Positions 1 to 64,000 of a DNA stretch of 64,000 bases are shown piece after piece; positions within the stretch are counted from its first letter, which is position 1, and each line of letters begins with the position of its first letter. Source of the stretch: Streptomyces sp. B21-083 (GTDB taxonomy: Bacteria; Actinomycetota; Actinomycetes; Streptomycetales; Streptomycetaceae); NCBI RefSeq assembly GCF_036898825.1, contig NZ_JARUND010000001.1, positions 1,984,001 to 2,048,000 on the forward strand, in the 5' to 3' direction. The translations under genes and the position numbers were made by a program. The notes under the pieces are model-generated. The model saw only the letters and a program-made list of their open reading frames with translations. It made no database searches and was not told the DNA's origin.

Positions 1-33
1 CAGCGCCACTGGCCGGACGTTCGCGGCTACTGA
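1..33 (+). CDS. 3' end of an upstream gene (partial)
   Basis: The first 33 bases read as a short open tail ending in TGA, with last residues RHWPDVRGY, on the same strand as the hydantoinase-like operon that follows. Ten codons are too few to identify a family. It could be the last codons of an upstream operon member, or chance. Only the reading frame and stop are seen; everything else is inference. Confidence 0.3.
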   Translation, partial: QRHWPDVRGY

Positions 34-74
34 ACGAATTCTGCGCGCAGGGGAGTTGGGCTCGCACACGAACC

Positions 75-101
75 GATCCAGTAGATCCAGTAGACCCAGT
101 A
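75..101 (+). repeat. 9-bp tandem repeat, three copies, before the RBS
   Basis: GATCCAGTA occurs twice and GACCCAGTA once, head to tail at an exact 9-bp period. The Shine-Dalgarno-like AAGGAGG (103-109) follows at once, ten bases before the ATG at 120. The repeat therefore lies in the 5' leader or promoter-proximal DNA of the operon. A similar CCAGT-bearing 9-bp periodicity precedes the carrier/condensation gene at 11781. Confidence 0.8.
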
Positions 102-119
102 GAAGGAGGTGCTCGGACA

Positions 120-2249
120 ATGGCCAGACCCCGCATCCGCGTCGGTATCGACGTGGGCGGAACCTTCACCGACGCCGTGGCCGTGGACGCCACGACCCTC
201 GAACTCCTGGGGCAGGTCAAGGTCCCGACCAGCCACCGTCACGAGGACGGCGTCGCACACGGCATCGTCGAGGCGCTCGGCCGACTCCTGGAACAGACCG
301 GTCGCGCCCCCGCCGACGTCACCTTCCTGGCGCACGGCACGACACAGGCCACCAACGCCCTTCTGGAGGGCGACGTGGCGACGGTCGGCCTGATCGGCAT
401 CGGGTCCGGCCCCTCGGCGGTGTTCACCCGCCGCCTCGCCTCGTTCGCCAAACTCGAACTCACCCCCGGCAAAAGGCTTCCGCTGGTCTACGCCCATGTC
501 TCCGACCCGCACGACGCGGCCGAAGTCCGCCGCGTTGTCGAGCAGTTGCAGGAGCAGGGCGTCCAAGTCCTTGTCGCCAGCCAGCCGTTCAGTGTCGACC
601 GCCCCGAGGGCGAGAGGGCCGCCCTGGACGCGGCAGGGCCGTACGGACTGCCGATGACCGCCGCGCACGAGATCACCTCGTTGTACGGGCTGCACAAGCG
701 CACCCGCACCGCCGTGGTCAACGCGGCGATCCTGCCCCGCATGCTGGCCACCGCCGACCTCGTCGACGCCTCCATCACCAGGGCGGGCGTGACCGCGCCC
801 CTGATGGTGATGCGCTGCGACGGCGGTGTGATGACCCTGGACGAGATGCGCCGCCGGCCGCTGCTGACGGTGCTGTCGGGACCGGCCGCCGGAGTCGCGG
901 GCGCACTGATGGGGGAACGGGTGAGCGAGGGCGTGTTCCTGGAGACCGGGGGCACGTCGACCGACATCAGCGTCGTACGGAGCGGCAAGGTCGCCGTCCG
1001 GCACGCCACCGTCCTCGGGAAGACCTCGTACCTGAACGCCCTCGACGTACGCACCGTCGGCGTCGGCGGTGGCTCCATGGTGCGGATCGGCGACGGCCGG
1101 GTGACGGGAGTCGGTCCGCGCAGCGCCCACATCGCGGGGCTGCCGTACGCCTGCTTCGCCTCCCCCGAGCAACTGCGCGACGCCACCGTGGACACCGTCC
1201 GGCCCCTGGACGGCGACCCCGCCGACTACGCCGTCCTCGACACGACGGAGGGCCGGTTCGCCGTCACCATGACGTGCGCCGCCAATGCCCTCGGCCGCGT
1301 CCCCGAGGGCGACTTCGCCCACTGCGACCCGGAGACCGCGCGCGCCGCGATAGCGCCGCTGGCCGCCGTGCTCGGCACCGACGTCGCGATCGCCGCCACC
1401 CGGATCCTCGACGCGGGCGTCGCCCAGGTGAGGACGGTGTTGGACGCCCTGATCCGCGACTACCGCCTCGACAAGGACGCGGCCGTCCTCGTCGGCGGAG
1501 GGGGCGGTGCCGCGTCCGTCACCCCGCACCTGGCCCGCGCCAGCGGCATGGAGGGCCGGATCGCCCGCCACAACGAGGTCATCAGCCCCATCGGCGTCGC
1601 CCTCGCCCTCGTACGGGAACAGGTGGACCGGATCGTGCCCGGCGCCACGCAGGAGCAGATCCTCGCCGTCCGCGCCGAGGCGGAGCGCGCGGTCGTCGCC
1701 CAGGGCGCCGCCGCCGAGGGCGTCGAGGTCGAGATAACCGTCGACCCGCAGACCAACACCGTGCGGGCGGTCGCGACGGGCGCCACCGAACTGCGCGCCC
1801 AGGACCGGGCCCACCGCGCCGACGACACCGAGCGCCTGCGTGCCGCGGCGGCCAGTCTCAAGGCCGACCCCGCCGTGGTCCACGTCCTGGCGGGCACCGC
1901 CGCCCACACCGTCTACGGCACCGAGACGCGCCACCGGCTACGGCCGACCCGTCGGCCCGTACGGATCGTCGACATGGACGGCGTCGTACGCCATCACGCC
2001 GCCGACGCCCGCGTGGAGACCACCACCGTGGCCAGCGCCCCCGAGGTGCTCGCCCGGCTGGTGGGCGAGTCCACCTCGTACGGCGACGGCGGGGTACGCG
2101 CTCCCGCCCTGCGGTTGCTGCTCGGCTCCCGCATCGCCGACCTGTCCGGCGTCCTCGATCCGCAGCCTCTGCTCGCCCTCGCCCACAGCGAGTTGCGGAC
2201 CCGCGCGGCCGACGAGCCGGTGGTCGCGGTCCTGGAGGCGCGCTCATGA
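120..2249 (+). CDS. hydantoinase/oxoprolinase-family protein (HyuA-like)
   Basis: A 709-residue ASKHA-fold ATPase of the HyuA / 5-oxoprolinase / acetone-carboxylase subunit superfamily. The N-terminal hydantoinase domain opens with GIDVGGTFTDAVAVD (phosphate-1 loop, residues 9-23) and then HGTTQATNALLEG. The second domain has LSGPAAGVAGA and TGGTSTDIS. Family members use ATP to open cyclic amides or activate ketones, but usually act with a HyuB-type partner, and none is visible downstream, so the substrate is unknown. ATG 120 is supported by AAGGAGG. The stop overlaps the next start (ATGA), implying translational coupling to a zincin-like protein and then a permease. Role as an ATP-dependent catabolic enzyme for an imported acid or amide is inference. 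Confidence 0.85.
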   Translation: MARPRIRVGIDVGGTFTDAVAVDATTLELLGQVKVPTSHRHEDGVAHGIVEALGRLLEQTGRAPADVTFLAHGTTQATNALLEGDVATVGLIGIGSGPSAVFTRRLASFAKLELTPGKRLPLVYAHVSDPHDAAEVRRVVEQLQEQGVQVLVASQPFSVDRPEGERAALDAAGPYGLPMTAAHEITSLYGLHKRTRTAVVNAAILPRMLATADLVDASITRAGVTAPLMVMRCDGGVMTLDEMRRRPLLTVLSGPAAGVAGALMGERVSEGVFLETGGTSTDISVVRSGKVAVRHATVLGKTSYLNALDVRTVGVGGGSMVRIGDGRVTGVGPRSAHIAGLPYACFASPEQLRDATVDTVRPLDGDPADYAVLDTTEGRFAVTMTCAANALGRVPEGDFAHCDPETARAAIAPLAAVLGTDVAIAATRILDAGVAQVRTVLDALIRDYRLDKDAAVLVGGGGGAASVTPHLARASGMEGRIARHNEVISPIGVALALVREQVDRIVPGATQEQILAVRAEAERAVVAQGAAAEGVEVEITVDPQTNTVRAVATGATELRAQDRAHRADDTERLRAAAASLKADPAVVHVLAGTAAHTVYGTETRHRLRPTRRPVRIVDMDGVVRHHAADARVETTTVASAPEVLARLVGESTSYGDGGVRAPALRLLLGSRIADLSGVLDPQPLLALAHSELRTRAADEPVVAVLEARS

Positions 2250-2860
2250 CGGCCACATCGAACGAACTCGTCCATAAAGACAGCGAGTTGACGGACCCAG
2301 CCTCCGTCGGCGACATCGAATGGGCTGTCCGACTGCTGGCCGCCACGCCCACCCACGAGGGCCGTGACCGCGAGCTGCTGCGCCAATGGGCCCTTGACGC
2401 CGACGAGTTCGGGTCCCGCCTCGTCCCCGTGCCGTCCACCGCGCGTGTGGTCGAGCGGGACGACGGCGTGCAGCGGATGCTCCTCGCCCGCTACACGTCA
2501 CGGCCCCCGACGGTCGAGCTCTACACCGACACGCTCGCCCTCGCCGAGGAGTTGGTCGACGCGCGTGGCTGGCGGGCCTGGTACCCGCCGGGCTCGGTGC
2601 GCGCCGCCGCGCTCGCGCACGAGGCCGCACATGCCCACCTCCACCACGGCCCGGAGAAGGCCGCGCTCAAACAGGCACTCGGGCACACCGTGCTGCGCCT
2701 CGGACGTCACCGCGTGTACGGCCATGTCGCCGGTGCCGAAGAGGTCGCCGCCCATGCCTACGCCAGAACCGTCTGCGGGCTCGGCCGCAGCCCCCTGCTC
2801 CTCACCGCCGCGCTGCGTGACGCGCTCACCCGGCCCGGCAGAGAGAGAAGAGAGAACTGA
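2246..2860 (+). CDS. unknown protein with HExxH zincin-like motif
   Basis: A 204-residue soluble protein that I cannot assign to a named family. Residues 125-129 are HEAAH, followed about 36 residues later by EEVAAHAYA (165-173). HExxH plus a downstream Glu in an ExxA context is the layout of gluzincin-type zinc peptidases and of ImmA/IrrE-like domains. The extra His residues around it (HAHLHH) would also suit metal binding. No signal peptide or membrane segment is seen. The ATG overlaps the stop of the hydantoinase-like gene by four bases, and the permease starts four bases after its stop, so it belongs to this operon. Metallopeptidase activity is a hypothesis from the motif alone. Confidence 0.7.
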   Translation: MTATSNELVHKDSELTDPASVGDIEWAVRLLAATPTHEGRDRELLRQWALDADEFGSRLVPVPSTARVVERDDGVQRMLLARYTSRPPTVELYTDTLALAEELVDARGWRAWYPPGSVRAAALAHEAAHAHLHHGPEKAALKQALGHTVLRLGRHRVYGHVAGAEEVAAHAYARTVCGLGRSPLLLTAALRDALTRPGRERREN

Positions 2861-2863
2861 CCC

Positions 2864-4144
2864 ATGGGCGTCGTCATCCTCCTCGTCATGGCCGCCGGCG
2901 TCGGCCTGATGCTCACCCGCAGGCTCCCCACCGCCTTCGCGCTGGTGCTGCTCGCCGTCGTCATCGCGTTCCTCGCCGGGGCACCGCTCACCGGCGAGAA
3001 CAGCGTGCTGGACACGGTTCTCCAGGAGGGCGCGCCGACCCTGGCCGCCACCATGATCGCGATCATTCTGGGCTCCTGGCTGGGCAGACTGCTCGACGAG
3101 ACCGGTATCGCGGGCACACTCGTCCGCAAGATCGTCGAGTTCGGCGGTGACCGCCCGACCGTGGTCGCCCTCGGCGTCCTCGCCGTGTCCGCGCTCGTAG
3201 GTACGGTGACCAGCTCGGCACCCGCCGCGATGCTCGCCGGCATCATCGGCATCCCCGCGATGATCGCCGTCGGCGTACCCAAGGTGACGGCGGCGGGCAC
3301 GGTGCTGATGGGTATCGCCGTGGGCGTGCCCTTCGAGCTGCCGTTGTGGCAGTTCTTCTCCACCGCACTGGAGCTGCCGGTCCCGACCGTGCGCGACTTC
3401 ATGGTGAAGCTGTTCCCCTTCGCGCTGGTCGCCGCCCTCGTGTTCGTCCTCGTCGAGACGCGCCGGCGGGGCACCGAGCACGCCTGGTCGCTCAAGTCCG
3501 TCGACCCGCGGCCTCGTTCACGTCGCGAGGAGTTGGGCGACGCGCCCTGGTACGCGCTGCTCGCCCCGGCGGTCCCGCTCGTCCTGGCTCTGGGCTTCGA
3601 ACTGGCCGTCGTCCCCTCGCTGTTGGCGGGCGTCTTGTACACGCTGGTCACCACGACCCGGCCCCGGGAGATGAACAAGCGGCTGCTGCGCACGCTTTAC
3701 GGCGGCTTCGAGGTCGCCGCTCCGCCGCTCGTCCTGTTCGTCGCCATCGGCGTCCTGCTCACCGCCGTGAAGCTGCCTGGTGCCGTGGACGCGCTCGAAC
3801 CGCTCGTCAGGGCCGTCAGTCCGCAGAACCCCGTGGTGTTCGTTTTCGTCTTCACCCTCCTCGTCCCGCTGTGCCTCTACCGCGGCCCCCTCAACGTTTT
3901 CGGCCTGGGCGCGGGCATCGCGGGCGTCCTCATCGCCACCGGCATCTATCCGGCGGCCGTCGTCCTCGGCATGGCCACCTCGTACAACCAGGTCTTCGGC
4001 GTCGCCGACCCCACCAGCACTCAGACCGTGTGGAGCGCCCAGTACGCGGGCGTCACTCCACAACAGGTCATGGTGCGCACCCTGCCGTACGTCTGGGCGG
4101 TCGCCCTCGGCGGCCTGTGCGTCACGGCGGCCGCTCACCTCTGA
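2864..4144 (+). CDS. ion-transporter (GntP/DctM-like) superfamily permease
   Basis: A 426-residue, very hydrophobic protein with about 11-12 predicted membrane segments and small polar loops. It starts with a helix at residues 1-33 and has repeated Gly/Pro-rich re-entrant stretches (SSAPAAMLAGIIGIP near 120; YRGPLNVFGLGAGIAG near 343) typical of the IT superfamily, which covers gluconate (GntP), C4-dicarboxylate and citrate/anion permeases. The gene follows the zincin-like gene by 3 nt, so it is probably the uptake system for the substrate processed by the hydantoinase-like enzyme. The exact substrate cannot be read from sequence. The start ATG is preceded by a purine-rich GAGAGAAGAGAG tract. 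Confidence 0.75.
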   Translation: MGVVILLVMAAGVGLMLTRRLPTAFALVLLAVVIAFLAGAPLTGENSVLDTVLQEGAPTLAATMIAIILGSWLGRLLDETGIAGTLVRKIVEFGGDRPTVVALGVLAVSALVGTVTSSAPAAMLAGIIGIPAMIAVGVPKVTAAGTVLMGIAVGVPFELPLWQFFSTALELPVPTVRDFMVKLFPFALVAALVFVLVETRRRGTEHAWSLKSVDPRPRSRREELGDAPWYALLAPAVPLVLALGFELAVVPSLLAGVLYTLVTTTRPREMNKRLLRTLYGGFEVAAPPLVLFVAIGVLLTAVKLPGAVDALEPLVRAVSPQNPVVFVFVFTLLVPLCLYRGPLNVFGLGAGIAGVLIATGIYPAAVVLGMATSYNQVFGVADPTSTQTVWSAQYAGVTPQQVMVRTLPYVWAVALGGLCVTAAAHL

Positions 4145-4210
4145 CCCGACGGACACCTCCGAACCCGATCGACACCCTCTCACCCGACAGACACCTCATG
4201 ACCCGACAGA
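4144..4210 (+). repeat. 19-bp tandem repeat, about 3.5 copies
   Basis: Unit starts fall at 4144, 4163, 4182 and 4201, exactly 19 bp apart. The consensus is ACCCGACNGACACCTCNNN; the last unit stops after ACCCGACAGA. The array fills nearly the whole gap between the permease stop and the exported GH43-like gene. Confidence 0.85.
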
Positions 4211-4232
4211 TTCGCTGTCAATGGAGTCCCCC

Positions 4233-5234
4233 ATGCACGAGCATCACCTCGACCGGCGCCTCTTCCTGCGTGCCGGCGCCGCCACCGGAGCCGCTCTCAC
4301 CGTCGGGACGGCCGTGGGAGCGCAGCCCGCGACCGCCGCACCCGGCGGATTCCCCAACTACACATACCAGCGAACGCTGCTGACGGCGTCTCAGCTCAAG
4401 TACAACCCCACCGGCGAGATCATCTTTCCCTGCATCAGGGGCGTCTACGACAAGCTGAGCGACCCTCTCGGGCGGTACTACCTCTACTACGCGCCGCACG
4501 ACGCGCCCGGTGGCATCTGCCTGGCCTACGGCGACTCGCTGGAGGGTCCGTTCACGGAGTACCCGTCGAACCCGATCGTCTCCAACAAGTGGTCACCGCA
4601 CTACTCCGTCAGCCATGTCTCGTCGCCCCACGTACTGTGGAACGCGGACGCCAAGGAGTTGTGGCTGTACTTCCACGGGGAGAACACCACAACCCGCCTG
4701 GCCCGCTCGTCCGACGGGATCCACTTCACGTACGACAAGGTCGTGCTGTCGACGTCGATGCTGCCGGCAGGCACCACGGAGACGTCGTACGCCCGGGTCT
4801 TCCGCCACGACCTGCCCTCGCGAGGCGCTCGCTACGTGATGGTCTTCATGACCAACAACACCACCAACCACCGTGACATCCACTGGGGTTGGTCCGCCGA
4901 CGCCCGCACCTGGACCTTCGACCAGGAGCCGCTGATCCGGCACGGCGATGTCGACGCCGTCAACGTCGGCGGCGCGCACCTTCTCCACCGCGACAACAGC
5001 ACCTACGTCGTCTACAACAAGGACAAGTCGAGCGGCGGCGACATCATGATCACCGAGGTCGGCAACGACTTCAGCAAGCGCACCCATCTCGGTGTCTTCT
5101 ACAACTCCCGCAGCGCGTCCCCCGAGGACGGGCGCGCAGCGGCGCCTTCCTTCGGCACCGACGGCGGCGTCCCGTACATGATCTACGAGGCCGGAGAGCG
5201 GCTCTCGGGATCCATCGCCGTGGCCCGGGGCTGA
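4233..5234 (+). CDS. Tat-exported GH43-like five-bladed propeller protein
   Basis: A 333-residue secreted protein. The N-terminus carries a twin-arginine signal (RRLFLRAG) followed by an Ala-rich core ending near AQPATAAPGG. The mature part has repeated short motifs such as YYLYYAPHD, HVLWNADAKELWLYFHG and SSDGIHFTYD, typical of GH43/GH117-like beta-propellers that act on plant or algal glycans. The catalytic acidic residues were not assigned, so enzyme activity is likely but unproven. ATG 4233 is preferred over the in-frame ATG 4221 because GGAG (4223-4226) sits six bases upstream of it. It is the last gene of the hydantoinase/permease operon or transcribed through the 19-bp repeats; a strong hairpin follows. 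Confidence 0.7.
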   Translation: MHEHHLDRRLFLRAGAATGAALTVGTAVGAQPATAAPGGFPNYTYQRTLLTASQLKYNPTGEIIFPCIRGVYDKLSDPLGRYYLYYAPHDAPGGICLAYGDSLEGPFTEYPSNPIVSNKWSPHYSVSHVSSPHVLWNADAKELWLYFHGENTTTRLARSSDGIHFTYDKVVLSTSMLPAGTTETSYARVFRHDLPSRGARYVMVFMTNNTTNHRDIHWGWSADARTWTFDQEPLIRHGDVDAVNVGGAHLLHRDNSTYVVYNKDKSSGGDIMITEVGNDFSKRTHLGVFYNSRSASPEDGRAAAPSFGTDGGVPYMIYEAGERLSGSIAVARG

Positions 5235-5257
5235 CCGGCGCGCCGACTCCCCGATGA

Positions 5258-5282
5258 CGACGTGCCGCGAGGCGGCACGTCG
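5258..5282 (+). terminator. perfect 11-bp hairpin, 3-nt loop
   Basis: CGACGTGCCGC and its exact complement flank the loop GAG, starting 23 bases after the GH43-like stop. No T-run follows, as is usual for Streptomyces terminators. The position at the end of the operon supports a terminator role. Confidence 0.75.
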
Positions 5283-5458
5283 ACGAACTGCCGTCCGCAG
5301 CAGATGTGTCGCTGTTTCACGGTTGTGCGACAGCGGTGTCCCGAAGGACAGACGGACGTGACCCCGGAGCCCCATGGCTCCTCTTACCCGACGCAAGATC
5401 CGGAAGCCGGCGGAAACGCCGCCGGTCTTCCCTTCCCCCTTGGAAGGAACCACCCCTG

Positions 5459-6049
5459 ATGAACCGCCACCTGCGCAAGGCCGTTTTCGCCACCGCCGCG
5501 ATCACCGCCGGGCTGCTGATGACGGCGTGCCAGAACGGCACCGACAACAGCTCGTCCGGCTCGTCCGACAACAGCGCATCGGACAAGCCGTCGGCCTCCC
5601 AGTCCTCGACGAGCGTCGGCTCCGATCCCAGTTCCACTCCCGGCTCCGACTCCAGCCCCGGCTCCGACACCGACGCCACCCCCGCTCCCGTCTCCGACAC
5701 CGACTCCAGCCCCGCTCAGGGCTCAGGCTCCGACACCCGCGACACCGCCATCGAGGGCATCAACAAGGGCAAGGGTGTCAACGGCACCTGGTTCGGCAAT
5801 GTCTCCTACCTGGCGCCGGGCAAGTACACCGTCTCCGACTCGAAGGGCACCGAGCAGGAGTTCCTCGTCGCCGAAGACACCAAGATCATCGGCTACGACG
5901 ACATCTGTGAGGCCGTGAACACCGGACCGGGCGGCGAGGGCGGCGTCGAGTGCACCGAGGCCCAGCTGGAGAAGGCCGCCAAGGCGGGCGTCAGCGCCAA
6001 GGTCGTCATCAGCAACGGCATCGCGACCACCATCACCGACGACCACTGA
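5459..6049 (+). CDS. Ser/Asp-rich lipoprotein, function unknown
   Basis: A 196-residue lipoprotein. The signal peptide ends with the lipobox LMTAC (Cys24). Residues about 28-95 form a low-complexity Ser/Asp/Gly linker with repeated GSDSSP-like units, which would hold the C-terminal domain away from the membrane. The folded part (about 98-196) contains GINKGKGVNGTWFGNVSYL and VAEDTKIIGYDDIC, with two Cys (DIC and VEC) that may form a disulfide. The compact small domain resembles Streptomyces secreted proteins of unknown role; I do not recognise an enzyme. ATG 5459 follows TTGGAAGGA at a good spacing. It is flanked by hairpins on both sides, so it is probably monocistronic. Confidence 0.75.
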   Translation: MNRHLRKAVFATAAITAGLLMTACQNGTDNSSSGSSDNSASDKPSASQSSTSVGSDPSSTPGSDSSPGSDTDATPAPVSDTDSSPAQGSGSDTRDTAIEGINKGKGVNGTWFGNVSYLAPGKYTVSDSKGTEQEFLVAEDTKIIGYDDICEAVNTGPGGEGGVECTEAQLEKAAKAGVSAKVVISNGIATTITDDH

Positions 6050-6070
6050 TCCACACCGCACGGGGAGTCA

Positions 6071-6105
6071 CGGTGGGCCGGGCCGCGCGAGGCGCCGGCC
6101 CACCG
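6071..6105 (+). terminator. 11-bp stem hairpin after lipoprotein gene
   Basis: CGGTGGGCCGG and CCGGCCCACCG pair perfectly around a 13-nt loop, 21 bases after the lipoprotein stop. The rest of the gap to 6307 shows no gene. Confidence 0.7.
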
Positions 6106-6307
6106 GGCGGGTCGCCGACCGGGTGACGACGCGCGCCGCCTGCCCCGGTTCGAAGGGGTCGCCCGACCGGCGACCTCTTCGGATCGTCGAGCCCGGCTCC
6201 TCAAGCTGGGCAACCGTGGGGGGCGGCAGAAGCAGGACACCCTGCGGGGAGCGGGCGCGTCCGTTTCCTTCAAGACCGGGCATCGGCGCAGCGCCTAACG
6301 TGGCCGT

Positions 6308-6769
6308 ATGACCTCACACCCGACACCTCACCCGGCGCCGCGCCCCACCCCCCGGTTCGACGCCGTCGGCATCGTCACCGCCGACCTCGCCGCCTCCGTC
6401 GCGTTCTACCGCCGGCTGGGGCTCGACTTCCCCGAGGGGGCCGAGAAGCAGCCGCATGTCGAGGCCGAACTCCCGGGCGGGCTACGTCTGTTGCTCGACA
6501 CCGAGGAGACCGTCCGCTCCCTCCACCCCGGGTGGCGACCCCCGAGCGGCGGCGGCCGGATCGGGCTGGCGATGCTGTGTGGCTCGGCCGCCGAAGTGGA
6601 CTCCCTTCACGAGGAGTTGGTGGGCGCGGGATACCGGAGCGAGCTGAAACCCTGGGACGCCGTTTGGGGACAGCGGTACGCGTGTGTGCTCGACCCCGAC
6701 GGCAACGGCGTCGACCTGTTCGCACCACTGCCCTCAGCCGCCCCCTCAGCTGCCCCCGCCGCCGAGTAG
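6308..6769 (+). CDS. VOC/glyoxalase-family protein
   Basis: A 153-residue vicinal-oxygen-chelate superfamily protein. It has one beta-alpha-beta-beta-beta module beginning VGIVTADLAASVAFYRRLGLDF (about 16-37) and a second ending in YACVLDPDGNGVDLFAPL, the classic C-terminal signature with D-P-D-G-N. Members include glyoxalases, dioxygenases and antibiotic-binding proteins (bleomycin or fosfomycin resistance), and the exact reaction cannot be told. The 3' end overlaps the convergent AraC-type gene by 24 nt, so the two transcripts are antisense at their ends and may be jointly controlled. Confidence 0.85.
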   Translation: MTSHPTPHPAPRPTPRFDAVGIVTADLAASVAFYRRLGLDFPEGAEKQPHVEAELPGGLRLLLDTEETVRSLHPGWRPPSGGGRIGLAMLCGSAAEVDSLHEELVGAGYRSELKPWDAVWGQRYACVLDPDGNGVDLFAPLPSAAPSAAPAAE

Positions 6770-7441
6770 CCTCCGGAGCGGCATTCCCGTCAACTCCCGC
6801 ACATCCCGGGCGAGGTGGGCCTGGTCGGCGTACCCCGCGAGAGTCGCCGTCTCAGCGTAGGGGACTCCCTTCCGGGCCAGCGCCAGTGCCCGCTGGAGGC
6901 GGAGGATACGGGCCAGCGTCTTGGGGCCGTAGCCGAAGGCGGTCAGGGAACGGCGGTGCAACTGCCGGGTGCTCAGGCCCAGTTCGTCGGCCGTACGTCC
7001 CACCGGGCGGCCCGCCCGCAGGGCCTCGACCAAACCGGTCAGCAGCGGGTCGGGCGGGGGTGTCCGAGCCGCCCTGCGCAGAGCCAGCTCTTCGAGTGCC
7101 GTCGCCGGATCGGGCGCCGCGTCGACGCGTACCCTCAGGCGTCCCACCTCGACGGCTCCCCACAGGTGGGTCAACCCAACTCGCCGGTCCCGGAGTTCGT
7201 ACGCGGGCACGCCCAGCAGCGCCGGCGCCGTGCCGGGGTGGAAGCGGACGCCCACCCAGTGCGCGGGGGCGCCTTCGGGAACGTACGGGCGGGTGTCGGG
7301 CCCCGCGACCAACAGCCGGCCCTCGCTCCACAGCAGGTCCATACAGCCGTCGGGCAGAACGGGCCGCACAACGCCGGACCGGGCCGGGGCGTTCGACCAC
7401 ACCATCGCGCCCGGCAGCCGGGAGGCCCGTTCCTCGTACAC
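6746..7441 (-). CDS. AraC-family transcriptional regulator
   Basis: About 231 residues from the GTG at 7441. The N-terminal sensing domain starts YEERASRLPGAMVW and includes VLPDGCMDLLWSEGRLLVAGPDT, the pattern of DUF6597-type AraC regulators. The C-terminal part has the two helix-turn-helix motifs, ADELGLSTRQLHRRSLTAFGYGPKTLARILRLQRAL and AETATLAGYADQAHLARDVRELTG. Length fits the family. The reading frame stays open further upstream, but the family start lies at VYEERAS; ATG 7405 is an alternative. It converges on and overlaps the VOC gene by 24 nt. The ligand is unknown. Confidence 0.82.
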   Translation of the reverse strand: MYEERASRLPGAMVWSNAPARSGVVRPVLPDGCMDLLWSEGRLLVAGPDTRPYVPEGAPAHWVGVRFHPGTAPALLGVPAYELRDRRVGLTHLWGAVEVGRLRVRVDAAPDPATALEELALRRAARTPPPDPLLTGLVEALRAGRPVGRTADELGLSTRQLHRRSLTAFGYGPKTLARILRLQRALALARKGVPYAETATLAGYADQAHLARDVRELTGMPLRRLLGGGGS

Positions 7442-7982
7442 ACGCAAAAGGCTACGCCGCCCAGCGGTGACGGCCCGCAGGGCCGGCCGGGGCGTGGAGC
7501 CCGGGCTCGCCGTCCACCGCCGCCATCGCGAAGGCGCCCTCGCGTCGACAGCGTGACCTGTCCGACTTGGCAGCCCGACTGAGTACCTTGTCCGACCCCC
7601 GCGACCGCCGTGGACGCCGCTACACCGCCGTGCTCGTGCCCGTGCTCGTCGGCCGCGAACGAGCTGATCCCGACGTCGCGCCGTACACCGTAGTCGATCA
7701 GGAGCAGGCGTTCGCGGAGCTCGGCCGGGTGGTGCCGAGGCGTTCCCAGAGGCCAACAAGATGCGTGTGCGCCCCCAGGGCAGTGGCCAGAGCCGGCGCG
7801 TGATGCTCGGGGTGTGTGTCCGTCGAAGGTCAGCCGGACGGACAGCGTCGACACGGTCAGCGGACAGTGGACGGGCGGCTCAGCTCGCCCCGTTGGGATT
7901 CGTCATGACCGCAAGCGTGACCGGTGAAGGCCCATCGGCACCGTCGCGGCCTGGACCCCTGGAGTGCGCCCTGCGTCCGGGT
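7442..7982. other. 541-bp gap with no intact gene
   Basis: No reading frame here has a convincing start, RBS and family signature. The plus strand around 7567-7700 keeps a transposase-like fragment, described separately. The rest looks like decayed or regulatory DNA for the divergently oriented neighbours. Confidence 0.55.
7567..7803 (+). pseudogene. possible ISAs1-type transposase N-terminal remnant
   Basis: The frame reads LSTLSDPRDRRGRRYTAVLVPVLV near its start. This resembles the N-terminal DPRxxRGxRY motif followed by a hydrophobic helix in ISAs1/H-repeat transposases. After about 25 residues the similarity ends; there is no catalytic DDE region and no inverted repeats were found. It is best seen as an old fragment, or chance similarity. 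Motif recognition is the only support. Confidence 0.25.
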
Positions 7983-8339
7983 TCAGCTCGACAGCAGGGC
8001 GATGGCGATGACCACCGCGAGCATCAGCACCACGCAGCCGCAGGTGGTCAGCGCGTCGCGCCGGGCGCCCCTGGCTCCCTCCTCGGTGTCCGCCCGCCAG
8101 AACGGGTCGAGGACCACCTCGCCGGACTCAAGTGCCGCCACCACCCGCTGGACCTCCGCGTAGGAGTACACCGTGTAGGTGGTCGCGCCCAAGGTTCCGT
8201 AACCCCGCAGCTCTTTGGTCCCCACCCCGTGGGCGGAGGCCACCTGCGGCACATACTTCCGTCTGACCGTCCAGAGAGCGGCGGCCCTGTCGGCCTTCAC
8301 CCAGCTGAGGCCCGGGGGCGGCACTTCCGGCGTGGTCAT
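7983..8339 (-). CDS. small tail-anchored protein, unknown function
   Basis: A 118-residue protein. The soluble part (about 10-70) contains VKADRAAALWTVRRKYVPQVASAHGVGTKELRGYGTLG and a VYSYAEVQRVV segment, rich in basic residues. The last 20 residues (CGCVVLMLAVVIAIALLSS) form one membrane helix, giving a C-terminal tail anchor with the bulk in the cytoplasm. I do not recognise a characterised family. The ATG at 8339 follows GGTGGGC; an in-frame ATG nine bases upstream (8348) is an alternative. It lies downstream of the DinB-like gene on the same strand. Confidence 0.65.
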   Translation of the reverse strand: MTTPEVPPPGLSWVKADRAAALWTVRRKYVPQVASAHGVGTKELRGYGTLGATTYTVYSYAEVQRVVAALESGEVVLDPFWRADTEEGARGARRDALTTCGCVVLMLAVVIAIALLSS

Positions 8340-8431
8340 GCCCACCATGGTGCCGCTGAGGGCGGCACGGGACAAGACGTCACCAGCCAGCGGATCGCGG
8401 GGTCTCTCGTCACTGGACCAGCATCCGGAAT

Positions 8432-8959
8432 CTAGGTCAGGACCAGCCAGCGGCGGCCGTCGATGAGCTCTCGTGCCGCATCGAGGTGGCCGGCGTGGCA
8501 CGCCGTCTCGGTGATGACGTGCAGCAGGACGTCGCGCAGGGTGTGCAGGTGCGGTTCACCGAACAGGTCGTGGGGCCACCAGGCCAGGGCGGCGTCAACA
8601 GGGGTGGTGGTGATGACGGCGTCGGCGAGCTCTGCCTCCTGCCGGTATCGGTCGAGCACGTCACTGGCCGGTACTTCCGAGGCCACGTTCCAAGCTTCGT
8701 CGCCGCTCGTCAGGCCATGAATGACCTCCTCATCCCCGCCGACGACCGCACGGAACCAGAACCGCTCGACGTCCAGTGTGAGGTGCTGGACCAGCCCCAG
8801 GCAGTGCCATCCGGATGGCAGTACGGGGCGTCGCAGAGCCTCCGCGTCGAGTTCATCGAGAATGCCGAGGACGTGGCGCCTCTGCCCGTCCAAGGCCCTG
8901 AGAAGCGCTCTGACTTCGCTGTCTGGAGCCATTTCGCTCATGCTTTCGGTCACGGCCAT
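8432..8959 (-). CDS. DinB-family (DUF664) protein
   Basis: A 175-residue four-helix-bundle protein of the DinB/DUF664 group. The core shows LLRALDGQRRHVLGILDELDAEALRRP, SGWHCLGLVQHLTLDVERFW and VLLHVITETACHAGHLDAARELIDGR. The three His positions expected for metal binding are visible (QHL, LHV, HAGH). Many actinobacterial members are mycothiol-dependent transferases, so a thiol-transfer detoxification role is possible. ATG 8959 is supported by GAGGGATC upstream. A 6-bp inverted repeat lies 35-55 nt upstream of the start. Confidence 0.82.
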   Translation of the reverse strand: MAVTESMSEMAPDSEVRALLRALDGQRRHVLGILDELDAEALRRPVLPSGWHCLGLVQHLTLDVERFWFRAVVGGDEEVIHGLTSGDEAWNVASEVPASDVLDRYRQEAELADAVITTTPVDAALAWWPHDLFGEPHLHTLRDVLLHVITETACHAGHLDAARELIDGRRWLVLT

Positions 8960-8993
8960 CGAGGATCCCTCAATTCGTGCGGCGATGCTGGGC

Positions 8994-9014
8994 GTTCCCT
9001 GACATCCGGGGAAC
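8994..9014 (-). promoter_or_regulatory. inverted repeat upstream of DinB-like gene
   Basis: GTTCCC and GGGAAC are separated by nine bases and lie 35-55 nt before the DinB-like start. Spacing and position fit a dimeric repressor operator. Six-base arms can occur by chance. Confidence 0.3.
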
Positions 9015-9111
9015 ACAGTTGACGGGAGGCCGACGCAACCGCGCGCGCCGCAGAGACGGCGTCGGCGCCGGGGCCTTCCGGACTCGGGCAGCGGCAGCGG
9101 CCCGGTGTCCG

Positions 9112-10278
9112 TCACTTCTCGGGCGGCGGGCCCTCTTCCGTCTTGGGGCTGGTCTTCGCGTGGGTCCGCAGCCGGGACGTCACGTCCTCCGGGGGCAGGA
9201 AGCGCGACCAGCGTTCCGGGAACTCGGAGGGCATGTCGCAGTCGTCGGGGTCGTCGTCGGCGTCGTCATGGTGCTCGTGGGAGTGGACGACGGCCATCCG
9301 GGCGATGTACTCGGCGGCCTCCTCCTCACGGATCCGTTCGTTGGCCGCGCGGGCGGCGGCGGTGGCGGCGGCCGGCCAGACGCGGTCGATCGCCGCGTTG
9401 ACGGCGGCCCCGACAAGCACCGCGAACGCGGACACCCCGACCCACAGCAGGACGGCGACGGCCGCGGCGAGCGAACCGTAGATCGTGGCGCCCTCGATCG
9501 TCTTGGTCAGGTAGATACGCAGCAGGAAGCTGCCGAAGACCCACATCGCGAGGGCCATCAGCGCGCCCGGGACGTCCTCGATCCACGGTGAGCGCACCGG
9601 GACGGATACGTGGAACAGCGTCGTGAGGAACGCGATGGACAGCAGGATGACGACAGGCCAGTACAGGACCTGGACGAGCGTCTCCGACCACGGCAGGACG
9701 TTCAGCACGGCGTCCGGGCCCGCCACCATCAGCGGCAGGGCGACCGAGCCGATCAGCAGCGCCACGACGAACAGCACGAAGGCGACGAGCCGGGTCTTGA
9801 CGATGCCTCGGACGCCGTCGAGGCCGTACATGACGGTGATGGTGTCGATGAAGACGTTCACCGCGCGCGAGCCGGACCAGAGGGCGAACAGGAACCCTAT
9901 GGAGATGACGTCGGGCCGGCCGCCCTTCATCACGTCGTTCAGGATCGGCCGGGCGATCTCGGCGACGCCCTTGTCTGAAAGGACCGTGCGGGACGCCTCC
10001 AGGAGGTTGGTCTCCAGGCTGGTGATGGTGTCGGTGCCGGTCCAGTCGTCGACGTAGCCGAGCAGCCCGATGAGGCTCAGCAGCAGGGGCGGCACGGACA
10101 GCAGCGTGAAGAACGCCGCTTCCGCCGCCAGACCCAGGATCCGGTACTCGACGCACGAGTTGACGGTGTCCTTCAGCAACAGCCACGCGGTCCTGCGCTT
10201 GGACACGTTCCGGTAGAGGGCGCGCGCGCGGTGGAGTCGGCCGCTGGGGCTCTCGGGAAGTTCACTTGCTGCCTGCAC
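9112..10278 (-). CDS. YihY/BrkB-family inner-membrane protein
   Basis: A 388-residue integral membrane protein with six predicted helices. The BrkB/YihY core runs from about residue 30 (AAEAAFFTLLSVPPLLLSLIGLLGY) to about 315, with the conserved Gly/Ser-rich segment ALWSGSRAVNVFIDTITVMYGL and IYGSLAAAVAVLLWVGVSAFAVLVGAAVNAA. The cytoplasmic C-terminal tail is long and charged, with an acidic His-rich patch (HSHEHHDDADDDPDDCD) that could bind metal. The molecular function of this family is not settled. The GTG start has TACCGT six bases upstream and no RBS, so the transcript is probably leaderless. Confidence 0.9.
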   Translation of the reverse strand: MQAASELPESPSGRLHRARALYRNVSKRRTAWLLLKDTVNSCVEYRILGLAAEAAFFTLLSVPPLLLSLIGLLGYVDDWTGTDTITSLETNLLEASRTVLSDKGVAEIARPILNDVMKGGRPDVISIGFLFALWSGSRAVNVFIDTITVMYGLDGVRGIVKTRLVAFVLFVVALLIGSVALPLMVAGPDAVLNVLPWSETLVQVLYWPVVILLSIAFLTTLFHVSVPVRSPWIEDVPGALMALAMWVFGSFLLRIYLTKTIEGATIYGSLAAAVAVLLWVGVSAFAVLVGAAVNAAIDRVWPAAATAAARAANERIREEEAAEYIARMAVVHSHEHHDDADDDPDDCDMPSEFPERWSRFLPPEDVTSRLRTHAKTSPKTEEGPPPEK

Positions 10279-10284
10279 ACCCTA

Positions 10285-10290
10285 ACGGTA
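10285..10290 (-). promoter_or_regulatory. -10-like box, leaderless start of BrkB gene
   Basis: On the minus strand TACCGT lies six bases before the GTG start codon and matches TAnnnT. No Shine-Dalgarno sequence is present, so the transcript should begin at or next to the start codon. Confidence 0.4.
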
Positions 10291-10764
10291 TCGGGCGGGC
10301 GCCACCCCTCTCACCCTCCGGTACCCCGGTCACGGCGCAGCGCCCGTGGGCCGCTCTCTTCCCTCCGCTCCCGTGACGCGGCAGAAAACGAGGAGAAACC
10401 CAGCGGAAACCTGGCGGAACGATACGGCAGGTAAATCGAATATTATTTCTGTCATGCCCTCGGCGGCCATTTTCCGGCGCTCGTAAACGGAATGCCGCCC
10501 GGCAGTTACACCTGCCCTGCGGAAAGCTTCCTGGTGAGGCGGGCGAACACACAGTCGCTATCTGTACGAAAAGTCGTGACTCTGTAACAGGAAAGCGACA
10601 TTACGCCGAGCGACCTTGACCCCCTCATAATCAGGTCGAAACAATTCGGATTGCATTCGCCGGGGCACACCCGCCCAAGAGAGTGCGACGTAAGACCACA
10701 CGGGGGCATCCGGGCCCCGACCAAGCCCGACCGAGCCGCGTTGCCCGTGATCCGCGTGATCCGT

Positions 10765-10790
10765 AAAAAAACCCGCACGACAACGTGCGG
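10765..10790 (-). terminator. intrinsic terminator with U-tract, minus strand
   Basis: Read on the minus strand, CCGCAC pairs with GTGCGG around the loop GTTGTC, and G plus seven T residues follow. This is a textbook Rho-independent terminator, unusual in this GC-rich genome. No annotated minus-strand gene lies upstream (10791-10964), which suggests an unrecognised short transcript. Confidence 0.65.
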
Positions 10791-10831
10791 ATCGACGACT
10801 TGCCGCACACCGCGCTCATCGACAGTCTCCG

Positions 10832-10853
10832 CTCGTACGTCACTCGTACGTCA
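10832..10853 (+). repeat. tandem 11-mer CTCGTACGTCA, two copies
   Basis: Two perfect head-to-tail copies occur about 110-130 bp upstream of the gene at 10965. Each includes the palindrome CGTACG, so the pair could be a double operator. Confidence 0.6.
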
Positions 10854-10964
10854 TTCGATTCGCACACCATTCCTCATATCACGTCAACTGTCGCTCCCGT
10901 CCACAGCCGCACCACGGACGCACAGCGGACGTGAAATCCATCGCGCCAATTCACGGAGCGACCC

Positions 10965-11603
10965 ATGCCTTTACCAAGGTTTGCCTCGCGATCCCGGCCC
11001 TCCCAGTCGAACCGATTTTCCGCCGGAGGTCCGGCGGTTCTCACACGGGAAAACGGGGTATCGGCACCACGCATCGCCGGAGTGGACGTTGCCCGCGGCC
11101 TCGCCCTGCTCGGGATGTTCTCCGTGCACGTCTTCGGTGCGTTCGAGCCCGCCGAGTCACCGACGGTGGCCTGGCAGTTGGCGGGCGGCCGGTCCTCGGC
11201 GACCTTCGCACTGGTGGCCGGGGTCGGCCTGGCCTTCACCACCGGCGGCCGTACGCCCCGGGTCGGCCGCGGCTCACTCGCCGCCGTCACCGCCCGGGCG
11301 CTGACCGTCGGTGTGATCGGGCTGCTGCTGGGCTACGCCGCCGACGCGGGCGACCTCGGCGTCGACGTCATCCTCGTCTTCTACGCCCTGCTGTTCCTGC
11401 TCGCCCTGCCCCTGCTGACCCTGCGGGCACGGACCCTGGGCTGCGTCGCCCTCGCTCTGGGCGTGGTCGCGCCGTTCCTCGTCCACATTCTGCGGGGGGT
11501 GCTGCCCGAACCCGCCTTCGACGGTGATCCGACGCTCCAGGACGTGGCCACCGACCCGGCAGGCCTCCTCGGCGATCTTCTCGTCCACGGGAGGTCCTGG
11601 TAG
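10965..11603 (+). CDS. short HGSNAT/DUF418-like membrane protein, probably truncated
   Basis: A 212-residue membrane protein. From about residue 37, RIAGVDVARGLALLGMFSVHVFG matches the opening of the heparan-alpha-glucosaminide acetyltransferase/DUF418-type family, and about five hydrophobic helices follow. Relatives usually have about 350-420 residues and 10-11 helices. Here the protein stops after DLLVHGRSW, where others continue with DLL.TG.YP, so the C-terminal half is missing. GGAG six bases before ATG 10965 supports the start. A 3' hairpin follows. It lies immediately before the Dap/poly(amino acid) operon, so the truncation may mark that cluster's boundary. Confidence 0.7.
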   Translation: MPLPRFASRSRPSQSNRFSAGGPAVLTRENGVSAPRIAGVDVARGLALLGMFSVHVFGAFEPAESPTVAWQLAGGRSSATFALVAGVGLAFTTGGRTPRVGRGSLAAVTARALTVGVIGLLLGYAADAGDLGVDVILVFYALLFLLALPLLTLRARTLGCVALALGVVAPFLVHILRGVLPEPAFDGDPTLQDVATDPAGLLGDLLVHGRSW

Positions 11604-11617
11604 CGGGGGCGGCCCGG

Positions 11618-11658
11618 GAGGCCCGGGCGTGGGAACCCGGACGCGGAAGGCGGGCCTC
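11618..11658 (+). terminator. hairpin after truncated membrane gene
   Basis: GAGGCCCG (11618-11625) and CGGGCCTC (11651-11658) form a perfect 8-bp stem around a 25-nt GC-rich apical part, 15 bases after the stop codon. Confidence 0.5.
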
Positions 11659-11693
11659 GGGGACCCCGCCCGATCCGCCGGTCCACCGATCCG

Positions 11694-11747
11694 AACCAGC
11701 TAAACCATCTCAGCCAACCGCACCAGTCGCACCAGTCGCACGAAGCG
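11694..11747 (+). repeat. degenerate 9-bp tandem repeat before the Dap operon
   Basis: Successive nonamers (aaccagcta, aaccatctc, agccaaccg, caccagtcg, caccagtcg, cacgaagcg) keep a strict 9-bp period. Only the central two are identical. The array ends about 35 bp before the GTG at 11781, so it lies in the promoter or leader of the biosynthetic operon. Confidence 0.65.
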
Positions 11748-11780
11748 AAAGCCAGGACCAGCACCGCTAGGGAGCTCATT

Positions 11781-14354
11781 GTGGGGGGAAAAGTGGGGGG
11801 AAATCCGATCGAGTTGGCGTCCGTACCGCCGACCGATCCGACCAGGCACACGTCCGGCGCCGGGGGCGGCACCGAACGGATCCTCGCCGAGGTGCTCGCG
11901 GGTGTCGTGAAGAGCGACCACATCCCGCTGGACAGCCACTTCTTCGACGATCTCGGCGCCAACTCGCTGGTCATGGCGCACTTCTGCGCCCGGGTCAGGA
12001 AGCGCGACGATCTGCCGTCGGTGTCGATGAAGGACGTGTACGGCCATCCGACGATCCGGAGTCTGGCGGCGGCGCTGACCGACGCCCCGACCGAGGCGCC
12101 CGTCGCACCGCCGGCCGAGGCCCCGGCGCCCGGCAGCACCTCGCGCTATGTCCTGTGCGGGGCAGCGCAGTTGCTGATCTTCGCCGCGTACTGTTTCCTC
12201 GCCGGGCTCGTCACGGTCGATGGCTACCAGTGGATCAGCGCCGGTTCGGGGGCCGTTGACGTCTATCTGCGGTCGGTCGTGTTCGGCGGCGCCGTGTTCG
12301 CCGGGATGTGCGTGCTGCCGGTGGTCGCCAAGTGGGTGCTGGTCGGCCGGTGGCAGGTGACCGAGTTCCCCGTCTGGGGTCTCGCCTATCTGCGCTTCTG
12401 GACGGTCAGGGCCCTGCTGCACGCCAACCCGATGCGCCTGTTCGCCGGCAACCCGCTCTACGTGCTCTACCTGCGGGCGCTCGGTGCGCGGATCGGCAAG
12501 GGCGTCACGATCCTCTCCCCCGCCCTCCCGGTCTGCACCGACCTGCTCACGGTCGGCGCGAACACGGTCATCCGCAAGGACTCCTACTTCCTGTGCTACC
12601 GGGTCGTCGCCGGACGCGTCCGGACCGGTCCGGTCACTCTCGGCAGGAACGTCCACGTCGGTGAGAAGACCGTCCTCGACATCGGTACGTCGATGGGCGA
12701 CGGGTCGCAACTCGGTCACGCCTCCGCGCTGTTCGAGGGCCAGACAGTGCCTGCGGGTCTGCGCCGGCACGGCTCGCCCGCGCAGCCCACGGACGTGGAC
12801 TACGTACGGATCCCCGAGGCCCACTGCTCCACCGTCCGACGGGCCGCCTACGGCTTCGTGAGCCTCCTCCAACTCCTGCTGGTGTACGTGCCGTTGGCGG
12901 CCGGTGGCGGGTTCCTGCTGCTCGACCTGGCACCCCGCCTCAAGGCACTGGTCGACCCGGACCTGGCCGACCTGACCTCCGTCCGCTTCTACGCCGAAGC
13001 CGTGGGCCTGTCCCTGGCACTCTTCGGCGCCGGGATCGTCGTCGGAGCCGTGACCGTGTCCGTGGTCCCCCGGCTGCTGAACCTGGCGATCCGGCCCGGC
13101 CAGGTCTATCCGCTGTACGGCCCGCACTACTCGGCGCAGCGGGCCGTCGCCCGTCTGACCAACCTCAAGTTCTTCAAGTGGCTGTGCGGCGACAGCTCGT
13201 TCATCGTCCACTATCTGCGGGCCATCGGTTACGACCTCTCGCACGTCGAACAGACCGGCTCCAACTTCGGTACAGAGGTGGGGCACGAGAACCCGTACCT
13301 GGTCTCCGTGGGCCGCGGCACGATGGTCGCGGACGGGCTGTCGGTCCTCAACGCCGACTACTCCGCCACCTCCTTCCGCGTCTCGCGGGCGTCGATCGGA
13401 GCGCACAGCTTCCTCGGCAACCACATCGCGTACCCCGCCGGGGGCCGCACCGGTGAGAACGTGCTCCTCGCGACCAAGGTGATGGTGCCGCTCGACGGCG
13501 AACTGCGCGAGAACGTCGGCCTGTTGGGCTCACCCTCCTTCGAGATCCCACGGTCGGTGGAGCGCGACAGCAGCTTCGACCATCTCCGTGAGGGCGACGA
13601 GTCGCAGCGCCGGCTCGCCGCGAAGAACCGCTACAACCTGCGCTCGATGGGCCTGTTCCTGTTCGTCCGCTGGCTGCACTCCCTCCTCCTGACGGTGCTC
13701 GGCTTCGCCGCCCTCGCCGTCCACGGCACACACGGCGTAGCCGCCGGCGCGCTGGTCGGCGCCTCCCTGGTCCTCGGGCTCGCGCTCACCGCCGGGTACT
13801 ACGTGCTGGTCGAGCGGCTCATCACCCGGTTCCGGCGGCTGGTACCACGGTTGGTGTCCATCTACGACCCGCACTTCTGGTGGCAGGAACGACTGTGGAA
13901 GGTGCCCGTCGACTTCCTCGTCGTGTTCAACGGGACGCCGTTCAAGAACCTCCTGTGGCGGCTGATGGGCGTCCGCGTCGGACGCCGGGTCTTCGACGAC
14001 GGCGCCGTCATCACCGAGCGCACACTCACCACGATCGGCGACGACTGCACGCTCGGCGCCCACAGCAAGATCCAGGCCCACTCGCAGGAGGACGGCACCT
14101 ACAAGTCCGACCACATCGTCCTCGGCGCGGGCGTCACGCTCGGCACCGGCGCACTCGTCCACTACGGCGTGACGATGGGCGACGGCTCCCAACTCGCCCC
14201 GGACTCCTTCCTGATGAAGGGCGAGGACGTGCCGTGCCTGGCCCGCTGGGGCGGCAACCCGGCGGTGGCCCTGCGCAGCGACCAGATCGCACCCGGCACG
14301 GACAACACGCACATCGCACGCATCGCACCGACAGCAACGGGGGCAGTCCTGTGA
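11781..14354 (+). CDS. carrier + Pls/PosA-type tandem membrane condensation protein
   Basis: An 857-residue protein resembling the C-terminal part of epsilon-poly-L-lysine synthetase (Pls/PosA-type NRPS). Residues 30-100 form a peptidyl-carrier domain with phosphopantetheine Ser62 in DDLGANSL. Six membrane helices lie near 123-145, 165-190, 357-382, 407-432, 624-648 and 652-678. They separate three soluble repeats (about 195-345, 445-595, 690-845) with left-handed hexapeptide-like stretches, for example IGKGVTILSP, IGAHSFLGNHIAY and IVLGAGVTLGTGALVHYG. In Pls such tandem domains catalyse iterative amide formation between free and carrier-bound monomer. Here the adenylation domain is absent and supplied by the next gene, whose GTG overlaps this stop by four bases. 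GTG 11781 has GGGAG upstream; GTG 11793 is an alternative. Confidence 0.88.
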   Translation: MGGKVGGNPIELASVPPTDPTRHTSGAGGGTERILAEVLAGVVKSDHIPLDSHFFDDLGANSLVMAHFCARVRKRDDLPSVSMKDVYGHPTIRSLAAALTDAPTEAPVAPPAEAPAPGSTSRYVLCGAAQLLIFAAYCFLAGLVTVDGYQWISAGSGAVDVYLRSVVFGGAVFAGMCVLPVVAKWVLVGRWQVTEFPVWGLAYLRFWTVRALLHANPMRLFAGNPLYVLYLRALGARIGKGVTILSPALPVCTDLLTVGANTVIRKDSYFLCYRVVAGRVRTGPVTLGRNVHVGEKTVLDIGTSMGDGSQLGHASALFEGQTVPAGLRRHGSPAQPTDVDYVRIPEAHCSTVRRAAYGFVSLLQLLLVYVPLAAGGGFLLLDLAPRLKALVDPDLADLTSVRFYAEAVGLSLALFGAGIVVGAVTVSVVPRLLNLAIRPGQVYPLYGPHYSAQRAVARLTNLKFFKWLCGDSSFIVHYLRAIGYDLSHVEQTGSNFGTEVGHENPYLVSVGRGTMVADGLSVLNADYSATSFRVSRASIGAHSFLGNHIAYPAGGRTGENVLLATKVMVPLDGELRENVGLLGSPSFEIPRSVERDSSFDHLREGDESQRRLAAKNRYNLRSMGLFLFVRWLHSLLLTVLGFAALAVHGTHGVAAGALVGASLVLGLALTAGYYVLVERLITRFRRLVPRLVSIYDPHFWWQERLWKVPVDFLVVFNGTPFKNLLWRLMGVRVGRRVFDDGAVITERTLTTIGDDCTLGAHSKIQAHSQEDGTYKSDHIVLGAGVTLGTGALVHYGVTMGDGSQLAPDSFLMKGEDVPCLARWGGNPAVALRSDQIAPGTDNTHIARIAPTATGAVL

Positions 14355-16693
14355 ACACCATTCCACGCTGGACATCCGACCAGGCGCCGGGCACGCCCGA
14401 GCAGGCGCGGTACGCGTCGTACGAAGTCCCGCTCGACGCCGGTCTGTTGAGGTCGGCCTCGTTCGAGTCCGCGCTGCTCGCCGCGCACGCCAAGGTCCTC
14501 GCCATGCTCTCCGGGGAGCGGGAGGTCACCACCGGGTACGTGGCGGTGAAGGGCGAACGGCCCGTGGCCCGCCGGATGGTGGTCGGCCCCGGCTCCTGGC
14601 GGGAGCTGCTGGCGCTGACGGACCTCGCCGACGAGCCGGACAAAGCGTTGTACGAGACCGTGCTCGACCCGCACGGCGGTGAACCCGGCGAACCCGGCGA
14701 ACCCGGAGCCGACGGCACCGTGCTGCACGTGAGCGTCGGCGAGCACACCCTGCGGGTGCACCACCGCACCGATGTCCTCGACGCCGGCGCCGCCGCCCGG
14801 ATCGCCGGCTACCACCTCACCGCGCTTTCCCTGATGACCGCCGAACCGGACGCCGACCACGAACGGCACAGTCTGCTGTCGGAAGACGAACTCGCCTTCC
14901 AGCTCCACGGGTTGGCAGGTCCGGACCGTGAACTCCCGGACCGACGGGTGCACGAGCTGTTCGAGGAGCGGGTGCGCAAGCACCCGGACGCGGTCGCGGC
15001 CGTGCAGGGTGGAACGGAGTGGACCTACCGGCAGCTCAACTCCCGGGCGAACCAGCTCGGTCGGGCTCTGCTGGCCCGGGGGCTGACCCGCGAGGGTGTC
15101 GTCGCCGTGGTCACCGAGCGCAACCTCGACTGGATGGCCGCCGTGCTCGGCGTGCTCAAGGCGGGCGGTGTCTATCTGCCGGTGGAGCCGCACTTCCCGG
15201 CCGAGCGCATCGCCGCCACCCTGACCCGCGCCGAGTGCGCGTTCGTCGTCACGGAACACGGCAGCACCACGACGCTCGACGGCACGGGCCTGCACGTACC
15301 GAGACTGTACGTCGACGAGATCCGGGCGGAAGGGCACGCCGACGACGACCTCGGGGTGGGGGTCGGCGCGGATCAACTGGCGTACATCTACTTCACCTCC
15401 GGGTCGACCGGTGAGCCCAAGGGCGCGATGTGCGAGCACGCGGGCTTCGTCAACCACGTCCTCGCCAAACTGGAGGATCTCGACGTCGGCGAGGGACAGG
15501 TGGTCGCGCAGACCGCTCCCCAGTGCTTCGACATCTCACTGTGGCAGCTGGTGTCCGCGCTGCTCGTCGGCGGCCGGACCCTGCTGGTCGCGCAGGACGT
15601 GATCCTGGACGTGCCCCGGTTCGTGGACACGATCGTGGACGGCGAGGTCAACGTGCTCCAGATCGTGCCGTCGTATCTCGAAGCCGTACTGGCCGAGTTG
15701 GAACGGCGTCCGCGCCAACTGCCCGCACTGCACTGCGTGTCCGTCACCGGTGAGGCGGTCAAGCGGGAGCTGGTGCAGCGCTGGTTCGCCGCCCAGCCCA
15801 GCATCAGGGTCGCCAACGCCTATGGTCTGACCGAGACTTCGGACGACACCAACCACGAGGTGATGGACCGGGTGCCGGACGGGTCCCGCGTCCCGCTCGG
15901 CCGGCCCGTGCGCAACGTACGCGTGTACGTCGTCGACGAACACCTCGCGCCCGTGCCGCTCGGGGCGCCCGGGGAGATCGTGTTCTCCGGGGTGTGCGTC
16001 GGGCGCGGATATGTCAACGACCCCGAGCGCACGGCGGCGGCGTTCACCCTGAACCCGTACCGGCCCGGTGAGCGGCTCTACCGCAGCGGTGACCACGGTC
16101 GCTGGCTGCCCGACGGCAAACTGGAGTTCCTCGGGCGCCGGGACACCCAGGTCAAACTGCGGGGCTTCCGCATCGAGATCGGCGAGATCGAGAACGCGCT
16201 GCTGCGGGTGCCCGGGGTCCGGGACGGCGCCGTGGTGGTCGTGCGGGGCGCGCGACTGGCGGCGTTCTGCACCGGCGCCGAACTCACCTCCGTACAGGCC
16301 CGGTTGGCGGAGTCGCTGCCCGCGTACATGGTCCCGGCGGCCGTGCACTGGCGGGAGCGGTTGCCACTCACCGCCAACGGCAAGACCGACCGCAGGACCC
16401 TCACCGCTCTCGCGGAGGAACTCGCCTCCGCCGAGGAAGGTGCCGGGGACGGCCTGCGGGGGCCGGAGACCGCCGGGGAGCGGCGCCTGGCCGTCGCCTG
16501 GGCCGAGGTGCTCGGCGTACCGGCGGACCGGGTCGGCCGGTACGACCACTTCTTCGACCGCGGCGGCACCTCGCTGTCGGCTGTCCGGCTCGCGATCGCC
16601 CTGAACCGGGCGATCACCCTCAAGGACGTCGTCCGCCATCCGGTCCTCGCGGACCTGGCCGAGCAGCTCGACACGCCGGCCGCGACCGCCTGA
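14351..16693 (+). CDS. NRPS adenylation-carrier protein for a basic amino acid (Dap predicted)
   Basis: A 780-residue protein. Residues about 1-190 look like a decayed C-terminal piece of a condensation domain (LRVHHRTDVLDAGAAARIAGYH). The adenylation domain (about 200-690) has its motifs intact: YFTSGSTGEPKG, CFDISLW, NAYGLTET, YRSGDHGRWLPDG, GRRDTQVKLRGFRIE, LTANGKTDRR. The carrier domain has FFDRGGTSL with Ser741. Hand alignment to GrsA numbering gives specificity residues D-I-W-Q-S-T-A-D-D-K, whose two acidic residues in the pocket suit a substrate with a second amino group. Together with sbnA/sbnB homologues downstream, the predicted monomer is L-2,3-diaminopropionate. A 9-bp in-frame repeat encodes GEPGEPGEPG near residue 112. 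Coupled to the gene upstream by a GTGA overlap. Confidence 0.88.
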   Translation: MNTIPRWTSDQAPGTPEQARYASYEVPLDAGLLRSASFESALLAAHAKVLAMLSGEREVTTGYVAVKGERPVARRMVVGPGSWRELLALTDLADEPDKALYETVLDPHGGEPGEPGEPGADGTVLHVSVGEHTLRVHHRTDVLDAGAAARIAGYHLTALSLMTAEPDADHERHSLLSEDELAFQLHGLAGPDRELPDRRVHELFEERVRKHPDAVAAVQGGTEWTYRQLNSRANQLGRALLARGLTREGVVAVVTERNLDWMAAVLGVLKAGGVYLPVEPHFPAERIAATLTRAECAFVVTEHGSTTTLDGTGLHVPRLYVDEIRAEGHADDDLGVGVGADQLAYIYFTSGSTGEPKGAMCEHAGFVNHVLAKLEDLDVGEGQVVAQTAPQCFDISLWQLVSALLVGGRTLLVAQDVILDVPRFVDTIVDGEVNVLQIVPSYLEAVLAELERRPRQLPALHCVSVTGEAVKRELVQRWFAAQPSIRVANAYGLTETSDDTNHEVMDRVPDGSRVPLGRPVRNVRVYVVDEHLAPVPLGAPGEIVFSGVCVGRGYVNDPERTAAAFTLNPYRPGERLYRSGDHGRWLPDGKLEFLGRRDTQVKLRGFRIEIGEIENALLRVPGVRDGAVVVVRGARLAAFCTGAELTSVQARLAESLPAYMVPAAVHWRERLPLTANGKTDRRTLTALAEELASAEEGAGDGLRGPETAGERRLAVAWAEVLGVPADRVGRYDHFFDRGGTSLSAVRLAIALNRAITLKDVVRHPVLADLAEQLDTPAATA

Positions 16694-16729
16694 CGACGGA
16701 CGCGCCGCCACCCCGAAAGGAACGACACC

Positions 16730-17770
16730 ATGACACTCTCGTCCGCTTCGCCGACATCGACTCCCCCGCCCCGGGCGGCACTTCCCGGCATCGAGCTGCT
16801 CCCCGGCCGGCCCCCCACCCTGCGCACCCCGCCCGTCACCGACGCGGCGCAGTGGGCGGGCGCCCACCGGGACGCGCTGCGGGCGGCCGTCGCCGAGCAC
16901 GGCTCGCTTCTGGTGCGCGGCCTCGGCCTGCACGAGCCCGCCGCGACCGGCGCCGTGCTGCGGCGGCTGGCCGGCGGCCTGATGAGCGACCAGGAGGCCT
17001 TCGCACCCCGGCGGCGGTACGCCGACGGCGTGTACTCGTCCTCCAAGTGGCCGCCGAACCAGCCGATGTGCATGCACCACGAGCTGAGCTACGCGCTGGA
17101 GTTCCCCGGTCTGCTGATGTTCGCCTGCCTCGAAGCGCCCGCCGAGGGCGGCGCGACCGGAGTGGCCGACTCAGCCGCCGTACTCGACGCGCTGCCCGCC
17201 GAACTCGTCCAACGCTTCGAGCAGGAGGGCTGGTTGCTCACCCGGACGTTCAACGACGAGATAGGGGCGACGGTCGCCGAGGCGTTCGGCACCTCCGACC
17301 GGGCCTCGGTCGAACGCTACTGCCGGGCCCACGCCATCGAGTTCACCTGGGAACCGGACGGTTCTCTGCGCACCCGCCAGCGCCGCGGCGCCGTCCTGCG
17401 TCACCCGGTCACCGGCCACCGCTGCTGGTTCAACCAGATCGCGTTCCTCAACGAGTGGACGATGGACCCGGAGGTCCACGAGTACCTGGTCGACGTGTAC
17501 GGCGCCGACGGCCTCCCCTTCAACACCCGCTACGGCAACGGCGATCCGATCGGCCTGGACGTCGTCCAGACCCTCAACGAGGCGTACGAGGCGCACACCG
17601 TGCGCGAACCGTGGCGTAGCGGCGATCTGCTGCTCGTCGACAACATCCGTACGGCGCACAGCCGCGAGCCCTTCGAGGGGCCCCGCGAGGTCCTCGCCGC
17701 CCTGGCCGACCCGGTCCGCCGCACCGACTCGACCGGCTCCGCCGTCTCCTCCGAAGGGACAGCCTCATGA
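16730..17770 (+). CDS. TauD/SyrP-like Fe(II)/2-oxoglutarate dioxygenase
   Basis: A 346-residue clavaminate-synthase-like dioxygenase. The iron-binding facial triad appears as H116-x-E118 in MHHELSYA and H310 in NIRTAHSREPFEGPRE, with R319 placed to hold 2-oxoglutarate. The variant HxE rather than HxD and the overall layout are like SyrP, which hydroxylates a carrier-bound aspartate in syringomycin assembly. AAAGGA precedes ATG 16730. The stop overlaps the SbnB start (ATGA), tying it to Dap supply. Likely role, by inference: hydroxylation of Dap while bound to the carrier, or of a precursor or product. Hydroxylation site and timing are unknown. Confidence 0.85.
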   Translation: MTLSSASPTSTPPPRAALPGIELLPGRPPTLRTPPVTDAAQWAGAHRDALRAAVAEHGSLLVRGLGLHEPAATGAVLRRLAGGLMSDQEAFAPRRRYADGVYSSSKWPPNQPMCMHHELSYALEFPGLLMFACLEAPAEGGATGVADSAAVLDALPAELVQRFEQEGWLLTRTFNDEIGATVAEAFGTSDRASVERYCRAHAIEFTWEPDGSLRTRQRRGAVLRHPVTGHRCWFNQIAFLNEWTMDPEVHEYLVDVYGADGLPFNTRYGNGDPIGLDVVQTLNEAYEAHTVREPWRSGDLLLVDNIRTAHSREPFEGPREVLAALADPVRRTDSTGSAVSSEGTAS

Positions 17771-18822
17771 CCACGTACAACTCAGAGCAGTCGGCCCCGC
17801 TCACCGTCCCGCCGTTCTCGGTCATCTCCGGTGATCAGGTCCAACAGGCCCTACAGGGAAGGGAGTCGGACGTCGTCGACCTGGTCGAGGCGGTGTACCG
17901 GCTGCACGGCGCCGGCGACTCGGTGAACCCGCCCTCGTACTTCCTGCGGTTCCCGGACCGTCCGTCGTCGCGGATCATCGCACTGCCCGCGTCGATCGGC
18001 GGGGACGTGCACGTGGACGGGCTGAAGTGGGTCTCCAGTTTCCCGGCGAACGTGGCCGCCGGGATCCCGCGGGCGTCGGCCGTGCTGATCCTCAACGACC
18101 ACGACACGGGCTATCCGTTCGCCTGTCTGGAGAGCTCCATCATCAGCGCGTCCCGTACGGCGGCCTCGGCGGCGCTGGCCGCCGACCGGCTGAGCCGGGG
18201 ACGCGCCCGGCCGACCCGGGTGGGGTTCGTCGGGACGGGGCTCATCGCCCGCTACATCCACACCTATCTGGCCGCCACCGGCTGGGAGTTCGACGAGACG
18301 GGCGTGTACGACCTGTCCGCCGACAGCGCGGCCGGCTTCCGGGGCTACCTGGAACGGTCGGCCGGCGGCGGCAAGGTCACCGTGCACGACAGCGCCGAAC
18401 AACTCGTCAGGGCAAGCGACTTGCTGGTGTTCGCCACCGTCGCCGCGAAACCGCACATCCACGACGTGTCGTGGTTCGACCACCATCCGCTCGTCCTGCA
18501 CGTCTCGTTGCGTGACCTCGCGCCCGAGATCCTGCTCGCCTCGGCGAACTACGTCGACGACGTCGAGCACTGTCTGAAGGCTGAGACCTCTCCGCACCTC
18601 GCCGAACAGCGCACCGGCGGGCGTGAGTTCATCGACGGCACGCTCGACGACGTACTCACCGGCCGCACCGGGGTCCCGGTGGACCGGCCGGTGGTGTTCT
18701 CGCCCTTCGGTCTCGGAGTGCTCGACCTCGCCGTCGGCAGGTTCGTCCACGACGAGGTGGCCCGCCGGGGCGAACTGCGTGTCGTCGACGGCTTCTTCCA
18801 CGAACTGCGGCGGCACGGCTGA
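17767..18822 (+). CDS. sbnB: SbnB-like N-(carboxyethyl-amino) glutamate dehydrogenase for Dap synthesis
   Basis: A 351-residue member of the ornithine cyclodeaminase/mu-crystallin fold, closest in pattern to SbnB. A Rossmann motif (RVGFVGTGLIARYIH, about 152-166) binds NAD. The substrate half contains ALPASIGGDVHVDGLKWVSSFPANVAAG and NDHDTGYPFACLESSIISASRTAA, as in family members. In staphyloferrin B and zwittermicin pathways SbnB oxidatively cleaves N-(1-amino-1-carboxy-2-ethyl)-glutamate, made by SbnA, to L-Dap and 2-oxoglutarate. That 2-oxoglutarate is also the co-substrate of the dioxygenase encoded just upstream. ATGA overlap with that gene supports one operon. Confidence 0.9.
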   Translation: MTTYNSEQSAPLTVPPFSVISGDQVQQALQGRESDVVDLVEAVYRLHGAGDSVNPPSYFLRFPDRPSSRIIALPASIGGDVHVDGLKWVSSFPANVAAGIPRASAVLILNDHDTGYPFACLESSIISASRTAASAALAADRLSRGRARPTRVGFVGTGLIARYIHTYLAATGWEFDETGVYDLSADSAAGFRGYLERSAGGGKVTVHDSAEQLVRASDLLVFATVAAKPHIHDVSWFDHHPLVLHVSLRDLAPEILLASANYVDDVEHCLKAETSPHLAEQRTGGREFIDGTLDDVLTGRTGVPVDRPVVFSPFGLGVLDLAVGRFVHDEVARRGELRVVDGFFHELRRHG

Positions 18823-18901
18823 CCTCTCCAGGGGGTCGGACGCAGCATCCGTCACCGGATGCCGTGCCATGGATCAGGCGGGCCGCACACAGGGGGACAA
18901 C

Positions 18902-19897
18902 ATGCCAGTCATTTCCCAGCCGTCGGACTTCAACGAGGATGAGCTCTACGTCGACCTCCGGGCCACCGTCGGGCTCCCCGTCTTCCTGAAGTGCGAGGGC
19001 TTCAACTTCGCCGGTTCGATCAAGATGAAGGCCGCCTACGAGATGGTGACGGCCGCCGAGCGGGACGGCGGGCTGCGGCCGGGATCCGTTCTCGTGGAGT
19101 CCTCGTCGGGCAACCTGGGCGTGGCGCTCAGTGTGCTCGCGGCGAGCCGGGGCTACCGGTTCCTGTGCGTGACGGACTCGCGCTGCAACGCGCAGGCGAT
19201 CCGCCTGATGGAGGCGCTGGGCAGCCGGGTGCACGTCATCGACCAGCCCGACCTGCGCGGCGGCTTCCTGGGCGCCCGGATCGGGTACGTCCGCGCGCTG
19301 TGCGCCTCCGACGAGCGGTATGTCTGGCTCAACCAGTACACCAACCAGGGGAATTGGCGGGCCCACTACCGCACGACGGCACCGGCGATCGCCCGCCGGT
19401 TCCCGGGCCTGGACGTCCTGTTCGTCGGCGCCGGCACCACCGGCACGCTGATGGGCTGCGCGCGCTGGTTCTGGCAGTGGAACCGGCGGGTGCGGATCGT
19501 CGCCGTGGACGCGGTCGGCTCGGTCACCTTCGGGGGACCGCCGGGACCCCGGATGATCCCGGGCCTGGGCACGAGCGTACGGCCGCAGCTGCTCGACGAG
19601 TCGTACGTCGACGAGGTGATCCGCGTGGAGGAGGCGGACGCGGTGGGCGTCTGCCGCCGGCTGGCCTCCCGGGGCTTCCTGTTCGGCGGGTCCACGGGCA
19701 CGGTGATCAGCGGGGCGACGCAGTGGCTGGCCCGGCACGACGGCCGCGACCTCACGGCAGTGGCGATCGCCCCGGACCTCGGCGAGCGCTACCTCGACAC
19801 GGTGTACCACCCGGGGTGGCTGGAGGCCCACCAGGGCGAGCAGGACATGACTCCCCTGACCGCGGACGAACTGGCGGTCCTCTCCCGGCCGGCGTGA
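18902..19897 (+). CDS. sbnA: SbnA-like PLP enzyme for Dap synthesis
   Basis: A 331-residue beta-family PLP enzyme (cysteine-synthase fold) of the SbnA group. KCEGFNFAGSIKMKAA carries the PLP lysine, ESSSGNLGVALS binds the substrate carboxylate, and GAGTTGTLMG is the phosphate-binding loop. SbnA condenses O-phospho-L-serine with L-glutamate to give the intermediate cleaved by SbnB. The N-terminus is short for the family but begins within the normal fold at YVDLRATVG. ATG 18902 has AGGGGG six bases upstream; an upstream ATG at 18869 is less likely. Spacing of 79 nt from sbnB, same strand. Last gene of the proposed poly-Dap operon. Confidence 0.9.
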   Translation: MPVISQPSDFNEDELYVDLRATVGLPVFLKCEGFNFAGSIKMKAAYEMVTAAERDGGLRPGSVLVESSSGNLGVALSVLAASRGYRFLCVTDSRCNAQAIRLMEALGSRVHVIDQPDLRGGFLGARIGYVRALCASDERYVWLNQYTNQGNWRAHYRTTAPAIARRFPGLDVLFVGAGTTGTLMGCARWFWQWNRRVRIVAVDAVGSVTFGGPPGPRMIPGLGTSVRPQLLDESYVDEVIRVEEADAVGVCRRLASRGFLFGGSTGTVISGATQWLARHDGRDLTAVAIAPDLGERYLDTVYHPGWLEAHQGEQDMTPLTADELAVLSRPA

Positions 19898-19941
19898 CGG
19901 GCGGCCCGCCGGCCCGGGGTGCAGTGCTGCGTGGAAATCAT

Positions 19942-19969
19942 GTGAACACGCCGTACCGGGGGGTACGTT
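19942..19969 (+). promoter_or_regulatory. putative leaderless promoter of AidB-like gene, with dyad
   Basis: TACGTT (19964-19969) lies six bases before ATG 19976, and GTGAAC (19942-19947) is about 16 bp further up. No RBS is present. The inverted repeat CGTACC/GGTACG (19952-19967, 4-nt spacer) overlaps the -10 region and could be an operator. Confidence 0.45.
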
Positions 19970-19975
19970 CTTCGC

Positions 19976-21610
19976 ATGGCAGCCAGCACCCACACCGTGA
20001 CCAACCAGGTGCCGCCCCTGGTCGGATATGACGTCTTCGCCGCCGACAAGGCCTTGGTGGCGGCCGTCGAGCGGCACCTGGATCCAGGGCTTCTGGACGA
20101 GGCCCGGGAGGACCTCTCCGGGCTCGGGAAGTCCACCGGGTCCGCGCAGGTGCAGGAATGGGGGGCGCTCGCCAACGAGAACCCCCCGAGACTGCGGACG
20201 CACGACCGGTACGGCAACCGGATCGACGAGGTGGAGTTCCATCCGGCGTGGCACCGGCTGCTCGGCAAGGGTGTCTCGGCGGGGCTGACGGCGGCCTGGA
20301 CGCGGCCGGGCGGGCATGTGCGGCGGGCCGCCGGGTTCGTGGTCTGGTCGCAGGCCGAGGCGGGCCACGGCTGCCCGCTGTCGATGACCCACGCGGCGGT
20401 GCCCGCGCTGCGCACCGACCCGGCGCTCGCCGCCGAGTGGGAGCCCCGGCTGACGTCCACGGTCTACGAGGAGGGGCTCGGGCCGGCGGACCGGAAAGCC
20501 GGCGTGCTCTTCGGGATGGGCATGACGGAGAAGCAGGGCGGCAGCGACGTACGGGCCAACACGACCGTCGCGAGGCCGCTCGCCGAGGACGGGACCTATG
20601 AGCTGACGGGCCACAAGTGGTTCTGCTCGGCGCCCATGTCGGACGGTTTCCTGGTGCTGGCGCAGGCCCCCGGCGGGGTGACCTGCTTTCTGCTGCCGCG
20701 TGTCCTGGCGGACGGTACGCGCAACGTGTTCCGCATCCAGCGGCTCAAGGACAAGCTGGGCAACCGGTCCAACGCGTCCGGCGAGATCGAGTTCGACGGG
20801 ACGTGGGTGCGCCGGGTCGGGGACGAGGGGCGGGGGGTGCGCACCATCATCGAGATGGTCGCGATGACCCGGCTCGACTGTGTGCTCGGCGCCGCCGCGC
20901 TGATGCGGCAGGCGGTCGCCCAGGCCGTGCACCACTGCACGTACCGCGAGGCGTTCGGCGGGAAGCTGGTCGACAAGCCGCTGATGCGCAACGTACTGGC
21001 CGATATGGCGCTGGAGTCGGAGGCGGCGACGACGCTCGCGCTGCGCCTGGCCGCGGCCTACGACGACGGCGGCGAGCAGGAACGGGCGTTCCTGCGGCTC
21101 GCGTTGCCGGCCGCCAAGTACTGGGTGACCAAACGCTGCACCTCGCTGGTGGTGGAGGCGTCGGAGTGTCTGGGCGGCAACGGCTACGTCGAGGAGTCGG
21201 GCATGCCCCGGCTGCTGCGCGAGTCGCCGCTCAACTCGATCTGGGAGGGCGCCGGGAACGTACAGGCGCTGGATGTCCTGCGGGCGATCCAGCGGGAGCC
21301 CGCCGCGCTCAACGCGTTCCTCCAGGAGGTCGGGAAGGCGCGCGGGGCGGACCACCGTCTGGACGGCGCCATCAAGGACCTGTTGACCGAACTCGCCGAC
21401 CTGGAGGGCATCGAGGGCCGGGCACGGCGTCTGGTCGAGCGGATCGCACTGGTGTTGCAGGGTTCCCTGCTGGTCCGGTTCGCGCCCCCCGAGACCGCCG
21501 ACGCGTTCTGCGCCTCCCGCCTGGGCGGCGACTGGGGCAACGCCTTCGGCACCCTCCCGCACACCCTGAACCTGGCAGAGGTGGTGGACCGAGCCCGACC
21601 GGTGGGCTGA
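19976..21610 (+). CDS. AidB-like acyl-CoA dehydrogenase
   Basis: A 544-residue flavoprotein of the acyl-CoA dehydrogenase superfamily, AidB branch. This branch has about 540 residues, with an extra C-terminal domain, against about 380 for typical members. The FAD/substrate region has FGMGMTEKQGGSDVRANTT and GHKWFCSAPMSDGFLVLAQ, and later ASECLGGNGYVEESGMPRLLRESPLNSIWEGAGNVQALDVLR, the conserved stretch near the flavin. AidB in E. coli belongs to the alkylation response and binds DNA weakly; its true substrate is unclear. The gene has its own leaderless promoter, so it is probably not part of the Dap operon. A copy of a dispersed repeat follows the stop. Confidence 0.9.
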   Translation: MAASTHTVTNQVPPLVGYDVFAADKALVAAVERHLDPGLLDEAREDLSGLGKSTGSAQVQEWGALANENPPRLRTHDRYGNRIDEVEFHPAWHRLLGKGVSAGLTAAWTRPGGHVRRAAGFVVWSQAEAGHGCPLSMTHAAVPALRTDPALAAEWEPRLTSTVYEEGLGPADRKAGVLFGMGMTEKQGGSDVRANTTVARPLAEDGTYELTGHKWFCSAPMSDGFLVLAQAPGGVTCFLLPRVLADGTRNVFRIQRLKDKLGNRSNASGEIEFDGTWVRRVGDEGRGVRTIIEMVAMTRLDCVLGAAALMRQAVAQAVHHCTYREAFGGKLVDKPLMRNVLADMALESEAATTLALRLAAAYDDGGEQERAFLRLALPAAKYWVTKRCTSLVVEASECLGGNGYVEESGMPRLLRESPLNSIWEGAGNVQALDVLRAIQREPAALNAFLQEVGKARGADHRLDGAIKDLLTELADLEGIEGRARRLVERIALVLQGSLLVRFAPPETADAFCASRLGGDWGNAFGTLPHTLNLAEVVDRARPVG

Positions 21611-21627
21611 GTATCCGGCCTGTCGTA

Positions 21628-21691
21628 GGCGCGACAGCGCCCGACAGGGGCGCGGGGAACTGCGCGACAAGCCCCCACCGGCCGGCAGCCA
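21628..21691 (+). repeat. dispersed intergenic repeat, copy 1
   Basis: A small hairpin GGCGC-gaca-GCGCC (21628-21641) is followed by GGGGCGCGGGGAACTGCGCG (from 21647) and then a CCCCCACCGGCC stretch. The same arrangement occurs at 24884-24950 and, inverted, at 46150-46197. It lies just after the AidB-like stop. Confidence 0.8.
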
Positions 21692-21850
21692 AAGAACCGC
21701 CCAACCCGCGGAGCGCATCGCGGGGGTGGTGCTGCGCCGACACGGCACCACCCCCGCACACTTGCCCCGCATCGCTCGGGAGCACGGACGCCGCGCACGG
21801 CGTCGCCCAAGTTTCAGCCACCGCAGTCCGGTTCACCAGGGTTGCAGGGG

Positions 21851-21858
21851 GTTGCAAC
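21851..21858 (+). promoter_or_regulatory. palindrome GTTGCAAC upstream of GAF regulator
   Basis: The perfect 8-bp palindrome GTTGCAAC, preceded by another GTTGCA half at 21841, lies about 90 bp before the GAF regulator start. The same palindrome with a flanking G recurs at 23405-23412, before the next gene. It is a candidate binding site for the regulator. Confidence 0.4.
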
Positions 21859-21946
21859 TTGTTGGCGGGTGTGTGCGGAGTGTGGTCTTCCGCGCCCCAG
21901 GGGCGGCACCATGAGACATCGAGTCAATACGCGCCGGGAGGACACA

Positions 21947-23263
21947 GTGGCGAACCCGCCGATGAACGTCGCGCGGCTGGCCGCCCGTGACACGGCACAG
22001 GCGGCGCGGCTGCTCAGTGACGTACGCGCGGCCCGTCTCACCGGACAGCGACCGCGGCTGGCGCCGCGCCCGGTGATCGACCAGTCCTGGGACCGCATGC
22101 TGCGCAGCGGCGTCGACCCCGACCACGGCGTCCGGACGGGGCTGCTGACCCACGAGGAGTTGGAGCGGCGGCGCGAGACGTCCCGGCTGCGGCATGTTCT
22201 TCCGGTTCTGCGGCAGGGGCTGTTGTCGGTCGCGGACGCCGCCCAGCACATCATGCTCGTCGCGGACGAGGACGGCCGGGTGCTGTGGCGCGAGGGCAGT
22301 ACACCGGTGCTGCGCAGGGCCGACAGGTTCGGGATAGAGCCCGGCGCCGACTGGGCCGAGGAGGTCGTCGGCACCAACGGCGTGGGCACCCCGGCGGTCG
22401 CTCGGCGCCCCGTACAGGTTTTCGCCTCCGAGCACTTCGTACGGTCGCTCGCCACCTGGACGTGCACGGGCGCCCCGATCACCGACCCGCGCGACGGCAG
22501 GCTGCTCGGCGTGGTCGACGTCAGCGGGCCGCTGGAGACCATGCATCCGGCGACGCTCGCCTGGGTCGACTCGGTCGCCAAGCTCGCCGAGGCGCGGCTG
22601 CGGGAGCGGCATCACCAGTCGCTGGAGCGGCTGCGGTCGGCGGCGGCGCCGGTGCTGGCGCGGCTCGGCGGGCGGGCCCTGGCGGTGGACCGGGACGGCT
22701 GGACGGCCGCCGTCACCGGTACGCCGTACACGAACCGCGTCGCCCTGCCCAAGTCGTTGTCCCCGGGCCGCCGTTGGCTGCCGGCGCTGGGACTGTGCGC
22801 GGTGGAGCCGCTGGCCGGCGGCTGGCTGATCCGCGCGGCCGAGCCCGAACCGCGCGGCGCCGCACGGATCGTCCTGGACCTGGGCCGGCCGCGCCGCTGG
22901 TCGGTGGCGGTGTCGGGCCCGGCCGGTTCCTGGACCCATGAACTGAGTCCCCGGCACGCCGAGTTGCTGTACCTCCTGGCCCTGCAACCGGCGGGCCGCA
23001 GCGCGGCGGGCCTTGCCGACGACGTGTTCGGGGACCCGGCCCGCACCGTGACCGTACGCGCGGAGATGTCGCGGATACGGCGGTATCTCGGGGCGTTTCT
23101 CGACCATCGCCCGTACCGCTTCAGCGAGGACACGGAAGTGGACGTCCTCCTCCCGGACGATCCCCGCGATCTGCTGCCCCACTCGACGGCGCCGGCCGTG
23201 GCTCGGGGCCGGGCGACGGAGAAGGCCGCCGGGGTTTGGACGGCGCCGGACGACGCACAGTGA
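21947..23263 (+). CDS. GAF-domain transcriptional regulator
   Basis: A 438-residue protein. Residues about 1-70 (AARLLSDVRAARLTGQ...PRPVIDQSWDRMLRSGVDPDHG) match the N-terminal region of Streptomyces GAF regulators related to the AcoR sensory part. The GAF domain (about 85-230) contains HIMLVADEDGRVLWREG and VGTNGVGTPAVARRPVQVFASEHFV, a pattern shared with AcoR-type activators. There is no AAA+ domain. The C-terminus (about 330-410) has a winged-helix-like segment LSPRHAELLYLLALQPAGRSAAGLADDVFG. The GTG start at 21947 has a strong GGGAGGA; ATG 21911 is an alternative. It probably regulates itself and the secreted-protein gene downstream through GTTGCAAC sites (inference). Confidence 0.78.
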   Translation: MANPPMNVARLAARDTAQAARLLSDVRAARLTGQRPRLAPRPVIDQSWDRMLRSGVDPDHGVRTGLLTHEELERRRETSRLRHVLPVLRQGLLSVADAAQHIMLVADEDGRVLWREGSTPVLRRADRFGIEPGADWAEEVVGTNGVGTPAVARRPVQVFASEHFVRSLATWTCTGAPITDPRDGRLLGVVDVSGPLETMHPATLAWVDSVAKLAEARLRERHHQSLERLRSAAAPVLARLGGRALAVDRDGWTAAVTGTPYTNRVALPKSLSPGRRWLPALGLCAVEPLAGGWLIRAAEPEPRGAARIVLDLGRPRRWSVAVSGPAGSWTHELSPRHAELLYLLALQPAGRSAAGLADDVFGDPARTVTVRAEMSRIRRYLGAFLDHRPYRFSEDTEVDVLLPDDPRDLLPHSTAPAVARGRATEKAAGVWTAPDDAQ

Positions 23264-23404
23264 GCCGGCCGTGACACCGGGGTGAACAAACTCGTCCGAA
23301 CGGCCCCCGAACGCAACACAAGCACATGGATTCCGGCGTATTCGACCAGGCCCGGCGCCCCCTGACGTACCATCCTTCCCACGGCCCCCCACACTGTGTC
23401 CCCG

Positions 23405-23412
23405 GTTGCAAC
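23405..23412 (+). promoter_or_regulatory. second GTTGCAAC palindrome, before secreted-protein gene
   Basis: GGTTGCAAC lies 43 bases before ATG 23455, identical in core to the site upstream of the neighbouring GAF regulator. Position fits a promoter-proximal operator. Confidence 0.4.
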
Positions 23413-23454
23413 GTACGGACCGCGAGCCGCAGTTGGCCTGCCTCGGGAGGATGA

Positions 23455-24852
23455 ATGAAACATCGCGGCAGACACCGCAGGCAGAGAAGGGGCAGAGCGC
23501 TGCGCGGCGCCCTCGCCGGAACGGCCCTCGCCCTGACCGCCGCTGCCACCATCGTCAGCGCCTCCCAGGCCGTGAGCAGCGACAACCCGGGGCCCCTGAA
23601 GTCCGTGACGGCCGCCGCCGATCTGAAGGACTTCCAGCTCAAGGAGCACCTGGCGTCGAAGAGTTCGCTCGACCGGCTGGCCACCTCCATGGGCGGCACC
23701 GTGGGCGTGAGCACGGTCCTGGAGCACACCAACCGCACGATGCGCCCCGCGAACGAGTGCGCCCCGACCGAGACCGAGGCGCTGCCCGTCGCCCCGACGG
23801 CCACCCGCGCGTACTGCTGGGACGAGGCCGACGCCGCCAGTCAGCGCTGGCTGCCGCGGTCCGTGACCACCTCCGGTGACGCGGACGAGGACGGCCGCTG
23901 GGGCGCCAACCGTGTGATCCTCTCCGGCTGGACGCACAACGACGCCGAACCGGACGAGCCCGAGGTCTCCCGGGGTCTCGCGCGGGTCGCCGTCATCGAC
24001 GCGAACGACCTGAGCGACATGACGTACCGCTGGGTGCTCCTGGTCGTCCCGACGGCGGACGGCTCGGACTACCGCAAGCTGGAGTCCTCGATCTCCGGCA
24101 TGGTCTGGTACCAGGACAAACTGCTGGTCACCGCCTCCGCCGGGGACACCGACCGCAAGTCCCTGTACGTCTACGACATGAACCGCATCCAGCGCGCCTC
24201 GGTCAGCAGCCCGGCGGTCGGCCGGGTGTCCGGCGGCTGGTCGGCGCACGGCTACGGATATGTCATGCCCGCCGTCGCCTCGTACAGCCTGACCGGTGGG
24301 GCGTGCGACCCGGCGGCCGACGACGGCACCCCCTGTTTCGGCTCGCTCTCCCTGGACCGCAGCTCCACGCCCGACAGCCTGGTCGCCAGCGAGTGGTTCC
24401 CGGCGGACGCCGATCAGCGCAGCCGCCTGTGGCGCTACTCGTTCAGCCGCGCGAGCGACCGCTCCGGCCTCCTCGCCGCGAACGCCTTCGGCCGGGTGAA
24501 CGCGGTCGAGGCCTACTCGACGAAGGCCACGGGCATCCAGGGCGTGCTGTCCTACCGGTCGGCGGGTGAGGAGAAGGCGGACTGGTACGTCGGCCGCGCC
24601 CCCGGCACCAAGGACCGGCACGGCACCCTGTGGCGACTGGACTCCGACGGCGCGAAGGCCGCCCGCTGCGGCTCCGACGACGACTCCCGCCGCTGCTGGG
24701 GCGAGCACGCCGAGTCCCTCTCCTACTGGGAGGGCACCGGCGAGGTCTGGTCCCTGACAGAACGAGCGGCGGACAACCGCTCCGGCATCCCGGTCCCGGA
24801 ACGCGTCCTGTACGCCGTACCGCTGTCTCAGATCACCGACTCGCTGAGATAA
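23455..24852 (+). CDS. secreted protein of unknown function
   Basis: A 465-residue protein with a very basic N-region (KHRGRHRRQRRGRALRG) followed by an Ala/Leu-rich signal core ending around SASQAVSS. The mature part has four or more repeated beta-rich units with WYQDKLLVTASAG, HGYGYVMPAVASYSLTGG and GVLSYRSAGEEKADWYVGRAPG. It has paired cysteines (ECAPTE/YCWDE; ACDPAADDGTPCFG; CGSDDDSRRCWG), suggesting a disulfide-bonded, perhaps propeller-like, extracellular domain. No catalytic motif is recognised. GGGAGGA immediately before ATG 23455 is a strong RBS. Follows a GAF regulator and a GTTGCAAC site; a dispersed repeat follows its stop. Confidence 0.75.
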   Translation: MKHRGRHRRQRRGRALRGALAGTALALTAAATIVSASQAVSSDNPGPLKSVTAAADLKDFQLKEHLASKSSLDRLATSMGGTVGVSTVLEHTNRTMRPANECAPTETEALPVAPTATRAYCWDEADAASQRWLPRSVTTSGDADEDGRWGANRVILSGWTHNDAEPDEPEVSRGLARVAVIDANDLSDMTYRWVLLVVPTADGSDYRKLESSISGMVWYQDKLLVTASAGDTDRKSLYVYDMNRIQRASVSSPAVGRVSGGWSAHGYGYVMPAVASYSLTGGACDPAADDGTPCFGSLSLDRSSTPDSLVASEWFPADADQRSRLWRYSFSRASDRSGLLAANAFGRVNAVEAYSTKATGIQGVLSYRSAGEEKADWYVGRAPGTKDRHGTLWRLDSDGAKAARCGSDDDSRRCWGEHAESLSYWEGTGEVWSLTERAADNRSGIPVPERVLYAVPLSQITDSLR

Positions 24853-24883
24853 CGACCACACAGCCGGAGCGGGCACTGATGAA

Positions 24884-24950
24884 GCGGCGCGCGACAGCGC
24901 GCCGCCAGGGGCGCGGGGAACTGCGCGACCAGCCCCCACCGGCCCGCGGG
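24884..24950 (+). repeat. dispersed intergenic repeat, copy 2
   Basis: Hairpin GCGGCGCGC-gaca-GCGCGCCGC (24884-24905) is followed by AGGGGCGCGGGGAACTGCGC and a CCCCCACCGGCC stretch. It is nearly identical to copy 1 over about 40 bases, including the gaca loop. It lies 32 bases after the secreted-protein stop and can act as its terminator. Confidence 0.8.
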
Positions 24951-24977
24951 CGAACGACCCATGGTTCCCTGGCCCCT

Positions 24978-25550
24978 ATGAGCAACATCGCCGTGACCAC
25001 CTGGTCCCTGCAACAGACCGCCCCGACCGACCTGCTCCCCGCGGAGGGCCCCGACGGGGACGTCAGAGTCGTCCGCGCCGAAGTCCGCTCCCCCGAGTTC
25101 AGCCGCTTCCTCTACGCCTCGGTCGGCGGCGACATCCGGTGGACCGACCGGCTGACCTGGACGTACGCCCGCTGGCAGGAGTACCTGGAGCGCCCGGGCG
25201 TCGAGACGTGGGTCGCCTACGACCGCGGCACCCCGGCGGGCTACGTGGAGTTCGAGCCCCAGGACGACGGGGCCGTGGAGATCGTCTACTTCGGGCTGAT
25301 CCCCGCCTTCCGGGGTCGGCGGATCGGCGGGCACCTGCTGTCGTACGGGGCCGCCCGGGCCTGGGACCTCGGGGACCGGTGGCCGGAGCTGGCGCCGACG
25401 AAGCGCGTCTGGCTGCATACCTGCAGCAAGGACGGGGAGCATGCGATGGACAACTATCTGCGCCGCGGCTTCACGCTCTTCGACACCAAGGTCGAGGAGG
25501 AGGCCGAGGTGTCCGCGCCCGGGCCCTGGCCGGGAGCACACAGCATCTGA
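24978..25550 (+). CDS. GNAT-family N-acetyltransferase
   Basis: A 190-residue GCN5-related acetyltransferase. The acetyl-CoA-binding motif A appears as VEIVYFGLIPAFRGRRIGGHLLSYGAARAWDLG (about 100-132), where R/Q-x-x-G-x-G/A is represented by RGRRIGG. The last strand/helix segment is NYLRRGFTLFDTK. The N-terminal half is longer than in minimal GNATs and may define the substrate, which is unknown. ATG 24978 lacks an RBS and may be leaderless. The gene sits between a dispersed repeat and the cys operon leader. Confidence 0.82.
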   Translation: MSNIAVTTWSLQQTAPTDLLPAEGPDGDVRVVRAEVRSPEFSRFLYASVGGDIRWTDRLTWTYARWQEYLERPGVETWVAYDRGTPAGYVEFEPQDDGAVEIVYFGLIPAFRGRRIGGHLLSYGAARAWDLGDRWPELAPTKRVWLHTCSKDGEHAMDNYLRRGFTLFDTKVEEEAEVSAPGPWPGAHSI

Positions 25551-25612
25551 CCTGGTCAGGAAGGGTCGGCCGCGCAGCGTTCGACCTGTCGTGACCCCGC
25601 CATGTGACCGGC

Positions 25613-25647
25613 GACACCCTCATCTCACCGTACGAGACAAGGGTGTC
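25613..25647 (+). promoter_or_regulatory. long inverted repeat upstream of cys operon
   Basis: GACACCCT and AGGGTGTC are perfect 8-bp arms 19 nt apart. A further dyad CTGGAC-tgt-GTCCAG lies at 25664-25678. Both precede the cysteine leader peptide (25701) and are likely promoter or operator elements of the sulfur operon. Confidence 0.45.
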
Positions 25648-25700
25648 CACATGACGGACAATGCTGGACTGTGTCCAGATCGCCGTGACACGCTTCCGTC

Positions 25701-25784
25701 ATGTCTGGAACTGGGATTGCCTTGGTGAGTCGGCGGCACGTCGACCTCGGCCGCATGTCCAGCGCCATCTGTCCGGCGAGCTGA
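25701..25784 (+). CDS. cysteine leader peptide of the cys operon
   Basis: A 27-codon reading frame, ATG 25701 to TGA, ending SRRHVDLGRMSSAICPAS. I recognise the SRRHVDLxRxxSAxC pattern as the actinobacterial leader peptide found upstream of sulfur-assimilation genes. A Cys codon four positions before the stop lets ribosome stalling sense cysteinyl-tRNA shortage and change folding of the downstream leader RNA, which raises expression when cysteine is scarce. The downstream stretch 25824-25869 offers a suitable hairpin. Start could instead be the internal GTG at 25725. Assignment to attenuation is from family knowledge; only sequence and position are seen here. Confidence 0.8.
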   Translation: MSGTGIALVSRRHVDLGRMSSAICPAS

Positions 25785-25823
25785 CCAGCTTTCAGCACCG
25801 TCGATCTCCTCCCTTTGCCTCAG

Positions 25824-25869
25824 CCTGCGCAGAGCCGCGCCAGTCTGACCATGCGCCCTTATGCGCAGG
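25824..25869 (+). promoter_or_regulatory. candidate attenuator hairpin before sirA
   Basis: CCTGCGCA (25824-25831) pairs perfectly with TGCGCAGG (25862-25869). An internal TGCGC at about 25852-25856 could compete for the same left arm, giving alternative folds. It lies between the cysteine leader peptide and the sirA RBS (AAGGA), where attenuation would act. Confidence 0.45.
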
Positions 25870-25908
25870 TAAGAGCAGCTTTCCGCCTGTCCCGAAGGAC
25901 CAAAAAAC

Positions 25909-27603
25909 ATGGCCGCCACCCCGCAGAACCCTGCCGCCGCGCCCCGCCGCAAGGTGAGCCGTCACCGTGGTGAGGGTCAGTGGGCCGCGGGACACTTCAC
26001 CCCGCTCAACGGGAACGAGCAGTTCAAGAAGGACGACGACGGTCTCAATGTGCGGACACGCATTGAGACGATCTACTCCAAGCGGGGCTTCGACTCGATC
26101 GACCCCAACGATCTGCGCGGCCGGATGCGCTGGTGGGGGCTGTACACCCAGCGAAAGCCCGGGATCGACGGCGGCAAGACGGCGATCCTGGAGCCGGAGG
26201 AGCTGGACGACAAGTACTTCATGCTGCGCGTCCGGATCGACGGCGGCCGGCTCACCACCGACCAGCTGCGGGTGATCGGCGAGATCTCGCAGGAGTTCGC
26301 GCGCGGCACGGCCGACCTCACGGACCGGCAGAACGTCCAGTACCACTGGATCCGCATCGAGGACGTCCCGGAGATCTGGAACCGCCTCGAAGCGGTCGGT
26401 CTGTCCACCACCGAGGCCTGCGGTGACACGCCCCGCGTCATCCTCGGTTCGCCGGTCGCCGGGATCGCCGAGGACGAGATCATCGACGGCACGCCCGCCA
26501 TCGAGGTGATCCAGCGCCGGATCATCGGCAACAAGGACTTCTCGAACCTGCCCCGCAAGTTCAAGTCGGCGATCTCCGGCTCACCGCTCCTGGACGTGGC
26601 GCACGAGATCAACGACATCGCGTTCGTCGGCGTGGAGCACCCCGAGCACGGCCCCGGTTTCGACGTCTGGGTCGGCGGCGGCCTCTCCACCAACCCGAAG
26701 ATCGGCCAGCGCCTGGGCGCCTGGGTCTCGCTGGACGAGGTCCCGGACGTCTTCGAGGGCGTCATCTCGATCTTCCGCGACCACGGCTACCGGCGGCTGC
26801 GCACCCGCGCCCGGCTGAAGTTCCTGCTCGCCGACTGGGGCGTGGAGAAGTTCCGCCAGGTCCTGGAGGACGACTACCTGGGGCGCAAGCTGACCGACGG
26901 CCCGGCCCCGGCCCAGCCCGTCGAGCGCTGGCGCGACCACGTCGGCGTCCACCGCCAGAAGGACGGCCGCTTCTACGTCGGTTTCGCCCCGCGCGTGGGC
27001 CGCGTGGACGGCACGCTCCTGACGAAGATCGCCGAACTGGCCGAGGCCCATGGCTCGGGCCGCCTCAGCACCACCGTCGAGCAGAAGATGATCGTGCTCG
27101 ACGTGGAGGAGGCACAGGTCGCCTCGCTCGTCGAGGGCCTGGAGGCACTGGACCTCACCGTCAGGCCGTCCCCGTTCCGGCGCGGCACGATGGCCTGCAC
27201 CGGCATCGAGTACTGCAAGCTCGCGATCGTCGAGACGAAGGCGCGCGGCGCCTCCCTGATCGACGAACTGGAGCGCCGTATCCCGGAGTTCGACGAGCCG
27301 ATCACCATCAACCTCAACGGCTGCCCGAACGCCTGCGCCCGTATCCAGGTCGCGGACATCGGTCTCAAGGGCCAGTTGGTCCTGAACGACGCGGGCGAGC
27401 AGGTCGAGGGCTTCCAGGTCCACCTGGGCGGCGCCCTCGGTCTGGAGGCCGGTTTCGGCCGCAAGGTCCGTGGTCTGAAGGTGACTTCGGAGGAGCTGCC
27501 GGACTACGTCGAGCGCGTGCTGAAGAACTTCCAGGCCGAGCGCGAGGACGGCGAGCGGTTCGCCACCTGGGCCGCCCGCGCCTCCGAGGAGGCACTGTCG
27601 TGA
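25909..27603 (+). CDS. sirA: ferredoxin-dependent sulfite reductase (SirA/NirA family)
   Basis: A 564-residue siroheme/[4Fe-4S] enzyme reducing sulfite to sulfide with six electrons from ferredoxin. Four cluster ligands are visible at Cys430, Cys436 (ACTGIEYC) and Cys472, Cys476 (NGCPNAC). Tyr79 (WWGLYTQ) and Cys171 (TEACGD) match, with the same 92-residue spacing, the covalently linked Tyr69-Cys161 pair of the Mycobacterium tuberculosis enzyme. This favours sulfite over nitrite reductase. Two duplicated ferrodoxin-reductase-like halves are seen. The RBS AAGGA lies upstream. The stop overlaps the GTG of a small zinc-ribbon gene. Siroheme is supplied by the chelatase encoded at the end of the operon. 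Confidence 0.95.
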   Translation: MAATPQNPAAAPRRKVSRHRGEGQWAAGHFTPLNGNEQFKKDDDGLNVRTRIETIYSKRGFDSIDPNDLRGRMRWWGLYTQRKPGIDGGKTAILEPEELDDKYFMLRVRIDGGRLTTDQLRVIGEISQEFARGTADLTDRQNVQYHWIRIEDVPEIWNRLEAVGLSTTEACGDTPRVILGSPVAGIAEDEIIDGTPAIEVIQRRIIGNKDFSNLPRKFKSAISGSPLLDVAHEINDIAFVGVEHPEHGPGFDVWVGGGLSTNPKIGQRLGAWVSLDEVPDVFEGVISIFRDHGYRRLRTRARLKFLLADWGVEKFRQVLEDDYLGRKLTDGPAPAQPVERWRDHVGVHRQKDGRFYVGFAPRVGRVDGTLLTKIAELAEAHGSGRLSTTVEQKMIVLDVEEAQVASLVEGLEALDLTVRPSPFRRGTMACTGIEYCKLAIVETKARGASLIDELERRIPEFDEPITINLNGCPNACARIQVADIGLKGQLVLNDAGEQVEGFQVHLGGALGLEAGFGRKVRGLKVTSEELPDYVERVLKNFQAEREDGERFATWAARASEEALS

Positions 27604-27788
27604 GCGAGCGCGCAGCCCCCTTCTACTGCCCCTACTGCGGCGACGAGGACCTCCGGCCGAGCGAATCCGCCGAAGGCGGCCACGGCGCCTGGGAATGCGG
27701 AGCCTGCAATCGAGCCTTCCAGTTGAAGTTCCTCGGGCTCCTCGCCCGCGGATTTCAGCACCGGGAAACCGGAGGGGACGAGATATGA
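27600..27788 (+). CDS. small zinc-ribbon protein in the cys operon
   Basis: A 62-residue protein with two Cys pairs, CPYCGDEDL and CGACNRAF, spaced as in a rubredoxin-like or zinc-ribbon knuckle. The GTG start overlaps the sirA stop and its own stop overlaps the cysH ATG, both by four bases, so expression is tightly coupled to both. Small proteins at this place are common in actinobacterial sulfite-reductase operons. They may help electron transfer, metal delivery or regulation; no function is known to me. Confidence 0.8.
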   Translation: MSERAAPFYCPYCGDEDLRPSESAEGGHGAWECGACNRAFQLKFLGLLARGFQHRETGGDEI

Positions 27789-28495
27789 CCACGGTTCAGG
27801 AAGACCGTACGACCGACGAGCTGAAGGCACTCGCCGAGCAGGCGGGACGTGACCTGGAGGACGCCTCCGCGCTGGAGATCCTCCAGTGGGCCACCACCAC
27901 CTTCGGCAAGCGCTTCTGCGTGACCTCCTCCATGGAGGACGCGGTGGTCGCCCACCTCGCCTCCCGCGCCATGCCCGGCGTGGACGTCGTGTTCCTCGAC
28001 ACCGGCTACCACTTCCCCGAGACCATCGGCACCCGTGACGCGGTCGAGGCCGTGATGGACGTCCGCGTCCTCACCCTCACCCCCGTCCAGACGGTCGCCG
28101 AGCAGGACGCCGAGTACGGTCCGAAGCTGCACGACCGCGACCCCGACCTGTGCTGCAAGCTGCGCAAGGTCGAGCCCCTGGAGCGCGGCCTCAAGGGGTA
28201 CGCGGCCTGGGCGACCGGCCTGCGCCGCGACGAGTCCCCGACCCGGGCGAACACCCCGGTCGTCAGCTGGGACGAGAAGCGGCAGAAGGTCAAGGTCTCC
28301 CCGATCGCCCGCTGGACGCAGGACGACGTGGACGCGTACGTCGCCGAACACGGCGTCCTGACCAACCCGTTGCTGATGGACGGCTACCCGTCCGTCGGCT
28401 GCGCGCCCTGCACCCGCCGGGTGCTGGAGGGCGAGGACGCGCGCGCCGGCCGCTGGGCGGGCCGCGGCAAGACCGAGTGCGGGCTGCACGGCTGA
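27785..28495 (+). CDS. cysH: phosphoadenylyl/adenylyl-sulfate reductase (CysH)
   Basis: A 236-residue PP-loop-type reductase. TSSMEDAVVAHLASRAMPGVDVVFLDTGYHFPET is the substrate-binding start. Cys123-Cys124 (LCCKLRK) and Cys206-x-x-Cys209 (GCAPC) are the [4Fe-4S] ligands found in APS-type reductases and missing from PAPS-only E. coli CysH. The C-terminal ECGLH holds the catalytic Cys that forms the thiosulfonate. It reduces activated sulfate to sulfite for SirA, using thioredoxin. ATG 27785 overlaps the previous stop. The cluster motif suggests APS as substrate, so CysC may supply PAPS for other uses. Confidence 0.95.
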   Translation: MTTVQEDRTTDELKALAEQAGRDLEDASALEILQWATTTFGKRFCVTSSMEDAVVAHLASRAMPGVDVVFLDTGYHFPETIGTRDAVEAVMDVRVLTLTPVQTVAEQDAEYGPKLHDRDPDLCCKLRKVEPLERGLKGYAAWATGLRRDESPTRANTPVVSWDEKRQKVKVSPIARWTQDDVDAYVAEHGVLTNPLLMDGYPSVGCAPCTRRVLEGEDARAGRWAGRGKTECGLHG

Positions 28496-28539
28496 TGAAC
28501 CAGACCGAGACCGCGACCCCCGAGGACCAGGAGATACCA

Positions 28540-29076
28540 GTGACGACCGGAGCCACCGTATGGCTCACGGGTCTGCCGAGCGCCGGCAAGACCACCATCG
28601 CGTACGAACTGGCGGGCCGGCTGCGCGAGGAGGGCCACCTCGTCGAGGTGCTGGACGGCGACGAGATCCGTGAGTTCATCTCGGCGGGCCTCGGCTTCAG
28701 CCGCGAGGACCGGCACACGAACGTGCGGCGCATCGGCTTCCTCGCCGAACTGCTCGCCCGTAACGGCGTCAAGACGCTGGTCCCGGTGATCGCACCGTAC
28801 GCCGACAGCCGCGAGGCCGTGCGCAAGCGTCACCAGGAGAGCGGCGCCCCGTACGTCGAGGTGCATGTGGCGACCCCGGTCGAGGTGTGCTCCGTACGCG
28901 ATGTGAAGGGTCTGTACGCCAAGCAGGCCGCGGGCGAACTGACCGGGCTCACCGGGGTCGACGACCCGTACGAGGAGCCCGAGACGCCCGATCTGCGGAT
29001 CGAGTCGCAGGACCAGACCGTCCAGGAATCCGCCGCCGCGGTCCACGCGCTGCTCACCGAGAGGGGACTGGCATGA
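28540..29076 (+). CDS. cysC: adenylyl-sulfate kinase (CysC)
   Basis: A 178-residue P-loop kinase that phosphorylates APS to PAPS. Walker A is GLPSAGKTT (about residues 10-18), followed by LDGDEIREF and LGFSREDRHTNVRRIGFLA, the APS-binding segments, and DVKGLYAKQAAGEL. GTG 28540 is chosen because AGGAG precedes it and homologues begin TTGATVWLTGL; the in-frame ATG at 28495, overlapping the cysH stop as TGATG, would add 15 residues. The stop overlaps the cysD ATG by four bases. Presence beside an APS-type CysH suggests PAPS is wanted for sulfation or both routes operate. Confidence 0.93.
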   Translation: MTTGATVWLTGLPSAGKTTIAYELAGRLREEGHLVEVLDGDEIREFISAGLGFSREDRHTNVRRIGFLAELLARNGVKTLVPVIAPYADSREAVRKRHQESGAPYVEVHVATPVEVCSVRDVKGLYAKQAAGELTGLTGVDDPYEEPETPDLRIESQDQTVQESAAAVHALLTERGLA

Positions 29077-30014
29077 CGACCACCGTTGCCAAGACGCACG
29101 GGGGCGAGACGGACGCCCCCTACACCCTCTCCCACCTGGACGCCCTCGAGTCCGAGGCCGTGCACATCTTCCGCGAGGTGGCGGGTGAGTTCGAGCGGCC
29201 GGTGATCCTCTTCTCCGGCGGCAAGGACTCCATCGTCATGCTGCACCTGGCGCTGAAGGCCTTCGCCCCCGCGGCGATCCCCTTCACGCTGCTGCACGTG
29301 GACACCGGGCACAACTTCCCCGAGGTGCTGGAGTACCGGGACCGCGCGGTCGAGCGGCACGGCCTGCGGCTGCATGTCGCCTCCGTGCAGGACTACATCG
29401 ACCGCGGAGTGCTGAAGGAACGTCCGGACGGGGTGCGCAACCCGCTGCAGACGCTGCCGCTGACGGAGAAGATCCAGGCCGAGAAGTTCGACGCCGTCTT
29501 CGGCGGCGGGCGGCGCGACGAGGAGAAGGCCCGCGCCAAGGAGCGGGTGTTCTCGCTGCGGGACGAGTTCTCGCAGTGGGACCCTCGCCGGCAGCGCCCG
29601 GAGCTGTGGAACCTCTACAACGGGCGGCACGCGCCCGGTGAGCACGTCCGGGTCTTCCCGCTCTCCAACTGGACCGAGCTGGACGTCTGGCAGTACATCG
29701 CCCGCGAGGGCATCGAGCTGCCGGACATCTACTTCGCGCACGAGCGTGAGGTGTTCCAGCGGGCCGGGATGTGGCTGACCGCCGGCGAGTGGGGCGGGCC
29801 CAAGTCCGACGAGACCACTCAGAAGCGGCAGGTCCGCTACCGCACGGTCGGCGACATGTCCTGCACGGGTGCCGTCGACTCCGACGCGGTGACACTGGAC
29901 GACGTCATCACCGAGATCGCCGCCTCCCGGCTCACCGAGCGGGGCGCCACCCGCGCCGACGACAAGCTGTCCGAGGCCGCGATGGAAGACCGCAAGCGCG
30001 AGGGGTACTTCTAG
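29073..30014 (+). CDS. cysD: sulfate adenylyltransferase subunit 2 (CysD)
   Basis: A 313-residue ATP sulfurylase small subunit. The PP-loop appears as ILFSGGKDSIVMLHLALK (about 47-64), and the family stretches LLHVDTGHNFPEVLEYRD, FGGGRRDEEKARAKER and WNLYNGRHAPGEHVRVFPLSNWTELDVWQYI follow. It forms APS from ATP and sulfate with the GTPase CysN encoded two bases downstream. ATGA overlap with cysC. Full length for the family. Confidence 0.96.
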   Translation: MTTTVAKTHGGETDAPYTLSHLDALESEAVHIFREVAGEFERPVILFSGGKDSIVMLHLALKAFAPAAIPFTLLHVDTGHNFPEVLEYRDRAVERHGLRLHVASVQDYIDRGVLKERPDGVRNPLQTLPLTEKIQAEKFDAVFGGGRRDEEKARAKERVFSLRDEFSQWDPRRQRPELWNLYNGRHAPGEHVRVFPLSNWTELDVWQYIAREGIELPDIYFAHEREVFQRAGMWLTAGEWGGPKSDETTQKRQVRYRTVGDMSCTGAVDSDAVTLDDVITEIAASRLTERGATRADDKLSEAAMEDRKREGYF

Positions 30015-30016
30015 CC

Positions 30017-31354
30017 ATGACCACGACCACGGAACTCACGGAACTGTCCGAGACCACGCTCCTGCGGTTCGCCACCGCCGGTTCCGTCGACGACGGCAAG
30101 TCCACCCTCGTGGGCCGGCTGCTGCACGACTCCAAGTCGATCCTCAGCGACCAGTTGGAGGCCGTCGAGCGCGCCTCGGCGAGCCGCGGCCAGGACACCC
30201 CCGACCTCGCGCTGCTCACGGACGGCCTGCGCGCCGAGCGCGAGCAGGGCATCACCATCGACGTCGCGTACCGCTACTTCGCGACGCCGAAGCGCCGGTT
30301 CATCCTCGCCGACACACCCGGCCACGTGCAGTACACCCGCAACATGGTGACGGGTGCCTCCACGGCCGAGCTGACGGTGATCCTGATCGACGCCCGCAAC
30401 GGCGTCGTCGAGCAGACCCGCCGGCACGCGGCCCTCGCGGCGCTGCTGCGCGTCCCGCACGTCGTCCTCGCGGTCAACAAGATGGACCTGGTCGACTACC
30501 AGGAGTCCGTGTTCGCCGCGATCGCCGAGGAGTTCACGGCGTACGCGCTGGAGCTGGGCGTCCCGGAGATCACCGCGATCCCGATCTCCGCGCTGGCCGG
30601 CGACAACGTGGTGGACCCGTCCGCGAACATGGACTGGTACGGCGGGCCGACCTTCCTGGAGCACCTGGAGACGGTCCCGGTCACCCACGACCTCAGCCAC
30701 TGCCACGCCCGCCTTCCCGTGCAGTACGTGATCCGGCCGCAGACCGCCGAGCACCCCGACTACCGGGGTTACGCGGGCCAGATCGCCGCCGGTTCCTTCC
30801 GCGTCGGCGAGTCCGTGACGGTCCTGCCGTCGGGCCACGCGTCGAGGATCGCCGGCATCGACCTGCTCGGCGTGGCCGTCGACATCGCCTATACGACGCA
30901 GTCGGTGACCGTCCTCCTGGAGGACGACATCGACATCTCGCGCGGCGACCTGATCGTGCCCAGCAAGGACGCGCCGCCGACCACGCAGGACGTCGAGGCG
31001 ACCGTGTGCCATGTCGCCGACGCGCCGCTGACGGTCGGCCACCGGGTACTCCTCAAGCACGGCACCCGTACGGTCAAGGCGATCGTCAAGGACATCCCGT
31101 CCCGTCTCACGCTCGACGACCTGTCCCTGCACCCGCATCCGGGACAGCTCGTCGCCAACGACATCGGCCGGGTGAAGATCCGTACCGCCGAGCCGCTGCC
31201 CGTCGACTCGTACGCCGACTCGCGGCGCACCGGCTCGTTCATCCTGATCGACCCGAACGACGGCACCACGCTCACCGCGGGCATGGTCGGCGAGTCGTTC
31301 GCGTCCCCGGAGCCCGTCAAGGACGAGGCCGAGGACGACGGGTGGGACTTCTGA
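30017..31354 (+). CDS. cysN: sulfate adenylyltransferase GTPase subunit 1 (CysN)
   Basis: A 445-residue EF-Tu-like GTPase. G1 is AGSVDDGKST (about 21-30), G3 is DTPGHVQYTRNM and G4 is NKMD. Beta-barrel domains follow to the C-terminus. GTP hydrolysis drives APS formation by CysD. There is no fused CysC domain at the C-terminus, in keeping with the separate cysC upstream. The ATG is two bases after the cysD stop. Confidence 0.96.
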   Translation: MTTTTELTELSETTLLRFATAGSVDDGKSTLVGRLLHDSKSILSDQLEAVERASASRGQDTPDLALLTDGLRAEREQGITIDVAYRYFATPKRRFILADTPGHVQYTRNMVTGASTAELTVILIDARNGVVEQTRRHAALAALLRVPHVVLAVNKMDLVDYQESVFAAIAEEFTAYALELGVPEITAIPISALAGDNVVDPSANMDWYGGPTFLEHLETVPVTHDLSHCHARLPVQYVIRPQTAEHPDYRGYAGQIAAGSFRVGESVTVLPSGHASRIAGIDLLGVAVDIAYTTQSVTVLLEDDIDISRGDLIVPSKDAPPTTQDVEATVCHVADAPLTVGHRVLLKHGTRTVKAIVKDIPSRLTLDDLSLHPHPGQLVANDIGRVKIRTAEPLPVDSYADSRRTGSFILIDPNDGTTLTAGMVGESFASPEPVKDEAEDDGWDF

Positions 31355-31355
31355 C

Positions 31356-31460
31356 ATGAACTCCACCGACTACTTCTCCACGTTCGCGAAGGAGGGCGGC
31401 CGCGTCGGCAGCGGTGCGCTCGGCAGCGGGCAGGGCGGGGTGGGGCGATGTGCGTGCTGA
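31356..31460 (+). CDS. possible second cysteine-sensing short ORF before transporter genes
   Basis: A 34-codon frame whose ATG lies one base after the cysN stop, with GGGTGGGA upstream. It ends G-R-C-A-C followed by TGA, so two Cys codons are placed just before the stop. It precedes the sulfonate-type transporter genes. Alternative RNA pairings flank these codons. It does not match the SRRHVDL leader family. It could be a cysteine-responsive attenuation ORF, or a chance frame; the regulatory role is inference. Confidence 0.35.
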   Translation: MNSTDYFSTFAKEGGRVGSGALGSGQGGVGRCAC

Positions 31461-31499
31461 CGTACGCGCACCGCTTGCGCGCCCTGTCCCCCCACCGCC
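31431..31499 (+). promoter_or_regulatory. mutually exclusive hairpins before the ssu-type genes
   Basis: CAGGGCG (31431-31437) can pair with CGCCCTG (31480-31486), while the overlapping GGCGGGGTGGGG (31434-31445) can pair, with a 2-nt bulge, with CCCCCCACCGCC (31488-31499). Both cannot form together. The Cys codons of the short ORF sit inside the first loop, which would suit attenuation. Hand-folded only. Confidence 0.35.
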
Positions 31500-31574
31500 G
31501 TAGACGAAAACCTGCCGACCTCCCGGCCACGACCTGAGGGCGTGACCGCCGGGCCTCCGAGAGGAACCCCTCCC

Positions 31575-32678
31575 GTGCCTGCAAGCTCCGCTCTTCGCCG
31601 CAGCCTCGCGGTCATGGCCGCGCTGCCTCTCCTCACCCTCGCCGCCTGCGGCTACGGCTCCCAGGCGAAGGACGACAACACCGCCAAGGTCGCCGCCGGG
31701 GCCGAGAAGATCGACGGTCTCGACTCCGTCAGGATCGGTTACTTCGGGAACCTGACCCACGGGACCGCGCTGGTCGCCAACCAGAAGGGCTTCTTCCAGA
31801 AGGAGCTCGGCGCCACGAAGGCGAAGTACGCGACCTTCAACGCCGGCCCGTCCGAGATCGAGGCGCTCAACTCCCAGTCCATCGACATCGGCTGGATCGG
31901 CCCGTCCCCGGCGATCAACGGGTACACCAAGTCCGACGGCAAGAACCTGAAGATCATCGGCGGTTCGGCGTCCGGCGGCGTGAAGCTCGTGGTCAACCCG
32001 GACAAGATCAAGTCCATCAAGGACCTCAAGGGCAAGAAGATCGCGACCCCTCAGCTCGGCAACACGCAGGACGTGGCCTTCCTCAACTGGATCGCGGACC
32101 AGGGCTGGAAGGTCGACGCGCAGAGCGGCAAGGGTGACGTCACCGTCGTCCGCACCGACAACAAGATCACGCCGGACGCTTACAAGTCCGGTTCCGTCGA
32201 CGGCGCCTGGGTGCCGGAGCCGACCGCGTCCAAGCTGGTCGCCGAGGGCGGCAAGGTGCTCCTCGACGAAGCCTCGCTGTGGCCCGACAAGAAGTTCGTG
32301 ATCACGAACATCATCGTGCGGCAGGACTTCCTGAAGAAGCACCCGAAGGCCGTCGAGGCGGTGCTCAAGGCCTCGGTGGAGGCCAACAAGTGGATCAACG
32401 CCAACCCCGACGAGGCGAAGACGGCGGCGAACAAGCAGCTGGGCATCGACTCGGGCAAGGAACTTCCGGCCGCTGTCCTGGACCCGGCCTGGAAGTCGAT
32501 CCAGTTCACCGACGACCCGCTGGCCGCCACCCTCAACACCGAGGCGGAACACGCGGTCAAGGCCGGTCTGCTGGAGAAGCCGAACCTGAAGGACATCTAC
32601 GACCTGACGATCCTCAACAAGGTCCTCAAGGCCGCGGGCGAGAGCACGGTCAGCGCCGCCGGTCTCGGCACGAGCTGA
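31575..32678 (+). CDS. ssuA: sulfonate-type ABC transporter substrate-binding lipoprotein
   Basis: A 367-residue periplasmic-binding-protein-type lipoprotein. The signal ends with the lipobox LAAC (LLTLAACGYG). The SsuA/TauA/NrtA-like fold (NMT1/THI5-type) begins VRIGYFGNLTHGTALVANQKGFFQKELG and continues with NAGPSEIEALNSQSIDIGWIGPSPAINGY. Members bind alkanesulfonates, taurine, nitrate or aromatic sulfonates. The position inside the cys operon argues for a sulfur compound; sulfate itself is less likely, as CysP/Sbp belong to another class. GTG 31575 has GAGAGGA nine bases upstream. The exact substrate is not readable. Confidence 0.85.
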   Translation: MPASSALRRSLAVMAALPLLTLAACGYGSQAKDDNTAKVAAGAEKIDGLDSVRIGYFGNLTHGTALVANQKGFFQKELGATKAKYATFNAGPSEIEALNSQSIDIGWIGPSPAINGYTKSDGKNLKIIGGSASGGVKLVVNPDKIKSIKDLKGKKIATPQLGNTQDVAFLNWIADQGWKVDAQSGKGDVTVVRTDNKITPDAYKSGSVDGAWVPEPTASKLVAEGGKVLLDEASLWPDKKFVITNIIVRQDFLKKHPKAVEAVLKASVEANKWINANPDEAKTAANKQLGIDSGKELPAAVLDPAWKSIQFTDDPLAATLNTEAEHAVKAGLLEKPNLKDIYDLTILNKVLKAAGESTVSAAGLGTS

Positions 32679-32715
32679 CGCAGGAAACCCGACGAGTTCC
32701 CAGGAGGTGACGACC

Positions 32716-33501
32716 ATGGCCACGACCACGACTCTCCCCAAGGCCGCCGAGACGGTCGAGCACGCGGCACGCCTCGAGCATGTCTCGAAGTCCTTCGCGA
32801 CACCGGGCGGGCAGCAGCTCGTCCTGGACGACATCAGCATCGATGTCGCGCCGGGTGAGTTCGTCACCCTCCTGGGGGCCTCGGGCTGCGGCAAGTCCAC
32901 GCTGCTGAATCTGGTGGCGGGGCTGGACAAGCCCAGCGCGGGCTCCATCACGACGGACGGGCGCCCCGCCCTGATGTTCCAGGAGCACGCCCTCTTCCCG
33001 TGGCTCACCGCGGGCAAGAACATCGAACTCGCCCTGAAACTGCGGGGAGTTCCCAAGCCCGAGCGGCGCGCCAGGACCGAGGAGCTGCTCGAACTCGTCC
33101 GGCTGAAGGGCGCGTACGGCAAGCGGGTCCACGAGCTGTCGGGCGGTATGCGCCAGCGCGCCGCGCTGGCCCGGGCGCTCGCCCAGGAGAGCAATCTGCT
33201 GCTGATGGACGAGCCGTTCTCGGCCCTCGACGCCATCACCCGGGACCTGCTGCACGACGAGCTGACCCGCATCTGGCAGGAGACCGGGGTCTCCGTCCTG
33301 TTCGTCACGCACAACGTGCGCGAGGCGGTACGGCTCGCGCAGCGCGTGATCCTGCTGTCGTCGCGCCCGGGCCGGATCGCGCGCGAGTGGACGGTCGGCA
33401 TCCCGCAGCCGCGCCGTATCGAGGACGCGCCCGTGGCCGAACTGTCCCTTGAGATCACCGATGTACTGCGTGGGGAGATCCGCCGTCATGGCCAGCACTG
33501 A
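32716..33501 (+). CDS. ssuB: sulfonate-type ABC transporter ATPase
   Basis: A 261-residue ABC ATPase. Walker A GASGCGKST, Q-loop FQEHALFPW, signature LSGGMRQRAALARAL and Walker B LLLMDEPFSALD are all intact, followed by the switch His in FVTHNVREA. The sequence is of the SsuB/TauB class. ATG 32716 follows CAGGAGG; an in-frame GTG at 32707 overlaps that RBS and is less likely. Its 3' end overlaps the permease gene by 14 nt. Confidence 0.92.
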   Translation: MATTTTLPKAAETVEHAARLEHVSKSFATPGGQQLVLDDISIDVAPGEFVTLLGASGCGKSTLLNLVAGLDKPSAGSITTDGRPALMFQEHALFPWLTAGKNIELALKLRGVPKPERRARTEELLELVRLKGAYGKRVHELSGGMRQRAALARALAQESNLLLMDEPFSALDAITRDLLHDELTRIWQETGVSVLFVTHNVREAVRLAQRVILLSSRPGRIAREWTVGIPQPRRIEDAPVAELSLEITDVLRGEIRRHGQH

Positions 33502-34366
33502 CACGACACCGGTCCAGGACGCCGGGAGCGTGGAGGCGGGTCTCGACGCGCTGGAGACCACGGCCACCGGCCGACCGACCTTCCGGCAGACCTTCGTCAA
33601 CAAGATTCTGCCGCCGATCGTCGCGCTCGCGGTGGTCATCGCCGTCTGGGCGCTGCTCTACCCGATCGTCGACAACCCCGCCAAGCTGCCCTCACCGGCG
33701 GCCGTGGGCGACGCGTTCCGGGACGCCTGGCTGCGGGGTGACCTGCTCGGCTACATCTGGACCAGCGTCTCGCGCGGTCTGCTCGGTTTCCTGATGGCAC
33801 TGGCGATCGGCACCCCGCTCGGTCTGCTGGTGGCGCGGGTGAAGTTCGTGCGCGCGGCGATCGGCCCGATCCTGTCCGGTCTCCAGTCGCTGCCGTCGGT
33901 GGCCTGGGTGCCGCCGGCCGTGATCTGGCTGGGCCTGAACAACTCCATGATGTACGCGGTGATCCTGCTCGGCGCGGTCCCCTCGATCGCCAACGGTCTC
34001 GTGTCCGGCGTCGACCAGATCCCGCCGCTGTTCCTGCGGGCGGGCCGCACGATGGGCGCGACCGGCCTGAAGGGCACCTGGCACGTCACTCTGCCGGCGG
34101 CTCTGCCCGGCTATGTGGCGGGCATGAAGCAGGGCTGGGCGTTCTCGTGGCGTTCCCTGATGGCCGCGGAGATCATCGCCCAGTTCCCCGACCTGGGAGT
34201 GGGCCTGGGCCAACTGCTCGAGAACGCCCGCACCGCCAGCGACATGGCCATGGTGTTCGAGGCGATCCTCCTCATCCTGTTCGTCGGTATCGCCATCGAC
34301 CTGATCATCTTCAGTCCGCTGGAGCGGTGGGTGCTGCGCACCCGCGGCCTCCTGGTGAAGAGCTGA
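33488..34366 (+). CDS. ssuC: sulfonate-type ABC transporter permease
   Basis: A 292-residue permease with about six membrane helices. The EAA-type loop that contacts the ATPase appears as AGRTMGATGLKGTWHVTLPAALPGYVAGMKQGWAFSWRSLMAAEII. The pattern is of the SsuC/TauC family. GGGGAG precedes ATG 33488, which lies inside the ATPase gene, giving a 14-nt overlap and coupled translation. An N-terminal cytoplasmic extension of about 45 residues precedes the first helix. Confidence 0.9.
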   Translation: MASTDTTPVQDAGSVEAGLDALETTATGRPTFRQTFVNKILPPIVALAVVIAVWALLYPIVDNPAKLPSPAAVGDAFRDAWLRGDLLGYIWTSVSRGLLGFLMALAIGTPLGLLVARVKFVRAAIGPILSGLQSLPSVAWVPPAVIWLGLNNSMMYAVILLGAVPSIANGLVSGVDQIPPLFLRAGRTMGATGLKGTWHVTLPAALPGYVAGMKQGWAFSWRSLMAAEIIAQFPDLGVGLGQLLENARTASDMAMVFEAILLILFVGIAIDLIIFSPLERWVLRTRGLLVKS

Positions 34367-34371
34367 GCCCC

Positions 34372-35139
34372 ATGCACGAGCAGCCGGTCCGCCCCGTCCT
34401 CGTCGTGATCGCCCACGGCAGCCGCGACCCGCGGCACGCGGCGACCGTGCACGCCCTCGTACGGCGCGTACGGTCGCTGCGGCCGGGGCTGCGGGTGGAG
34501 ACCGGCTTCCTGGAGTTCAACATCCCTTCTGTGCGCGGGGTGTTGGAGTCCCTGGCGGCGGAGGGCGTACGGGACGTGGTGGCCCTGCCCCTCCTCCTGA
34601 CCCGCGCCTTCCACGCCAAGGCGGACATCCCGGCGGTCCTGCGGGACGCGCCGAGGCGGCTGAACATCCGCCAGGCGGAGGTACTGGGCCCGTCCCCGCT
34701 GCTCCTCTCGGCGCTCGAACGGCGCCTGTACGAAGCGGGGTTGACGCCCGCCGACAAGTCCTCGACCGGGGTCGTACTGGCCTCGGCGGGGTCCACCGAC
34801 CCGGAGGCGATCGCAGTGATCGCTGACATCGCGCGGGAGTGGCGGCACACCGGTTGGTGCGCCGTGCGACCTGCGTTCGCCTCCGCGGCCCTCCCCCGCA
34901 CCGAGGACGCGGTACGGGAACTGCGGGAGCTGGGCTGCGAACGCGTCGCCGTCGCACCCTACGTCCTCGCCCCCGGCTTCCTCCCGGACCGTATCGCCCG
35001 GGGCGCGGCGCAGGCGGACGTCCTCGCCGACGTCCTCGGAGCGGCGCCCGAGGTGGCGCGGCTGCTGCTGCGGCGCTACGAGGAGCAGGTGGCGGCGGCG
35101 CGGGTGCCTCTGGCGGGGCGCGCCGCGGTGAGCGCGTAG
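34372..35139 (+). CDS. sirohydrochlorin chelatase (CbiX/SirB type)
   Basis: A 255-residue protein with two CbiX-like halves. The first begins VLVVIAHGSRDPRHAATVHALV, with the catalytic His in AHGS; the second starts VVLASAGSTDPEAIAVIADIA, where the His is replaced by Ala/Ser. Family members insert iron or cobalt into sirohydrochlorin. As the last gene of a sulfite-reductase operon it most likely acts as the ferrochelatase that finishes siroheme for SirA. It starts six bases after the permease stop. A tandem repeat and a hairpin follow. Confidence 0.87.
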   Translation: MHEQPVRPVLVVIAHGSRDPRHAATVHALVRRVRSLRPGLRVETGFLEFNIPSVRGVLESLAAEGVRDVVALPLLLTRAFHAKADIPAVLRDAPRRLNIRQAEVLGPSPLLLSALERRLYEAGLTPADKSSTGVVLASAGSTDPEAIAVIADIAREWRHTGWCAVRPAFASAALPRTEDAVRELRELGCERVAVAPYVLAPGFLPDRIARGAAQADVLADVLGAAPEVARLLLRRYEEQVAAARVPLAGRAAVSA

Positions 35140-35167
35140 GCGTTCCTGCCCGCCGGATCTCCCCGCC

Positions 35168-35197
35168 TCACACCGCTGGGACTCACACCGCTGAGAC
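35168..35197. repeat. 15-bp tandem repeat between convergent genes
   Basis: TCACACCGCTGGGAC and TCACACCGCTGAGAC are adjacent and differ at one base. They lie between the chelatase and ketopantoate-reductase 3' ends. Confidence 0.75.
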
Positions 35198-35214
35198 GAA
35201 CGCGCTCAGCGTTC
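35198..35214 (-). terminator. hairpin overlapping the panE stop
   Basis: GAACGC-gctca-GCGTTC forms a perfect 6-bp stem with a 5-nt loop. It spans the ketopantoate-reductase stop codon (35206-35208) and faces the end of the cys operon, so it may serve both transcripts. Confidence 0.4.
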
Positions 35215-36231
35215 TCGGACAGACGCGACGGCCTCGTCCGCCAACCTGACGAGTTCCGCCGAGGGCAGTGAACCCGCCGGCCGCCGCTCCCGGGCGAATG
35301 TGTTGGCCAGCCGTTGCAGCAGCTCGTTCAGGGGTGTCGGTACGCCGTGCAGCCGTCCCAGGAGGACGATCTCGCCGTTGAGGTAGTCGGTCTCGATCGT
35401 GCCGGTGGCCCGGCTCAGGGACTGCCAGGAGGAGCCGCCGCCGGGCTCGGTACCGGGCAGCGGGTGCAGGGTGATCTTGTCGCCGCGTCTCGCCCTCGCC
35501 TCCGCTGCGCTCGTGTACGGGATCCGGGCCGCCGCGAGGACCGACTCGCCCTCGGCGTACACCCGCCCGCGCAGCCGCTCGCTCTCCTCGCTGTCCGGCG
35601 CTCCGCTGAGCGCCCGGATGGCGTTGCCCAGGTTGGTGAGCAGTTTGGCGTACTGCCAGCGCGCCACGTCCGGGACGACCGGCGCCTCGATCGCCGCCGT
35701 CTTCTCCAGATCGGCGGCGATCCGGCGGACGGTGTCGTCGGTGCCGTGCGGGTGGCGGCCGAGGAAGAGGATGCCGGTGAGCGGGGCTCCCGCGGCGGAG
35801 ACGACGCCGGGTTCCTCGTAGGCCGCGGGGAGCCAGACACAGACGCCGTACACCCGCCGGAAGCGGCGCAGCGCGAGCCGCGGTCCCTCCACGCCGTTCT
35901 GCGCGCAGAGCAACGGGAGCCGCTCGGCCGCCGTACCGCCGCCGGCGACGGGTACCGGCCCCCAGGCCGCCAGGGCCGCTTCGCTGTCCTGCGTCTTGAC
36001 GGCGAGCACGAGCACGTCGTCGGCGCGCAACTCCCCGAGTCCGGCGGGTCCGTCGACGGTCGGCAGGCGGTACGTGTGTGTCCCGTCCGGCGTCACCAGC
36101 CGCAGTCCGTGCGCGCGCAGCGCCTCGTACTGGGCGCCCCGGGCGACGAGAACGACCTCGTGCCCCGCCCCGGCCAGCCGCCCGCCGATGGCACCGCCGA
36201 CCGCCCCGGCCCCGATGATGATGTAGCGCAT
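35206..36231 (-). CDS. panE: 2-dehydropantoate 2-reductase (ketopantoate reductase) family
   Basis: A 341-residue PanE/ApbA-family oxidoreductase. The NADPH-binding motif GAGAVGGAIGGRLAGAGHEV is at residues 6-25. The conserved QNGVEG and the C-terminal K/N segment WQYAKLLTNLGNAIRAL, whose Lys and Asn are the catalytic pair, are present. Length is longer than E. coli PanE (303), mainly in loops. It may make pantoate for coenzyme A, though Streptomyces have several homologues and other 2-oxoacids are possible. ATG 36231 is chosen where the Rossmann fold begins (MRYIIIGAGAVG). Divergent from the aldo/keto reductase gene, 49 bases apart. Confidence 0.85.
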   Translation of the reverse strand: MRYIIIGAGAVGGAIGGRLAGAGHEVVLVARGAQYEALRAHGLRLVTPDGTHTYRLPTVDGPAGLGELRADDVLVLAVKTQDSEAALAAWGPVPVAGGGTAAERLPLLCAQNGVEGPRLALRRFRRVYGVCVWLPAAYEEPGVVSAAGAPLTGILFLGRHPHGTDDTVRRIAADLEKTAAIEAPVVPDVARWQYAKLLTNLGNAIRALSGAPDSEESERLRGRVYAEGESVLAAARIPYTSAAEARARRGDKITLHPLPGTEPGGGSSWQSLSRATGTIETDYLNGEIVLLGRLHGVPTPLNELLQRLANTFARERRPAGSLPSAELVRLADEAVASVRER

Positions 36232-36267
36232 GACGGCCAGCCTGTCATGCTGCGTGCACCGCACAGG

Positions 36268-36273
36268 TAGCGT
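36268..36273 (+). promoter_or_regulatory. -10 box TAGCGT, leaderless aldo/keto reductase transcript
   Basis: TAGCGT lies seven bases before ATG 36281, and no RBS is present between them. This is the spacing of Streptomyces leaderless genes. Confidence 0.4.
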
Positions 36274-36280
36274 CCACCGT

Positions 36281-37117
36281 ATGGCTTCGGAAAGATTCAC
36301 GATCGGCGGCGAGTTCCCGGTCCGCCGTCTCGGATACGGCACGGCCCAGTTGACGGGTCCCGGCTACTGGGGCCCGCGAGGCGACCGTGCAGACGCGGTG
36401 GCCGTCCTGCGCCGGGCCGTCGACCGTGGTGTGACGCTGATCGACACCGCCGACAACTACGGTCCGTCGATCGCCGAGGAACTCGTCGCCGAGGCCCTGC
36501 ACCCCTACCCGGCCGAGGTGTTGGTCGCCACCAAGGGCGGTGTCGTACGGACCGGCCCCGACGCCTGGCACATCGACGGCCGGCCGGAGCGGTTGCGCGC
36601 GATGTGCGAGGCGAGCCTGCGGCGGCTACGGCGCGAGACCATCGACCTGTACCAGTTGCACCGGCTCGACCCGATCGTCCCGATGGCCGAACAGCTCGGC
36701 GTCCTCGACGAGTTGCGCGGAGAGGGCAAGATCCGGCAGGTCGGACTCGACTCCGTGACAGCCGAACAGCTGGTCGCGGCGCGTGAGTTGACGTCGATCG
36801 CCTCGGTCCAGAACCGCTTCCACCTCCTCGACCGCTCCTCCGAGCCGCTGCTGAAGCTGTGCGAGGCTCACGGCATCGCGTTCCTGCCGTGGTTTCCGCT
36901 GGGCAACGGCGAGTTGGCGACCGACCCGGTGAGCGCGGAGATCGCCGCCACGCACGGAGCGACCCCGGCCCAGATCGCGCTGGCCTGGCTGCTGCACCAC
37001 TCCCCGGTGCTCTGCCCCACCCCGGGCACGGGCTCCCTCGTACACCTGGAGGAGAACCTGGACGCCGGGGCCGTACGACTGTCCGGCGCCGAACTGTCGC
37101 ACCTGGAGCGCCGGTAG
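36281..37117 (+). CDS. aldo/keto reductase
   Basis: A 278-residue (beta/alpha)8 NADPH-dependent reductase. The Asp-Tyr-Lys part of the catalytic tetrad is seen in LIDTADNYG and LVATKGG; the fourth residue is His in YQLHRLD. The C-terminal cofactor region TPGTGSLVHLEENLDAG is standard. The substrate is unknown. Its stop (37115-37117) is one base from the stop of the convergent SnoaL-like gene (37119), so the two messages overlap in antisense. Confidence 0.87.
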   Translation: MASERFTIGGEFPVRRLGYGTAQLTGPGYWGPRGDRADAVAVLRRAVDRGVTLIDTADNYGPSIAEELVAEALHPYPAEVLVATKGGVVRTGPDAWHIDGRPERLRAMCEASLRRLRRETIDLYQLHRLDPIVPMAEQLGVLDELRGEGKIRQVGLDSVTAEQLVAARELTSIASVQNRFHLLDRSSEPLLKLCEAHGIAFLPWFPLGNGELATDPVSAEIAATHGATPAQIALAWLLHHSPVLCPTPGTGSLVHLEENLDAGAVRLSGAELSHLERR

Positions 37118-37118
37118 G

Positions 37119-37529
37119 TCAGCCGACCTTGTCGCCGTCCTCGTCATGGAACGGGGTCGCCTGGTGGAAGTACAGCAGCCAGCCGTCGCCCTCGGTGTCC
37201 CGGCACCACAGTGAACTCCGATGGGCGCGGCGGCCGTTGCTCTCCGTGTCGAAGGTGAGGTGGACCAGGTCGGGGGCGAGCCGTACGCCCTTCAGGTGTG
37301 AGACGGCGAAGGGGCGGGCGCCCGGCTCGGTGGTGGCGGCGAGGGACCCGATGATCGACGCCCGGTCCCAGTGCCGCCCCGAGGCGCCGAACTCGTGGAA
37401 CCCGGGGTGCAGCAGCGCTCCGGTCAGCTCGGGTGAGGCGCGGACCTCCGGGTCGAGCAGCCGCAGTTCGGCCCCGATGGCGGCGTCGACGGCGGGGTCG
37501 CGACGCCCGTCACGGTGGCCGTCGCTCAT
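37119..37529 (-). CDS. NTF2-like/DUF4440 small protein
   Basis: A 136-residue cone-shaped NTF2-like protein. It starts with AIGAELRLLDPEVRASPELTGALLHPGFHEFGASGRHWDRASII, a pattern of DUF4440, and has WLLYFHQATPF near the end. Members are often small enzymes or ligand binders, sometimes associated with SnoaL. ATG 37529 is used; the in-frame GTG 37538 overlaps the upstream DUF1697 stop (GTGA) and could be the true coupled start. Downstream of the DUF1697 gene in one operon. Confidence 0.78.
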   Translation of the reverse strand: MSDGHRDGRRDPAVDAAIGAELRLLDPEVRASPELTGALLHPGFHEFGASGRHWDRASIIGSLAATTEPGARPFAVSHLKGVRLAPDLVHLTFDTESNGRRAHRSSLWCRDTEGDGWLLYFHQATPFHDEDGDKVG

Positions 37530-37534
37530 CGGAG

Positions 37535-38116
37535 TCACTTACCCGGGGTCCCGTCCTCGGTCATTTCCACCAGCTTGACGACGGTGTTCCAGTTGCGGGT
37601 GGTCGCGATCAGGCCCTTGAGGAACCGGGGCTTGGCGAGCTGTTCGGCGAGCTTGGAGCGGCCGAGGCCGTCGGGTGCGTACAGGTACAGGGCGCGGTCG
37701 CCGAGCCGGAACTCCTCTGGAAGGTGGGCGGGCCGGTCGATGTCCGCGAAGCGAGTCTCGTCGACGGGGGTGGAGAAGTAGGTGACGTGGAGTTGTTTGC
37801 CCTCCAACTCCGCTGCTGGGAAAGGGCAGTTGTCCCTGATCGCCCGCAGGTGCCCGTGGTCGCGCACGATCACGTCGACGGTGAATCCGAAGTGCTGTGC
37901 GATGGCTTCCGCGATCTCCCCGGCGAGGGACTCCTCGTCCCCGTGACCGGCGGCGAACACGGCGTTGCCACTCTGCAGATACGTCCGTACACCGCCGTAC
38001 CCGAGGCCCTCCAGCAGGGTACGCAGCTCGGCCATGGGGACCTTCTTGTTGCCGCCCACGTTGATACCGCGCAGCAGCGCCGCATAGGTCGTCGTCGCCT
38101 GATCACCTGTCGTCAT
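37535..38116 (-). CDS. DUF1697-family protein
   Basis: A 193-residue protein of the DUF1697 family, recognised by TTYAALLRGINVGGNKKVPMAELRTLLEGLGYGGVRTYLQSGNAVF at the start and VTYFSTPVD in the middle. The biochemical role of the family is not known. ATG 38116 has TATGGT six bases upstream and no RBS, so it is probably leaderless. First gene of a two-gene operon with the NTF2-like protein, divergent from the MMPL pump. Confidence 0.85.
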   Translation of the reverse strand: MTTGDQATTTYAALLRGINVGGNKKVPMAELRTLLEGLGYGGVRTYLQSGNAVFAAGHGDEESLAGEIAEAIAQHFGFTVDVIVRDHGHLRAIRDNCPFPAAELEGKQLHVTYFSTPVDETRFADIDRPAHLPEEFRLGDRALYLYAPDGLGRSKLAEQLAKPRFLKGLIATTRNWNTVVKLVEMTEDGTPGK

Positions 38117-38122
38117 CCGGAC

Positions 38123-38128
38123 ACCATA
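38123..38128 (-). promoter_or_regulatory. -10 box TATGGT, leaderless DUF1697 transcript
   Basis: On the minus strand TATGGT lies six bases before the ATG, leaving no room for a Shine-Dalgarno sequence. Confidence 0.45.
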
Positions 38129-38291
38129 AGGCGGCCCACTGACAGTGCCCCTGACGAACCACCCCGAGATCGTCTTTTAGATGTAGGGGACCGCTGTCCT
38201 ACCCAGTGGGGAGACACCAGCATCCGAGGGGAGGACTTCGGCCGGTCGCACCTCACCGGGGAGCACGAGGAGATGGTCTTATTCGGCCCCT

Positions 38292-38308
38292 ACCTTCGAA
38301 CTAAAGGT
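38292..38308 (+). promoter_or_regulatory. inverted repeat before the MMPL pump gene
   Basis: ACCTT and AAGGT flank seven bases about 45-60 bp before the pump start. It is a weak candidate for a TetR-type operator, common near efflux genes. Five-base arms could be chance. Confidence 0.25.
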
Positions 38309-38351
38309 GATGGCAGGGGGCTGTCGCCGCATACGAGGGGGCAAGCCCGAC

Positions 38352-40622
38352 ATGGGGAACGGAGAAGCGCGGGTACGGGGCATAGCCGCCCGGGCCGGCG
38401 GCTGGAGCGCCCGGCATCGCTGGGCGGCCGTCGGGATCTGGGTGTTGTTCGTCGTCCTGGCGATGGGGCTCGGCTCCGCCGCCGGCAGCGTCGAGGTCAA
38501 GGAGAGCGATCAGTTGGGGGGCGAGACCCACACGGCCGCCAAGATCATCGAGGATGCCGGGATCGACGAACCCGCGAGCGAGACCGTCCTCATCCAGGCG
38601 AAGGGCGCCGGCGTCAGGGCCACGGACGCCGCGTTCCGGGCCGCCGTCGCCGACGTCATGAAGGCGGTCGACGGGACCGGCAAGGTCACCGACGTCCAGT
38701 CGCCGTACGACACGAACACCCTCTCGAAGGACGGACACAGCGCGCTCGTCCAGTTCGACATGCGGGGTGACGCCGACACGGCGGGCGACCGGGTCGAGCC
38801 GGTGCTCAAGGCCGTCGCGGACGTCCAGAAGGACCACTCGGAGCTGCGGATCGAGGAGATCGGCGGCGCCAGTATGAACAAGACGTTCGACGACGCCTTC
38901 GGGGACGACTTCCAGAAGGCCGAGCTGTCCGCCGTACCGGTGGCCCTCGGCATTCTGCTGATCGCGTTCGGCGCGCTGGTGGCGGCGCTACTGCCGGTGG
39001 CACTGGCGATCACCGCGATCATGGCGACGATGGGCCTGATGGGCATCGTCAGCCACATTCAGCCGATGGACGACACCGCCAGCTCGGTGATGCTGCTCGT
39101 CGGACTCGCCGTCGGTGTCGACTACTGCCTGTTCTATCTGCGCCGGGAGCGCGAGGAGCGGGCGGCGGGACGAAGCCCGGAGGCCGCGCTGCGGATCGCC
39201 GCGGCGACCAGTGGCCGCGCGATCATCGTCTCCGGTGTCACGGTGTGCGTGGCGATGGCGGGCATGCTGTTCACCGGGCTCGCCACGTTCGAGGCGATGG
39301 GCCTGGCTTCCCTGATGGTCGTGGCGGTCGCCATGGTCGGCTCCGTGACCGTCCTCCCCGCGCTGCTGTCGCTGCTCGGTGAGCGGGTCGAGAAGGGCAG
39401 GATCCCGTTCCTGCACCCCGACAAGCGGCGCAGGAACGGCGGCCGTGGCAAGGGCAACGGGGAGAGCCGGTTCTGGACTGCCGTGCTGAAGGTCGTCCTC
39501 GCCAGGCCCGCCATCTCGCTGCTGGTCGCGGCCGGCGCTCTGCTCGCCGTCGCCGCGCCCGCGCTCGGTATGAAGACCCAGAACCTCACCCTGGACCAGG
39601 AGTTCGGCGATTCACTGCCGATCGTCGGCACGTACAACCGTGTCAACGACGCCTTCCCCGGCGGCTCCGACCCCGCCGAGGTGATCGTCAGGGCGAAGGA
39701 CATCAACGCGGCCGACGTGAAGTCCGCGCTCGCCGACTTCCGTGCGCTGGCGATCAGTTCGGGCGCCTCGCGCGGCCCGGTGGACATCAAGCTGCACGAC
39801 GCCGAGAACATCGCCTTCGTGTACGTCCCGCTGGTCGGCGGCTCCGACCTGGACAAGGCGGGCCAGAGCCTGGACAAGCTGCGCGACGAGGTACGCCCGG
39901 CCACACTCGGCAAGGTCGACGGCGTCTCGGCGCCGATCACCGGACAGGTCGCGGGCTCGAAGGACTTCAACGACCAACTGGCCGGCGCGGTCGCCCCGGT
40001 GTTCGCCTTCGTGGTCGTGTTCGCCTTCCTTCTGATGCTCCTGTCGTTCCGTTCCCTGACGATCGCGATCACCTCGATCGTGCTCAACCTGCTGTCGGTC
40101 GGAGCTGCTTACGGCATCCTGGTCGCCGTCTTCCAGCACGGCTGGGGCGCGTCGCTGGTGGGCGCGGAGGGCGTGGGCGCCATCATCACCTGGCTGCCGC
40201 TGTTCCTGTTCGTGATCCTGTTCGGCCTGTCGATGGACTACCACGTGTTCGTCGTCTCCCGTATCCGCGAGGCACGACTGCGGGGCCGTACGACGAAGGA
40301 CGCGATCCAGCACGGGGTGGTCACCACGGCCGGGGTCGTCACCAGTGCCGCCGTCATCATGGTCGCCGTGTTCGCCATCTTCGGGACACTGTCGATGCAG
40401 TCCATGAAGCAGATGGGTGTGGGCCTCGCGGCGGCGGTGCTCATCGACGCGACGATCATCCGCGGTGTGCTGCTGCCCGCCGTGATGGCTCTGCTGGGCG
40501 AGAGCAACTGGTACTTCCCGAAGTGGCTGAACCGCCTGCCGGACCTGACGCACGACGAGGCGACCAAGACCCTGTCTTCGCCTCCGCCGCCCGCCGTGGA
40601 GGGTGAGCGGGTCGGAGTCTGA
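38352..40622 (+). CDS. MMPL-family RND transporter
   Basis: A 756-residue pump of the actinobacterial MMPL family with about 12 membrane helices in two repeats. Each repeat has a periplasmic domain after the first helix (residues about 40-180 and 395-560). The helix 4 motif SVMLLVGLAVGVDYCLFYLRREREERAAG carries the proton-relay Asp-Tyr pair, and its twin is FVILFGLSMDYHVFVVSRIRE. MMPL proteins export lipids, siderophores or drugs. ATG 38352 is chosen because homologues begin MGNGE.RVRGIAARAGGWSARHR; ATG 38310 is an alternative. No partner gene is adjacent on this strand. Confidence 0.92.
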   Translation: MGNGEARVRGIAARAGGWSARHRWAAVGIWVLFVVLAMGLGSAAGSVEVKESDQLGGETHTAAKIIEDAGIDEPASETVLIQAKGAGVRATDAAFRAAVADVMKAVDGTGKVTDVQSPYDTNTLSKDGHSALVQFDMRGDADTAGDRVEPVLKAVADVQKDHSELRIEEIGGASMNKTFDDAFGDDFQKAELSAVPVALGILLIAFGALVAALLPVALAITAIMATMGLMGIVSHIQPMDDTASSVMLLVGLAVGVDYCLFYLRREREERAAGRSPEAALRIAAATSGRAIIVSGVTVCVAMAGMLFTGLATFEAMGLASLMVVAVAMVGSVTVLPALLSLLGERVEKGRIPFLHPDKRRRNGGRGKGNGESRFWTAVLKVVLARPAISLLVAAGALLAVAAPALGMKTQNLTLDQEFGDSLPIVGTYNRVNDAFPGGSDPAEVIVRAKDINAADVKSALADFRALAISSGASRGPVDIKLHDAENIAFVYVPLVGGSDLDKAGQSLDKLRDEVRPATLGKVDGVSAPITGQVAGSKDFNDQLAGAVAPVFAFVVVFAFLLMLLSFRSLTIAITSIVLNLLSVGAAYGILVAVFQHGWGASLVGAEGVGAIITWLPLFLFVILFGLSMDYHVFVVSRIREARLRGRTTKDAIQHGVVTTAGVVTSAAVIMVAVFAIFGTLSMQSMKQMGVGLAAAVLIDATIIRGVLLPAVMALLGESNWYFPKWLNRLPDLTHDEATKTLSSPPPPAVEGERVGV

Positions 40623-40677
40623 GTCACTCCCGCTCACTCGTCACAACCCTCCGAACACCCTGTAAATCCCTTGAACT

Positions 40678-40714
40678 GAGGGCCCGTTGGTCACCGGGGA
40701 GCCAGCGGGCCCTC
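40678..40714. terminator. bidirectional terminator between MMPL and glycosyltransferase genes
   Basis: GAGGGCCCG (40678-40686) and CGGGCCCTC (40706-40714) form a perfect 9-bp stem, extended by inner TGG/CCA pairs. It sits between two convergent 3' ends. Confidence 0.75.
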
Positions 40715-40721
40715 TGCCCGT

Positions 40722-41933
40722 TCACACTCCGGGCAGCTCCGCCTCGATCAGGTCGGCGGCCCGTCGGGTGCCGCCCTCCCCCGCCATCCCGGCCTGGACC
40801 TCCGCGAGCCGCCTGGCGACCTCCGGATCATCCACGAGCGCGAGGGCGGCGGCGCGCAGCACCTTGGCGGTCGCCTCCTCCATGGGCACATGGCGGGCGA
40901 CTCCGAGCGCCTGCAGCATGTCGGCGTTGCCGAACTGGTCGACGGCCTGCGGTACGGCGATCATCGGCGTGGCGGTGGCCAGCCCCTCCTGGCTGCCGCC
41001 GGCGCCGGCATGCGTGACGAACAGGTCGGCCTGCCGCAGGATCGCCAACTGCGGTACCCAGGAACGTACTTCGACATTGGCCGGTACGGGTCCCAGCTCG
41101 TCGGCGCCGACATGCCGGCCGACCTGGAGCACCAGGTGCCACCCGGGCAGGTCACCGAAGGCCCGCACGCACTCCCGGTAGAACTCCGGCTGCTTGGTGA
41201 AGGCGGACCCGAGCGACACCAGGACGACCTTCTCGGCGTCGGCGGGCCGCTGCCAGTCGCCCTGTTCGGAGCGGTCGCCCTGGCAGGCGCCGACGAAGGT
41301 GTGGACGCGTTCGTCGACGCGGTCGGCATTGGGCTGCAGCACCTTGGGGATCAGGACGAGGGAGCGGGCGGGGCGGCCGGTGAAGGGATCGGGGTGCTGG
41401 GTGATCCCGTTCTCCTTCAGCCAGCCCTCGAACCGTTCGTAGTAGGCCCGCCCCCGCTCGGTCTGCCGGGGTTCGGCCCACATCGGCTCGGCGACCTCCT
41501 CCTCGTACCCGTCCCAGGCGACGAGGTTCGGCGAGAGGGAGACCGCGGGCACGCGCCAGCGGTGGGCGAGGACGCGGGCCGGGTAGGAGGTGATGTCGTG
41601 CAGGACGAGGTCGGGCACATCCCCCTGCCCTCCTACGCCGTTCTCGTACGCCTCGATGAGCTGCGGGAGCGCCTGCATCGCGTCGGCGAGGAAGGGCTCG
41701 ACGTTGTCGAGGAGGGTGGTGCCCCACGCCTCCGGATCGGCGTCGGGGCCCGGCAGCGTGGACTCGTAGAGCACGGGCTGTGCCCCGGTCTCGGCCACCT
41801 TTTCGGCGAAGGCGGGCGGAATCGCGTACGTGACACGGTGACCGCGCGCCACCAGTTCGCGGATCACCTCGATGCTGGGGTTCACGTGACCGTGCGCGGC
41901 GATGGAGAACATGGCGATATGGGCTGGGGTCAT
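40722..41933 (-). CDS. macrolide-type glycosyltransferase (MGT/OleD family)
   Basis: A 403-residue GT-B, GT1-family enzyme. The N-terminus [35 protein letters not shown] includes the acceptor-site His. The donor-binding motif is [48 protein letters not shown], as in OleD and MgtA of macrolide self-resistance. These enzymes move glucose or galactose from UDP-sugar to macrolides or small phenols, inactivating them. Promoter signals (-10 TACGGT next to the ATG, -35 TTGCAC, and a 14-bp palindrome between them) suggest a repressed, leaderless transcript. Downstream of the sugar ABC operon but with its own promoter. Confidence 0.9.
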
Positions 41934-41940
41934 GGGATCG

Positions 41941-41970
41941 ACCGTAAGCAAGACGAGACGTCTCGTGCAA
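41941..41970 (-). promoter_or_regulatory. promoter with palindromic operator, glycosyltransferase gene
   Basis: On the minus strand TTGCAC (41965-41970) and TACGGT (41941-41946) are spaced 18 bp, and TACGGT ends seven bases before the ATG. The perfect palindrome ACGAGACGTCTCGT (41953-41966) fills most of the spacer, the classic place for a repressor. Confidence 0.6.
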
Positions 41971-41988
41971 CTCGAATTTCGGGGCGGT

Positions 41989-43263
41989 TCACCGCTGGTA
42001 GCGCGCCAGCACCAGGTTCCCGTCTTCCTCCAGCCGTTTCCGCAGTTCAGCGAGGTCGATCGCGCCGCTGTAGTACTCCTGGAAAGCCGGGGTCGCGACC
42101 TTGTCCTTCCACTCCGGGTAACCCCGTACCGACTGGGCGGGGGCCGAGCGGAGGTGGGCCGCCAGGGCGGTGCCGGTGGCCCAGCCGTTCTTCTGTGTGC
42201 GCAGGGCCGGGGACTTCAGCGCCTCGGTGCCGGTGGGGAGCATCCAGTCGCCCAGCGCGAGGCGGACCATGTTGTCGGGGCGCAGCAGGAAGTCGATGAA
42301 CTCGGCCGCCTCCCGCTGGTGCCGGCTGTCCTCGGCGATGGAGAGGGTCTGCGGGCTGACGCCCTGGGTGAGTCCGTCGGCGCCCGCCGGTGCGGGCAGC
42401 ACCTGCCACTCGAAGCCCTTCGGCGCCTGTTGCGCGATCTGCTGGCGGTAGGAGAAGCCGAGCGGGACCATCGCGTACCGGCCGCCGAAGAACCCGGGCA
42501 GGGTGTCGGAGCCACCGCTGCCCAGCGTCGAACTCGACGCACTGTCATCGGAGTTGACCTGGTCGTGGATCGTACGGGGGACCACTTGCTCCGAGGCGCC
42601 GAAGCGGACGGTCATCTTGCCGTCGGCGCCCCGGTGGAACAGCTGGCCGCCCGTCGACAGCGACAGGTTGAGCGTGGCGGAGACGGGCTCCTTGAGCGGC
42701 CAGGCCACACCGTACTTGCCGTCACCACTGAGCTGCCGGGTGATCTTCCTGAACTCGGGCCAGCTCCACGGTTGTCGGGGGGTGGGGATCCGTACTCGCG
42801 CCTCCTTCAGCCAGTTCGTGTTGGCGATCAGCACACGCGGCTCCTGGAGGAACGGCACGCCGTAGACGCCGCCCCCGAAGGTCGTCGTCTCCCAACTCCG
42901 TTGCGGGATATCGGACTTGAGCCGGTCGGGCAGCAGCCGGCGCAGATCGGCGAGGTAACCGCCGTACGCGAAGTCCGCCAGGTCGTCCGAGGCGTCGTGG
43001 ATGATGTCGGGCGCCTCACCGCCCTCGAAGGAGGTGAGCAGCTGGTCGTGGACGCTGTCCCAACTCCCCTGCACGTACTCGACCTTGACGTCCGGGTGGG
43101 TCGCGTTCCACTCCTTCACCAGCGCCTTGTTGGCGGCTACGGACTCGTCCTGCCAGGCGAGGGACTGGAAGCGGAGGGTGATCCGGCCGTCCCCGTCGCC
43201 GCCACCGCCGCCTGTGCAGCCGGCGAGGAGCAGCATGACGACGACGAGCCATCGCGCGCGCAT
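41989..43263 (-). CDS. sugar ABC transporter substrate-binding lipoprotein
   Basis: A 424-residue extracellular binding protein of the MalE/UgpB type (SBP family 1). The lipobox LLAGC lies near residue 16. The fold shows [38 protein letters not shown] and later [17 protein letters not shown]. It captures a sugar or oligosaccharide for the two permeases upstream. The ATP-hydrolysing subunit is absent, so a shared MsiK-type ATPase elsewhere is probably used, as usual in Streptomyces. ATG overlaps the permease stop by four bases. Confidence 0.9.
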
Positions 43264-44096
43264 CAGCTCTTCACCGCCCCGGCCATCATGCCTCCGGTGA
43301 TTCGGCGTTGGATGAGCGCGAACACGACGAGCGAGGGCAGCGTCGCCAGGAACGCGGCGGCGGCCAGCGGGCCGAGGTCCGCCACACCCTCCGCGCCGAT
43401 GAAGTGCGTGAGGACTACCGGCAGGGTCTGCTTCTCCGGCGTCTTCAGGAGCACCAGGGCGAAGAAGAACTCGTTCCAGGCGGTGACGAACGCGAACAGT
43501 GCCGTGGCCACGATCCCCGGCGCCAGCAGCGGCGCCGTGACGGAGACCAGGGTGCGCAGGCGTCCGGCACCGTCGACGGCCGCCGCCTCCTCCAACTCCA
43601 CGGGCACGGCCCGTACATACCCGCCGAGCATCCACAGCGCGAACGGCAGCGACCACACCACGTACACCATCACCAGCCCGAAGACGGAGTCGATCAGCCG
43701 CAGGTTCTTCAGCACCAGGAACAGCGGGATGATCACCAGCACGAACGGGAACGCCTGGCTGACCACCACCCACCCGGTCGCCGCCCGCCCGAGCAGCGTG
43801 CGGTGCCGTGCCATGACGTAGGCCATCGGGGTCGCGAGGAGTACGGCGACCAGCGCGGCCGAGGCCGCCGCGAGCAGGGAGTTCAACGCGGCATGCAGCA
43901 GCGGCTGTTCGTCGAAGGCCTGGCGGAAGTTGTCGAGGGTCGGGTTCCTCGGGATCCAGGTGGGGTGCGGACTGCCCAGTTCACGCGGGGACTTGAAGGC
44001 GGTGGACAGCAGCCAGAGGAACGGCAGGGCCAGAAAGGCGAGATAGGCGAGAAGGGCCGCGTACTGGCCGACGCGGGCGCTCGTGCTCGTCCTCAA
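43263..44096 (-). CDS. carbohydrate ABC transporter permease (MalG-type)
   Basis: A 277-residue permease with six helices. The EAA loop is ELEEAAAVDGAGRLRTLVSVTAPLLAPGIVATALFAF. It begins at TTG 44096, overlapping the stop of the other permease (TTGA) and preceded by GGAGGTGAGGAGAG, a strong RBS. Works with the neighbouring permease and lipoprotein to import a carbohydrate, identity unknown. Confidence 0.9.
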   Translation of the reverse strand: MRTSTSARVGQYAALLAYLAFLALPFLWLLSTAFKSPRELGSPHPTWIPRNPTLDNFRQAFDEQPLLHAALNSLLAAASAALVAVLLATPMAYVMARHRTLLGRAATGWVVVSQAFPFVLVIIPLFLVLKNLRLIDSVFGLVMVYVVWSLPFALWMLGGYVRAVPVELEEAAAVDGAGRLRTLVSVTAPLLAPGIVATALFAFVTAWNEFFFALVLLKTPEKQTLPVVLTHFIGAEGVADLGPLAAAAFLATLPSLVVFALIQRRITGGMMAGAVKS

Positions 44097-45034
44097 CTCT
44101 CCTCACCTCCCCTCAGCCGGCCGACGAGGAACACGGCGAGAAGGACGGAGATCAGCGCCACCATCACACAGCCCATCGCCGCCGCATAGCCGAACTGGCC
44201 GTAGCGGAAGGCCTCTTCGTAGGCGAAGAGCATCGGCAGCCGGGTGCGTCCGCCGGGGCCGCCGTTCGTCAGGACGTACGCCAGGGCGAAGGAGTTGAAG
44301 TTCCAGATGAGGTTGAGGGAGGTGATGGCGAGCGCGATGGGTCGCAGTGCGGGCCAGGTGACGGTCCGGAAGCGGCGCCAGGCGCCGGCGCCGTCCATGG
44401 CCGCCGCCTCGTGCAGTTCACGCGGGGTGTTCTGCAGTCCGGCGAGCAGGGCGACCGTCGTCTGCGGCATCCCCGCCCAGACGCCGACGACGATGACGGC
44501 GGGCAGCGCGGTCGCAAGGCCGCTGAGCCAGTCGCGGCCGTCACCCAGGCCCAGGTCGCGCAGTGTCTCGTTGAGGACGCCCGTGTCCGCGTTGTAGACG
44601 AGCCGCCACATGATGCCGACGACGACCTCGGGCATCGCCCACGGGATGATCGCGAGGGCGCGGGCCAGCCAGCGCAGCCGTAACTCCTGGTTGAGGAGGA
44701 GGGCGAGGCCGAGGGCGAGCAGGAACTGCGGCACGGTCACCCCGACCGCCCAGACCAGCCCAATCCGGAACGACTCCCAGAACAGGGTGTCGTGCAGCAG
44801 GTCCTGGAAGTTGAGGGTGCCGATCCACCGCGTGGACGTGGTCCGGCCCGACTGGGCGTCGGTGAACGCCAGCAGGATCCCGTACAGCAGCGGTCCCACG
44901 CTCAGGACGAGGATCGGGATCAGGGCGGGCAGGACCAGGAACCAGGCGCCAGGGCCGCCGAGCGAGCGGCCGCCGTCCGGTCCGGCGCGAGTCGCGTGCT
45001 TGACCGGCCGCCTCGTTCCGGTCGCCAATGTCAC
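44093..45034 (-). CDS. carbohydrate ABC transporter permease (MalF-type)
   Basis: A 313-residue permease with six main helices. EAA loop: ELHEAAAMDGAGAWRRFRTVTWPALRPIALAITSLN. GTG 45034 is chosen because AAAGGAG lies eight bases upstream; the frame is open further up (ATG 45073) without an RBS. First gene of the sugar ABC operon; the upstream region holds tandem 10-mers that may be an operator. Confidence 0.9.
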   Translation of the reverse strand: MTLATGTRRPVKHATRAGPDGGRSLGGPGAWFLVLPALIPILVLSVGPLLYGILLAFTDAQSGRTTSTRWIGTLNFQDLLHDTLFWESFRIGLVWAVGVTVPQFLLALGLALLLNQELRLRWLARALAIIPWAMPEVVVGIMWRLVYNADTGVLNETLRDLGLGDGRDWLSGLATALPAVIVVGVWAGMPQTTVALLAGLQNTPRELHEAAAMDGAGAWRRFRTVTWPALRPIALAITSLNLIWNFNSFALAYVLTNGGPGGRTRLPMLFAYEEAFRYGQFGYAAAMGCVMVALISVLLAVFLVGRLRGGEES

Positions 45035-45173
45035 GTGGTCGGCTCCTTTGGTCGCCCGAGGTGGCCCCGTCATGGTCGTGAAGCCCTGGTAACCCGTCAA
45101 GGCACCGCGCACACGCCCCCACCTGTACGAATGCGACACTGACCGGCGGATGGCGTGAACCCGACGCCGTTCG

Positions 45174-45193
45174 CGGACGTACACGGACGTACA
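45174..45193. repeat. tandem 10-mer CGGACGTACA between divergent genes
   Basis: Two perfect copies lie between the start of the sugar ABC operon and the phosphotransferase gene, about 140 and 50 bp away. They may serve as an operator for either. Sequence only. Confidence 0.5.
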
Positions 45194-45238
45194 CGGGTGG
45201 CTACAGCCGGGTACGAGGGACTGCGCGGGAGGCGGACG

Positions 45239-46105
45239 ATGGACGAGGCACGGGCCCGGGACGTACTGGCCACGGCGGGCGTACTACCCGGCACGGCGCC
45301 GGACGCGCGGCTTCTCGCGCTGGGCGAGAACGCGGTGTTCGCCGCCGGTGACCTGGTCGTCAAGGTGGGCCGCGACACCGAACTCCTCGACCGTGCGCGT
45401 CGGGAACTGGCCATCGCGCTCTGGCTCACCGAGGCGGGCGTCCCGGCGGTACGCGCGGCCGACCCGGAGGCGCACCTCGTCGAGGGCCACCCGGTGACGG
45501 TGTGGCACCGGCTGCCCGATCCCGTACGCCCCGCCGAACCCGGGGATTTGGCCGAACTCCTACGGACCGTGCACGCCCTGCCGCTCCCTGACTCCTTCAC
45601 GCTGCCGCCCCGCGAACTCCTGGGCGGTGTCGAACGGTGGCTGCGGCTCGCGGGCGACGCGATCGACCCGGCGGACGCCGCCTATCTGCGCGAGCGCCGC
45701 GACGGTTTCGCCACGGCCGCCGCCGCGCTCACCCCGCGTCTGCCGCCCGGCCCGATCCACGGCGACGCGCTTCCCCGCAACGTCCACATCGGCCCGGACG
45801 GTCCGGTCCTGGTCGACCTGGAGACCTTCTCCGCCGACCTGCGGGAGCACGATCTGGTGGTCATGGCCCTTTCCCACGACCGGTACGCCCTTCCGGCCGA
45901 GGCGTATGCCGCGTTCACGGAGGCGTACGGGTGGGACGTCCGCGAGTGGGAGGGGTGTGGGGTGTTGCGGGGGGCTCGGGAGACGGCGAGTTGCGCGTGG
46001 GTCGCACAGCATGCGCCGGTGAATCCGAAGGCGTTGGCGGAGTTCTCGCGGCGGGTGGGGTCTTTGCGGGACGGGGATTCGACTGTGCGGTGGTATCCGT
46101 TTTGA
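45239..46105 (+). CDS. APH-family phosphotransferase
   Basis: A 288-residue aminoglycoside-phosphotransferase/choline-kinase-like kinase. The catalytic stretch HGDALPRNVHIGPDGPVLVDLETFS has the HGD-x4-N and D-x-E that match the Brenner motif and the metal-binding Asp. The N-lobe has FAAGDLVVKVGRD with the ATP lysine. GGGAGG precedes ATG 45239. Substrate unknown; antibiotic inactivation is only one of many possibilities. A dispersed repeat follows its stop. Confidence 0.85.
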   Translation: MDEARARDVLATAGVLPGTAPDARLLALGENAVFAAGDLVVKVGRDTELLDRARRELAIALWLTEAGVPAVRAADPEAHLVEGHPVTVWHRLPDPVRPAEPGDLAELLRTVHALPLPDSFTLPPRELLGGVERWLRLAGDAIDPADAAYLRERRDGFATAAAALTPRLPPGPIHGDALPRNVHIGPDGPVLVDLETFSADLREHDLVVMALSHDRYALPAEAYAAFTEAYGWDVREWEGCGVLRGARETASCAWVAQHAPVNPKALAEFSRRVGSLRDGDSTVRWYPF

Positions 46106-46149
46106 GCGCCTAATGGGGGTGAGCTTGCTGTTGTGCGGCGGCTGCGGGT

Positions 46150-46197
46150 TGTGTGTGGCTGGTCGCGCAGTTCCCCGCACCCCTGTGGGGCGCGCTA
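46150..46197 (-). repeat. dispersed intergenic repeat, copy 3 (inverted)
   Basis: On the minus strand it reads AGGGGTGCGGGGAACTGCGC followed by GACCAGCCACA, matching copies at 21628 and 24884 except for a few bases. It lies between the convergent ends of the phosphotransferase and LysR genes and overlaps the LysR stop by a few bases. Confidence 0.7.
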
Positions 46198-47097
46198 CTC
46201 CTCGGCCTGGATTTTCTGTGCTGCTCGGTGCAGTTCCTTCAGTACCGTTCTTACCGCTCTGCGGGCCGTGCGTTCCGGGCGGTGGAGGGCGTCGATGCGG
46301 CGTCTGGCGCGGACGCCGCTGAGGGGTTTGAGGACCAGGGCGGGGTGCGGGCGGGAGGTCCAGCGGGGCATCAGGGCGAGGCCTCCCCCGGCGGCCACCA
46401 CCTCCGCCGCCACCGCGAACTCGTTGATGCGGTGGGCGAGACGGGGACGACGGCCCGCCGCCGTGGCGATGGCCTCGATCGTCGCCATGATCGGGAAGCC
46501 GTCGTGCACGGCGATCCAGGGCTGGTCGGCCACATCGCCGGGGGTCAGTCGTCCTCTGGCGGCGAGCGGATGGTCGGCGGGCATGGCCACATCGAGGGGT
46601 TCGCGCAGCAGCGGGGTCGCTGTCACCGTGCGCGGCCAGGGCGGGGCGTGGTCCAGACGGTGGGCGAGGACGAGGTCGTACTCCCTGGTCAACGATGGGA
46701 AGTCGTCCTGCGTGACGTCCTCGTCGGCCAGCGCCAGCACCGGCCCGTCCGGTCCGGAGAGGGCCCGCAGCAGCAACGGGAAGAACGCGGCGCCCGCGCT
46801 GTGGAACGCCGCGACGGACACCTCCCCGTCCGGCCGGTCAAGGAACTCCTCGACGGTGTGCCGGGCCCGCGCGAGCGCCGACTCCACCTCGGTCGCAGCG
46901 CCCGCCAGCGCCTGCCCGGCGTCGGTCAGCACCAGCCGACGCCCCTGCCGCTCGGTCAGTGGGACCGGGATGGCGCGCTGGAGCAGCCGCAGTTGCTGCG
47001 AGATGGCCGAGGGCGTGACGAGCAGGGCGTCGGCGACCGCAGTGACACTGCCCAGCTCACCGAGTTCGCGCAGGATCCGCAGCTGACGTTCGTCCAC
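46195..47097 (-). CDS. LysR-family transcriptional regulator
   Basis: A 300-residue LTTR. The N-terminal winged helix has LRILRELGELGSVTAVADALLVTPSAISQQLRLLQRAI. The effector domain runs from about residue 90. GTG 47097 opens with DERQLRILRE, the normal family start. Divergent from the EamA transporter gene, with a TAAAAGATCGTTTA dyad in between. It most likely controls that exporter and itself. The effector is unknown. Confidence 0.9.
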   Translation of the reverse strand: MDERQLRILRELGELGSVTAVADALLVTPSAISQQLRLLQRAIPVPLTERQGRRLVLTDAGQALAGAATEVESALARARHTVEEFLDRPDGEVSVAAFHSAGAAFFPLLLRALSGPDGPVLALADEDVTQDDFPSLTREYDLVLAHRLDHAPPWPRTVTATPLLREPLDVAMPADHPLAARGRLTPGDVADQPWIAVHDGFPIMATIEAIATAAGRRPRLAHRINEFAVAAEVVAAGGGLALMPRWTSRPHPALVLKPLSGVRARRRIDALHRPERTARRAVRTVLKELHRAAQKIQAEE

Positions 47098-47129
47098 GGG
47101 TTCAGTGTAGACGGACCGTGTAGTAGAGC

Positions 47130-47143
47130 TAAAAGATCGTTTA
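47130..47143. promoter_or_regulatory. LysR-type operator candidate
   Basis: TAAAAGATCGTTTA is palindromic at 12 of 14 positions and has the T-N11-A shape of LTTR sites. It lies between the LysR and EamA starts, 33 and 49 bp away. Confidence 0.55.
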
Positions 47144-47191
47144 AGAGAATGGTCCTGGGCTTCAGGGTCGTCGACGGTGCACTGTGGTCGC

Positions 47192-48193
47192 GTGTCCGAC
47201 TCCCGCCGTACCGACGCGGTACTCCTCCTTGTCGCGCTCGTCTGGGGCTCCAGTTATCTGTCCGCCCAGACAGCCACCTCCGCCCTGCCCGTCCTCGCGG
47301 TCCTGTTCGCGCGCTACGCCCTCTCCGCACTCGTCTGTCTCGGCCTGGTCGCCGCCGGTCGGGGGACGGAGCTGAAGCGGGGCAGGGGTCTTCGTCCGTG
47401 GACCCGGGAGGAGGTGCGGGCCGGACTGCCGCTCGGGGTGACCCAGGCCGCCGTCCTCGTCGTGGAGACGTACGGAGTCGCCCACACCACCGCCGCCAAC
47501 GCGGGCCTGATCATCAGCCTGACCATCGTGCTCACCCCTCTCCTCGATCGCGCCGGACACCCCGGTGGGCTGCCTCCGGCCTTCTACGCCGCCGCCGGCG
47601 TCTGCGTCCTGGCCGTCGGCCTGCTCATGTCCGGCAACGGCTTCCACGCGCCGCGTCTCGGTGACCTGCTGATGCTGGGCGCGGCCCTGATACGGGCGGT
47701 CCATGTGGCCCTGGTCGGACGCCTCACCGCAGGCCGGCCGATCCGCCCCCTTCACCTCACGACACTCCAGACCGTGATCGGCACGGCCCTGTTCCTGCCG
47801 GCCGCCGCACCCGACCTGCCGGCGCTCGTCCGAGCCGACACCGGGACCTGGACGCAGTTGCTCTATCTCGCCCTGTTCTGCAGCGTGTTCGCGTTCCTCG
47901 CCCAGACGTGGGCCGTGCAGCGCACCTCGGCGAGCCGGGCCAGCCTGCTGCTGGGCACCGAGCCGATCTGGGCCGCCGCGATCGGTATCGCCCTGGGCGG
48001 CGAGCACCTGACGCCGCTCACGGCGCTGGGCGCGACGCTGATGGTCACGGGCACGTACTGGGGCCAGTCGGTGGAACGCGCCCACCGGGCTGGGGCTGCC
48101 CTTCCAGCCCGTCCGGCGTTTGAGGACAGGCCCGTTCAGGGCCGTAAGGGGGGTCTGGGGGCGCAGCCCCCAGGAACGGGATGGGACGGGTAA
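47192..48193 (+). CDS. EamA-family (DMT) transporter
   Basis: A 333-residue drug/metabolite exporter with ten predicted helices in two EamA halves, the first beginning AVLLLVALVWGSSYLSAQTA. GTG 47192 is chosen; the upstream in-frame start would add five residues. The last about 30 residues (from PARPAFEDRPV to the end) are encoded by a dispersed Streptomyces repeat, so the natural stop was probably lost and replaced by read-through. Exported substrate unknown; probably regulated by the divergent LysR. Confidence 0.88.
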   Translation: MSDSRRTDAVLLLVALVWGSSYLSAQTATSALPVLAVLFARYALSALVCLGLVAAGRGTELKRGRGLRPWTREEVRAGLPLGVTQAAVLVVETYGVAHTTAANAGLIISLTIVLTPLLDRAGHPGGLPPAFYAAAGVCVLAVGLLMSGNGFHAPRLGDLLMLGAALIRAVHVALVGRLTAGRPIRPLHLTTLQTVIGTALFLPAAAPDLPALVRADTGTWTQLLYLALFCSVFAFLAQTWAVQRTSASRASLLLGTEPIWAAAIGIALGGEHLTPLTALGATLMVTGTYWGQSVERAHRAGAALPARPAFEDRPVQGRKGGLGAQPPGTGWDG

Positions 48194-48213
48194 GGGCGGC
48201 GGGGGCGAGGAAA
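48104..48213 (+). repeat. Streptomyces dispersed repeat at the 3' end of EamA gene
   Basis: I recognise the CCAGCCCGTCCGGCGTTTGA... through GGGACGGGTAAGGGCGGCGG pattern as an intergenic repeat common in Streptomyces genomes. It contains the perfect hairpin CTGGGGGC-gca-GCCCCCAG (48155-48173). The EamA stop lies inside it. Confidence 0.7.
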
Positions 48214-48243
48214 CTCACCACGCTCTCTCCCCCCACCCCCCCC

Positions 48244-48966
48244 TCACACCACCTCGCCCACAACCTCCCGCACCGGCCATGTCCCGTCGACGACCGCGTC
48301 GACCTCCCCCTTGCGCCGCAGAAAGCTCTGGAAATCCGCCGCCCACTCGGCATACCACTCGATCTGACGCCGATGCAGCTCCACCGCCCCGAGCGCCGCG
48401 ACCTTGGGATGCCGCTCGGCTATCGCACACGCCAGCCGCGCCGCGGCCAACGCGTCCGCCGACGCGTCGTGAGCCGCGTCCAGCAAGACGCCGTACTCCG
48501 TGCACACCGCTTCGAGGTTGCGCTTGCCACGCCGATAACGGTCGACAGAGCGGTCGATCGTGTACGGGTCGATGACCGGGGCCAACTCCAGGCCGCCCAG
48601 CCGCTCCCGCAGGGACGGCAGCCCGTGCCGCCGCAGCTCCGCCGAGAGCAGGGTGAGGTCGAAGTTCGCGTTGTAGGCGACCACCGGGACGCCCGTCTTC
48701 CAGTACGTCGCCAGCACGTCCGCCATCGCGTCCGCGACCTGGTCGGCGGGCCGGCCCTCGCTGGTCGCGCGCTCGTTGGTGATGCCGTGCACCGCCACCG
48801 CGTCCGCCGGGATCTCGATGCCCGGATCGGCCAGCCATTCCCGGTGACCGAGCGGCTCACCGCCCCTCACCTCGATCACCGCGCCGGTGACAATGCGTGC
48901 CTCGCTCGGGTCCGTCCCGGTCGTCTCCAGGTCGAAGCCGATCAGCAGCTCGTGATGCCAGCCCAT
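48244..48966 (-). CDS. 3'-5' exonuclease, DEDDh type
   Basis: A 240-residue DnaQ-fold exonuclease. Exo I is LIGFDLETTGTDP with Asp and Glu, Exo II is VAYNANFDLTLL, and Exo III ends in AHDASADALAAARLA, giving DEDDh. It resembles stand-alone epsilon-like exonucleases of actinobacteria, in DNA repair or RNA turnover. ATG 48966 follows a purine-rich stretch. Convergent with the EamA gene. Confidence 0.9.
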   Translation of the reverse strand: MGWHHELLIGFDLETTGTDPSEARIVTGAVIEVRGGEPLGHREWLADPGIEIPADAVAVHGITNERATSEGRPADQVADAMADVLATYWKTGVPVVAYNANFDLTLLSAELRRHGLPSLRERLGGLELAPVIDPYTIDRSVDRYRRGKRNLEAVCTEYGVLLDAAHDASADALAAARLACAIAERHPKVAALGAVELHRRQIEWYAEWAADFQSFLRRKGEVDAVVDGTWPVREVVGEVV

Positions 48967-49126
48967 GCCTCGCCCCCCTTCATGCCTTTTTGGTGGTGCT
49001 TTCCCCCAGTGGTCTCCACGATCCCATGAGCCACTGACAATCAGAGGACCGCGTTCCGCTTACGCGAAGGCGAGCAGGTCGGACGGGGCCGGATCGGCTC
49101 GTTGACGGATCGGCGGATCGCGCAAG

Positions 49127-50365
49127 TCAGGACACGGGGCGCGAATCCGCCCAGGCCACCTCGAACTCCTCGCGATATGTCGGGAAGAGGCCGCTCTCCT
49201 CCGTCTCGCCCGGCTTGACCAGCCGGCTCCCGCCGCGCAGCACCAGCACCGGCGCCTCCATCCCGCGCGTCCGGCGCAGATACGTCTGCACGATCGCGAC
49301 GCCGTCCGAGCCGTCCCCGTCGACGAGGTAGGCCGTGAAGCGGGGCGTCTCGTCGAAGACCTGGATCTCGAAGGCGCCGGGGTCCCGCAGACTCGACCGC
49401 ACCCGGCGCATGTGCAGGATGTTCATCTCCACCGCGCGGCTCAACTCACCGCGTTTGATGCCGAGTTCCCGCTCGCGCCGTTTCACCGCGCTGGACGCGG
49501 GATTCAGGAACAGCAGTCGCACCCGGCAGCCGGACTCCGCCAGCCGTACCAGTCGCCGCCCGGAGAAGTTCTGCACGAGCAGATTGAGGCCGATGCCGAT
49601 GGCGTCGAGGCGACGCGCGCCGCCGAAGATGTCCTCGGCCGGGAACTGGCGCATCAGCCGTACCCGGTCGGTGTGTACGGCGACCACGTCCCCGTACCGT
49701 TCGCCCACCAGGTCCTCGACCGCGTCGACCGGCAGCCGGCGCGCGGAGGGCACGTCGCCGCCCGCGCCGAGGGTCTCCAGGAGCTTGCCCGAGGCCCGCT
49801 CGGCCTGGTTCAGGACGGCTTCGGACAGGGCCCGGTTGCGGGAGACGACGTTGCGGGTGACCTCCAGCTCGTCCAGGGCGAGTTCGACGTCACGGCGCTC
49901 GTCCACGTACGGCTCGAAGCACGGCCAGTGCTGCACCATCAGCTCGCGCAACTGCGGGAGGGTCAGGAAGCTGAGGACGTTGTCGTCGGCCGGGTCGAGC
50001 AGGTAGCCCTTGCGGCGGCTGACCTCCCGTACGGCGACCGCGCGCTGCACCCACTCCTGGCCGGCCGGCCCGGCGGCGGCTACCACCCACTCGTCGCCGT
50101 GGACTGGTTCGTAGATGGGGCGCAGGACGGCGGCCACGACCGCGCGCAGCCGCTGCTCGACCAGGTTCAGCCAGATGTAGGCCCGGCCGGCCCGCTGGGC
50201 GCGTGTCCGCACCTCGTGCCAGGCGTCGGCGTCCCAGTCCAGTTCCGGTCCGATGGAGCCCGTCTCCATCGGCCGTGCCAGGGACACCGCGCCGGGCGGG
50301 ACCTCTGTGGAGTTCCCCTCGTGACCCTCGTCACCAGGGGGCAGCTCCAGCCCTCCCGACCCCAC
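49127..50365 (-). CDS. SAV2148-family HEPN-domain protein
   Basis: A 412-residue protein that I recognise as the SAV2148 family, conserved in Streptomyces. The conserved core begins WHEVRTRAQRAGRAYIWLNLVEQRLRAVVAAVLRPIYEP, an alpha-helical HEPN-like bundle, and continues NVLSFLTLPQLRELMVQHWPCFEPYVDERRDVELALDELE. A C-terminal PLD-like or effector region has RRLVRLAESGCRVRLLFLNP. Its RNase or toxin activity is unproven. GTG 50365 is chosen because homologues begin SGGLELPPGDEGHEGN. Confidence 0.82.
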   Translation of the reverse strand: MGSGGLELPPGDEGHEGNSTEVPPGAVSLARPMETGSIGPELDWDADAWHEVRTRAQRAGRAYIWLNLVEQRLRAVVAAVLRPIYEPVHGDEWVVAAAGPAGQEWVQRAVAVREVSRRKGYLLDPADDNVLSFLTLPQLRELMVQHWPCFEPYVDERRDVELALDELEVTRNVVSRNRALSEAVLNQAERASGKLLETLGAGGDVPSARRLPVDAVEDLVGERYGDVVAVHTDRVRLMRQFPAEDIFGGARRLDAIGIGLNLLVQNFSGRRLVRLAESGCRVRLLFLNPASSAVKRRERELGIKRGELSRAVEMNILHMRRVRSSLRDPGAFEIQVFDETPRFTAYLVDGDGSDGVAIVQTYLRRTRGMEAPVLVLRGGSRLVKPGETEESGLFPTYREEFEVAWADSRPVS

Positions 50366-50480
50366 CCGCGCACCGCCTTCCGCTCCCCCGAGCTCTCCCC
50401 GTCGGCCGGTCCCGGTCAACGATCAAGGAAGGGTACTCCGGGAGCGGTCAGCGGTGCAGCAGGATGGACAGGGTCGTTTC

Positions 50481-51809
50481 TCAACTACCGCTTTCGACAT
50501 GCCCGTTCTGGTTGGCGAGGGCGGCCGGAGTGAGCGGATTCATAGCCGTGACATCGCGCGGGGCGATCGAGAAACCCTGCCAGTGGACGGGCATGGGCTG
50601 CTGGTCCTCGTCCCGGGCTATGTGGTGGAAGCCCACGTTCACCCAGACCATCGGGTGGGTGAGGGTCTGCCCGTTGACCCATCCGTCGACCGATGTCTTG
50701 GCGCCGACGCCGCAGTTGCCCAGGTTGTCGCTGGCGAACTGCTCGCACTTGTTGTACTCGGTGAAGTAGACGTCGTGGCGGGTGTAGCTGCGGCCGGGGT
50801 ACTTGGTGGTGGCGCCGGGGACGATCTCGTACGAGCGCGCGTGGCCGTCCTTGTTCTTGCCGGTCGCGCTGACGACACGCCACCAGCGCATGTTCTTGGC
50901 GTCGCCCGCGAGTTCCTTCTTGACCTGGGTGCGGGTCGTCTTGTTGGTGGGTCCCTCCTGGCCGCTCGCGGGCGGGCTGACCACGGAGTCGTACTGCTCG
51001 ACCTTCCCCTTGGAGGAGCCGTCGAGGCCGAAGTCGAGCCGCCAGAAGACGTTGTGGCTGTGGCTGGTGGCGTAGGCCTTCGCACCCTTGCCGATGGGCC
51101 AGCCGCGGCCGTCGCCCGCGTCGTAGTCCTCGGGGGCGAGGCTGCCGGTGGCGCCGATGTTCATGTTGACGGTGCCGTCGTCCTGGAAGCGCCACTCGGT
51201 GATGTACTCGTACCAGCCGACCTGGTTGACGGTATAGACGAGCAGGTCCTTGCCCTGGGTCTGCCAGACCTTGTTCGCGGTGTCGCCCTGCATACGGTAG
51301 GCGTGACCGCGTGAACGGGTGGTGGTGCACAGGCCCTTGACGTTCGCGTTGTCCGGGTCCCAGGCCTCGGGCACCTTGACGGTCTTGATGGTGCCGCCGG
51401 GGCACTCACCGGCCGCCAGGTTCATCAGGCCCTGGCCGAAGCCCGCCCCGGTGAGGTCCTGGTACTCGGCGTTTCCGTCGTCGTAGGGGACGTGGATCTG
51501 GCCCAGGCGCGCGGAGTTGAGGACCTTGATCGGCTGGGCCTCGCCCGGGGGCTGGTACGAGACGTTCTCCAGGACGAGCCCGGCCTCGCTCTCGTAGCGG
51601 TAGCACATCCGCCAGGTGGTGCCCGTGGCGAGCTTCTTCTCGATGCGGTAGGGCGCGCTGCACTCGGCGGGCGGCACGGGTCCGGCCTTCGGCTGGGCGA
51701 TGGCCGGTCCCGCCGCCGAGGTGAGGCCGGCGGACAGGGCGACCACGGAGAGGCCGACGAGCCCGGCCGTCGCCCGCCCTCGGGTACGGCTGTTGTTGTT
51801 GACGCGCAT
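50481..51809 (-). CDS. secreted copper-amine-oxidase-like catalytic-domain protein
   Basis: A 442-residue secreted protein; the signal peptide ends near AQPKAG. The rest is a copper amine oxidase catalytic domain without the N-terminal domains. Copper ligands appear as His250, His252 (SHSHNVFWRLDF) and His396 (HHIARDEDQQPMP). The cofactor motif normally T-x-x-N-Y-D/E reads Q-V-G-W-Y-E (Tyr200): Tyr remains, Thr and Asn are replaced. The Asp base of NAFD-like motifs is replaced (DLTGAGFG). So TPQ formation is doubtful and the protein may bind copper or substrate without oxidising it. The gene follows, on the same strand, a protein resembling the missing domains. Activity needs testing. Confidence 0.7.
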   Translation of the reverse strand: MRVNNNSRTRGRATAGLVGLSVVALSAGLTSAAGPAIAQPKAGPVPPAECSAPYRIEKKLATGTTWRMCYRYESEAGLVLENVSYQPPGEAQPIKVLNSARLGQIHVPYDDGNAEYQDLTGAGFGQGLMNLAAGECPGGTIKTVKVPEAWDPDNANVKGLCTTTRSRGHAYRMQGDTANKVWQTQGKDLLVYTVNQVGWYEYITEWRFQDDGTVNMNIGATGSLAPEDYDAGDGRGWPIGKGAKAYATSHSHNVFWRLDFGLDGSSKGKVEQYDSVVSPPASGQEGPTNKTTRTQVKKELAGDAKNMRWWRVVSATGKNKDGHARSYEIVPGATTKYPGRSYTRHDVYFTEYNKCEQFASDNLGNCGVGAKTSVDGWVNGQTLTHPMVWVNVGFHHIARDEDQQPMPVHWQGFSIAPRDVTAMNPLTPAALANQNGHVESGS

Positions 51810-51887
51810 GAAGTCGTGACTCCCTGGAGAGAGCTGAGGAAGGTAAAAGGAGGTTGAGAAGTGAACCGAGGGCCGCTCGCCCAGGGG

Positions 51888-52712
51888 TCAGCCGAGCTTG
51901 GCCACCTTGCGGGCGCTCAGGTCGATCACGAGCGAACGGGCGTCGATCCACGACCCGTTCTTCACCTTCGGGAAGAGCCGCACACAGCGGTGGTCGCCGC
52001 ACGTGTCGAGTACGGCGGGCTGGGCGCCCGGAGTGGCCCGGTACACCATGCTGGTGACGAGCAGCTGGTCCGGCGAGGTGAGTTCCGTGCCGGTGGCGTC
52101 CTTGTAGTCGGCCTTCAGGCCCGCGCCCAGCGGGTCGGCTATCAGGAGCGCGGTCGCCTCTGCCGTCTCGGCGCGGCTCAGGGGCGGCTGTACGCCGTGC
52201 TGGGTGCCGGTCCGCTCGACCTTGCCGGTGTCGAGGTTGACGGTCCTGGTGACCAGGGTGTCGTCCTTGTAGTCGTAGTACGACACGTCCGCGCGCCGTG
52301 GCGCGTTCGGGTCGTCCACCTCGGCGGCCTCGGGCTCGGCGAGGTCGATGCCGATCCGCTGCGGGCCGCGCTTCCCCTCGACGTTCTCACCGGAGTCGAG
52401 CAGCTGACGGCTCAGGGCGATCCGCTCGACCCGCGCCGTCTCACCGTCGGTGAGCGGGTCGCGGCCCGTGCCCTTCGCGCCCTCGGCGGGTACCTGTTCG
52501 ACGACCCCGGGCGGCGCGCCGACCTGCTGCTGCGCGGACTCCCCCGCGCCGCCGCCCGTACTCGCCGTGTTCCCGGCGGTCCCGGTGCGGCCCGACTCGT
52601 CGGCCCCCGCCGACCCCGGCAGCGTCACCGCGATCATGACGGCCGTACCGGCCACCGCGATGCCCGTCCCCGCCACCACCTTGCCCAGGTGGCGGCGCAC
52701 GATCTTGCGCAC
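51888..52712 (-). CDS. secreted protein resembling amine oxidase N2/N3 domains
   Basis: A 274-residue exported protein with an N-terminal signal (KVVAGTGIAVAGTAVMIAVTLPGSAGADE). After a Gly/Ala linker, residues about 95-210 read like the N2/N3 domains of copper amine oxidases: LAEPEAAEVDDPNAPRRADVSYYDY, VNLDTGKVERT and VQPPLSRAETAEATALLIADP. A Cys pair (DTCGDHRC) lies near the C-terminus. It is encoded just upstream of the catalytic-domain-like protein (79-bp gap), so the two may form one split protein. GTG 52712 has AAGGGGAC upstream. Confidence 0.65.
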   Translation of the reverse strand: MRKIVRRHLGKVVAGTGIAVAGTAVMIAVTLPGSAGADESGRTGTAGNTASTGGGAGESAQQQVGAPPGVVEQVPAEGAKGTGRDPLTDGETARVERIALSRQLLDSGENVEGKRGPQRIGIDLAEPEAAEVDDPNAPRRADVSYYDYKDDTLVTRTVNLDTGKVERTGTQHGVQPPLSRAETAEATALLIADPLGAGLKADYKDATGTELTSPDQLLVTSMVYRATPGAQPAVLDTCGDHRCVRLFPKVKNGSWIDARSLVIDLSARKVAKLG

Positions 52713-52766
52713 GTTGTCCCCTTACTCCCCCTCACTGCCCAGGGAGTACGTGAAGAAGGAAAAGTT

Positions 52767-52794
52767 TTGACATACCCGCGTATGCGGGTACGCA
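52767..52794 (+). promoter_or_regulatory. candidate promoter/operator between amine-oxidase-like and glgX genes
   Basis: TTGACA (52767-52772) is 16 bp from TACGCA (52789-52794). The spacer is taken up by a perfect inverted repeat TACCCGC-gtat-GCGGGTA (52773-52790). It lies about 110 bp before glgX and 60 bp before the divergent secreted protein, so it could control either. Confidence 0.5.
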
Positions 52795-52903
52795 CTGGTC
52801 GACCGGTAAGAGGGACGTAAGTCGTAGGTGGTTCCATCACTTTCGGGGAGACTCGGAGGGGAGCAGGCCCCAGCGGCGGACCACAACTGAAAGAGTCGAG
52901 CGC

Positions 52904-55036
52904 ATGCAGGTCTGGCCAGGAGAGGCGTACCCACTCGGTGCCACGTACGACGGCGCCGGTACCAATTTCGCGGTCTTCTCGGAGGCCGCCGACCGGATCG
53001 AGCTGTGTCTGCTCCACGACGACGGCTCGGAGACCGCGGTGGAACTGCGGGAGAGCGACGCGTTCGTCCGGCACGCGTATCTGCCGGGCGTGATGCCGGG
53101 GCAGCGGTACGGCTTCCGTGCGCACGGCGCGTACGCGCCCGAGCGCGGCCAGCGGACCAACTCGGCGAAGCTGCTGCTCGATCCGTACGCGAAGGCGATC
53201 AGCGGCTCGGTCACCTGGGGCGAGGAGGTGTACGGCTACCACTTCGACGAGCCCGAGCGGCGCAACGACCTCGACTCGGCGCCGCACACGATGTCGTCGG
53301 TCGTGGTGAACCCGTACTTCGACTGGGGCGACGACCGGCGGCCCCGCACCGAGTACCACCACACGGTGCTCTACGAGGCCCATGTGAAGGGCCTGACCAT
53401 GCGTCACCCGGCGCTGCCCGAGGAGCTGCGCGGCACCTACGCGGCGCTCGCCCACCCCGCGATCATCGAACATCTGACCGGACTCGGCGTCACGGCACTG
53501 GAACTGATGCCCGTGCACCAGTTCGTGAACGACCACCGTCTGGTGGACATGGGCCTCAACAACTACTGGGGCTACAACACCATCGGCTTCTTCGCCCCGC
53601 ACAACGCGTACGCCTCCTGGGGCGACCGCGGCCAGCAGGTCCTGGAGTTCAAGTCGGCGGTCCGGGCGCTGCACGAGGCCGGTATCGAGGTCATCCTGGA
53701 CGTGGTCTACAACCACACGGCGGAGGGCAACCATCTCGGCCCGACGCTGTCCTTCCGGGGCATCGACAACGCGCAGTACTACCGGCTCGCCGAGGACCAG
53801 CGCTACTACATGGACACCACGGGCACCGGGAACTCGCTGCTCATGCGGTCCCCGCACGTACTCCAGCTGATCATGGACTCGCTGCGCTACTGGGTCACCG
53901 AGATGCACGTCGACGGCTTCCGCTTCGACCTCGCGGCCACGCTGGCCCGGCAGTTCCACGAGGTGGACCGGCTGTCGTCGTTCTTCGACCTGGTCCAGCA
54001 GGACCCGGTGGTGTCCCAGGTGAAGCTGATCGCCGAGCCGTGGGACGTGGGCGAGGGCGGCTACCAGGTGGGCAACTTCCCGCCGCTGTGGACCGAGTGG
54101 AACGGCATGTACCGCGACACCGTAAGGGACATGTGGCGGGGCGAGCCGCGCACGCTCGCGGAGTTCGCGTCCCGGCTGACGGGATCCTCGGACCTCTACC
54201 AGGACGACGGCCGACGTCCGCTGGCCTCGATCAACTTCGTGACGTGCCATGACGGTTTCACCCTCAACGACCTGGTGTCTTACCACGAGAAGCGCAACCT
54301 GGCCAACGGCGAGGACAACCGGGACGGCGAGAGCCACAACCGGTCCTGGAACTGCGGCGCGGAGGGCGAGACGGACGACCCCGACGTCCTCGCTCTGCGG
54401 GCACGCCAGCTGCGCAACTTCGTCGCGACGCTGATGCTGTCCCAGGGTGTGCCGATGATCAGCCACGGCGACGAGTTCGCGCGCACCCAGGGCGGCAACA
54501 ACAACGCGTACTGCCAGGACAACGAGATCTCCTGGGTGCCGTGGCCGAACCAGAACGAGGACGGCAACGGCAACGAGGGCGCCGGACTACTCGACTTCAC
54601 GCGCGCGATGGTGTGGCTGCGCAAGGACCACCCGGTCTTCCGCAGGCGCCGCTTCTTCCACGGCCGCCCCGTGGAGGGCACCCACGACGAGCTGTCGGAC
54701 ATCGCCTGGTTCACTCCGGCGGGCGAGGAGATGGTCCAGCGCGACTGGGACTCGTCACAGGCGGGCGCGCTGAGCGTGTTCCTCAACGGCAACGCCATCT
54801 CGGAACCCGGTGCCCGTGGGGAGCGCATCGCCGACGACTCGTTCCTGCTGATGTTCAACGCCTCGCCGAAGACTCTGGAGTTCGTGGTGCCGGTCAACCA
54901 CGGCCGCCAGTGGCAGGTCGTGATCGACACGGCCCGCCCGGAGGGTGTGGCACCGGGCACGGGCGCGAAGGTCGCGGCGGGCGACCGTCTGACCCTCCTG
55001 GACCACAGCCTGACGGTGCTGCAACGCCCGGCCTAG
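52904..55036 (+). CDS. glgX: glycogen debranching enzyme (GlgX)
   Basis: A 710-residue GH13 alpha-1,6-glucosidase. The N-terminal CBM48-like domain is followed by the (beta/alpha)8 barrel. The conserved regions are VILDVVYNHTAEG, GFRFDLA with the nucleophile Asp, LIAEPWD with the acid Glu, and FVTCHDGF. It removes branches from glycogen chains shortened by phosphorylase, and in Streptomyces is part of the glycogen-to-trehalose route with TreY and TreZ encoded nearby. Starts at ATG 52904. Confidence 0.95.
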   Translation: MQVWPGEAYPLGATYDGAGTNFAVFSEAADRIELCLLHDDGSETAVELRESDAFVRHAYLPGVMPGQRYGFRAHGAYAPERGQRTNSAKLLLDPYAKAISGSVTWGEEVYGYHFDEPERRNDLDSAPHTMSSVVVNPYFDWGDDRRPRTEYHHTVLYEAHVKGLTMRHPALPEELRGTYAALAHPAIIEHLTGLGVTALELMPVHQFVNDHRLVDMGLNNYWGYNTIGFFAPHNAYASWGDRGQQVLEFKSAVRALHEAGIEVILDVVYNHTAEGNHLGPTLSFRGIDNAQYYRLAEDQRYYMDTTGTGNSLLMRSPHVLQLIMDSLRYWVTEMHVDGFRFDLAATLARQFHEVDRLSSFFDLVQQDPVVSQVKLIAEPWDVGEGGYQVGNFPPLWTEWNGMYRDTVRDMWRGEPRTLAEFASRLTGSSDLYQDDGRRPLASINFVTCHDGFTLNDLVSYHEKRNLANGEDNRDGESHNRSWNCGAEGETDDPDVLALRARQLRNFVATLMLSQGVPMISHGDEFARTQGGNNNAYCQDNEISWVPWPNQNEDGNGNEGAGLLDFTRAMVWLRKDHPVFRRRRFFHGRPVEGTHDELSDIAWFTPAGEEMVQRDWDSSQAGALSVFLNGNAISEPGARGERIADDSFLLMFNASPKTLEFVVPVNHGRQWQVVIDTARPEGVAPGTGAKVAAGDRLTLLDHSLTVLQRPA

Positions 55037-55054
55037 TCCGCCCTCGCCCGTACT

Positions 55055-55084
55055 ACGGCCCTCCGCGCGCGCGTGGAGGGCCGT
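55055..55084 (+). terminator. 10-bp hairpin after glgX
   Basis: ACGGCCCTCC and GGAGGGCCGT pair perfectly around a 10-nt GC-rich loop, 19 bases after the glgX stop. Confidence 0.8.
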
Positions 55085-55133
55085 TTCGGCGGCCGTAAGC
55101 AGGAGTCGATGACACGAAAGGCGGTGGGGCGGG

Positions 55134-55139
55134 TACGTA
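55134..55139 (+). promoter_or_regulatory. -10 box TACGTA, leaderless treY transcript
   Basis: TACGTA lies seven bases before ATG 55147, with TGACAC (55110-55115) 18 bp upstream. No RBS is present. Confidence 0.45.
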
Positions 55140-55146
55140 GTTTCCC

Positions 55147-57543
55147 ATGACACCTGAGCGTTCTGAGCCGGTCGTGCCGACGGCCACCTATCGGCTGCAA
55201 CTCCAGCCCGCGTTCCCCTTCGGTGCAGCGGCGGACGCCGTGCCGTACCTGGCGTCGCTCGGCGTCTCGCATCTGCATCTGTCGCCGTTCCTGGAGTCCG
55301 TGCCGGGTTCGACGCACGGCTACGACGTCGTGGACCACGCGCGCGTGCGGGGTGAACTCGGCGGCGAGGAGGGGTTGCGCGCGCTGGCACGAACCGCGCG
55401 GGAGCACGGCCTCGGCCTGGTCGCCGACATCGTGCCCAACCACATGGCGATGTCGCCGCGTCACAACCGACCCCTGTGGGAGGTGCTCCGCGAGGGCCCC
55501 GGGTCACCGTACGCGCGGTGGTTCGACATCGACTGGGAGGCGCAGGGCGGACGCCTGCTGCTGCCGGTGCTCGGACAGCCGCTGGGCGCGGAGTGGGAGC
55601 AGCTGAAGGTCGAGCGGTGGCAGGACGCGCACCTGGGGTACGAGGGCCACGTCCTGCGCTACTACGACCATGTCCTCCCCGTGCGTGCGGGCACCGAGAA
55701 GCTGCCGCTGCCGCAGCTCGTCGACGCCCAGTGGTACCGCCCGGCGTGGTGGCGGCTGGCGCGCACCGAGCTCAACTATCGGCGCTTCTTCAGCATCTCG
55801 GAGCTGATCGGGGTGCGCGTCGAGGACCCCGAGGTGTTCGCGGCGACCCACGGGAAGCTGCTGGAGCTGCTCGCCGACGGAGTGGTGGAAGGGCTGCGGG
55901 TCGACCATCCGGACGGGCTCGCGGACCCGGGCGGGTATCTGCGCCGTCTGCACGAGGCGACCGGGGGCCGCTGGACGGTGGTCGAGAAGATCCTGGCCGA
56001 CGGGGAGCACCTCCCGGCGGGCTGGCCGGTCGCGGGTACCACCGGCTACGACGCCCTGCGGCACCTGGACGGCCTGTTCACGGACCCGGCGGGCGCGGGC
56101 GAACTCCTCGGCCAGTACCGGCGCTTCGCGGCCCCTCAGGCCGACCGGGGAGGGCACTGGGAGGCGACGGTACGGCGGGCCGCGTACAAGGTGGTGACGC
56201 ATGAGCTGGCCACCGAGGTGGACCGGCTGACCCGCGTGGCGAACCGTCTCTGCGCCGCCTCCCCGGATCCAGCCCTGCGCGACCGCGCCCCCTGGGCCCT
56301 GCGTACGGCGCTGCGCGAGCTGCTGGTCCGCCTGGAGGTCTACCGGCCCTACAGCCCCGGGGACACGGCCTCCGTGATCTCCGAGGTGGCCGCCGCGGAG
56401 GCCCGCCAGGCGTTCGCCGTCCCGCAGGAGGGCGAGGCCGTGGACGTCGTACGGGACCTGCTGCTCGGTCGGGCGGCGGGCGGGGACGCGAACGACCCCG
56501 AGCACGTGGAGTTCCGGGACCGGTTCGCGCAGACGTCGTCGGCGCTGCGGGCCAAGTCCGTGGAGGACACGGCGTTCTACCGCTATGTGCCGCTGCTGTC
56601 GGCGACCGAGGTCGGCGGCGGTCCGGACAGCCCCGCGGTGTCCCCGGAGGACTTCCACGCCTACTGCGCGCGCGTGCAGCGCGACTGGCCGGCCACGGGG
56701 ACGGTGCTGTCGACGCACGACACGAAGCGCAGCGCCGACGTACGCGCGGCGCTGGCCGTGCTCACCGAGTGCCCGCGACGCTGGGCCGACGTCCTGGCGG
56801 AGGTCACGCGCACCGGTGAGGGGCTGCCCGACGCCCAACTGGCGTGGGCGGCCTGGCAGACGGCCTTCGGCCTGGGCCCAGCGGACGCGGAGCGTCTCCA
56901 GGGCGCCCTGCTGAAGCACGTCCGGGAGGCGGGCCTGCACACCGCCTGGACGGAGCAGGAACCCGCGTACGAGGAGACGGTGGCGGCGTTCGTGGCGGCG
57001 GGCCCGTGCGGGGCGCCCGGCGGGCACGTGGCGGCGCTGCGGGTCGCCCTGGAGCCGTACATCCGGGCGAACGTCCTGGGCGCGGCCCTGGTCCACCTGA
57101 CGATGCCGGGCGTACCGGATCTCTACCAGGGCACGGAGAGCGAGTACCTGGCGCTGGTGGACCCGGACAACCGCCGTCCCGTCCGGTTCCCTCCCGAGGC
57201 CCCCGGCGAGAAGGACGTGCTGACGGCGACGGCACTGCGGCTGCGCGCGCGCCGTCCGGCGGTGTTCGGCGACACGGCGACGTACACACCGCTCGTCGCA
57301 CAGGGTCCGGCGGCGGCGCACTGTGTGGCGTTCGCGCGCTCCGGGGAGGTGGTCACGGCGGTCACCCGGCTGTCGTCGCGGCTGGCGGACGCGGGCGGCT
57401 GGCAGGACACGCGGTTGCCGCTGCCGCCGGGCCGGTGGACCGATCTGCTGTCCCCGGAGCGGGAGTTCACCGGGCACGCGCGCGTGGAGGAGCTTTTCGC
57501 GCGACTGCCGGTGGCCCTTCTGGAGCGGGTCGGCGAGGAGTGA
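55147..57543 (+). CDS. treY: malto-oligosyltrehalose synthase (TreY)
   Basis: A 798-residue GH13 enzyme that turns the reducing-end alpha-1,4 bond of maltooligosaccharides to an alpha,alpha-1,1 bond. Catalytic regions: ADIVPNHMA, GLRVDHPDGLADP with the nucleophile Asp, VVEKILADGE with the Glu, and STHDTKRS. Length is normal for the family. Works with TreZ (61829) to make trehalose from glycogen opened by GlgX. An independent leaderless promoter is predicted. Confidence 0.95.
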   Translation: MTPERSEPVVPTATYRLQLQPAFPFGAAADAVPYLASLGVSHLHLSPFLESVPGSTHGYDVVDHARVRGELGGEEGLRALARTAREHGLGLVADIVPNHMAMSPRHNRPLWEVLREGPGSPYARWFDIDWEAQGGRLLLPVLGQPLGAEWEQLKVERWQDAHLGYEGHVLRYYDHVLPVRAGTEKLPLPQLVDAQWYRPAWWRLARTELNYRRFFSISELIGVRVEDPEVFAATHGKLLELLADGVVEGLRVDHPDGLADPGGYLRRLHEATGGRWTVVEKILADGEHLPAGWPVAGTTGYDALRHLDGLFTDPAGAGELLGQYRRFAAPQADRGGHWEATVRRAAYKVVTHELATEVDRLTRVANRLCAASPDPALRDRAPWALRTALRELLVRLEVYRPYSPGDTASVISEVAAAEARQAFAVPQEGEAVDVVRDLLLGRAAGGDANDPEHVEFRDRFAQTSSALRAKSVEDTAFYRYVPLLSATEVGGGPDSPAVSPEDFHAYCARVQRDWPATGTVLSTHDTKRSADVRAALAVLTECPRRWADVLAEVTRTGEGLPDAQLAWAAWQTAFGLGPADAERLQGALLKHVREAGLHTAWTEQEPAYEETVAAFVAAGPCGAPGGHVAALRVALEPYIRANVLGAALVHLTMPGVPDLYQGTESEYLALVDPDNRRPVRFPPEAPGEKDVLTATALRLRARRPAVFGDTATYTPLVAQGPAAAHCVAFARSGEVVTAVTRLSSRLADAGGWQDTRLPLPPGRWTDLLSPEREFTGHARVEELFARLPVALLERVGEE

Positions 57544-57789
57544 CGGCCCGAGGGGCGTGAAACCTTCGGCGCGCGCCTATGTGAGCGCTCAAGCGCCCGG
57601 CGCACAGCAGCGCGCGCTCGGGCGTGCTTGTACGACTACCGGCGGGTGGTGGTGAGGGCCCTCGCCGGGCCGTGCGCGGCCGTCCCGCGCGGGAGATGTC
57701 CCTGCCGACCGTTGCCGCCGGCCGTACCCGTCTTCGTCGTCGGGGGTGAATGCTTCTTGGCGCCCCCTGGAGCCGCCCCCGCTACCTCC
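57544..57789 (+). other. 246-bp gap between treY and M14 gene
   Basis: No gene is supported. The sequence holds GC-rich dyads (for example CGCCCG/CGGGCG near 57591-57625) that could terminate treY. Confidence 0.5.
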
Positions 57790-57818
57790 TTGACAGTTCC
57801 CGGACGCCATGGGGTACT
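57790..57818 (+). promoter_or_regulatory. promoter of the M14-like gene
   Basis: TTGACA (57790-57795) is a perfect -35 match, about 17 bp from TACTGC (57813-57818). Transcription would begin near 57825, downstream of an in-frame ATG at 57809, which argues for a later start codon. Confidence 0.5.
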
Positions 57819-57850
57819 GCGGATTGCGACGCCGGGTGGACCAGACGGGG

Positions 57851-59110
57851 GTGAGTCTCCTGCCGGAGCTGCGTTACCCCAGTGTGAACGAACTCGTCTC
57901 GTCCGCGCGGGCGCTGGCCGCTCACCGGCCGGGTCTGTGCACCTTCACGCAAGTGGGCTCATCCCGCGCGGGACGGCCCCTGCACCTGCTGTCCGTGGGC
58001 CACGCACGACGCGCCGTGCTCGTCGTCGCGGGTGCCCACGCCAACGAACCCACGGGGGGCTCCACGCTCCTCTCCCTCGCGGAGCGGACCGTGCACGACC
58101 GCGAGTTGAGGGCGGGCACCTCCTGGCACTTCCTGCTGTGCGCGGACCCGGACGGTGCCAGCCTGCACGTCACTCCGGCGCCGCGCAGCCTGCTCGACTA
58201 CCACCTCGGTTTCTACCGGCCCGCCGGTCCCGAGCAGCCGGAGTGGGCGCCCTCCGTGCTGCCGCCCGACCGGCTGCCACCGGAGACCGTCGCTCTGACC
58301 CGTGTCATCGACGAAGTCCGGCCCTATCTCCAGGTCACCCTGCACGGCACCGACGTGGGCGGCAGCTGGGTGCAGTTGACGAAGGACGTCCCCGGGCTCG
58401 CCGAGCCGTTCGCCAAGTCGGCGGCCGAGCTGCACATCCCGGTCGAGACGGGCGCCTCGGACGCGGCGGGCTGGCCCGCGTCGGGGCCCGGAGTGCACGT
58501 GATGCCGGCGCCGGGCACGGACGCGGCGTACCCGAGCATGCCGGACGACGCCCGGCACAGCACCTGGTACCACGCTCACCTCTACGGCGGTCTGACCGCG
58601 GTCGTCGAGGTGCCGATGTGGGCGAGCGACCTGGTGGACGACCCGGCCCCGCATCCCGCGCCGGCGGCGGCGATACGGCGGCTCGCGGGCCGGCTGCTGC
58701 GGGACGGCATGGAGGTCGAACAGGTCCTCGCCGACGCGCGGCCCCGTCTGGCGGACGCCGAGGGACCGCTCCTGCGAGCCGCCCAGTGGGCGTTGGAACT
58801 GGTGCCCGGGCTGGCCGCCGACTGGACGCACACCCCACCCGCCGACACCACGATGGCGTACGTCGGCAGCGTGGACGCGTTCGGCCGCCGGCTGCCGCTG
58901 CGGGCCGCCGCGATGCTGCTGCGGGTCCTGCGGGAGACCGACGACCGGGCGGTACCGCGCCTCGAGAACCTGGTCGCTGCCTGGAGCGACGCCTTCATGG
59001 TCCGCTTCCGGGCGCGCTGGGTGCCGCTGGACCATCAGGTCGAGCACCAGGCCCGTACGGTGGTGGCCGCCGCACGGCACGCGCGCGAGGGGGCCCCTCG
59101 GAGCAGCTAG
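57851..59110 (+). CDS. M14-family zinc carboxypeptidase-like protein, paralogue 1
   Basis: A 419-residue M14-type protein. Zinc motif GAHANEPTGG (HxxE) and a second His in TLHGTDVGG are seen; the C-terminal catalytic Glu may be in AVVEVPMW. It is about 40 percent alike by eye to the protein encoded at 59605-60969. No signal peptide is obvious, so it is probably cytoplasmic and might act on peptidoglycan-derived peptides, gamma-D-Glu bonds or amides. GTG 57851 is preferred over ATG 57809 because a good promoter (57790) would start transcription after 57809; the family also starts LLPELRYPSV. Part of the treY-treZ block. Confidence 0.8.
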   Translation: MSLLPELRYPSVNELVSSARALAAHRPGLCTFTQVGSSRAGRPLHLLSVGHARRAVLVVAGAHANEPTGGSTLLSLAERTVHDRELRAGTSWHFLLCADPDGASLHVTPAPRSLLDYHLGFYRPAGPEQPEWAPSVLPPDRLPPETVALTRVIDEVRPYLQVTLHGTDVGGSWVQLTKDVPGLAEPFAKSAAELHIPVETGASDAAGWPASGPGVHVMPAPGTDAAYPSMPDDARHSTWYHAHLYGGLTAVVEVPMWASDLVDDPAPHPAPAAAIRRLAGRLLRDGMEVEQVLADARPRLADAEGPLLRAAQWALELVPGLAADWTHTPPADTTMAYVGSVDAFGRRLPLRAAAMLLRVLRETDDRAVPRLENLVAAWSDAFMVRFRARWVPLDHQVEHQARTVVAAARHAREGAPRSS

Positions 59111-59149
59111 GGAAGACCGTTCGCTCTGTCAGGACGCCCTCCGTGGCCC

Positions 59150-59608
59150 CTACAGTGCGAACACCGCCCCGGTCCTCGCCCTCAGTTCGCATCCGTTGGA
59201 GAACGTCCTGTCGTACTCCCGCGGGCGTCCGTTCCATTCGCCCCGCGCGTGCACGGTGACGGGCGAGTAGAGCATCGGGCAGAGAGTCTTCCTCGGCGGG
59301 ATGCGGCCGATGTCGCCGTCCGCCGCCGCGAGGTCCGCACAGGCGCGGGCAGCCTGAGCGTGTCCCTGAGGCGGGTCGCACAGCACCAACGTGCCGCGGG
59401 TGTCCCCGGCGCCCGGCTCACCCCGGCTGACGGTGACGTAGAGCCAGTTGTCCCGGACGTCCTCCCGGGTGAGGGCCTGGGCAGGCGCGGAGCCCGCGAC
59501 GAGGAGGCCGACGGCCAGCAGGGCCCCGCGTACCGCGCGCGCGGTGCCGGCGGTCCTGTTGACGCGTTCGGGTTTGATCGTGTTGCCGGTGCTGATGGTG
59601 TGGGTCAT
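59150..59608 (-). CDS. subtilisin-inhibitor-like secreted protein (SSI family)
   Basis: A 152-residue precursor with a signal peptide ending near APAQA. The mature protein matches Streptomyces subtilisin inhibitor: Cys77/Cys90 (LVLCDPP, ACADLAAADGD) and Cys110/Cys140 (LCPML, SNGCELR) form the two expected disulfides. The reactive bond is Met112-Leu113 in C-P-M-L, so the P1 Met favours subtilisin-like proteases as in SSI itself. It is secreted to restrain the cell's own or competitors' proteases. The ATG overlaps the M14-like stop by four bases (ATGA), so the two are coexpressed. Confidence 0.9.
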   Translation of the reverse strand: MTHTISTGNTIKPERVNRTAGTARAVRGALLAVGLLVAGSAPAQALTREDVRDNWLYVTVSRGEPGAGDTRGTLVLCDPPQGHAQAARACADLAAADGDIGRIPPRKTLCPMLYSPVTVHARGEWNGRPREYDRTFSNGCELRARTGAVFAL

Positions 59609-60969
59609 TCCCTGTGCATCGGCACCGCGGTCCCCGCACCCCACCCCGACTCACCCGAACGGGAGCCCACGCGCGCGCGGCTGCCCGCCAGTTCGAACGC
59701 GGCGAGCGCCACCCGCGACTGGTACTCCACCTGACGGGCGACCGGTATCCAGCGCGCCCCGCAGCCGTCGCGGTAGTCGGCGCACCACTCGTCGATCAGC
59801 CGGTCGAGCGCGCACAGGACGTCCGCGGCCCCCGGACCGGCGCCGCGCGCCAGCTGGTGCACCAGCCCCGCGGTACGCAGCGCCAGCCGCCGTCCGGCGA
59901 TGCGGAGGGTGGCCAGGTGAGCGTTGCTGAGCGGGGGCAGCCGGCACGCGGTGCCGTCGTCCGTGTCAGGGTCCCAGGCGTCGGCGAGACCGGGGCAGAC
60001 CAGCAGATTGTCGTCCACCGGGGCGAGGAGACGGTCCGCGTCGGGCACGCGCGCGAGGTGGGGCCGCAGCCGGCCGAGGACCACCTCCAGGTACCGCGTG
60101 TCGTGCCGCAGCGTGTGGCTGACGGTGCGCAGTACCGCGTCGGCGTCGACGGGCGGTGTGTCGTCCTCCACGGCGGCCACACCCCACATGGGCGCCTCGA
60201 CGATCGCCGTCACCGTGCCGTGCCGGTGCGGGTGGAACCAGGTCGACTCGACGGCGGCCTCCGTGATGGCCGCGGCCAGGTCGCCGGGTGCCGGCGGCGG
60301 AATCCGGTGCACGGCGGGTCCCAGACCGGGCCAGTACAGGGTGTCGTACGGGCCCAGCTCGCGCGGGATGCCGAGCCGGGCCGCCGTCTGGGCGACGCGC
60401 TGCGGGAGACCCGGCAGGTCGCGCGTGAGTTCCACGAAGCCGCCGCCGACGTCGACGCCGTGCAGCGAGCACTGGAAGAACGGCCGCAGTTCGTCCTGGA
60501 CGGCGAGCAGCGCGCGGGTCTCCGGCAGGGCGGCCCCGGCCGCGCCGTCGGGCAGCCACTCGGGCTGTTCCAGGAAGCCGGGCCGGAAGAAGTTCCGGAA
60601 GTAGTGGCCGAGGGTGAAGGGACCCGCGAGCCAGCCCTCGTTGCGGCGCGAGCCGTCGGGATCGAGACACAGCAGCAGGTTCCAGGTGGCGTCCGCGCGG
60701 ACGGTCGGTCCAGGGTCGGCGAGGGCCCGTTCGGCCAGCCGGAGGGCGGTCGCACCTCCCACGGGCTCATTGGCGTGCGGTCCGGCGACGATCAGGGCCT
60801 GCCGACTGCCGTGCCCCACGGAGAGCAGCCACAGGAGCGTCCCCGCGCGCGAGGTGCCGATGGTGCGCAGCCGGGCGTCGGCGGGATGGCGGGCGACGAG
60901 CGCGGCGGCCCGGTCGGCCAGCTCGTCCACGGACGGGTAGCGGAGGAGCGGCGACAGGGCAACCTCCAC
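59605..60969 (-). CDS. M14-family zinc carboxypeptidase-like protein, paralogue 2
   Basis: A 454-residue relative of the protein at 57851, on the other strand. Zinc motif GPHANEPVGG (HxxE), second His in SLHGVDVGG and a candidate catalytic Glu in AIVEAPMW. GTG 60969 is the start; homologue alignment LSPLLRYPSVDEL matches paralogue 1. No signal peptide is seen. The 3' end is fused to a subtilisin inhibitor gene by a four-base overlap, giving one message for a peptidase-like protein and a protease inhibitor. Substrate unknown. Confidence 0.82.
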   Translation of the reverse strand: MEVALSPLLRYPSVDELADRAAALVARHPADARLRTIGTSRAGTLLWLLSVGHGSRQALIVAGPHANEPVGGATALRLAERALADPGPTVRADATWNLLLCLDPDGSRRNEGWLAGPFTLGHYFRNFFRPGFLEQPEWLPDGAAGAALPETRALLAVQDELRPFFQCSLHGVDVGGGFVELTRDLPGLPQRVAQTAARLGIPRELGPYDTLYWPGLGPAVHRIPPPAPGDLAAAITEAAVESTWFHPHRHGTVTAIVEAPMWGVAAVEDDTPPVDADAVLRTVSHTLRHDTRYLEVVLGRLRPHLARVPDADRLLAPVDDNLLVCPGLADAWDPDTDDGTACRLPPLSNAHLATLRIAGRRLALRTAGLVHQLARGAGPGAADVLCALDRLIDEWCADYRDGCGARWIPVARQVEYQSRVALAAFELAGSRARVGSRSGESGWGAGTAVPMHRE

Positions 60970-61064
60970 AGCGGGGCCGTCGGTTCACTTGGTGTGCATG
61001 ACGCACGCACAGTCAGTCACGACTCGGAGGGTACGTCAACACCACGACACGCAAAGTGAATCGC

Positions 61065-61079
61065 TCCTGCGGAGCAGGA
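61065..61079 (-). terminator. hairpin downstream of FHA gene
   Basis: TCCTGC-gga-GCAGGA forms a 6-bp stem just after the FHA gene stop when read on the minus strand, followed by an ATTCACTTT tract. Confidence 0.5.
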
Positions 61080-61094
61080 CCCGCGCAAGCGCTG

Positions 61095-61646
61095 TCACTC
61101 CGTCGAGAGGCGGAATGCCATGTGCCCGAAGCCGATCTGGTCGCCGTCCCGGACGACAGCCGCGCCGATCACGCGACGTCCGTTCACCGTCGTGCCGTTG
61201 GTCGAGCCGAGGTCGCGCAGCACCCACAGGCCGCCCTGGTGCCGGAGTTCGGCGTGGACGCGCGAGACCGTCTCGTGCGTGAGGCGCAGGCCGTTGGCGG
61301 GGTCGCGCCCTATGCGCAGCGGGTGGCCGTTGCCGGGGTGGGGCAGCAGCAGCTTGGGGAGCCGCTCGGACTGCCAGGCCCTGCGCAGCCGCACCGTGAA
61401 GCCGGAGACGGCTTCGACCGTCCCGAACACCAGGCGGGAGAGGCGGTTCTCGGTGGGCAGGTCGGCGGTGAGGAGGGCCAGTTCGTCGGACCGCCGGGCG
61501 ACCAGCGCCAGTTCCATGCGCCGGATGAACGTGTCGTGCGAGAGCCGCCCCAGAGCGACCCCGTCGCGGAGTGCCTTCAGCGCCCGGTCGCGCTCCGCGT
61601 CGGAGAGTCGCGCCGGGTACGTGTGGAACTCGAAGGACGATGTCAC
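61095..61646 (-). CDS. DUF1707-FHA domain protein
   Basis: A 183-residue protein. Residues about 10-60 form a DUF1707 domain (ARLSDAERDRALKALRDGVALGRLSHDTFIRRMELAL). Residues about 95-175 form an FHA domain with RIGRDPANGLRL, SRVHAEL and LRDLGSTNGTTVNGRRV, which binds phosphothreonine peptides. It is likely an adaptor downstream of Ser/Thr kinases. GTG 61646 is used, matching homologues; an open frame upstream to ATG 61775 lacks support. Divergent from treZ. Confidence 0.88.
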   Translation of the reverse strand: MTSSFEFHTYPARLSDAERDRALKALRDGVALGRLSHDTFIRRMELALVARRSDELALLTADLPTENRLSRLVFGTVEAVSGFTVRLRRAWQSERLPKLLLPHPGNGHPLRIGRDPANGLRLTHETVSRVHAELRHQGGLWVLRDLGSTNGTTVNGRRVIGAAVVRDGDQIGFGHMAFRLSTE

Positions 61647-61828
61647 TTCGTGATTGTCGGGCAGCGCGCGCGGGGTGTCCACACAACGCGGAAACGGCTG
61701 CTCTCCGGGCCGGTCTGACGACACCTGAGGCAAACCGGATGATGCGAGCCGGGGCGTCGGCGTTTGAAGCACCATGGGACGGGCTACCTCCCGGTGAGCA
61801 CCGCTCGGCAGAGTAAGGGGATCCGTCC

Positions 61829-63574
61829 GTGCACTTCGAGGTGTGGGCACCGCAGGCCAGTCGCGTGACGCTCCAGTGCGACTCGGCCACGCGCGCGTTG
61901 GAGCGCGATCCGGAGCGCACGGGCTGGTGGTCCGGCGAGGCCGAGGCCGTGGACGGGTCGCGTTACGGCTTCGCCGTCGACGACGGCCCCGTGCTGCCCG
62001 ACCCGCGCTCCCGCCGCCAGCCGGACGGCCCGGACGGGCTGAGCGCGGTCGTCGACCACGGCCGCCACACCTGGCGCACCGAGTGGGCCGGCCGCGCCCT
62101 GCCGGGCGCCGTCCTCTACGAGCTGCACGTCGGCACGTACACCCCCGAGGGCACGCTGGACGCGGCGGCCGAGCGGCTCGGCCACCTGGTGGAACTGGGC
62201 GTCACGCACATCGAGTTGATGCCGCTGTGTCCGTTCCCGGGGCAGCACGGCTGGGGCTACGAGGGGGTGTCGCTGTGGGCCGTGCACGAGCCGTACGGCG
62301 GCCCCGAGGCACTGAAACGCTTTGTCGACCGGGCGCACGCGCTCGGCCTCGGTGTGGTCCTGGACGTCGTGCACAACCACTTGGGACCGTCCGGCAACTA
62401 TCTGCCCGCCTTCGGCCCCTACTTCACGGACACGCATCAGACGCCCTGGGGCTCCGCGGTGAACCTTGACGCGCCCGGCTCGGACGAGGTGCGCGCCTAT
62501 CTGCTCGGCAGCGCGCTGGCCTGGCTGCGCGACTACCGGCTGGACGGGCTGCGCCTTGACGCGGTGCACGCGCTGCGGGACACGCGCGCGTGCCACTTCC
62601 TGGAGGAGTTGTCGAAAGCTGTGGACGCCCTCGCGTCCGACCTGGGCCGGCCACTGTTCCTGATCGCCGAGTCCGACCTCAACGACCCGCGGATCGTCAC
62701 CCCGCGCGCGGGCGGCGGCCTCGGACTGCACGCGCAGTGGAGCGACGACTTCCACCACGCCCTGCACACGGCACTGACCGGTGAGGCGCAGGGCTACTAC
62801 GAGGACTTCGCGCGGGCCCCGCTCGAAGCTCTCGCCAAGACCCTCACGGGCGGCTACTTCCACGACGGCACGTACTCGACCTTCCGGGGCCGTCTGCACG
62901 GCCGCCCGCTCGACCGCACCGGCGTCGCCGCGCACCGGCTGCTCGGCTACACCCAGACCCACGACCAGGTCGGCAACCGCGCCCAGGGGGACCGCCTTTC
63001 GGCCTCCCTCTCCCCCGGGCTGCTCGCCTGCGCAGCCGCCCTGATGCTCACCGGGCCGTTCACGCCGATGCTGTTCATGGGCGAGGAGTGGGCGGCGGGC
63101 ACCCCGTGGCAGTTCTTCACCGACCACACCGATGCGGAGCTCGCGGAGGCCGTACGGCGGGGCCGGCGGCGGGAGTTCACGGCGCACGGCTGGGCCGAGG
63201 AGGACGTTCCGGACCCCCAGGACCCGGCGACCCGCGACCGCTCCTGCCTCGACTGGTCGGAGCCCGAACGCGAGCCGCACGCACGCGTGCTGGCCTGGTA
63301 CCGGGAGTTGATCGCCCTGCGCCACGCCCAGCCCGACCTCACGGACCCGGACCTCTCGGACATCAAGGTCGCCTACGACGAGGAGGCCCGCTGGCTCGCT
63401 TTCCGGCGCGGGGACGTACGTGTGGTGGCGAACCTCGCCCCGAAGTCGACGGCGGTCCCCCTGGGCCCGCGACGGGCGCGGGTGCTGGCAGCCTGGGAAC
63501 CGGTCGAACTCCCCGGCGCGGACGGGTTGTTGCTCGTCCCCGGGGAGTCCTGTGTGGTGCTGGAGCAAGGGTGA
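61829..63574 (+). CDS. treZ: malto-oligosyltrehalose trehalohydrolase (TreZ)
   Basis: A 581-residue GH13 enzyme that cuts the trehalose unit off the TreY product. An N-terminal CBM48-like domain precedes the barrel. Conserved regions: VVLDVVHNHLGPSG, GLRLDAVHAL with the nucleophile, LIAESDLNDPR with the Glu, and TQTHDQVGNRAQGDRL. GTG 61829 follows AGGGGAT. It completes the GlgX-TreY-TreZ pathway; the carboxypeptidase, inhibitor and FHA genes lie between treY and treZ. Confidence 0.95.
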   Translation: MHFEVWAPQASRVTLQCDSATRALERDPERTGWWSGEAEAVDGSRYGFAVDDGPVLPDPRSRRQPDGPDGLSAVVDHGRHTWRTEWAGRALPGAVLYELHVGTYTPEGTLDAAAERLGHLVELGVTHIELMPLCPFPGQHGWGYEGVSLWAVHEPYGGPEALKRFVDRAHALGLGVVLDVVHNHLGPSGNYLPAFGPYFTDTHQTPWGSAVNLDAPGSDEVRAYLLGSALAWLRDYRLDGLRLDAVHALRDTRACHFLEELSKAVDALASDLGRPLFLIAESDLNDPRIVTPRAGGGLGLHAQWSDDFHHALHTALTGEAQGYYEDFARAPLEALAKTLTGGYFHDGTYSTFRGRLHGRPLDRTGVAAHRLLGYTQTHDQVGNRAQGDRLSASLSPGLLACAAALMLTGPFTPMLFMGEEWAAGTPWQFFTDHTDAELAEAVRRGRRREFTAHGWAEEDVPDPQDPATRDRSCLDWSEPEREPHARVLAWYRELIALRHAQPDLTDPDLSDIKVAYDEEARWLAFRRGDVRVVANLAPKSTAVPLGPRRARVLAAWEPVELPGADGLLLVPGESCVVLEQG

Positions 63575-63598
63575 GCACGTTGTAGGCCTGACCGCTCA

Positions 63599-63624
63599 CG
63601 TAAACGCTTACGCAAGCGTTTACG
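63599..63624. terminator. 11-bp perfect hairpin after treZ, possibly bidirectional
   Basis: CGTAAACGCTT (63599-63609) and AAGCGTTTACG (63614-63624) flank ACGC. The site sits between the convergent 3' ends of treZ and the phosphotransferase gene. Arms resemble a LacI-type operator too; the position favours termination. Confidence 0.6.
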
Positions 63625-63649
63625 CGCCCCGCGTCCCCACCGCCTGCGC

Positions 63650-64000
63650 CTACCCCTCCTCGTCCGCCTCCCGCAGCTCCGTCACCCGTTCCAGGAGGAT
63701 CGCCTCCCACGCGCGCCGCAGTTGGACTCTCAGCAGTGGCAGCGGGCCGGTGTCGCGGCGGGCGAGGCTCTCGGCGAGGCGGACGACCGTGTCGCAGCGG
63801 GCGAGCCACAGGCCGCGCAGGCAGGGACGGGCGGCGTAGCCGGCGAGGGTGGCGGCGCGTACGGCCGCGGGCGAGCCGACCGCGAGGGCGAGGCCGGCGA
63901 TGTCCTCGGCCGGGTCGCCGACCACCGCGCCGGTCCAGTCGAGGACACCGCGTACCCGTCCGTCGGCGCTCACCACGAGATGCTCGCCCCGCAGACCGTG
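63650..64000 (-). CDS. phosphotransferase (APH-like), C-terminal part only
   Basis: A gene running off the window end; its last 116 codons are visible. The sequence HGLRGEHLVVSADGRVRGVLDWTGAVVGDPAEDIAGLALAVGS shows the APH-type catalytic end with the metal-binding Asp in VLDW. The expected HGD is HGL at the visible edge, an apparent change worth checking in the full gene. The C-terminus is alpha-helical, ending RVTELREADEEG. Substrate unknown. Confidence 0.75.
   Translation of the reverse strand, partial: HGLRGEHLVVSADGRVRGVLDWTGAVVGDPAEDIAGLALAVGSPAAVRAATLAGYAARPCLRGLWLARCDTVVRLAESLARRDTGPLPLLRVQLRRAWEAILLERVTELREADEEG

Follow-up and report, generated by a model that had tools for sequence, protein, structure and literature searches.

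Five coupled genes in Streptomyces sp. B21-083 probably encode, at a likelihood that we put near 0.6, a two-component Pls-type synthetase for a polymer or oligomer of L-2,3-diaminopropionate (Dap), possibly in oxidised form. The genes lie on the + strand at positions 11781–19897 of the window, the 64,000-nt stretch analysed here (NZ_JARUND010000001.1, 1,984,001–2,048,000), to which all coordinates refer. In order, they encode a carrier fused to a membrane condensation protein (T-M), an adenylation-carrier protein (A-T), a TauD-type dioxygenase, SbnB and SbnA:

11781..14354, + strand: gene 1 (857 aa, GTG start), carrier (T) fused to a Pls/PosA-type membrane condensation protein (T-M)
11883..12077, + strand: gene 1 carrier domain (PF00550, residues 35–99) with the pantetheine Ser62 (motif LGANSL)
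12156..14264, + strand: Pls/PosA terminal domain, with C1, C2 and C3 as its soluble domains and TM helices in three pairs (TIGR02353, model)
14351..14935, + strand: N-terminal part of gene 2, putative relic of a condensation-domain C-lobe (alignment; sub-cut-off PF00668 matches in relatives)
14351..16693, + strand: gene 2, [C-lobe relic]-A-T, predicted to activate Dap, 780 aa (AMP-binding, PP-binding; code DIWSSTADDK)
16730..17770, + strand: gene 3, Fe(II)/2-oxoglutarate (2OG) dioxygenase, TauD/SyrP-like, 346 aa (PF02668, 153 bits)
17767..18822, + strand: gene 4, SbnB, Dap biosynthesis dehydrogenase (TIGR03944, 417 bits)
18902..19897, + strand: gene 5, SbnA, PLP-dependent, Dap biosynthesis (TIGR03945, 386 bits)

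The first-pass annotation had listed all five reading frames correctly but overlooked the C-lobe relic; the overlaps that it reported between the starts at 14351 and 17767 and the preceding stops are seen in the ORF coordinates. SbnA most likely starts at ATG 18902, which is preceded by a Shine-Dalgarno-like AGGGGGA, rather than at the earlier in-frame GTG 18623.

The product of gene 1 matches TIGR02353 over positions 2–695 of 695 with 766 bits (cut-off 423.1). As in Pls and PosA, six TM helices in three pairs divide three soluble domains. Hydropathy peaks near residues 128, 165, 362, 408, 625 and 653 form the pairs, and two weaker peaks at 242 and 779 (1.49), which also exceed the threshold of 1.4, fall inside C1 and C3. 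Long helices occupy positions matching the hydropathy peaks in an AlphaFold model of residues 31–857 (pLDDT 82.9, pTM 0.84), in which C1, C2 and C3 appear to have left-handed β-helix (hexapeptide acyltransferase) character. Foldseek matches to hexapeptide proteins span one domain, the best row having a TM-score of 0.53 by target length and 0.14 by query; in the VIA-align listing, the well-tested part of the model is residues 1–77, the carrier. A domain search of gene 1 gave no AMP-binding match, and the A domain that Pls and PosA hold in the same chain is encoded here by gene 2. The membrane domain of the split enzymes groups with poly-diaminobutyrate (poly-Dab)-type fused enzymes and not with Lys-type Pls; that of gene 1 shares 26–29% identity with Lys-code enzymes over alignments of at least 600 residues.

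The A domain of gene 2 carries the code DIWSSTADDK. Of 94 A domains at least 63% identical to it (duplicates included), 92 share this code. Among 40 SbnB loci judged to lie outside the operon, 25 yielded an A domain and 16 contained DIW[ST]xTADD; in eight of these 16, the A domains are just 36–44% identical to gene 2. Because nearly the same code recurs beside SbnB in such distant A domains, the prediction that gene 2 activates Dap, the monomer proposed earlier, is well supported at the level of sequence. The home genome has 23 A domains, of which two carry DIW[ST]xTADD, and both adjoin an SbnB. Counting against a Dap code, nine of the 25 outside loci that yielded an A domain show other codes only. 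Since Trp at position 3 and Asp at position 9 occur in Ser-type codes too, the chief alternative to Dap as substrate is serine.

The A domain of gene 2 looks like that of an ordinary NRPS module and not of a Pls-type enzyme. Excerpts of one study describe a Glu conserved in the code of all cationic homopolymer (CHPA) synthetases (PMC10522769); it stands at code position 3, where DIWSSTADDK has Trp, and positions 2 and 3 are Phe and Glu in the PDAP and PDAB enzymes of that study whereas they are Ile and Trp in gene 2. The missing Glu counts against a cationic-homopolymer reading. The earlier designation as a Pls/PosA-type synthetase is supported, although the A domain looks NRPS-like and lacks the Glu. 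The first ~195 residues of gene 2 resemble a condensation C-lobe, with stepwise shortening across the alignment of relatives. PF00668 gave no match in gene 2 of the window in the domain search, and two relatives match its positions 186–282 of 456 with 16.9 and 22.0 bits (Pfam cut-off 30.6). The N-terminus looks like an eroded C-lobe from which the catalytic N-lobe is absent. A working condensation domain was ruled out, there being only an eroding C-lobe-like stretch recognised through sub-cut-off relatives.

SbnB and SbnA are neighbours and both score above their equivalog cut-offs (327 and 350 bits, respectively), which bears out the built-in Dap pathway of the first-pass annotation. Divergent SbnA/SbnB pairs above cut-off adjoin other operon genes at two loci (L065, L074); a candidate for recruited SbnA/SbnB (L055) was discarded because its PLP enzyme scores best as a cysteine synthase. 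S. scabies has an SbnB in the vicinity of both an SbnA and an NRPS gene, according to excerpts of a study of growth with potato (PMC11479980).

The split is common rather than non-standard, as had been supposed. A survey of 121 Streptomyces genomes contained 92 Pls/PosA places, 44 split and 48 fused; the split places are spread over 39 of the 121 genomes, which excludes a sequencing or annotation artefact. All five genes are present at 37 of the 44. A dioxygenase ORF occurs at 37 of 44 split and 0 of 48 fused places (Fisher p 5e-19, a test that ignores relatedness and overstates independence because most split genes belong to a single clade). The split with the A-T gene downstream of the membrane gene, noted at first sight, recurs as a five-gene set in 54 of 80 related loci, 51 of them with the order and strand of the window, and the array appears conserved beyond chance. 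Counting against the proposed synthetase, three split T-M genes are solitary (L157, L159, L163).

Four of the five core families occur in 53–64 of the 80 loci; SbnB was scored in 37 by the gene caller used, which often placed an antisense ORF there. The upstream YihY-like gene and the downstream acyl-CoA dehydrogenase, each in only 28 of 80 loci, were rejected as cluster members, and other flanking families, named by eye, occur in fewer. As no non-core family (antisense ORFs aside) exceeds 28 of 80 loci, no exporter, regulator or release enzyme is conserved there. That absence counts against the proposed synthetase.

We found no characterised example of the split operon, and no report of its product, in the literature as available, partly in excerpts. 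It is not described in the portions consulted of PMC4668381, PMC10522769, PMC9606270, PMC8117764, PMC11479980, PMC10880069, PMC11298585 and PMC11204786, and a search found no literature joining NAPAA, diaminopropion and dioxygenase.

Gene 3 has the features expected of the dioxygenase assigned to it: a TauD-family match, H116-x-E118 and H310, which we take to be the iron triad, and R319, presumably the 2OG-binding Arg. These four residues are invariant in 32 of 32 rows and at least 99% conserved across 113 rows. An acidic iron ligand in Fe/2OG enzymes speaks against a halogenase, and E118 makes this activity unlikely for gene 3.

Where this enzyme acts separates two readings of the operon. Tentatively, and at somewhat less than even odds, the synthetase may oxidise its monomer on a dedicated trans carrier before polymerising it, yielding an oxidised (β-hydroxy, dehydro or oxo) Dap isopeptide polymer; it would have arisen through capture of a Pls-type polymerase by a building-block cassette of NRPS origin (A-T, dioxygenase, SbnB, SbnA). 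Alternatively, Dap could be polymerised unmodified and the dioxygenase act only afterwards, on the completed polymer or on one of its ends, which we consider unlikely. Dioxygenases 55–64% identical to gene 3 adjoin a Dap A-T in eight stretches without a T-M match, and at one locus in one genome (L165) T-M-C-A-T-dioxygenase forms a single open frame with the dioxygenase behind the A-T carrier; both point to the monomer on that carrier and against late action. Two further A-T/dioxygenase fusions (L064, L155) were given little weight owing to linkers that resemble read-through of an intergenic stretch. Late action is favoured by five variant loci that keep T-M and the dioxygenase and have lost the Dap A domain and SbnA/SbnB, suggesting that it can act on what T-M makes or on a different acyl group; the dioxygenase is therefore not necessarily Dap-specific. 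A β-hydroxy-Dap whose amine is free would be an unstable hemiaminal, which counts against a β-hydroxylated monomer. That a fused enzyme makes poly-Dap is already known (excerpts of PMC4668381), in line with unmodified polymerisation.

In the mechanism we propose, which includes oxidation of the monomer, SbnA and SbnB, judged by family membership, would make L-Dap inside the cell, and the A domain of gene 2 would activate it, as its code strongly suggests, and load its own carrier. The dioxygenase would then act on carrier-bound Dap, probably at Cβ, by hydroxylation or desaturation. The residue may be handed to the carrier of gene 1, or that carrier may also be loaded by the A domain. By homology with Pls, the three β-helix C domains between the TM pairs would form isopeptide bonds iteratively, and the predicted synthetase would thereby polymerise Dap.

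The A-T/dioxygenase/Dap cassette appears portable. Eight of the 40 outside SbnB loci have it but no T-M, NRPS clusters among them (such as L223, L226, L229 and L238), and the dioxygenases of these T-M-free cassettes branch outside the T-M-linked ones. Such clusters favour a different outcome, a short peptide or an oxidised Dap compound of small size, for which the membrane protein forms one or a few bonds; so do the many polar positions that differ between split and Lys-type membrane domains, each invariant within one group. We nevertheless hold this outcome to be improbable: the complete membrane domain clusters with fused synthetases of code DFETLSVVTK (probably poly-Dab), and known fused relatives make homopolymers (excerpts of PMC4668381, PMC10522769 and PMC8117764). 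Fused DFETLSVVTK synthetases fall inside the split membrane-domain group. The split arrangement may be explained by capture of an NRPS cassette: a C-A-T module with dioxygenase and Dap genes would have replaced the fused A domain of a Pls enzyme for a short diamino acid.

A comb-like polymer, in which a poly-Dap backbone bears side chains of Dap and two carriers supply the two kinds of Dap, seems the outcome least to be expected. Such a polymer is cited from a polylysine-producing Streptomyces (excerpts of PMC9606270 and PMC10522769), the operon has two carriers, and fused Pls and split T-M coexist in 19 of 121 genomes; this scheme, however, leaves the dioxygenase without a role.

To our knowledge, described Pls enzymes are single chains producing plain homopolymers. 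Nearly half of the sampled Streptomyces Pls-family places (44 of 92) are instead split, and most of these include a monomer pathway and an oxygenase. Oxidised poly-Dap, if true, would be the first tailored cationic isopeptide polymer as far as we know, from an operon widespread in Streptomyces. Confirmation would provide a route to oxidised cationic isopeptides and a natural experiment on membrane C1–C3 domains taking monomers from a separate carrier, so that polymerisation is open to T-M and A-T mixing tests. DIWSSTADDK also points to a code by which Dap-activating A domains could be recognised.

The operon shares with Pls and PosA a TIGR02353 score above cut-off, the T-M layout, six TM helices and C1–C3. 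It differs in that Pls (for ε-poly-L-lysine, used to preserve food) and PosA (for δ-poly-L-ornithine) combine A, T and M in a single polypeptide and have Lys- or Orn-type codes whose third position is Glu. In SyrP/SyrB-type NRPS tailoring, a stand-alone A-T didomain works with a carrier-dependent Fe/2OG enzyme; the present operon likewise has a separate A-T that would present an aminoacyl thioester beside a TauD-family enzyme, but its partner is a membrane homopolymer-type synthetase rather than an NRPS line. Two fused A-T-M enzymes (L169, L170) with the code DFETLSVVTK and membrane domains 51–52% identical to gene 1 are probably poly-γ-diaminobutyrate synthetases; no SbnA/SbnB or dioxygenase match lies beside either. 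A Dab aminotransferase is carried by two among the 120 relatives listed of a DFETLSVVTK enzyme, and excerpts of PMC8117764 place a transaminase gene next to a poly-L-Dab synthetase. The poly(L-diaminopropionic acid) synthetase (PDAPs) of Streptomyces albulus PD-1, as described in excerpts of PMC4668381, whose main text makes no mention of a dioxygenase, likewise ends in a Pls-type domain, where TM segments flank three soluble domains in tandem, and Dap there comes from cysteine-synthase-like and ornithine-cyclodeaminase-like enzymes. Unlike the operon in the window, PDAPs is a single 4,338-bp ORF with A, T and M fused, and its Dap genes do not lie nearby.

The first-pass annotation had placed five coupled genes at 11781..19897, and both their identities and the overlap of the starts at 14351 and 17767 with the upstream stops are borne out by ORF calls and domain matches. 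The features are as follows.

10965-11603, + strand, gene for an HGSNAT_cat-like membrane acyltransferase, lying upstream of the operon
11781-14354, + strand, gene 1 (T-M), a carrier ahead of a complete Pls/PosA terminal domain (M; TIGR02353)
14351-16693, + strand, gene 2, an A-T protein by its domain matches
Genes 3-5, + strand, TauD-family dioxygenase, SbnB and SbnA (SbnA start most likely at 18902)

A domain search of the gene 1 protein returned no A-domain match, and SbnB and SbnA both exceed their equivalog cut-offs. The 10.5-Mb source genome also carries, away from the operon, a second Pls that is fused (A-T-M in one chain) and has a Lys-type code. The HGSNAT_cat-like gene, whose family was seen in 10 of 80 comparison loci, matches a 485-aa homologue (L008:3517-4971) only at residues 50-254 and 441-485; its middle part is thus missing.

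Genome contigs were scanned with the window dioxygenase, a query that reaches close relatives only, giving 96 relatives (top named match Streptomyces turgidiscabies Car8, 97%), from which 80 loci were retained. All five genes were present, at the set thresholds, in 54 loci, Actinomadura, Actinacidiphila and Pseudonocardia among them; 51 keep the window's gene order and three have SbnA upstream on the opposite strand. The remaining 26 comprise short contigs, MAG loci in which SbnA/SbnB diverge or were not seen, five variants and two clusters without a membrane gene; they include MAGs whose assignment to Acidobacteria, Rokubacteria, Chloroflexi or Gammaproteobacteria may be wrong. Besides the five core families and overlying antisense ORFs, no gene family exceeds 28 of the 80 loci, so no gene for release, export or resistance is conserved.

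Because the dioxygenase query is biased, 121 Streptomyces genomes were searched with TIGR02353, which matched at 92 places in 66 genomes. By open-frame length, with one long frame in genome G105 (M before A) counted as split, the places divide into 44 split (39 genomes) and 48 fused (46 genomes), and both types occur in 19 genomes. The five-gene set is complete at 37 split places. Three incomplete places (L132, L135, L149) are truncated by contig ends, and three (L157, L159, L163) are T-M genes without other operon genes. The last, L156, lacks the dioxygenase and SbnB, and a matching pair lies elsewhere in the same genome: M, A-T and SbnA are near 6.37 Mb and the pair near 1.08 Mb of one chromosome. 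The break carries YTSDAADD, which we take to be an adapter-like peptide, and this arrangement is possibly a misassembly. Across the phylum, TIGR02353 matched 15 of 296 sampled genomes with an E-value of 1e-80 or lower. Of the candidates scored in a protein search with gene 1, 4,732 are relatives with an E-value of 1e-30 or lower; the 120 that were listed measure 801-908 aa, have no AMP-binding domain in their precomputed domain lists, and so look split. The split operon is real, conserved and common in Streptomyces. The first-pass view that a two-protein split is not standard agrees with the literature searched, which covered few subscription papers and yielded no description of it, but not with its frequency in the genomes.

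The dioxygenase is tied to the split type. A dioxygenase ORF of 280 aa or more accompanies 37 of 44 split places versus none of 48 fused ones (Fisher p 5e-19, uncorrected for relatedness), and tblastn finds it at 38 split places, the 37 five-gene loci plus L149. The G105 frame (L165) encodes carrier, membrane domain, C-lobe (an apparent condensation-domain relic), A, T and dioxygenase in 2,323 aa. At L064 and L155 the A-T protein is joined in frame to the dioxygenase; the linkers resemble intergenic sequence, so these joins carry little weight.

In a 62-row tree drawn from 149 distinct M domains, the split and Lys-code types form two groups, supported at 100/100 and with very long branches between them. 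Two fused enzymes, L169 and L170, nest among the split sequences as part of a nine-row set (98/97). Two of the 120 listed L170 relatives (P0221 and P0223), Pls-type synthetases of ~1,800 aa, carry a diaminobutyrate (Dab) aminotransferase domain in the same chain, so L170 probably makes poly-Dab; given its position, the split M domain is probably of the short-diamino-acid kind.

The ten Stachelhaus positions of the A domain were placed by motif. The code DIWSSTADDK was read in 92 of 94 A domains at least 63% identical to the window's (counting duplicates shared between samples). Of the 48 fused enzymes 47 could be read in this way, giving DAETIGTVV in 45 and DFETLSVVTK in two (L169 and L170). 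PMC10522769 assigns Ala-2 to Lys and Phe-2 to Dab or diaminopropionate (Dap), with Glu-3 in all such enzymes. The fused codes agree with this rule; DIWSSTADDK breaks it at Glu-3, which counts against Dap. Trp-3 and Asp-9 are found also in Ser-type codes, making Ser the main alternative substrate. Dap is nevertheless the likely substrate, as judged from recurrence of the code beside SbnB and from divergent SbnA/SbnB beside T-M, A-T and dioxygenase. Of 102 SbnB places, 40 picked as outside the operon were fetched as 20-kb stretches; an A domain was recovered at 25, with DIW[ST]xTADD at 16 and other codes only at nine. Eight of the 16 have an A domain that shares only 36-44% identity with the window's, and a stretch without a dioxygenase match; at the other eight the A domain is 60-69% and the dioxygenase 55-64% identical, without a T-M match. 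In the home genome the code occurs in two of 23 A domains found, the operon's and one ~0.2 kb past a second SbnB, with one TGA inside the matched stretch. At MAG loci L065 and L074, SbnA/SbnB only 37-57% identical to the window's, yet over the cut-off, adjoin T-M, A-T and dioxygenase. The second SbnB (L216, G000:C2:4633400-4653300) lies in an NRPS cluster whose codes read DIWTITADDK, DVWSFSLVDK, DAHPAAYVVK and DILALGVVWK, and a phosphopantetheinyl transferase gene adjoins L065 and L076.

Five variants (L044, L052, L053, L059, L068) retain M, the dioxygenase and from one to three carriers; two of these loci are truncated by the start of their contig. They have lost SbnA/SbnB, in whose place they share an acyl-CoA ligase of the TIGR03098 (exosortase-A-associated) type (760 bits in L053, the sole one tested) and a small stand-alone ACP, and their Dap A domain is gone or only a stub. 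This speaks against a strictly Dap-specific dioxygenase, which may instead take a different acyl group or work on the chain itself.

A Dap A-T/dioxygenase/SbnB/SbnA cassette without a membrane gene occurs at L220, L223, L226, L228, L229, L231, L238 and L241, and also at L073 and L083. By eye, some stretches hold a tryptophan-halogenase-like gene, type II PKS-like genes or a fatty-acyl ligase; no match to a known product was made for any of them. A phosphoglycerate-dehydrogenase-like (SerA) gene, also identified by eye, adjoins the cassette at L231, L241 and L066 and possibly supplies phosphoserine for SbnA. In a 41-row dioxygenase tree, rooted at the midpoint and with five distant sequences across the root, T-M-linked sequences share a 27-row group (89/98) with the five variants and a single Kutzneria cluster that lacks T-M; T-M was the default row label, and the contigs of L062, L072, L080 and L084 show no T-M gene. 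Cassette dioxygenases from the 40-locus sample branch outside this group, which fits a history in which a Pls polymerase of the short-diamino-acid kind captured an NRPS cassette (A-T, dioxygenase, SbnB, SbnA); the C-lobe on gene 2 would be the scar of that capture.

Dap use by the operon is well supported by these sequence comparisons, polymerisation is inferred, an oxidation step by the dioxygenase is putative, and any antimicrobial action is supposed by analogy with known polymers. NCBI names gene 1 relatives as Pls/PosA family or phosphopantetheine-binding proteins; the parts are thus already catalogued, though not characterised. PMC11479980, on proteomics of growth with potato, places the S. 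scabies SbnB homologue C9YUJ1 near SbnA and an NRPS gene, which could be the same operon. A comb-like Dap polymer is cited in PMC9606270 and PMC10522769. The poly-Dap synthetase of S. albulus PD-1, as described in PMC4668381, is a single chain with its Dap genes elsewhere, whereas the window's operon is split and has them built in.
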